Below are positions 1 through 7,491 of a stretch of DNA of 7,491 bases, piece after piece. The DNA is taken from NCBI GenBank assembly GCA_017437345.1, contig JAFSBJ010000021.1, forward strand, positions 1 through 7,491, written 5' to 3'. Source of the DNA: Clostridia bacterium. Its GTDB lineage: Bacteria; Bacillota_A; Clostridia; UMGS1810. Both the position numbers and the translations under genes were made by a program. Below the pieces are notes generated by a model. It was not told the origin of the DNA. It did no database searches and saw only the letters and a list, made by a program, of their open reading frames with translations. How positions within the stretch are numbered: position 1 is the first letter of the stretch; the number at the start of each line of letters is the position of its first letter.

Positions 1-1268
1 ATAGCCCAGCTTTCACAACTGTCAGGAAGCACACTGAACAACAGATTTCCGTTTGGTGTAGTGTTTTTTTCGTCAACATTAATATTTATACTGATAGCAT
101 TTGCAACATCTAAAATATTGAGATAATTTGAAAAATCATATTTTAAAAATACTGCCTTATCTCCTGATTTGTTTATACCCGTATTTTCAATAAATCTCGA
201 ATAGCTTCCGTTAACGCTATAAACACCTAAAGTTCTGTCAGCATAAGTTCCGGATCTTATATATGTGTGAGCACTGAAGGGAATTGATAGTGTTACGGGT
301 TCTTCCGCTGCAACTGTAACATTCATTTTAACTTTTTCTGCTGCTGTTTTTTCTATCTTTTCAAAACTTGTATATTTAAGTGTTGCCTCTAGTTCTACCT
401 CTGCGTCTTCACCTTTAAGCTGAGTTATAACACCTGTGTCCGGGTTAATTACATCAGGATTGGAGCTCTCCCACGAAACAACCGCACCCTTATATTTTAA
501 AGGAAGCTTTGAAGCACTTGTAACATTGCCATCACTTTCGGCAGAAATCTTATCCCAGGTAAGTTCTTTTGCTAATTCATCTACATAAGCCTGGTTATCA
601 ACCAGACTTTCATCATAATTTATAGTCGCGTATGTGCTAGAAGTTGATTTTGTGCTGATATAGGATACCACATCACTGGTTGTGCTCTTAAATACCATAG
701 ATATACAGCTGTTTTCTGTGCCTTCATCTAATGCGGTGATGATATTTTCTAAGTTAGCCTGCCCCTTAGAAATAGTTTTACTGGCATCACTTGTTTCTTC
801 GTATAAAACAGGTAATGTAAAATCTGAAGGATGAAAACCAAGCTCAACTGCCTGATTATAGGTCAATTCATTTAATTTATATGAATCACATTTGTCACCT
901 CCAATATATACCGTAAAAGCATATAATGGCTTAGAGCTACTACCCCTGGCAAAGCTTAAATCAACAGTTGTTCCTTCATTTATTAAAACTTCTTCATATC
1001 CGTCTAAATTTAGTTTCGCATATCCGTAATATGAGCTTCCGGACATATTCATCCTAGCATACTGACTCATATCTGAAGCATAATTTTGTTTTTTATAGTC
1101 TGTTACTACTCCATTGGTTGTTGTTTTTGTACCATTTCTTGTAAACAAACAATCGATGAATCTTATTTCTTCACTAACGGTCTCCGCCATACCAACAACA
1201 GGCACAAGAGATAACACAAACACTAAGGTAAGCATTATGGCTACAGCCTTTTTATACATTTTTATCAT
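1..1268 (-). CDS. Secreted multidomain protein with bacterial Ig-like and CBM96/DNRLRE-like modules (C-terminus outside window)
   Basis: The frame is open from an ATG at 1268 to the window edge, giving 422 residues plus two bases. Residues 1-28 form a signal peptide: a Lys-rich start, a hydrophobic core at about 9-26 and a likely cut after GMA. Residues 30-220 form a beta-rich module I cannot name firmly. Residues 223-321 match the atrophied bacterial Ig-like domain (aBig_2 type), with the core VSWESSNPDVINPDTGVIT at 264-282. Residues 325-422 resemble a CBM96/DNRLRE carbohydrate-binding module (SAHTYIRSGTYADRTLG). The start is set by AAGGA at 1279-1283, 10 bases upstream; ATG 1259 is too far from it. 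From the family, the protein should be exported and bind or act on polysaccharide; any catalytic domain would lie in the missing part. The gene diverges from apeA. Confidence 0.85.
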   Translation of the reverse strand, partial: MIKMYKKAVAIMLTLVFVLSLVPVVGMAETVSEEIRFIDCLFTRNGTKTTTNGVVTDYKKQNYASDMSQYARMNMSGSSYYGYAKLNLDGYEEVLINEGTTVDLSFARGSSSKPLYAFTVYIGGDKCDSYKLNELTYNQAVELGFHPSDFTLPVLYEETSDASKTISKGQANLENIITALDEGTENSCISMVFKSTTSDVVSYISTKSTSSTYATINYDESLVDNQAYVDELAKELTWDKISAESDGNVTSASKLPLKYKGAVVSWESSNPDVINPDTGVITQLKGEDAEVELEATLKYTSFEKIEKTAAEKVKMNVTVAAEEPVTLSIPFSAHTYIRSGTYADRTLGVYSVNGSYSRFIENTGINKSGDKAVFLKYDFSNYLNILDVANAISININVDEKNTTPNGNLLFSVLPDSCESWA

Positions 1269-1313
1269 ATTATTTTCATCCTTGAAAAAAATATAATTTT
1301 CTAGTTTAAGATA

Positions 1314-1342
1314 AATATAGCATATGAAATTTAACATAACCA
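1314..1342 (-). promoter_or_regulatory. Candidate extended -10 promoter of the secreted-protein gene
   Basis: On the minus strand a TATATT hexamer (1314-1319) is preceded by TGC, making an extended -10. Seventeen bases upstream the -35 position reads TGGTTA (1337-1342), matching TTGACA at only three of six bases. A poor -35 with a good extended -10 is usual for activator-dependent promoters, and the direct repeats at 1348-1378 lie just upstream of it. The placement is inferred from sequence only. Confidence 0.45.
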
Positions 1343-1347
1343 TTGTT

Positions 1348-1378
1348 TATCCTGCGAATTTGATGTATTATCCTGCGA
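1348..1378 (-). promoter_or_regulatory. Two direct repeats, 21 bp apart, likely activator operator
   Basis: The ten-base word TATCCTGCGA occurs at 1348-1357 and again at 1369-1378 on the plus strand, each followed by a T-rich tail. The repeat step is 21 bp, two helical turns, so both copies face the same side of the DNA. This geometry is typical of sites bound by AraC-family regulators. The inner copy ends six bases from the predicted weak -35 of the minus-strand gene, the usual activator position. The regulator itself is not in the window. Confidence 0.55.
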
Positions 1379-1410
1379 TTTTTATAAGATGTCTTTAAAA
1401 ATAAAACCGC

Positions 1411-1439
1411 TTGTAATTTTTGGGGTTTTGTAATACAAT
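1411..1439 (+). promoter_or_regulatory. Promoter of apeA
   Basis: TTGTAA (1411-1416) and TACAAT (1434-1439) are separated by 17 bases, each hexamer one or two bases from consensus. The predicted start is near 1446. The ribosome site AAAGGAAG (1457-1463) precedes ATG 1473 by nine bases, so the leader is only about 27 bases long. Confidence 0.7.
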
Positions 1440-1472
1440 AGCTATATAGATTATGGAAAGGAAGTAAATTAA

Positions 1473-2831
1473 ATGGAAAGAAAATCAGCATGGGAAAAGA
1501 TTAACGACAAAAAAATAGTCTTTGATTTTTGCAAGGGATATATTAAATATCTTGACCTTGGAAAAACCGAAAGACTTTGTGTGGAATATTCAAAAGAATT
1601 AGCCGAGGACATGGGCTTTAAAAATATTGACAATATAGAAAAGCTTGAAGCCGGAATGAAGGTTTACAAAATAAACAGAGCAAAGAATATTGTGCTATCT
1701 GTTATTGGAAGCGAGGATATTGAAAAAGGCTTTAATCTTGTTGCCGCTCATATTGACAGCCCCCGTCTTGATTTAAAGCAGATTCCCCTTTATGAAGACA
1801 GCAATATGGCTATGTTTAAAACACATTATTACGGTGGAATTAAAAAATATCAGTGGACAGCTATTCCTCTTTCCCTTATCGGGGTTATTGTTAAGGAAAA
1901 CGGAGAAATTATAAATGTTAACATTGGCGAAGATGATGAGGACCCGGTGTTTACCATATCTGACCTTCTCCCCCACCTTGCAGCCGAGCAGATGGAGCAA
2001 AAGCTCAGCAAGGCATTTACAGGAGAAGATTTGAATGTTTTGGCAGGGTCTATTCCATCTGATAGCGAAAAAGACAAATATAAAGAAAATGTTATGAAGC
2101 TTTTAGAAGAAAAATATGGAATATGCGAAGAAGACTTTATCAGTGCTGAGCTTGAATTGGTGCCTAATTTCAAGGCAAGAAATTTGGGCCTTGATTCTTC
2201 TATGATTGCCGCATATGGCCACGACGACAGGGTTTGCGCCTACACTGCCCTTAAAGCTATTTTTGATATAGAAAATCCAAAGAGAACATCGGTTTGCTTT
2301 TTAGCCGACAAGGAAGAAATAGGCTCGATGGGATGCACAGGAATGCAATCTAGATTTTTTGAAAACTTTGTGGCGGAAATGATAGACAAGATAAAACCCT
2401 GCTACAGCGAGCTTATGCTTAAAAAAGCGATTTCGGCGTCGATGTGTTTATCATCGGATGTTACCTGCGCTATGGACCCCAACTTTAAGAGTGTGTCGGA
2501 GCCGATGAACAGCGCATATCTTGGAGAGGGTGTTGCTTTTGCCAAATTTACAGGAGCAAGAGGAAAATCCTCAACATCTGATGCAAATGCTGAGTTTGTG
2601 GCAAAAATAAGAAAGATTTTAAATGATGCTGATGTTGCATGGCAGATGGCAGAGCTTGGCAAGGTTGACCAGGGCGGCGGCGGAACTGTGGCACAGTATA
2701 TTGCAAATCTTGATATGGACACAATCGACTGCGGTGTGCCGCTTCTTTCGATGCATGCTCCTTATGAGGTGGCAAGCAAGGTTGATATTTATATGGCATA
2801 CAAGGCATATAGGGCGTTTTATGAAGCGTAA
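1473..2831 (+). CDS. apeA: M18 family zinc aminopeptidase (aminopeptidase 1 type)
   Basis: This 452-residue protein is a complete M18 metallo-aminopeptidase, expected to be cytosolic and to form large oligomers that trim N-terminal residues from peptides. No signal peptide is present. The family's dinuclear-metal site is visible: His93 in AAHIDSPRLDLK, the Asp pair 251-252 in GHDDRV, Glu281-Glu282 in DKEEIGSMG (catalytic base and ligand), Asp329 in SSDVTCAMDPN and His428 in MHAPYE. The block KTHYYGGIKKYQW (116-128) and the HIDSPR form, rather than the HTDSP of aspartyl aminopeptidases, favour the ApeA subfamily. Length fits the family. The gene has its own promoter and no obvious partner; a separate promoter for hicB begins seven bases after its stop codon. 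Substrate preference cannot be read from sequence. Confidence 0.95.
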   Translation: MERKSAWEKINDKKIVFDFCKGYIKYLDLGKTERLCVEYSKELAEDMGFKNIDNIEKLEAGMKVYKINRAKNIVLSVIGSEDIEKGFNLVAAHIDSPRLDLKQIPLYEDSNMAMFKTHYYGGIKKYQWTAIPLSLIGVIVKENGEIINVNIGEDDEDPVFTISDLLPHLAAEQMEQKLSKAFTGEDLNVLAGSIPSDSEKDKYKENVMKLLEEKYGICEEDFISAELELVPNFKARNLGLDSSMIAAYGHDDRVCAYTALKAIFDIENPKRTSVCFLADKEEIGSMGCTGMQSRFFENFVAEMIDKIKPCYSELMLKKAISASMCLSSDVTCAMDPNFKSVSEPMNSAYLGEGVAFAKFTGARGKSSTSDANAEFVAKIRKILNDADVAWQMAELGKVDQGGGGTVAQYIANLDMDTIDCGVPLLSMHAPYEVASKVDIYMAYKAYRAFYEA

Positions 2832-2837
2832 TTTTTG

Positions 2838-2865
2838 TTGACAACATTATAATCTATGATATAAT
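2838..2865 (+). promoter_or_regulatory. Near-perfect promoter of hicBA
   Basis: A perfect TTGACA (2838-2843) and a perfect TATAAT (2860-2865) stand 16 bases apart, and the -10 is extended by TGA (2857-2859). It starts seven bases after the apeA stop codon, with no terminator seen between. A strong promoter suits an autorepressed toxin-antitoxin operon. The ribosome site GGGAGG (2886-2891) lies seven bases from hicB ATG 2899. Confidence 0.8.
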
Positions 2866-2898
2866 TTATATACTAGATATTGCAAGGGAGGATATGTA

Positions 2899-3105
2899 AT
2901 GTCAATCAAATGCACAGTTATTATTCAGAAAGAGGAAAACTGGTATGTTGCAACTGATGCTGTAAGCGGTGTTGCATCTCAGGGAAAAACAATAGATGAA
3001 AGCCTTGCGAATTTAAAAGAAGCACTTGAGCTTTATTATGAAAATAACCTTCCCGAAACCAATCCGTCACCAATATTTGTCACCACTATGGAGGTGGCTG
3101 TCTGA
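2899..3105 (+). CDS. hicB: HicB-family antitoxin
   Basis: This 68-residue protein has the HicB partial RNase H-like fold pattern: a first strand (KCTVIIQKEENWYVATD), a middle GVASQGKTIDESLANLKEALELYYE helix, and a C-terminal strand (PIFVTTMEVAV). HicB proteins bind and neutralise the mRNA-cutting HicA toxin. This one is the short form, consisting of the toxin-binding domain alone with no helix-turn-helix or ribbon-helix-helix tail, so operon autoregulation would need another means. A GGAGGT site (3091-3096) inside its 3' end serves the next gene, whose ATG immediately follows the stop codon. The order is antitoxin first. It appears intact although its toxin partner is frameshifted. Confidence 0.85.
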   Translation: MSIKCTVIIQKEENWYVATDAVSGVASQGKTIDESLANLKEALELYYENNLPETNPSPIFVTTMEVAV

Positions 3106-3329
3106 ATGGGTTCAAAGTATCCTGTTGTATCACCAAAGGAACTTATATCGGCACTTGAAAAGTTTGGTTTTTACTTTATAAGCCAAAAAGAAGCCATATG
3201 AAATATAGTAATGGAAGTAGAGTTGTTATTATTCCAAATCACTCAGAAATTGCAAAAGGAACTTTAAAAAGTATTCTTACGATGGCAAATATAAGTTTGG
3301 AAGATTTTTTAAACATTCTTAATAATTAA
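3106..3329 (+). pseudogene. hicA: HicA-family mRNA interferase toxin, broken by a single-base frameshift
   Basis: The reading frame from ATG 3106 gives 28 HicA-like residues (VSPKELISALEKFGFYFISQK), then three non-homologous residues and TGA at 3199-3201. From 3192 the neighbouring frame continues the family pattern without a gap: SHMKYSNGSRVVIIP, then KGTLKSILTMANI, to TAA 3327-3329. Adding one base after the A-run 3185-3189 (a G would give QKGSHMKY) restores a full HicA double-stranded-RNA-binding-like fold with the catalytic His at 3195-3197. The toxin should therefore be inactive as read. Restart at ATG 3198 would lack the His. Possible causes are a recent mutation, a sequencing or assembly error, or -1 recoding on CAAAAAG, which would give Arg in place of Gly. 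Both halves are clean, so any loss is recent. Confidence 0.85.
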
Positions 3330-3399
3330 AAGCAGGTTGAGCCCGCATTCGTGTGGCAATCATAAATTAATATGAATCTCATTCTGCGAATTTAAAATG

Positions 3400-3449
3400 A
3401 AAAAACCTCTCAAAATTGCTTAAATATGAGCAATTTTGAGAGGTTTTTT
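3400..3449. terminator. Bidirectional intrinsic terminator between hicBA and the copper operon
   Basis: A perfect 21-bp inverted repeat (arms 3400-3420 and 3429-3449) encloses an eight-base loop. The arms read A6-CCTCTCAAAATTGCT and its complement ending in T6, so the transcript ends in a U-run in either direction. It lies 71 bases after the hicA frame and serves the convergent csoR-copA operon as well, if transcription passes the repeat element at 3451-3626. Confidence 0.9.
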
Positions 3450-3450
3450 G

Positions 3451-3626
3451 CTATATGTTTGCTTTGCAAACGCGATATATTCGTCTATGACAAATTCGAT
3501 ATAATTTTTTATCAAAAATTTCGATATGATATGAATTTTCAAAACACATCGCGAAGCGATATATCGTGCCGCAGGCATATCGCGTGCACCAGCACATATA
3601 GAGAATTTTTAAAAATTCATATCGCT
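3451..3626. repeat. Gene-free stretch of nested hairpins built on CGATAT/ATATCG, probable interspersed repeat
   Basis: No protein gene is supported here. CGATAT or its complement ATATCG recurs at least six times. A 12-bp inverted repeat (3528-3539 with 3612-3623) encloses small tight hairpins: ATCGC-GAA-GCGAT (3548-3560), TGCC-GCA-GGCA (3567-3577) and GTGC-ACCA-GCAC (3584-3595), plus a 16-bp perfect palindrome (3603-3618). TTTGC-TTT-GCAAA lies to the left, at about 3458-3470. From memory, similar GCGATATATTCG-rich hairpin elements are scattered between genes in many Clostridia; this identification is recall, not a search. It would lie in the 3' untranslated part of the copA mRNA. Confidence 0.6.
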
Positions 3627-3652
3627 GCATAGTGTCATTCAGGACACTATGC
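3627..3652 (-). other. Stem-loop overlapping the copA stop codon
   Basis: GCATAGTGTC (3627-3636) pairs perfectly with GACACTATGC (3643-3652) around a six-base loop. The loop holds most of the TGA stop codon, and one arm encodes the last residues of CopA. No T-run follows directly on the minus strand, so it is not a normal intrinsic terminator; it may protect the mRNA 3' end or mark the border of the repeat element. Confidence 0.55.
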
Positions 3653-3842
3653 TGTATCCGGCATCAGTTATCACTTTTTCAAATATGCTATCTTCAACAT
3701 CCTTCGAAAGAGTTACCACAGCGGTTCCTTCCTTATGGCTTGTTACAGCTGATTCAACTCCATCGATTTCCTCTAAAAGCTGTTTTACTCTTGCTTCACA
3801 GTGAGGACACATCATACCTTCGATTTTGATTATTTTCTCCAT
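3639..3842 (-). CDS. copZ: Possible independent CopZ-like copper chaperone from an internal start in copA
   Basis: Met762 of CopA (ATG 3840-3842) is preceded by AAAGGAG (3852-3858) at nine-base spacing, as good as any ribosome site in the window. Translation from it would give a 67-residue protein, the normal length of free CopZ, with the ferredoxin-like metal domain and the MMCPHCEARV copper-binding motif. CopZ carries Cu(I) to CopA. The Lys-rich linker just before it (KTKKEKKT) is simply what the ribosome site encodes in frame. The arrangement suggests copA and copZ were once separate neighbours fused by loss of a stop codon, with the start signal kept. Whether the free form is made is inference. 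Confidence 0.55.
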   Translation of the reverse strand: MEKIIKIEGMMCPHCEARVKQLLEEIDGVESAVTSHKEGTAVVTLSKDVEDSIFEKVITDAGYSIVS

Positions 3843-6125
3843 GGTTTTTTTCTCCTTTTTTGTTTTATTGGGTTTTTTAATAATTGTTTTATATATATCA
3901 GCCAGATTAAGCCTTAGTGCATTTGACACAACACAAAAGCTTGAAAGACTCATTGCGGCGGCACCAAACATAGGGGTGAGCTGCCAACCGAAAAGACTTA
4001 TAAACACACCTGCCGCAAGAGGGATGCCTATGGTGTTGTAGATAAACGCCCAGAAAAGATTTTCTTTGATATTTCTCAGGCACAGTCTGCTTAGAACAAT
4101 TGCAGCCGGAACATCAGATAGAGAATCCTTCATAAGGACAACCTCTGCAGCATCAATAGCAATATCTGTTCCGCGGCTTACAGCTATTCCGATGTCGGCA
4201 TTAGCAAGAGCCGGAGCATCGTTTATTCCGTCGCCAACCATTGCAACAGCTCCATTTCTTTTAAGTGCTTTGATGTTTTGAGCTTTTTCTCCGGGGAGAA
4301 CTCCTGCGATGACCGTGTCGATGCCCACCTTTGAGGCTATTTCTTTAGCTGTGAGTTCATTATCTCCTGTGAGCATGACGGTTTTTATGCCCATTTTATG
4401 AAGCTTTTCCACAGCTGAGACGCTTTCTTCTTTTATTGTGTCGGCAACTGCAATAACTCCAAGTATTTTACTTTTGGTGGCAAAATACATTGGTGTTTTT
4501 CCCTTTTGGGAGAGCTTATCGTTTATGGTTTGGATGCTTTCATCTGCAAAGCGGCAGTTTTCCTTTATAAACGCAAGCTTTCCGCCATAGACGGTTTCGC
4601 CATTATAGCTTGCTTTTATGCCATTTCCGGCAAGGGATACAAAATCTGATATTTCACAGGGAGTTATATCTCTTTTTTGTGCTTCGCCTATTATAGCACG
4701 ACTCAGAGGATGCTCACTTCCGGCTTCTATTGATGAAGCTATTTTTAAAAGTTCTTCTTCATCTGATGCCGAGATGCATATAAGGTCGGTAACCTCAGGG
4801 GTGCCTTTGGTTATTGTGCCGGTTTTATCAAAGACAACTGTATTTACTCTGCCAAGATTTTCAAGAGCTGTGGCATTTTTAAAAAGTATACCGTTTTTAG
4901 CACCTATTCCGCTTGACACCATTATGGCAACAGGAGTTGCAAGACCAAGGGCGCAGGGACAGCTTATAACAAGAACCGATATTCCCCTTGCGAGACTGAA
5001 GCCTATGTCTTTGCCAATTAAAAGCCATATGGCAATTGTCACAAGAGCTATAGCGATAACCGACGGAACAAATATTCCCGACACCTTATCGGCTATTTTG
5101 GCAATTGGAGCTTTTGAAGCAGAAGCATCACTTACCATTTTGATTATTCCGGCAAGGATGGTATCTTCACCGCTTTTGGTTACGCGGCATTTTAAAAAGC
5201 CTGATTTATTAACTGTGGCAGTGTTTACTATATCGCCTGTTTTTTTGTCAACAGGGATGCTTTCACCCGTCAGAGCTGATTCGTCAACTGATGACTCACC
5301 GTCTATTATAACTCCGTCAGCGGCAAAGCTTTCTCCGGGGCGGACAGCTATTATATCGCCGGGCTTCAAAGCAGATGCATCAACTATAGTTTCCTTATCT
5401 CCATCCACAAGACTTGCTTTTTTGGGAGCAAGGTTTATAAGCTCATTAAGGGCGCTTGTGGTTTTGCCTTTTGAATATTCTTCAAGCATTTTACCAAGGG
5501 TAATGAGGGCAAGTATCATAGCGGCAGATTCAAAATAAAGCTCATGAAGATAATGAAAGGCGTGGTCATAGTTTGCATTATTTACAGCATGGCTCATTGC
5601 AAAAAGAGCATATATGCTATAGATAAATGACGCTCCGGAGCCAAGGCTTACGAGGGTATCCATATTAGGTGTTCTATTCTTCACAGCTTTTATGCCGCTT
5701 ATGAAAAAGCGCTGATTTATCACAAGGATTATTGAAGACAAAATAAGCTGCAATATACCCTGAGATACCGGATTGTTTTTTAGAAACTCCGGCAGATACC
5801 AGCCCCACATTGTGTGTCCCATTGACACATACATTAAAGCTGCCAGAAAAACAAGAGACCAAAGAAGCCTATGAAAAATATGCTTTGCGTCATTTTTTCC
5901 ATTTCCCCTATTGTGCATTTTCTTTTCTCCCGAAACAGATGCCGAGTAGCCCGCTTTTTCCACAGCTGAGATGATTTCTTCGTTTGAAATTGAAGAGTCA
6001 ACAATCATTGAATTTGTTAAAAGGTTTACGCTGCACTGCTTTACACCATCAAGAGATGAAACAGCCTTTTCCACCCTTGCGCTGCAAGCGGCGCAAGTCA
6101 TTCCGCCAACATCGAATTTTGTCAT
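3639..6125 (-). CDS. copA: Cu(I)-exporting P1B-type ATPase with an extra C-terminal CopZ-like domain
   Basis: This 828-residue membrane pump exports Cu(I) at the cost of ATP. An N-terminal heavy-metal domain (1-68, GMTCAAC, Cys11/Cys14) precedes eight predicted membrane helices. TGES (286-289) is the actuator loop, CPC (389-391) the transport site, DKTGT the phosphorylation site (Asp433), HP (472-473), and TGD and GDGINDAPA (586-588, 631-639) close the ATP site. Y696-N697 and MSLSS (725-729) are the other Cu(I) ligands, which marks the copper subtype rather than zinc or cadmium. Unusually, a second metal-binding domain (about 763-828, MMCPHC, Cys773/Cys776) is fused at the C-terminus through a Lys-rich linker. 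ATG 6125 is preceded by AGGTG (6132-6136). It follows csoR by 12 bases in one operon. Confidence 0.96.
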   Translation of the reverse strand: MTKFDVGGMTCAACSARVEKAVSSLDGVKQCSVNLLTNSMIVDSSISNEEIISAVEKAGYSASVSGEKKMHNRGNGKNDAKHIFHRLLWSLVFLAALMYVSMGHTMWGWYLPEFLKNNPVSQGILQLILSSIILVINQRFFISGIKAVKNRTPNMDTLVSLGSGASFIYSIYALFAMSHAVNNANYDHAFHYLHELYFESAAMILALITLGKMLEEYSKGKTTSALNELINLAPKKASLVDGDKETIVDASALKPGDIIAVRPGESFAADGVIIDGESSVDESALTGESIPVDKKTGDIVNTATVNKSGFLKCRVTKSGEDTILAGIIKMVSDASASKAPIAKIADKVSGIFVPSVIAIALVTIAIWLLIGKDIGFSLARGISVLVISCPCALGLATPVAIMVSSGIGAKNGILFKNATALENLGRVNTVVFDKTGTITKGTPEVTDLICISASDEEELLKIASSIEAGSEHPLSRAIIGEAQKRDITPCEISDFVSLAGNGIKASYNGETVYGGKLAFIKENCRFADESIQTINDKLSQKGKTPMYFATKSKILGVIAVADTIKEESVSAVEKLHKMGIKTVMLTGDNELTAKEIASKVGIDTVIAGVLPGEKAQNIKALKRNGAVAMVGDGINDAPALANADIGIAVSRGTDIAIDAAEVVLMKDSLSDVPAAIVLSRLCLRNIKENLFWAFIYNTIGIPLAAGVFISLFGWQLTPMFGAAAMSLSSFCVVSNALRLNLADIYKTIIKKPNKTKKEKKTMEKIIKIEGMMCPHCEARVKQLLEEIDGVESAVTSHKEGTAVVTLSKDVEDSIFEKVITDAGYSIVS
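3852..3858 (-). promoter_or_regulatory. Internal ribosome-binding site inside copA
   Basis: On the minus strand AAAGGAG sits nine bases before the in-frame ATG 3842 that opens the CopZ-like domain. Its A-rich surroundings should leave it unpaired and accessible. It decides whether a separate chaperone is translated. Confidence 0.6.
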
Positions 6126-6137
6126 AAAATCACCTGT

Positions 6138-6437
6138 TTATTTCATAAGTTTTTTTAAGGTTTCAAGAAGGTTTTCAAGGCTTTCTTCACTGCCATTTTT
6201 CAAATCATTTGCCACGCAGCTTCTTATATGGTTTGAAAGAAGAAGCTTATTAAATGAATTGAGCGCGGCAGATGCGGCACTCACCTGCATTATGATGTCT
6301 GTGCAATAGCTATCATCATTTACCATATTTTTTAAGCCTCTTATCTGACCTTCTATGCGGTTTAGTCTATTTAAAAGAGCTTTCTTTTCTTCTTCGGAAC
6401 GAATTTTTATTTTACAGTTTTCACATTTTTTATTCAT
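6138..6437 (-). CDS. csoR: CsoR-family copper-sensing transcriptional repressor
   Basis: This 99-residue, all-helical protein belongs to the CsoR/RcnR family (DUF156). The core LLNRLNRIEGQIRGLKNMV (21-39) is the signature of the family's first long helix. The Cu(I) ligands of CsoR are present in order: Cys45 (DDSYCTDI), then His70 and Cys74 (SNHIRSC), the C-H-C pattern that separates copper sensors from nickel (RcnR) and formaldehyde (FrmR) members. An extra N-terminal CENC pair (Cys5/Cys8) could hold metal but is not part of the known site. The apo-tetramer binds DNA, and Cu(I) releases it. GAGGG (6447-6451) lies nine bases before ATG 6437. It is the first gene of the copper operon and is expected to repress itself and copA. 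Confidence 0.95.
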   Translation of the reverse strand: MNKKCENCKIKIRSEEEKKALLNRLNRIEGQIRGLKNMVNDDSYCTDIIMQVSAASAALNSFNKLLLSNHIRSCVANDLKNGSEESLENLLETLKKLMK

Positions 6438-6475
6438 CTTATTCTGCCCTCTTTCTTAGACTTCTTCTATAGCTT

Positions 6476-6504
6476 ATTATATACTCCCCGGGGGTATATG
6501 TCAA
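6476..6504 (-). promoter_or_regulatory. csoR-copA promoter with a CsoR operator filling the spacer
   Basis: On the minus strand TTGACA (6499-6504) and TATAAT (6476-6481), both perfect, are 17 bases apart. The spacer and its edges form the near-palindrome 6479-6499, with ATATAC and GTATAT arms around a C/G-run core, as in known CsoR boxes (TACCCC...GGGGTA). A bound repressor would cover both hexamers. One base pair breaks the symmetry (6485 against 6493). Confidence 0.9.
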
Positions 6505-6514
6505 TAATAATTTT

Positions 6515-6541
6515 GGCGGAAATTTCAAAAGAATTTCCGCC
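6515..6541 (-). terminator. Stem-loop after tspO, weak or partial terminator
   Basis: GGCGGAAATT (6515-6524) pairs perfectly with AATTTCCGCC (6532-6541), leaving seven unpaired bases. It starts seven bases past the tspO stop and ends ten bases before the csoR -35. The tail on the minus strand is AAAATTATTATT rather than a U-run, so termination may be incomplete and some read-through into csoR is possible. Confidence 0.5.
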
Positions 6542-6548
6542 TGAAGAA

Positions 6549-7013
6549 TTAATTGAGAGTATATATTCCGTAATTAAGATAGAGAGCAAAGAAAAGCCAT
6601 ATTATATATGGAATCTGCAGATATGCTGCTGTTTTTGAGATGCCAAAATACAGATAGATTGTATAGGCAACAAGAAGCAAAAGAGCTATAAGCCAGATTA
6701 ATGCTAAAAAATACTGCTTTAGATTAAAGAAAATAATCGACCAGAAGAAATTGAAGAATAGGCTTATTGCATAAACAAAATTTGCCCGTTTTATTTCTTC
6801 CGAGGGTGCATCTGATTTATTAACAAGATAGGATGATATTCCCATTAAAACATAGAGAACTGACCACACCACAGGAAAAAGCCAACCGGGTGGAGACAGC
6901 GGCGGTTTTTCCAAAAGGGCAAAATCTTTCATGGCGCCCATTGATATAAAGCCCGAAATGGCGCCAACTGCTAGTGGGACTAAAATTGATTTTACAAGAG
7001 ATTTTTTGTTCAA
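6549..7013 (-). CDS. tspO: TspO/MBR-family membrane protein (tryptophan-rich sensory protein)
   Basis: This 154-residue integral membrane protein has five predicted helices (about 8-27, 44-65, 78-97, 101-123 and 130-152). It shows the family landmarks: KPPLSPPGW after helix 1 (36-44), FNFFWSIIFF in helix 3 (Asn88, Trp91) and PYIIWLFFALYLNYGIYTLN at the C-terminus (135-154). TspO proteins bind porphyrins and other hydrophobic ligands; the physiological role in Firmicutes is unsettled, so no pathway is assigned. The start chosen is TTG 7013, because AGAGGTG (7020-7026) lies six bases upstream. A longer frame from TTG 7046 would bury that ribosome site in its coding part and lacks one of its own. 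It lies upstream of csoR on the same strand but is separated by a hairpin and csoR's own promoter, so a copper role is not implied. Confidence 0.9.
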   Translation of the reverse strand: MNKKSLVKSILVPLAVGAISGFISMGAMKDFALLEKPPLSPPGWLFPVVWSVLYVLMGISSYLVNKSDAPSEEIKRANFVYAISLFFNFFWSIIFFNLKQYFLALIWLIALLLLVAYTIYLYFGISKTAAYLQIPYIIWLFFALYLNYGIYTLN

Positions 7014-7019
7014 ATAATT

Positions 7020-7026
7020 CACCTCT
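7020..7026 (-). promoter_or_regulatory. Ribosome site deciding the TTG start of tspO
   Basis: AGAGGTG on the minus strand, six bases before TTG 7013. The GTG inside it (7022) has no ribosome site of its own and is not a likely start. Confidence 0.7.
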
Positions 7027-7078
7027 TTTAATATATATGCCCACAAAATGATTAAATTAGTTATTTTTTAAAATATGC

Positions 7079-7107
7079 TTGAAAATTGTGAATTTGTGTG
7101 ATATAAT
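7079..7107 (+). promoter_or_regulatory. Strong promoter driving the RNA/tRNA-fragment array
   Basis: TTGAAA (7079-7084) and a perfect TATAAT (7102-7107) are 17 bases apart, with an extended -10 (TGA at 7099-7101). The predicted start, seven bases on, is G7114, the first base of a paired RNA stem. No protein gene with a ribosome site follows, so the product is probably untranslated RNA. Confidence 0.8.
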
Positions 7108-7113
7108 GACTAA

Positions 7114-7206
7114 GTTGTTATTGCAGAAGAGATAGCATTTATCGCCTGATGGTTTTTCGGGCACCGCAAGAGTCACGCGGGAAGCGCGGCTGCCACAATA
7201 ACAAAA
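7114..7206 (+). ncRNA. Candidate structured RNA, promoter-proximal copy
   Basis: The predicted transcript begins with a nine-base arm TTGTTATTG (7115-7123) exactly complementary to CAATAACAA (7196-7204); CAG (7124-7126) can pair with CTG (7190-7192), bulging CCA. The inside is G/C-rich against an A/T-rich background and can form CCGC/GCGG pairing. Compared with the second copy it lacks about 30 bases on the 5' side and has C7143 where the second copy has T, spoiling a small hairpin. No U-run follows. I recognise no named RNA family; it lacks the conserved SRP, 6S, T-box and GEMM signatures I know. Confidence 0.5.
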
Positions 7207-7285
7207 TATATTTCATGATTTATACAAAAACTTAATATTTATAGATATGCGGATATGGCGGAACTGGTAGTTTTTTGCCGAGCGC
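7135..7285 (+). repeat. 206-bp tandem repeat, first copy
   Basis: These 151 bases recur at 7341-7491, an offset of 206, with only two differences (C7143/T7349 and C7162/T7368). The unit comprises the 3' part of the RNA candidate, an A/T-rich spacer, a 22-base tRNA-Leu start and a T-run. Confidence 0.95.
7249..7270 (+). pseudogene. 5' fragment of a tRNA-Leu gene, first copy
   Basis: Twenty-two bases match the start of a Firmicutes tRNA-Leu as I recall it: acceptor strand GCGGATA, TG, D-stem GCG and a D-loop GAACTGGTAG. The normal continuation (ACGCGC, then anticodon arm, variable arm, T arm) is replaced by TTTTTTGCCGAGCGC. No TATCCGC partner for the acceptor strand occurs downstream in the window, so this cannot fold as a tRNA. 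Confidence 0.7.
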
Positions 7286-7336
7286 TGCCTGTGGCAGATG
7301 AAGCGAAGGCTAAAAAGGCGCAACGGTCGAAAAAAC
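7270..7336 (+). other. Imperfect inverted repeat joining the tRNA fragment to the next RNA unit
   Basis: GTTTTTT at 7270-7276 is complementary to AAAAAAC at 7330-7336. Inside it, CCG (7278-7280) can pair with CGG (7324-7326), and GCGC (7282-7285) with GCGC (7318-7321). CTGCC-TGT-GGCAG (7285-7297) forms a tight inner hairpin. The segment begins exactly where tRNA-Leu similarity stops, so it may be an inserted hairpin element, or simply the 5' half of the RNA unit with alternative pairing. Confidence 0.4.
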
Positions 7337-7403
7337 AAAGGCATTTATTGCCTGATGGTTTTTCGGGTACCGCAAGAGTCACGCGGGAAGCGCGGCTGCC
7401 ACA
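7290..7403 (+). ncRNA. Candidate structured RNA, second and more complete copy
   Basis: Several nested pairings can form: TGTGGCAG (7290-7297) with CTGCCACA (7396-7403); GCGC (7318-7321) with GCGC (7390-7393); CGGTCGAAAAA (7324-7334) with TTTTTCG (7359-7365) and ACCG (7369-7372); and an end hairpin AGGCA-TTTAT-TGCCT (7339-7353). Together they give a closed fold of about 114 bases. Its 5' side is longer than in the first copy and its closing stem uses the inner part of the same 3' strand. A 50-codon open frame crosses it but has no ribosome site. No known family is recognised. Confidence 0.5.
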
Positions 7404-7491
7404 ATAACAAAATATATTTCATGATTTATACAAAAACTTAATATTTATAGATATGCGGATATGGCGGAACTGGTAGTTTTTTGCCGAGCGC
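7341..7491 (+). repeat. 206-bp tandem repeat, second copy (cut by window end)
   Basis: It repeats 7135-7285 with two substitutions and stops only because the window ends, so more copies, or an intact tRNA-Leu gene, may follow. Confidence 0.95.
7455..7476 (+). pseudogene. 5' fragment of a tRNA-Leu gene, second copy
   Basis: Identical to the first fragment, again breaking off after GGTAG into TTTTTTGCCGAGCGC at the window end. Repetition of the same break argues that the truncated form was duplicated together with the RNA unit. Confidence 0.7.

Follow-up and report, generated by a model that had tools for sequence, protein, structure and literature searches.

A conserved two-hairpin element of about 109 bp interrupts partial tRNA copies in gut Clostridia: a candidate family of small mobile DNA

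Why does a clostridial contig end in repeated starts of a tRNA-Leu gene, each broken off at the same place in the D-loop and joined to a foldable segment? The window, i.e. the whole stretch of 7,491 nt that was analysed, encodes an M18 aminopeptidase, a copper ATPase, a metal-sensitive repressor and TspO, and the contig looks clostridial. A first-pass annotation had described its end as a 206-bp tandem array of a structured RNA unit joined to the first 22 bases of tRNA-Leu, and a repeat search of the window bore out the array: two repeats of 151 nt each (7135-7285 and 7341-7491), spaced by 206 nt, are identical at 149 of 151 positions, and both contain the first 22 nt of tRNA-Leu, GCGGATATGGCGGAACTGGTAG (7249-7270 and 7455-7476). 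Directly 3' of each tRNA-Leu piece the next element copy begins. Tandem Repeats Finder did not report the array at its threshold. ARAGORN detected no complete tRNA in the whole 7,491-nt window, in agreement with the annotated lack of a tRNA remainder. Both repeats had been said to carry the 3' part of a foldable segment; copy 1 is indeed partial, whereas the segment as then delimited is itself a truncated copy of a full element located at 7271-7379. The first core in the window thus lacks its 5' part, and the third ends at the contig end. The features are as follows.

7079..7107, + strand: sigma-70-like promoter TTGAAA-17-TATAAT, 5' of the array; 11 of 12 consensus matches, TG before the second hexamer
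7135..7173, + strand: truncated first element copy (3' part of the second hairpin and the CCGCAAGAGT end), a repeat of 7341-7379
7174..7195, + strand: tail of unit 1, with the D-stem continuation ACGCG, its partial reverse complement and CTGCCA (by reading)
7196..7248, + strand: AT-rich spacer/leader of unit 1 (by reading)
7249..7270, + strand: tRNA-Leu 5' piece, positions 1-22, cut in the D-loop after GGTAG (repeat; intact counterpart in locus L278)
7271..7379, + strand: complete two-hairpin element (core); covariance model R1 matches 7273-7379 with 85.5 bits, E 2.7e-18
7380..7401, + strand: tail of unit 2 (by reading)
7402..7454, + strand: spacer/leader of unit 2 (by reading)
7455..7476, + strand: second tRNA-Leu 5' piece (repeat)
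7477..7491, + strand: start of a third element copy, ended by the contig end (by reading)

The copy scored by R1 in the window is itself one of the 20 seeds of this model. Its extension to 7271 was made by eye, the first-hairpin strand TTTTTTGCC lying opposite GGCTAAAAA at 7308-7316. CTGCCA in the tail of unit 1 can pair with TGGCGG of the tRNA, and the relative L278 displays the same layout. The sequence at 7079..7107 is only suggestive of a tRNA-Leu operon promoter, because the region holds 3 promoter-like sites compared to a shuffle mean of 1.9. Elsewhere in the window, a strong inverted repeat with a T-run adjoins an AT-rich intergenic stretch with many short gcgatatatcgc-like palindromes, beside the copper ATPase operon (3401-3449 and 3480-3640), and at 2899-3330 a HicB-like open reading frame (DUF7387 above cut-off, weaker HicB-like matches) is followed by an apparently interrupted HicA-like reading frame.

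Among the loci compared, the closest relative of the window unit was L278 (70.7% over 239 nt), from an Oscillospiraceae SUG1655 MAG (G680). There, a tRNA-Leu 5' piece, the core, the tail CAAGAGTCACGCGGAGTGCGGCTGCC, a leader and an intact tRNA-Leu(CAG) follow each other in this order, with a terminator-like hairpin recognised by eye after the tRNA. A similar core is found in the same genome at tRNA-Leu(TAG), accompanied by the acceptor sequence of that tRNA (L295). Judged by the layouts of L278 and L295, the window most likely ends within an array 5' of an intact tRNA-Leu. An assembly artefact is unlikely, because the two repeat copies differ at 2 positions and because another genome has an array of three units, closed by an intact tRNA-Ser, within a contig of 154 kb (L097/L145).

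The foldable segment is a conserved element of approximately 109 bp, composed of two hairpins and a short linker. In hairpin 1, an outer and an inner helix are accompanied by a bulge of 6 nt (GATGAA and variants); hairpin 2 consists of a nearly fixed base, GCGGT/ACCGC, a variable stem and a small internal loop. The entry point to the family was a 29-nt match on a replicon of Vescimonas fastidiosa, from which the search pattern GGCAGATGAAGCG...CGGTC was derived. This pattern had matches in 14 of 295 genomes of one order, of which two (L102, L108), chance matches within coding sequence, were dropped. Alignment with MAFFT of 20 of the 21 detected cores (alignment A1; one of three L097 copies dropped) provided the seeds for the covariance model of the core, R1. 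With R1, 2-8 copies per genome were found in the 12 seed-giving genomes and 37 copies, one of them a seed, on the V. fastidiosa replicon NZ_AP023416.1. A search of the unit against clostridial genomes, proposed in the first-pass annotation, proved productive: cores turned up in 47 of the 391 genomes surveyed from one class, a lower bound given the strict filters and the 9 candidates scored per genome. R1 also matched 18 of 50 named genomes, one of which (G149) had supplied seeds; by title, 5/8 Oscillospiraceae and 0/7 Lachnospiraceae in this set were positive. The Rfam search likewise proposed returned no family for the window array at E 1, and a comparison of the window and of 13 loci with 4227 Rfam families gave no match to the core, the listed matches being tRNAs, or sub-threshold matches overlying tRNAs or lying outside the core. 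A known RNA family was rejected on this basis. The element represents a widespread, apparently undescribed family of gut Clostridia.

All counts given below for 156 cores include tandem and near-identical copies and are therefore not independent. Outside the 156 are the matches of the 50-genome set except those of G149, the other 36 copies of NZ_AP023416.1, and most class-survey matches (391 genomes) that lack a locus and score below about 45 bits. Two variants of the fold were encountered. At L173 (764-908, genome G037) the core measures 145 nt, exceeding its relative L163 by 36 nt and bearing an additional hairpin within the loop of the first hairpin, and at two tRNA-Pro loci (L159, L182) the base of hairpin 2 has changed from GCGGT/ACCGC to GCAACT/AGTTGC, a compensated change.

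Half of the cores (78/156) lie within 400 bp of an intact tRNA, and 76 of these 78 are on the same strand as the tRNA. For comparison, 1.0% of positions are this close to a tRNA in a baseline of 80 loci (1.22 Mb) fetched for another gene. Of the remaining cores, 46 have full flanks and no tRNA, and 32 have a flank under 400 bp, mostly at contig ends; at some cores without a nearby tRNA, tRNA pieces are visible by eye. The core interrupts a partial copy of the tRNA, usually right after GG, in one of two layouts established by reading. In type a (28 loci), a tRNA 5' piece, the core, a short tail and a leader precede the intact tRNA. In type b (48 loci), the intact tRNA is followed by a terminator-like hairpin, a head that is mostly antisense to the local tRNA, the core and a tRNA 3' piece, which often extends to CCA and is often followed by a second terminator-like hairpin. 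The upstream tRNA piece of type a ends exactly 3 nt before the R1 start in 20 of 28 loci and within -3 to +4 nt of it in 25 of 28, and the break falls at tRNA position 18-23 (20 loci), 37-38 (3 loci), 53 (1 locus) or 60 (1 locus). Several loci (L145, L148, L230, L244, L252) contain arrays of two or three units.

The tRNA pieces mostly resemble the local tRNA. No other isotype matched the sense piece as well as the local tRNA did in 24/28 type a and 36/48 type b loci, while the antisense match, compared to every other isotype, was best for the local tRNA in 39 of 48 type b heads and 9 of 28 type a tails. In some type b loci (L249, L263, L268) the sense copy is lost and the antisense kept, which hints at a function on the tRNA. 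These layouts bear on the suggestion that the unit mimics a tRNA 5' end, for example as an RNase P substrate. As 48 of the 76 linked copies lie 3' of the tRNA and are followed by 3' pieces, this was rejected as a general reading; moreover, the core is also found in palindromes unrelated to tRNA, and its helices tolerate G·U no better than A·C (see below). A guide RNA, with the downstream tRNA stretch as the guide, was also discarded, since the sense stretch after the core is, by eye, short or absent at many loci.

Protein genes are occasionally involved. In different genomes (L158, L196, L226; also L198) the core starts at the stop codon of a gene whose product ends in GTIEWE or ATVEWE; from this terminal peptide we take the gene to be guaA, probably, in L158, L196 and L226. 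The recurrence suggests repeated or inherited use of one site. In L146, L147 and L156 the core lies a few codons into a gene whose remainder is degenerate and whose start, a short peptide, presumably is that of spoVT.

Several observations concern the mobility of the element. In genome G576, tRNA-Gln (L231) and tRNA-Arg (L245) have neighbouring cores that are 99% identical; at both loci, head and tail derive from the local tRNA. In G565 cores with 93% identity lie beside tRNA-Lys and tRNA-Asn, again with flanks from the local tRNA. When core identities were compared for 154 of the 156 cores (two cores under 80 nt dropped), the nearest neighbour at another locus was in the same genome for 46/154 cores (shuffled mean 3.0) and had the same isotype and side for 24 of 76 labelled cores (shuffled mean 3.6). 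This double excess indicates that spread within genomes and inheritance at fixed loci both occur. Between genomes, identity was 0.91 for tRNA-Ser units and 0.90-0.92 for tRNA-Met units; some loci thus look vertically conserved, with which a host function would also fit. G012 has a unit without core that adjoins a core-bearing one (L111) and can be aligned to filled units of L107 and L106. Among the copies on the V. fastidiosa replicon, 24 that belong to a single subfamily have a mean identity of 0.936, with flanks at about chance level, and one palindrome occurs within 800 kb in 48 empty copies (exact pattern) and 19 filled copies (looser pattern), for instance empty as GGGCCGATGTGGGCATCGGCCC and filled as GGGCCGATGTGG-core-TCATCGGCCC. 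Only one of the 37 copies lies within 400 bp of a tRNA, and the core is here also found in REP-like palindromes that are not tRNA. A second, diverged subfamily comprises 13 copies of approximately 102 nt that end in CACGACGGT or similar, 12 of 13 on the plus strand; six of these (L326-L331, NZ_AP023416.1) lie in different G-rich palindromes. Together, near-identical cores beside different tRNAs and filled as well as empty palindromes indicate mobility.

The insertion target was evaluated for 149 of the 156 cores, seven lacking 60 nt of upstream sequence. GG was present at -8 to -2 of the core in 119/149, compared to 23-44 in background windows; GT[AG]G was present at -9 to -2 in 39/149 (background 3-9) and absent there in 110/149. 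Types of left and right end co-vary, e.g. GGA with AACAGG 25 times. A MITE would have terminal inverted repeats and a short target duplication; by eye, the ends of the element, GGA...CAACAGG, are not inverted repeats, and no clear duplication was visible at filled V. fastidiosa sites. The V. fastidiosa copies are distributed 29:8 over the strands (tested against 0.5) of a replicon with mostly rising cumulative GC skew (checked over 800,000 of 860,917 bases), a strand bias that is weakened by the 32:19 skew of the empty palindromes themselves. Neither an excision product nor a new insertion was observed. In 800 kb of one record, the 24 left and 24 right halves that belong to one subfamily included no larger autonomous copy with a gene between the hairpins.

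Is this fold selected in RNA or in DNA? Its conservation is evident from covariation: the score was 0.245 in the 20-sequence MAFFT alignment (0.105 shuffled), 0.451 for 87 sequences (0.135 shuffled) and 0.543 for 67 distinct sequences (0.162 shuffled), and was each time reached by 0/500 shuffles. The count of further pair types showed no excess in the 20-sequence alignment (reached by 250/500 shuffles); it was reached by 22/500 shuffles for 87 sequences and by 1/500 for 67 distinct sequences. The foldable segment of the window also surpassed 200/200 dinucleotide shuffles, with z = -2.85 under RNA and z = -3.18 under DNA parameters, and folding energy thus does not discriminate between the two. 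RNA folds tolerate G·U pairs, whereas the mirror pair A·C is not tolerated. Counted in phylogenetically non-independent cells, the core helices contained 54 G·U versus 60 A·C over all pairs and 12 versus 18 over well-aligned pairs, while the acceptor and T stems of tRNAs from the same loci (75 distinct CCA-ending tRNAs out of 104 tRNA calls) contained 64 versus 6. Since G·U is no commoner than A·C despite strong covariation, the core fold seems to be selected in DNA, either single-stranded or as a cruciform, and not in RNA, a conclusion that is strong but not final; given equal G·U and A·C, neither strand appears to be selected as RNA. A2 and A3 were fitted to a covariance model, which if anything should favour G·U over A·C, so that this bias would oppose the DNA result. 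The low G·U count could also have another cause. The annotated "structured RNA" sits poorly with a covariation pattern lacking G·U excess. A motif filed by covariance tools as "structured RNA" can instead be a DNA fold, and the comparison of G·U with A·C is applicable to other catalogued RNA candidates.

These counts weigh against the core being an RNA domain that regulates tRNA genes in cis or trans, the flanking sense and antisense pieces pairing with the tRNA to control its folding, processing or read-through. Such a regulator would account for the co-direction with the tRNA in 76 of 78 linked copies, for the type b heads that best match the reverse complement of the local tRNA (39/48), for antisense DNA outlasting the sense copy (L249, L263, L268) and for the conservation of some loci between genomes; however, besides the missing excess of G·U over A·C, the single V. 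fastidiosa copy of 37 within 400 bp of a tRNA and the mere 9 of 28 type a tails that are locally antisense beyond other isotypes make it an unlikely explanation. Quite improbable is an outlying REP family that depends for its movement on a Y1 HUH transposase related to TnpA-REP/RAYT. GT[AG]G precedes the core in 39/149 copies against 3-9 in the background, V. fastidiosa copies lie within REP-like palindromes and its replicon NZ_AP023416.1 encodes one Y1 transposase (838643-838999), but the tetranucleotide is missing from its place in 110/149 copies, the element has about 109 bp and two unlike hairpins instead of 20-40 bp, and no Y1 transposase was matched at E 1e-5 in 10 of 25 element-bearing, possibly incomplete genomes. 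Neither a Y1 transposase (16/26 element-bearing genomes or records versus 14/20 genomes without detected element) nor a reverse transcriptase (9/26 versus 7/20) co-occurred with the element, and both were rejected as partners on these 46 genomes and records.

A local tandem duplication at a single tRNA gene, or an assembly artefact, would involve no element. It fits the 149/151 identity of the copies and a contig that ends in the repeat; it is refuted for the family, whose cores recur in dozens of genomes both next to various tRNAs and at sites without one, and with a complete array inside a long contig of another genome it is very improbable for the window. An intron in the tRNA D-loop, self-splicing or excised in some other way, would explain why tRNA pieces are interrupted at recurring positions. 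Both tRNA halves, however, were complete in 0/76 linked copies by local alignment (score and end cut-offs), and no Rfam intron matched, so that we give this explanation hardly any credence. As to a phage origin, which was also rejected, three queries had no match in phage records and no viral association was established; four IMG/VR contigs carry the core.

We consider it moderately probable that the window is an array at the head of a tRNA-Leu operon and that the element belongs to a small non-autonomous mobile DNA family of Oscillospiraceae-like Clostridia. Of the interpretations first offered, duplication at a tRNA locus and a tRNA-targeting element are retained in combination, and only the RNase P substrate or tRNA mimic is given up as a general reading. 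Each window unit would be a broken tRNA-Leu copy whose D-loop is interrupted after GGTAG by the element of approximately 109 bp, and an intact tRNA-Leu(CAG) should lie past the contig end. We infer that the element may be recognised as folded single-stranded DNA by a recombinase or transposase acting in trans and inserted 3' of GG within hairpin loops, i.e. in REP-like palindromes and tRNA arms. In single-copy tRNA genes, insertions would survive solely with an accompanying intact copy, which would explain why cores are seen in broken copies adjoining an intact tRNA; the units would then be amplified by tandem duplication. What was observed is a covarying fold that is conserved, multicopy occurrence, sites both filled and empty, the GG preceding most cores, near-identical cores next to different tRNAs, co-direction with the tRNA and the lack of a G·U excess over A·C. 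Simple insertion does not explain the antisense DNA ahead of type b cores (39/48). The inverted tRNA copies may be a by-product of insertion, perhaps through template switching at hairpins, or may act on the tRNA. A further-reaching proposal treats the family as mobile DNA of a separate class: a folded, single-stranded element that has a recombinase of its own and homes to hairpin loops, mainly of tRNA genes. Its insertion would copy a stretch of the local tRNA in inverted orientation, and the matched antisense segment may act on that tRNA. This we regard as possible but doubtful. Small mobile palindromic DNA is already known, and it is the enzyme that would decide whether the family merits separate rank.

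tRNA genes are landing sites for large integrating elements. In the literature searched, no title or abstract opening reports an element of the present kind in tRNA loops, and the core may be among the anonymous candidates of PMC8040213. Here, a non-coding element of approximately 109 bp is found time and again inside partial tRNA copies that adjoin intact genes of gut bacteria, with flanks remade from whichever tRNA is next to it; the family appears to spread between tRNA genes, and its fold looks DNA-like rather than RNA-like. The question is testable, as V. fastidiosa MM35, isolated from a human, is cultured and sequenced and carries 37 copies on one replicon.

Several known systems resemble the family in part. 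Integrative elements that restore tRNA genes leave a broken tRNA end beside an intact tRNA, as is seen here; unlike these, the present copies have no body between them, and the tRNA often resumes on both sides of the core. The attC sites of integrons are folded single-stranded DNA with conserved extrahelical bases, and have RYYYAAC/GTTRRRY sites and an integrase. The arrays described here share with them short tandem units with one folded site each, but no core sites were recognisable by eye and the units are tRNA pieces, not gene cassettes. Derivatives of IS200/IS605 have two end hairpins, co-varying ends and insertion 3' of a short motif. According to a passage in PMC6006769, IS200/IS605 elements use single-stranded DNA of the lagging strand. 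Their non-autonomous derivatives and the element have in common two hairpins at the ends, the lack of a coding region, co-varying end types and insertion 3' of a short motif; the hairpins of the element, in contrast, differ from each other, its target is GG, often in hairpin loops, and no co-occurrence with Y1 transposases was seen in the sample tested. In REPs, the hairpin is preceded at 0-2 nt on its 5' side by the tetranucleotide GTAG or GTGG, and processing takes place on single strands, according to passages in PMC6006769 and PMC3733652. Like REPs and REPINs with their TnpA-REP (RAYT), the element forms small, multicopy, intergenic, bulged DNA hairpins without coding capacity, often with G-rich sequence 5' of the hairpin. 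Unlike REPs of 20-40 bp, it has approximately 109 bp and two unlike hairpins, contains GT[AG]G in a minority of copies, is not consistently accompanied by a Y1 transposase, and sits inside tRNA pieces and inside REP-like palindromes themselves. Of the known kinds, REPs come closest to the family, even though it departs from them in size, architecture, tetranucleotide and host enzyme.
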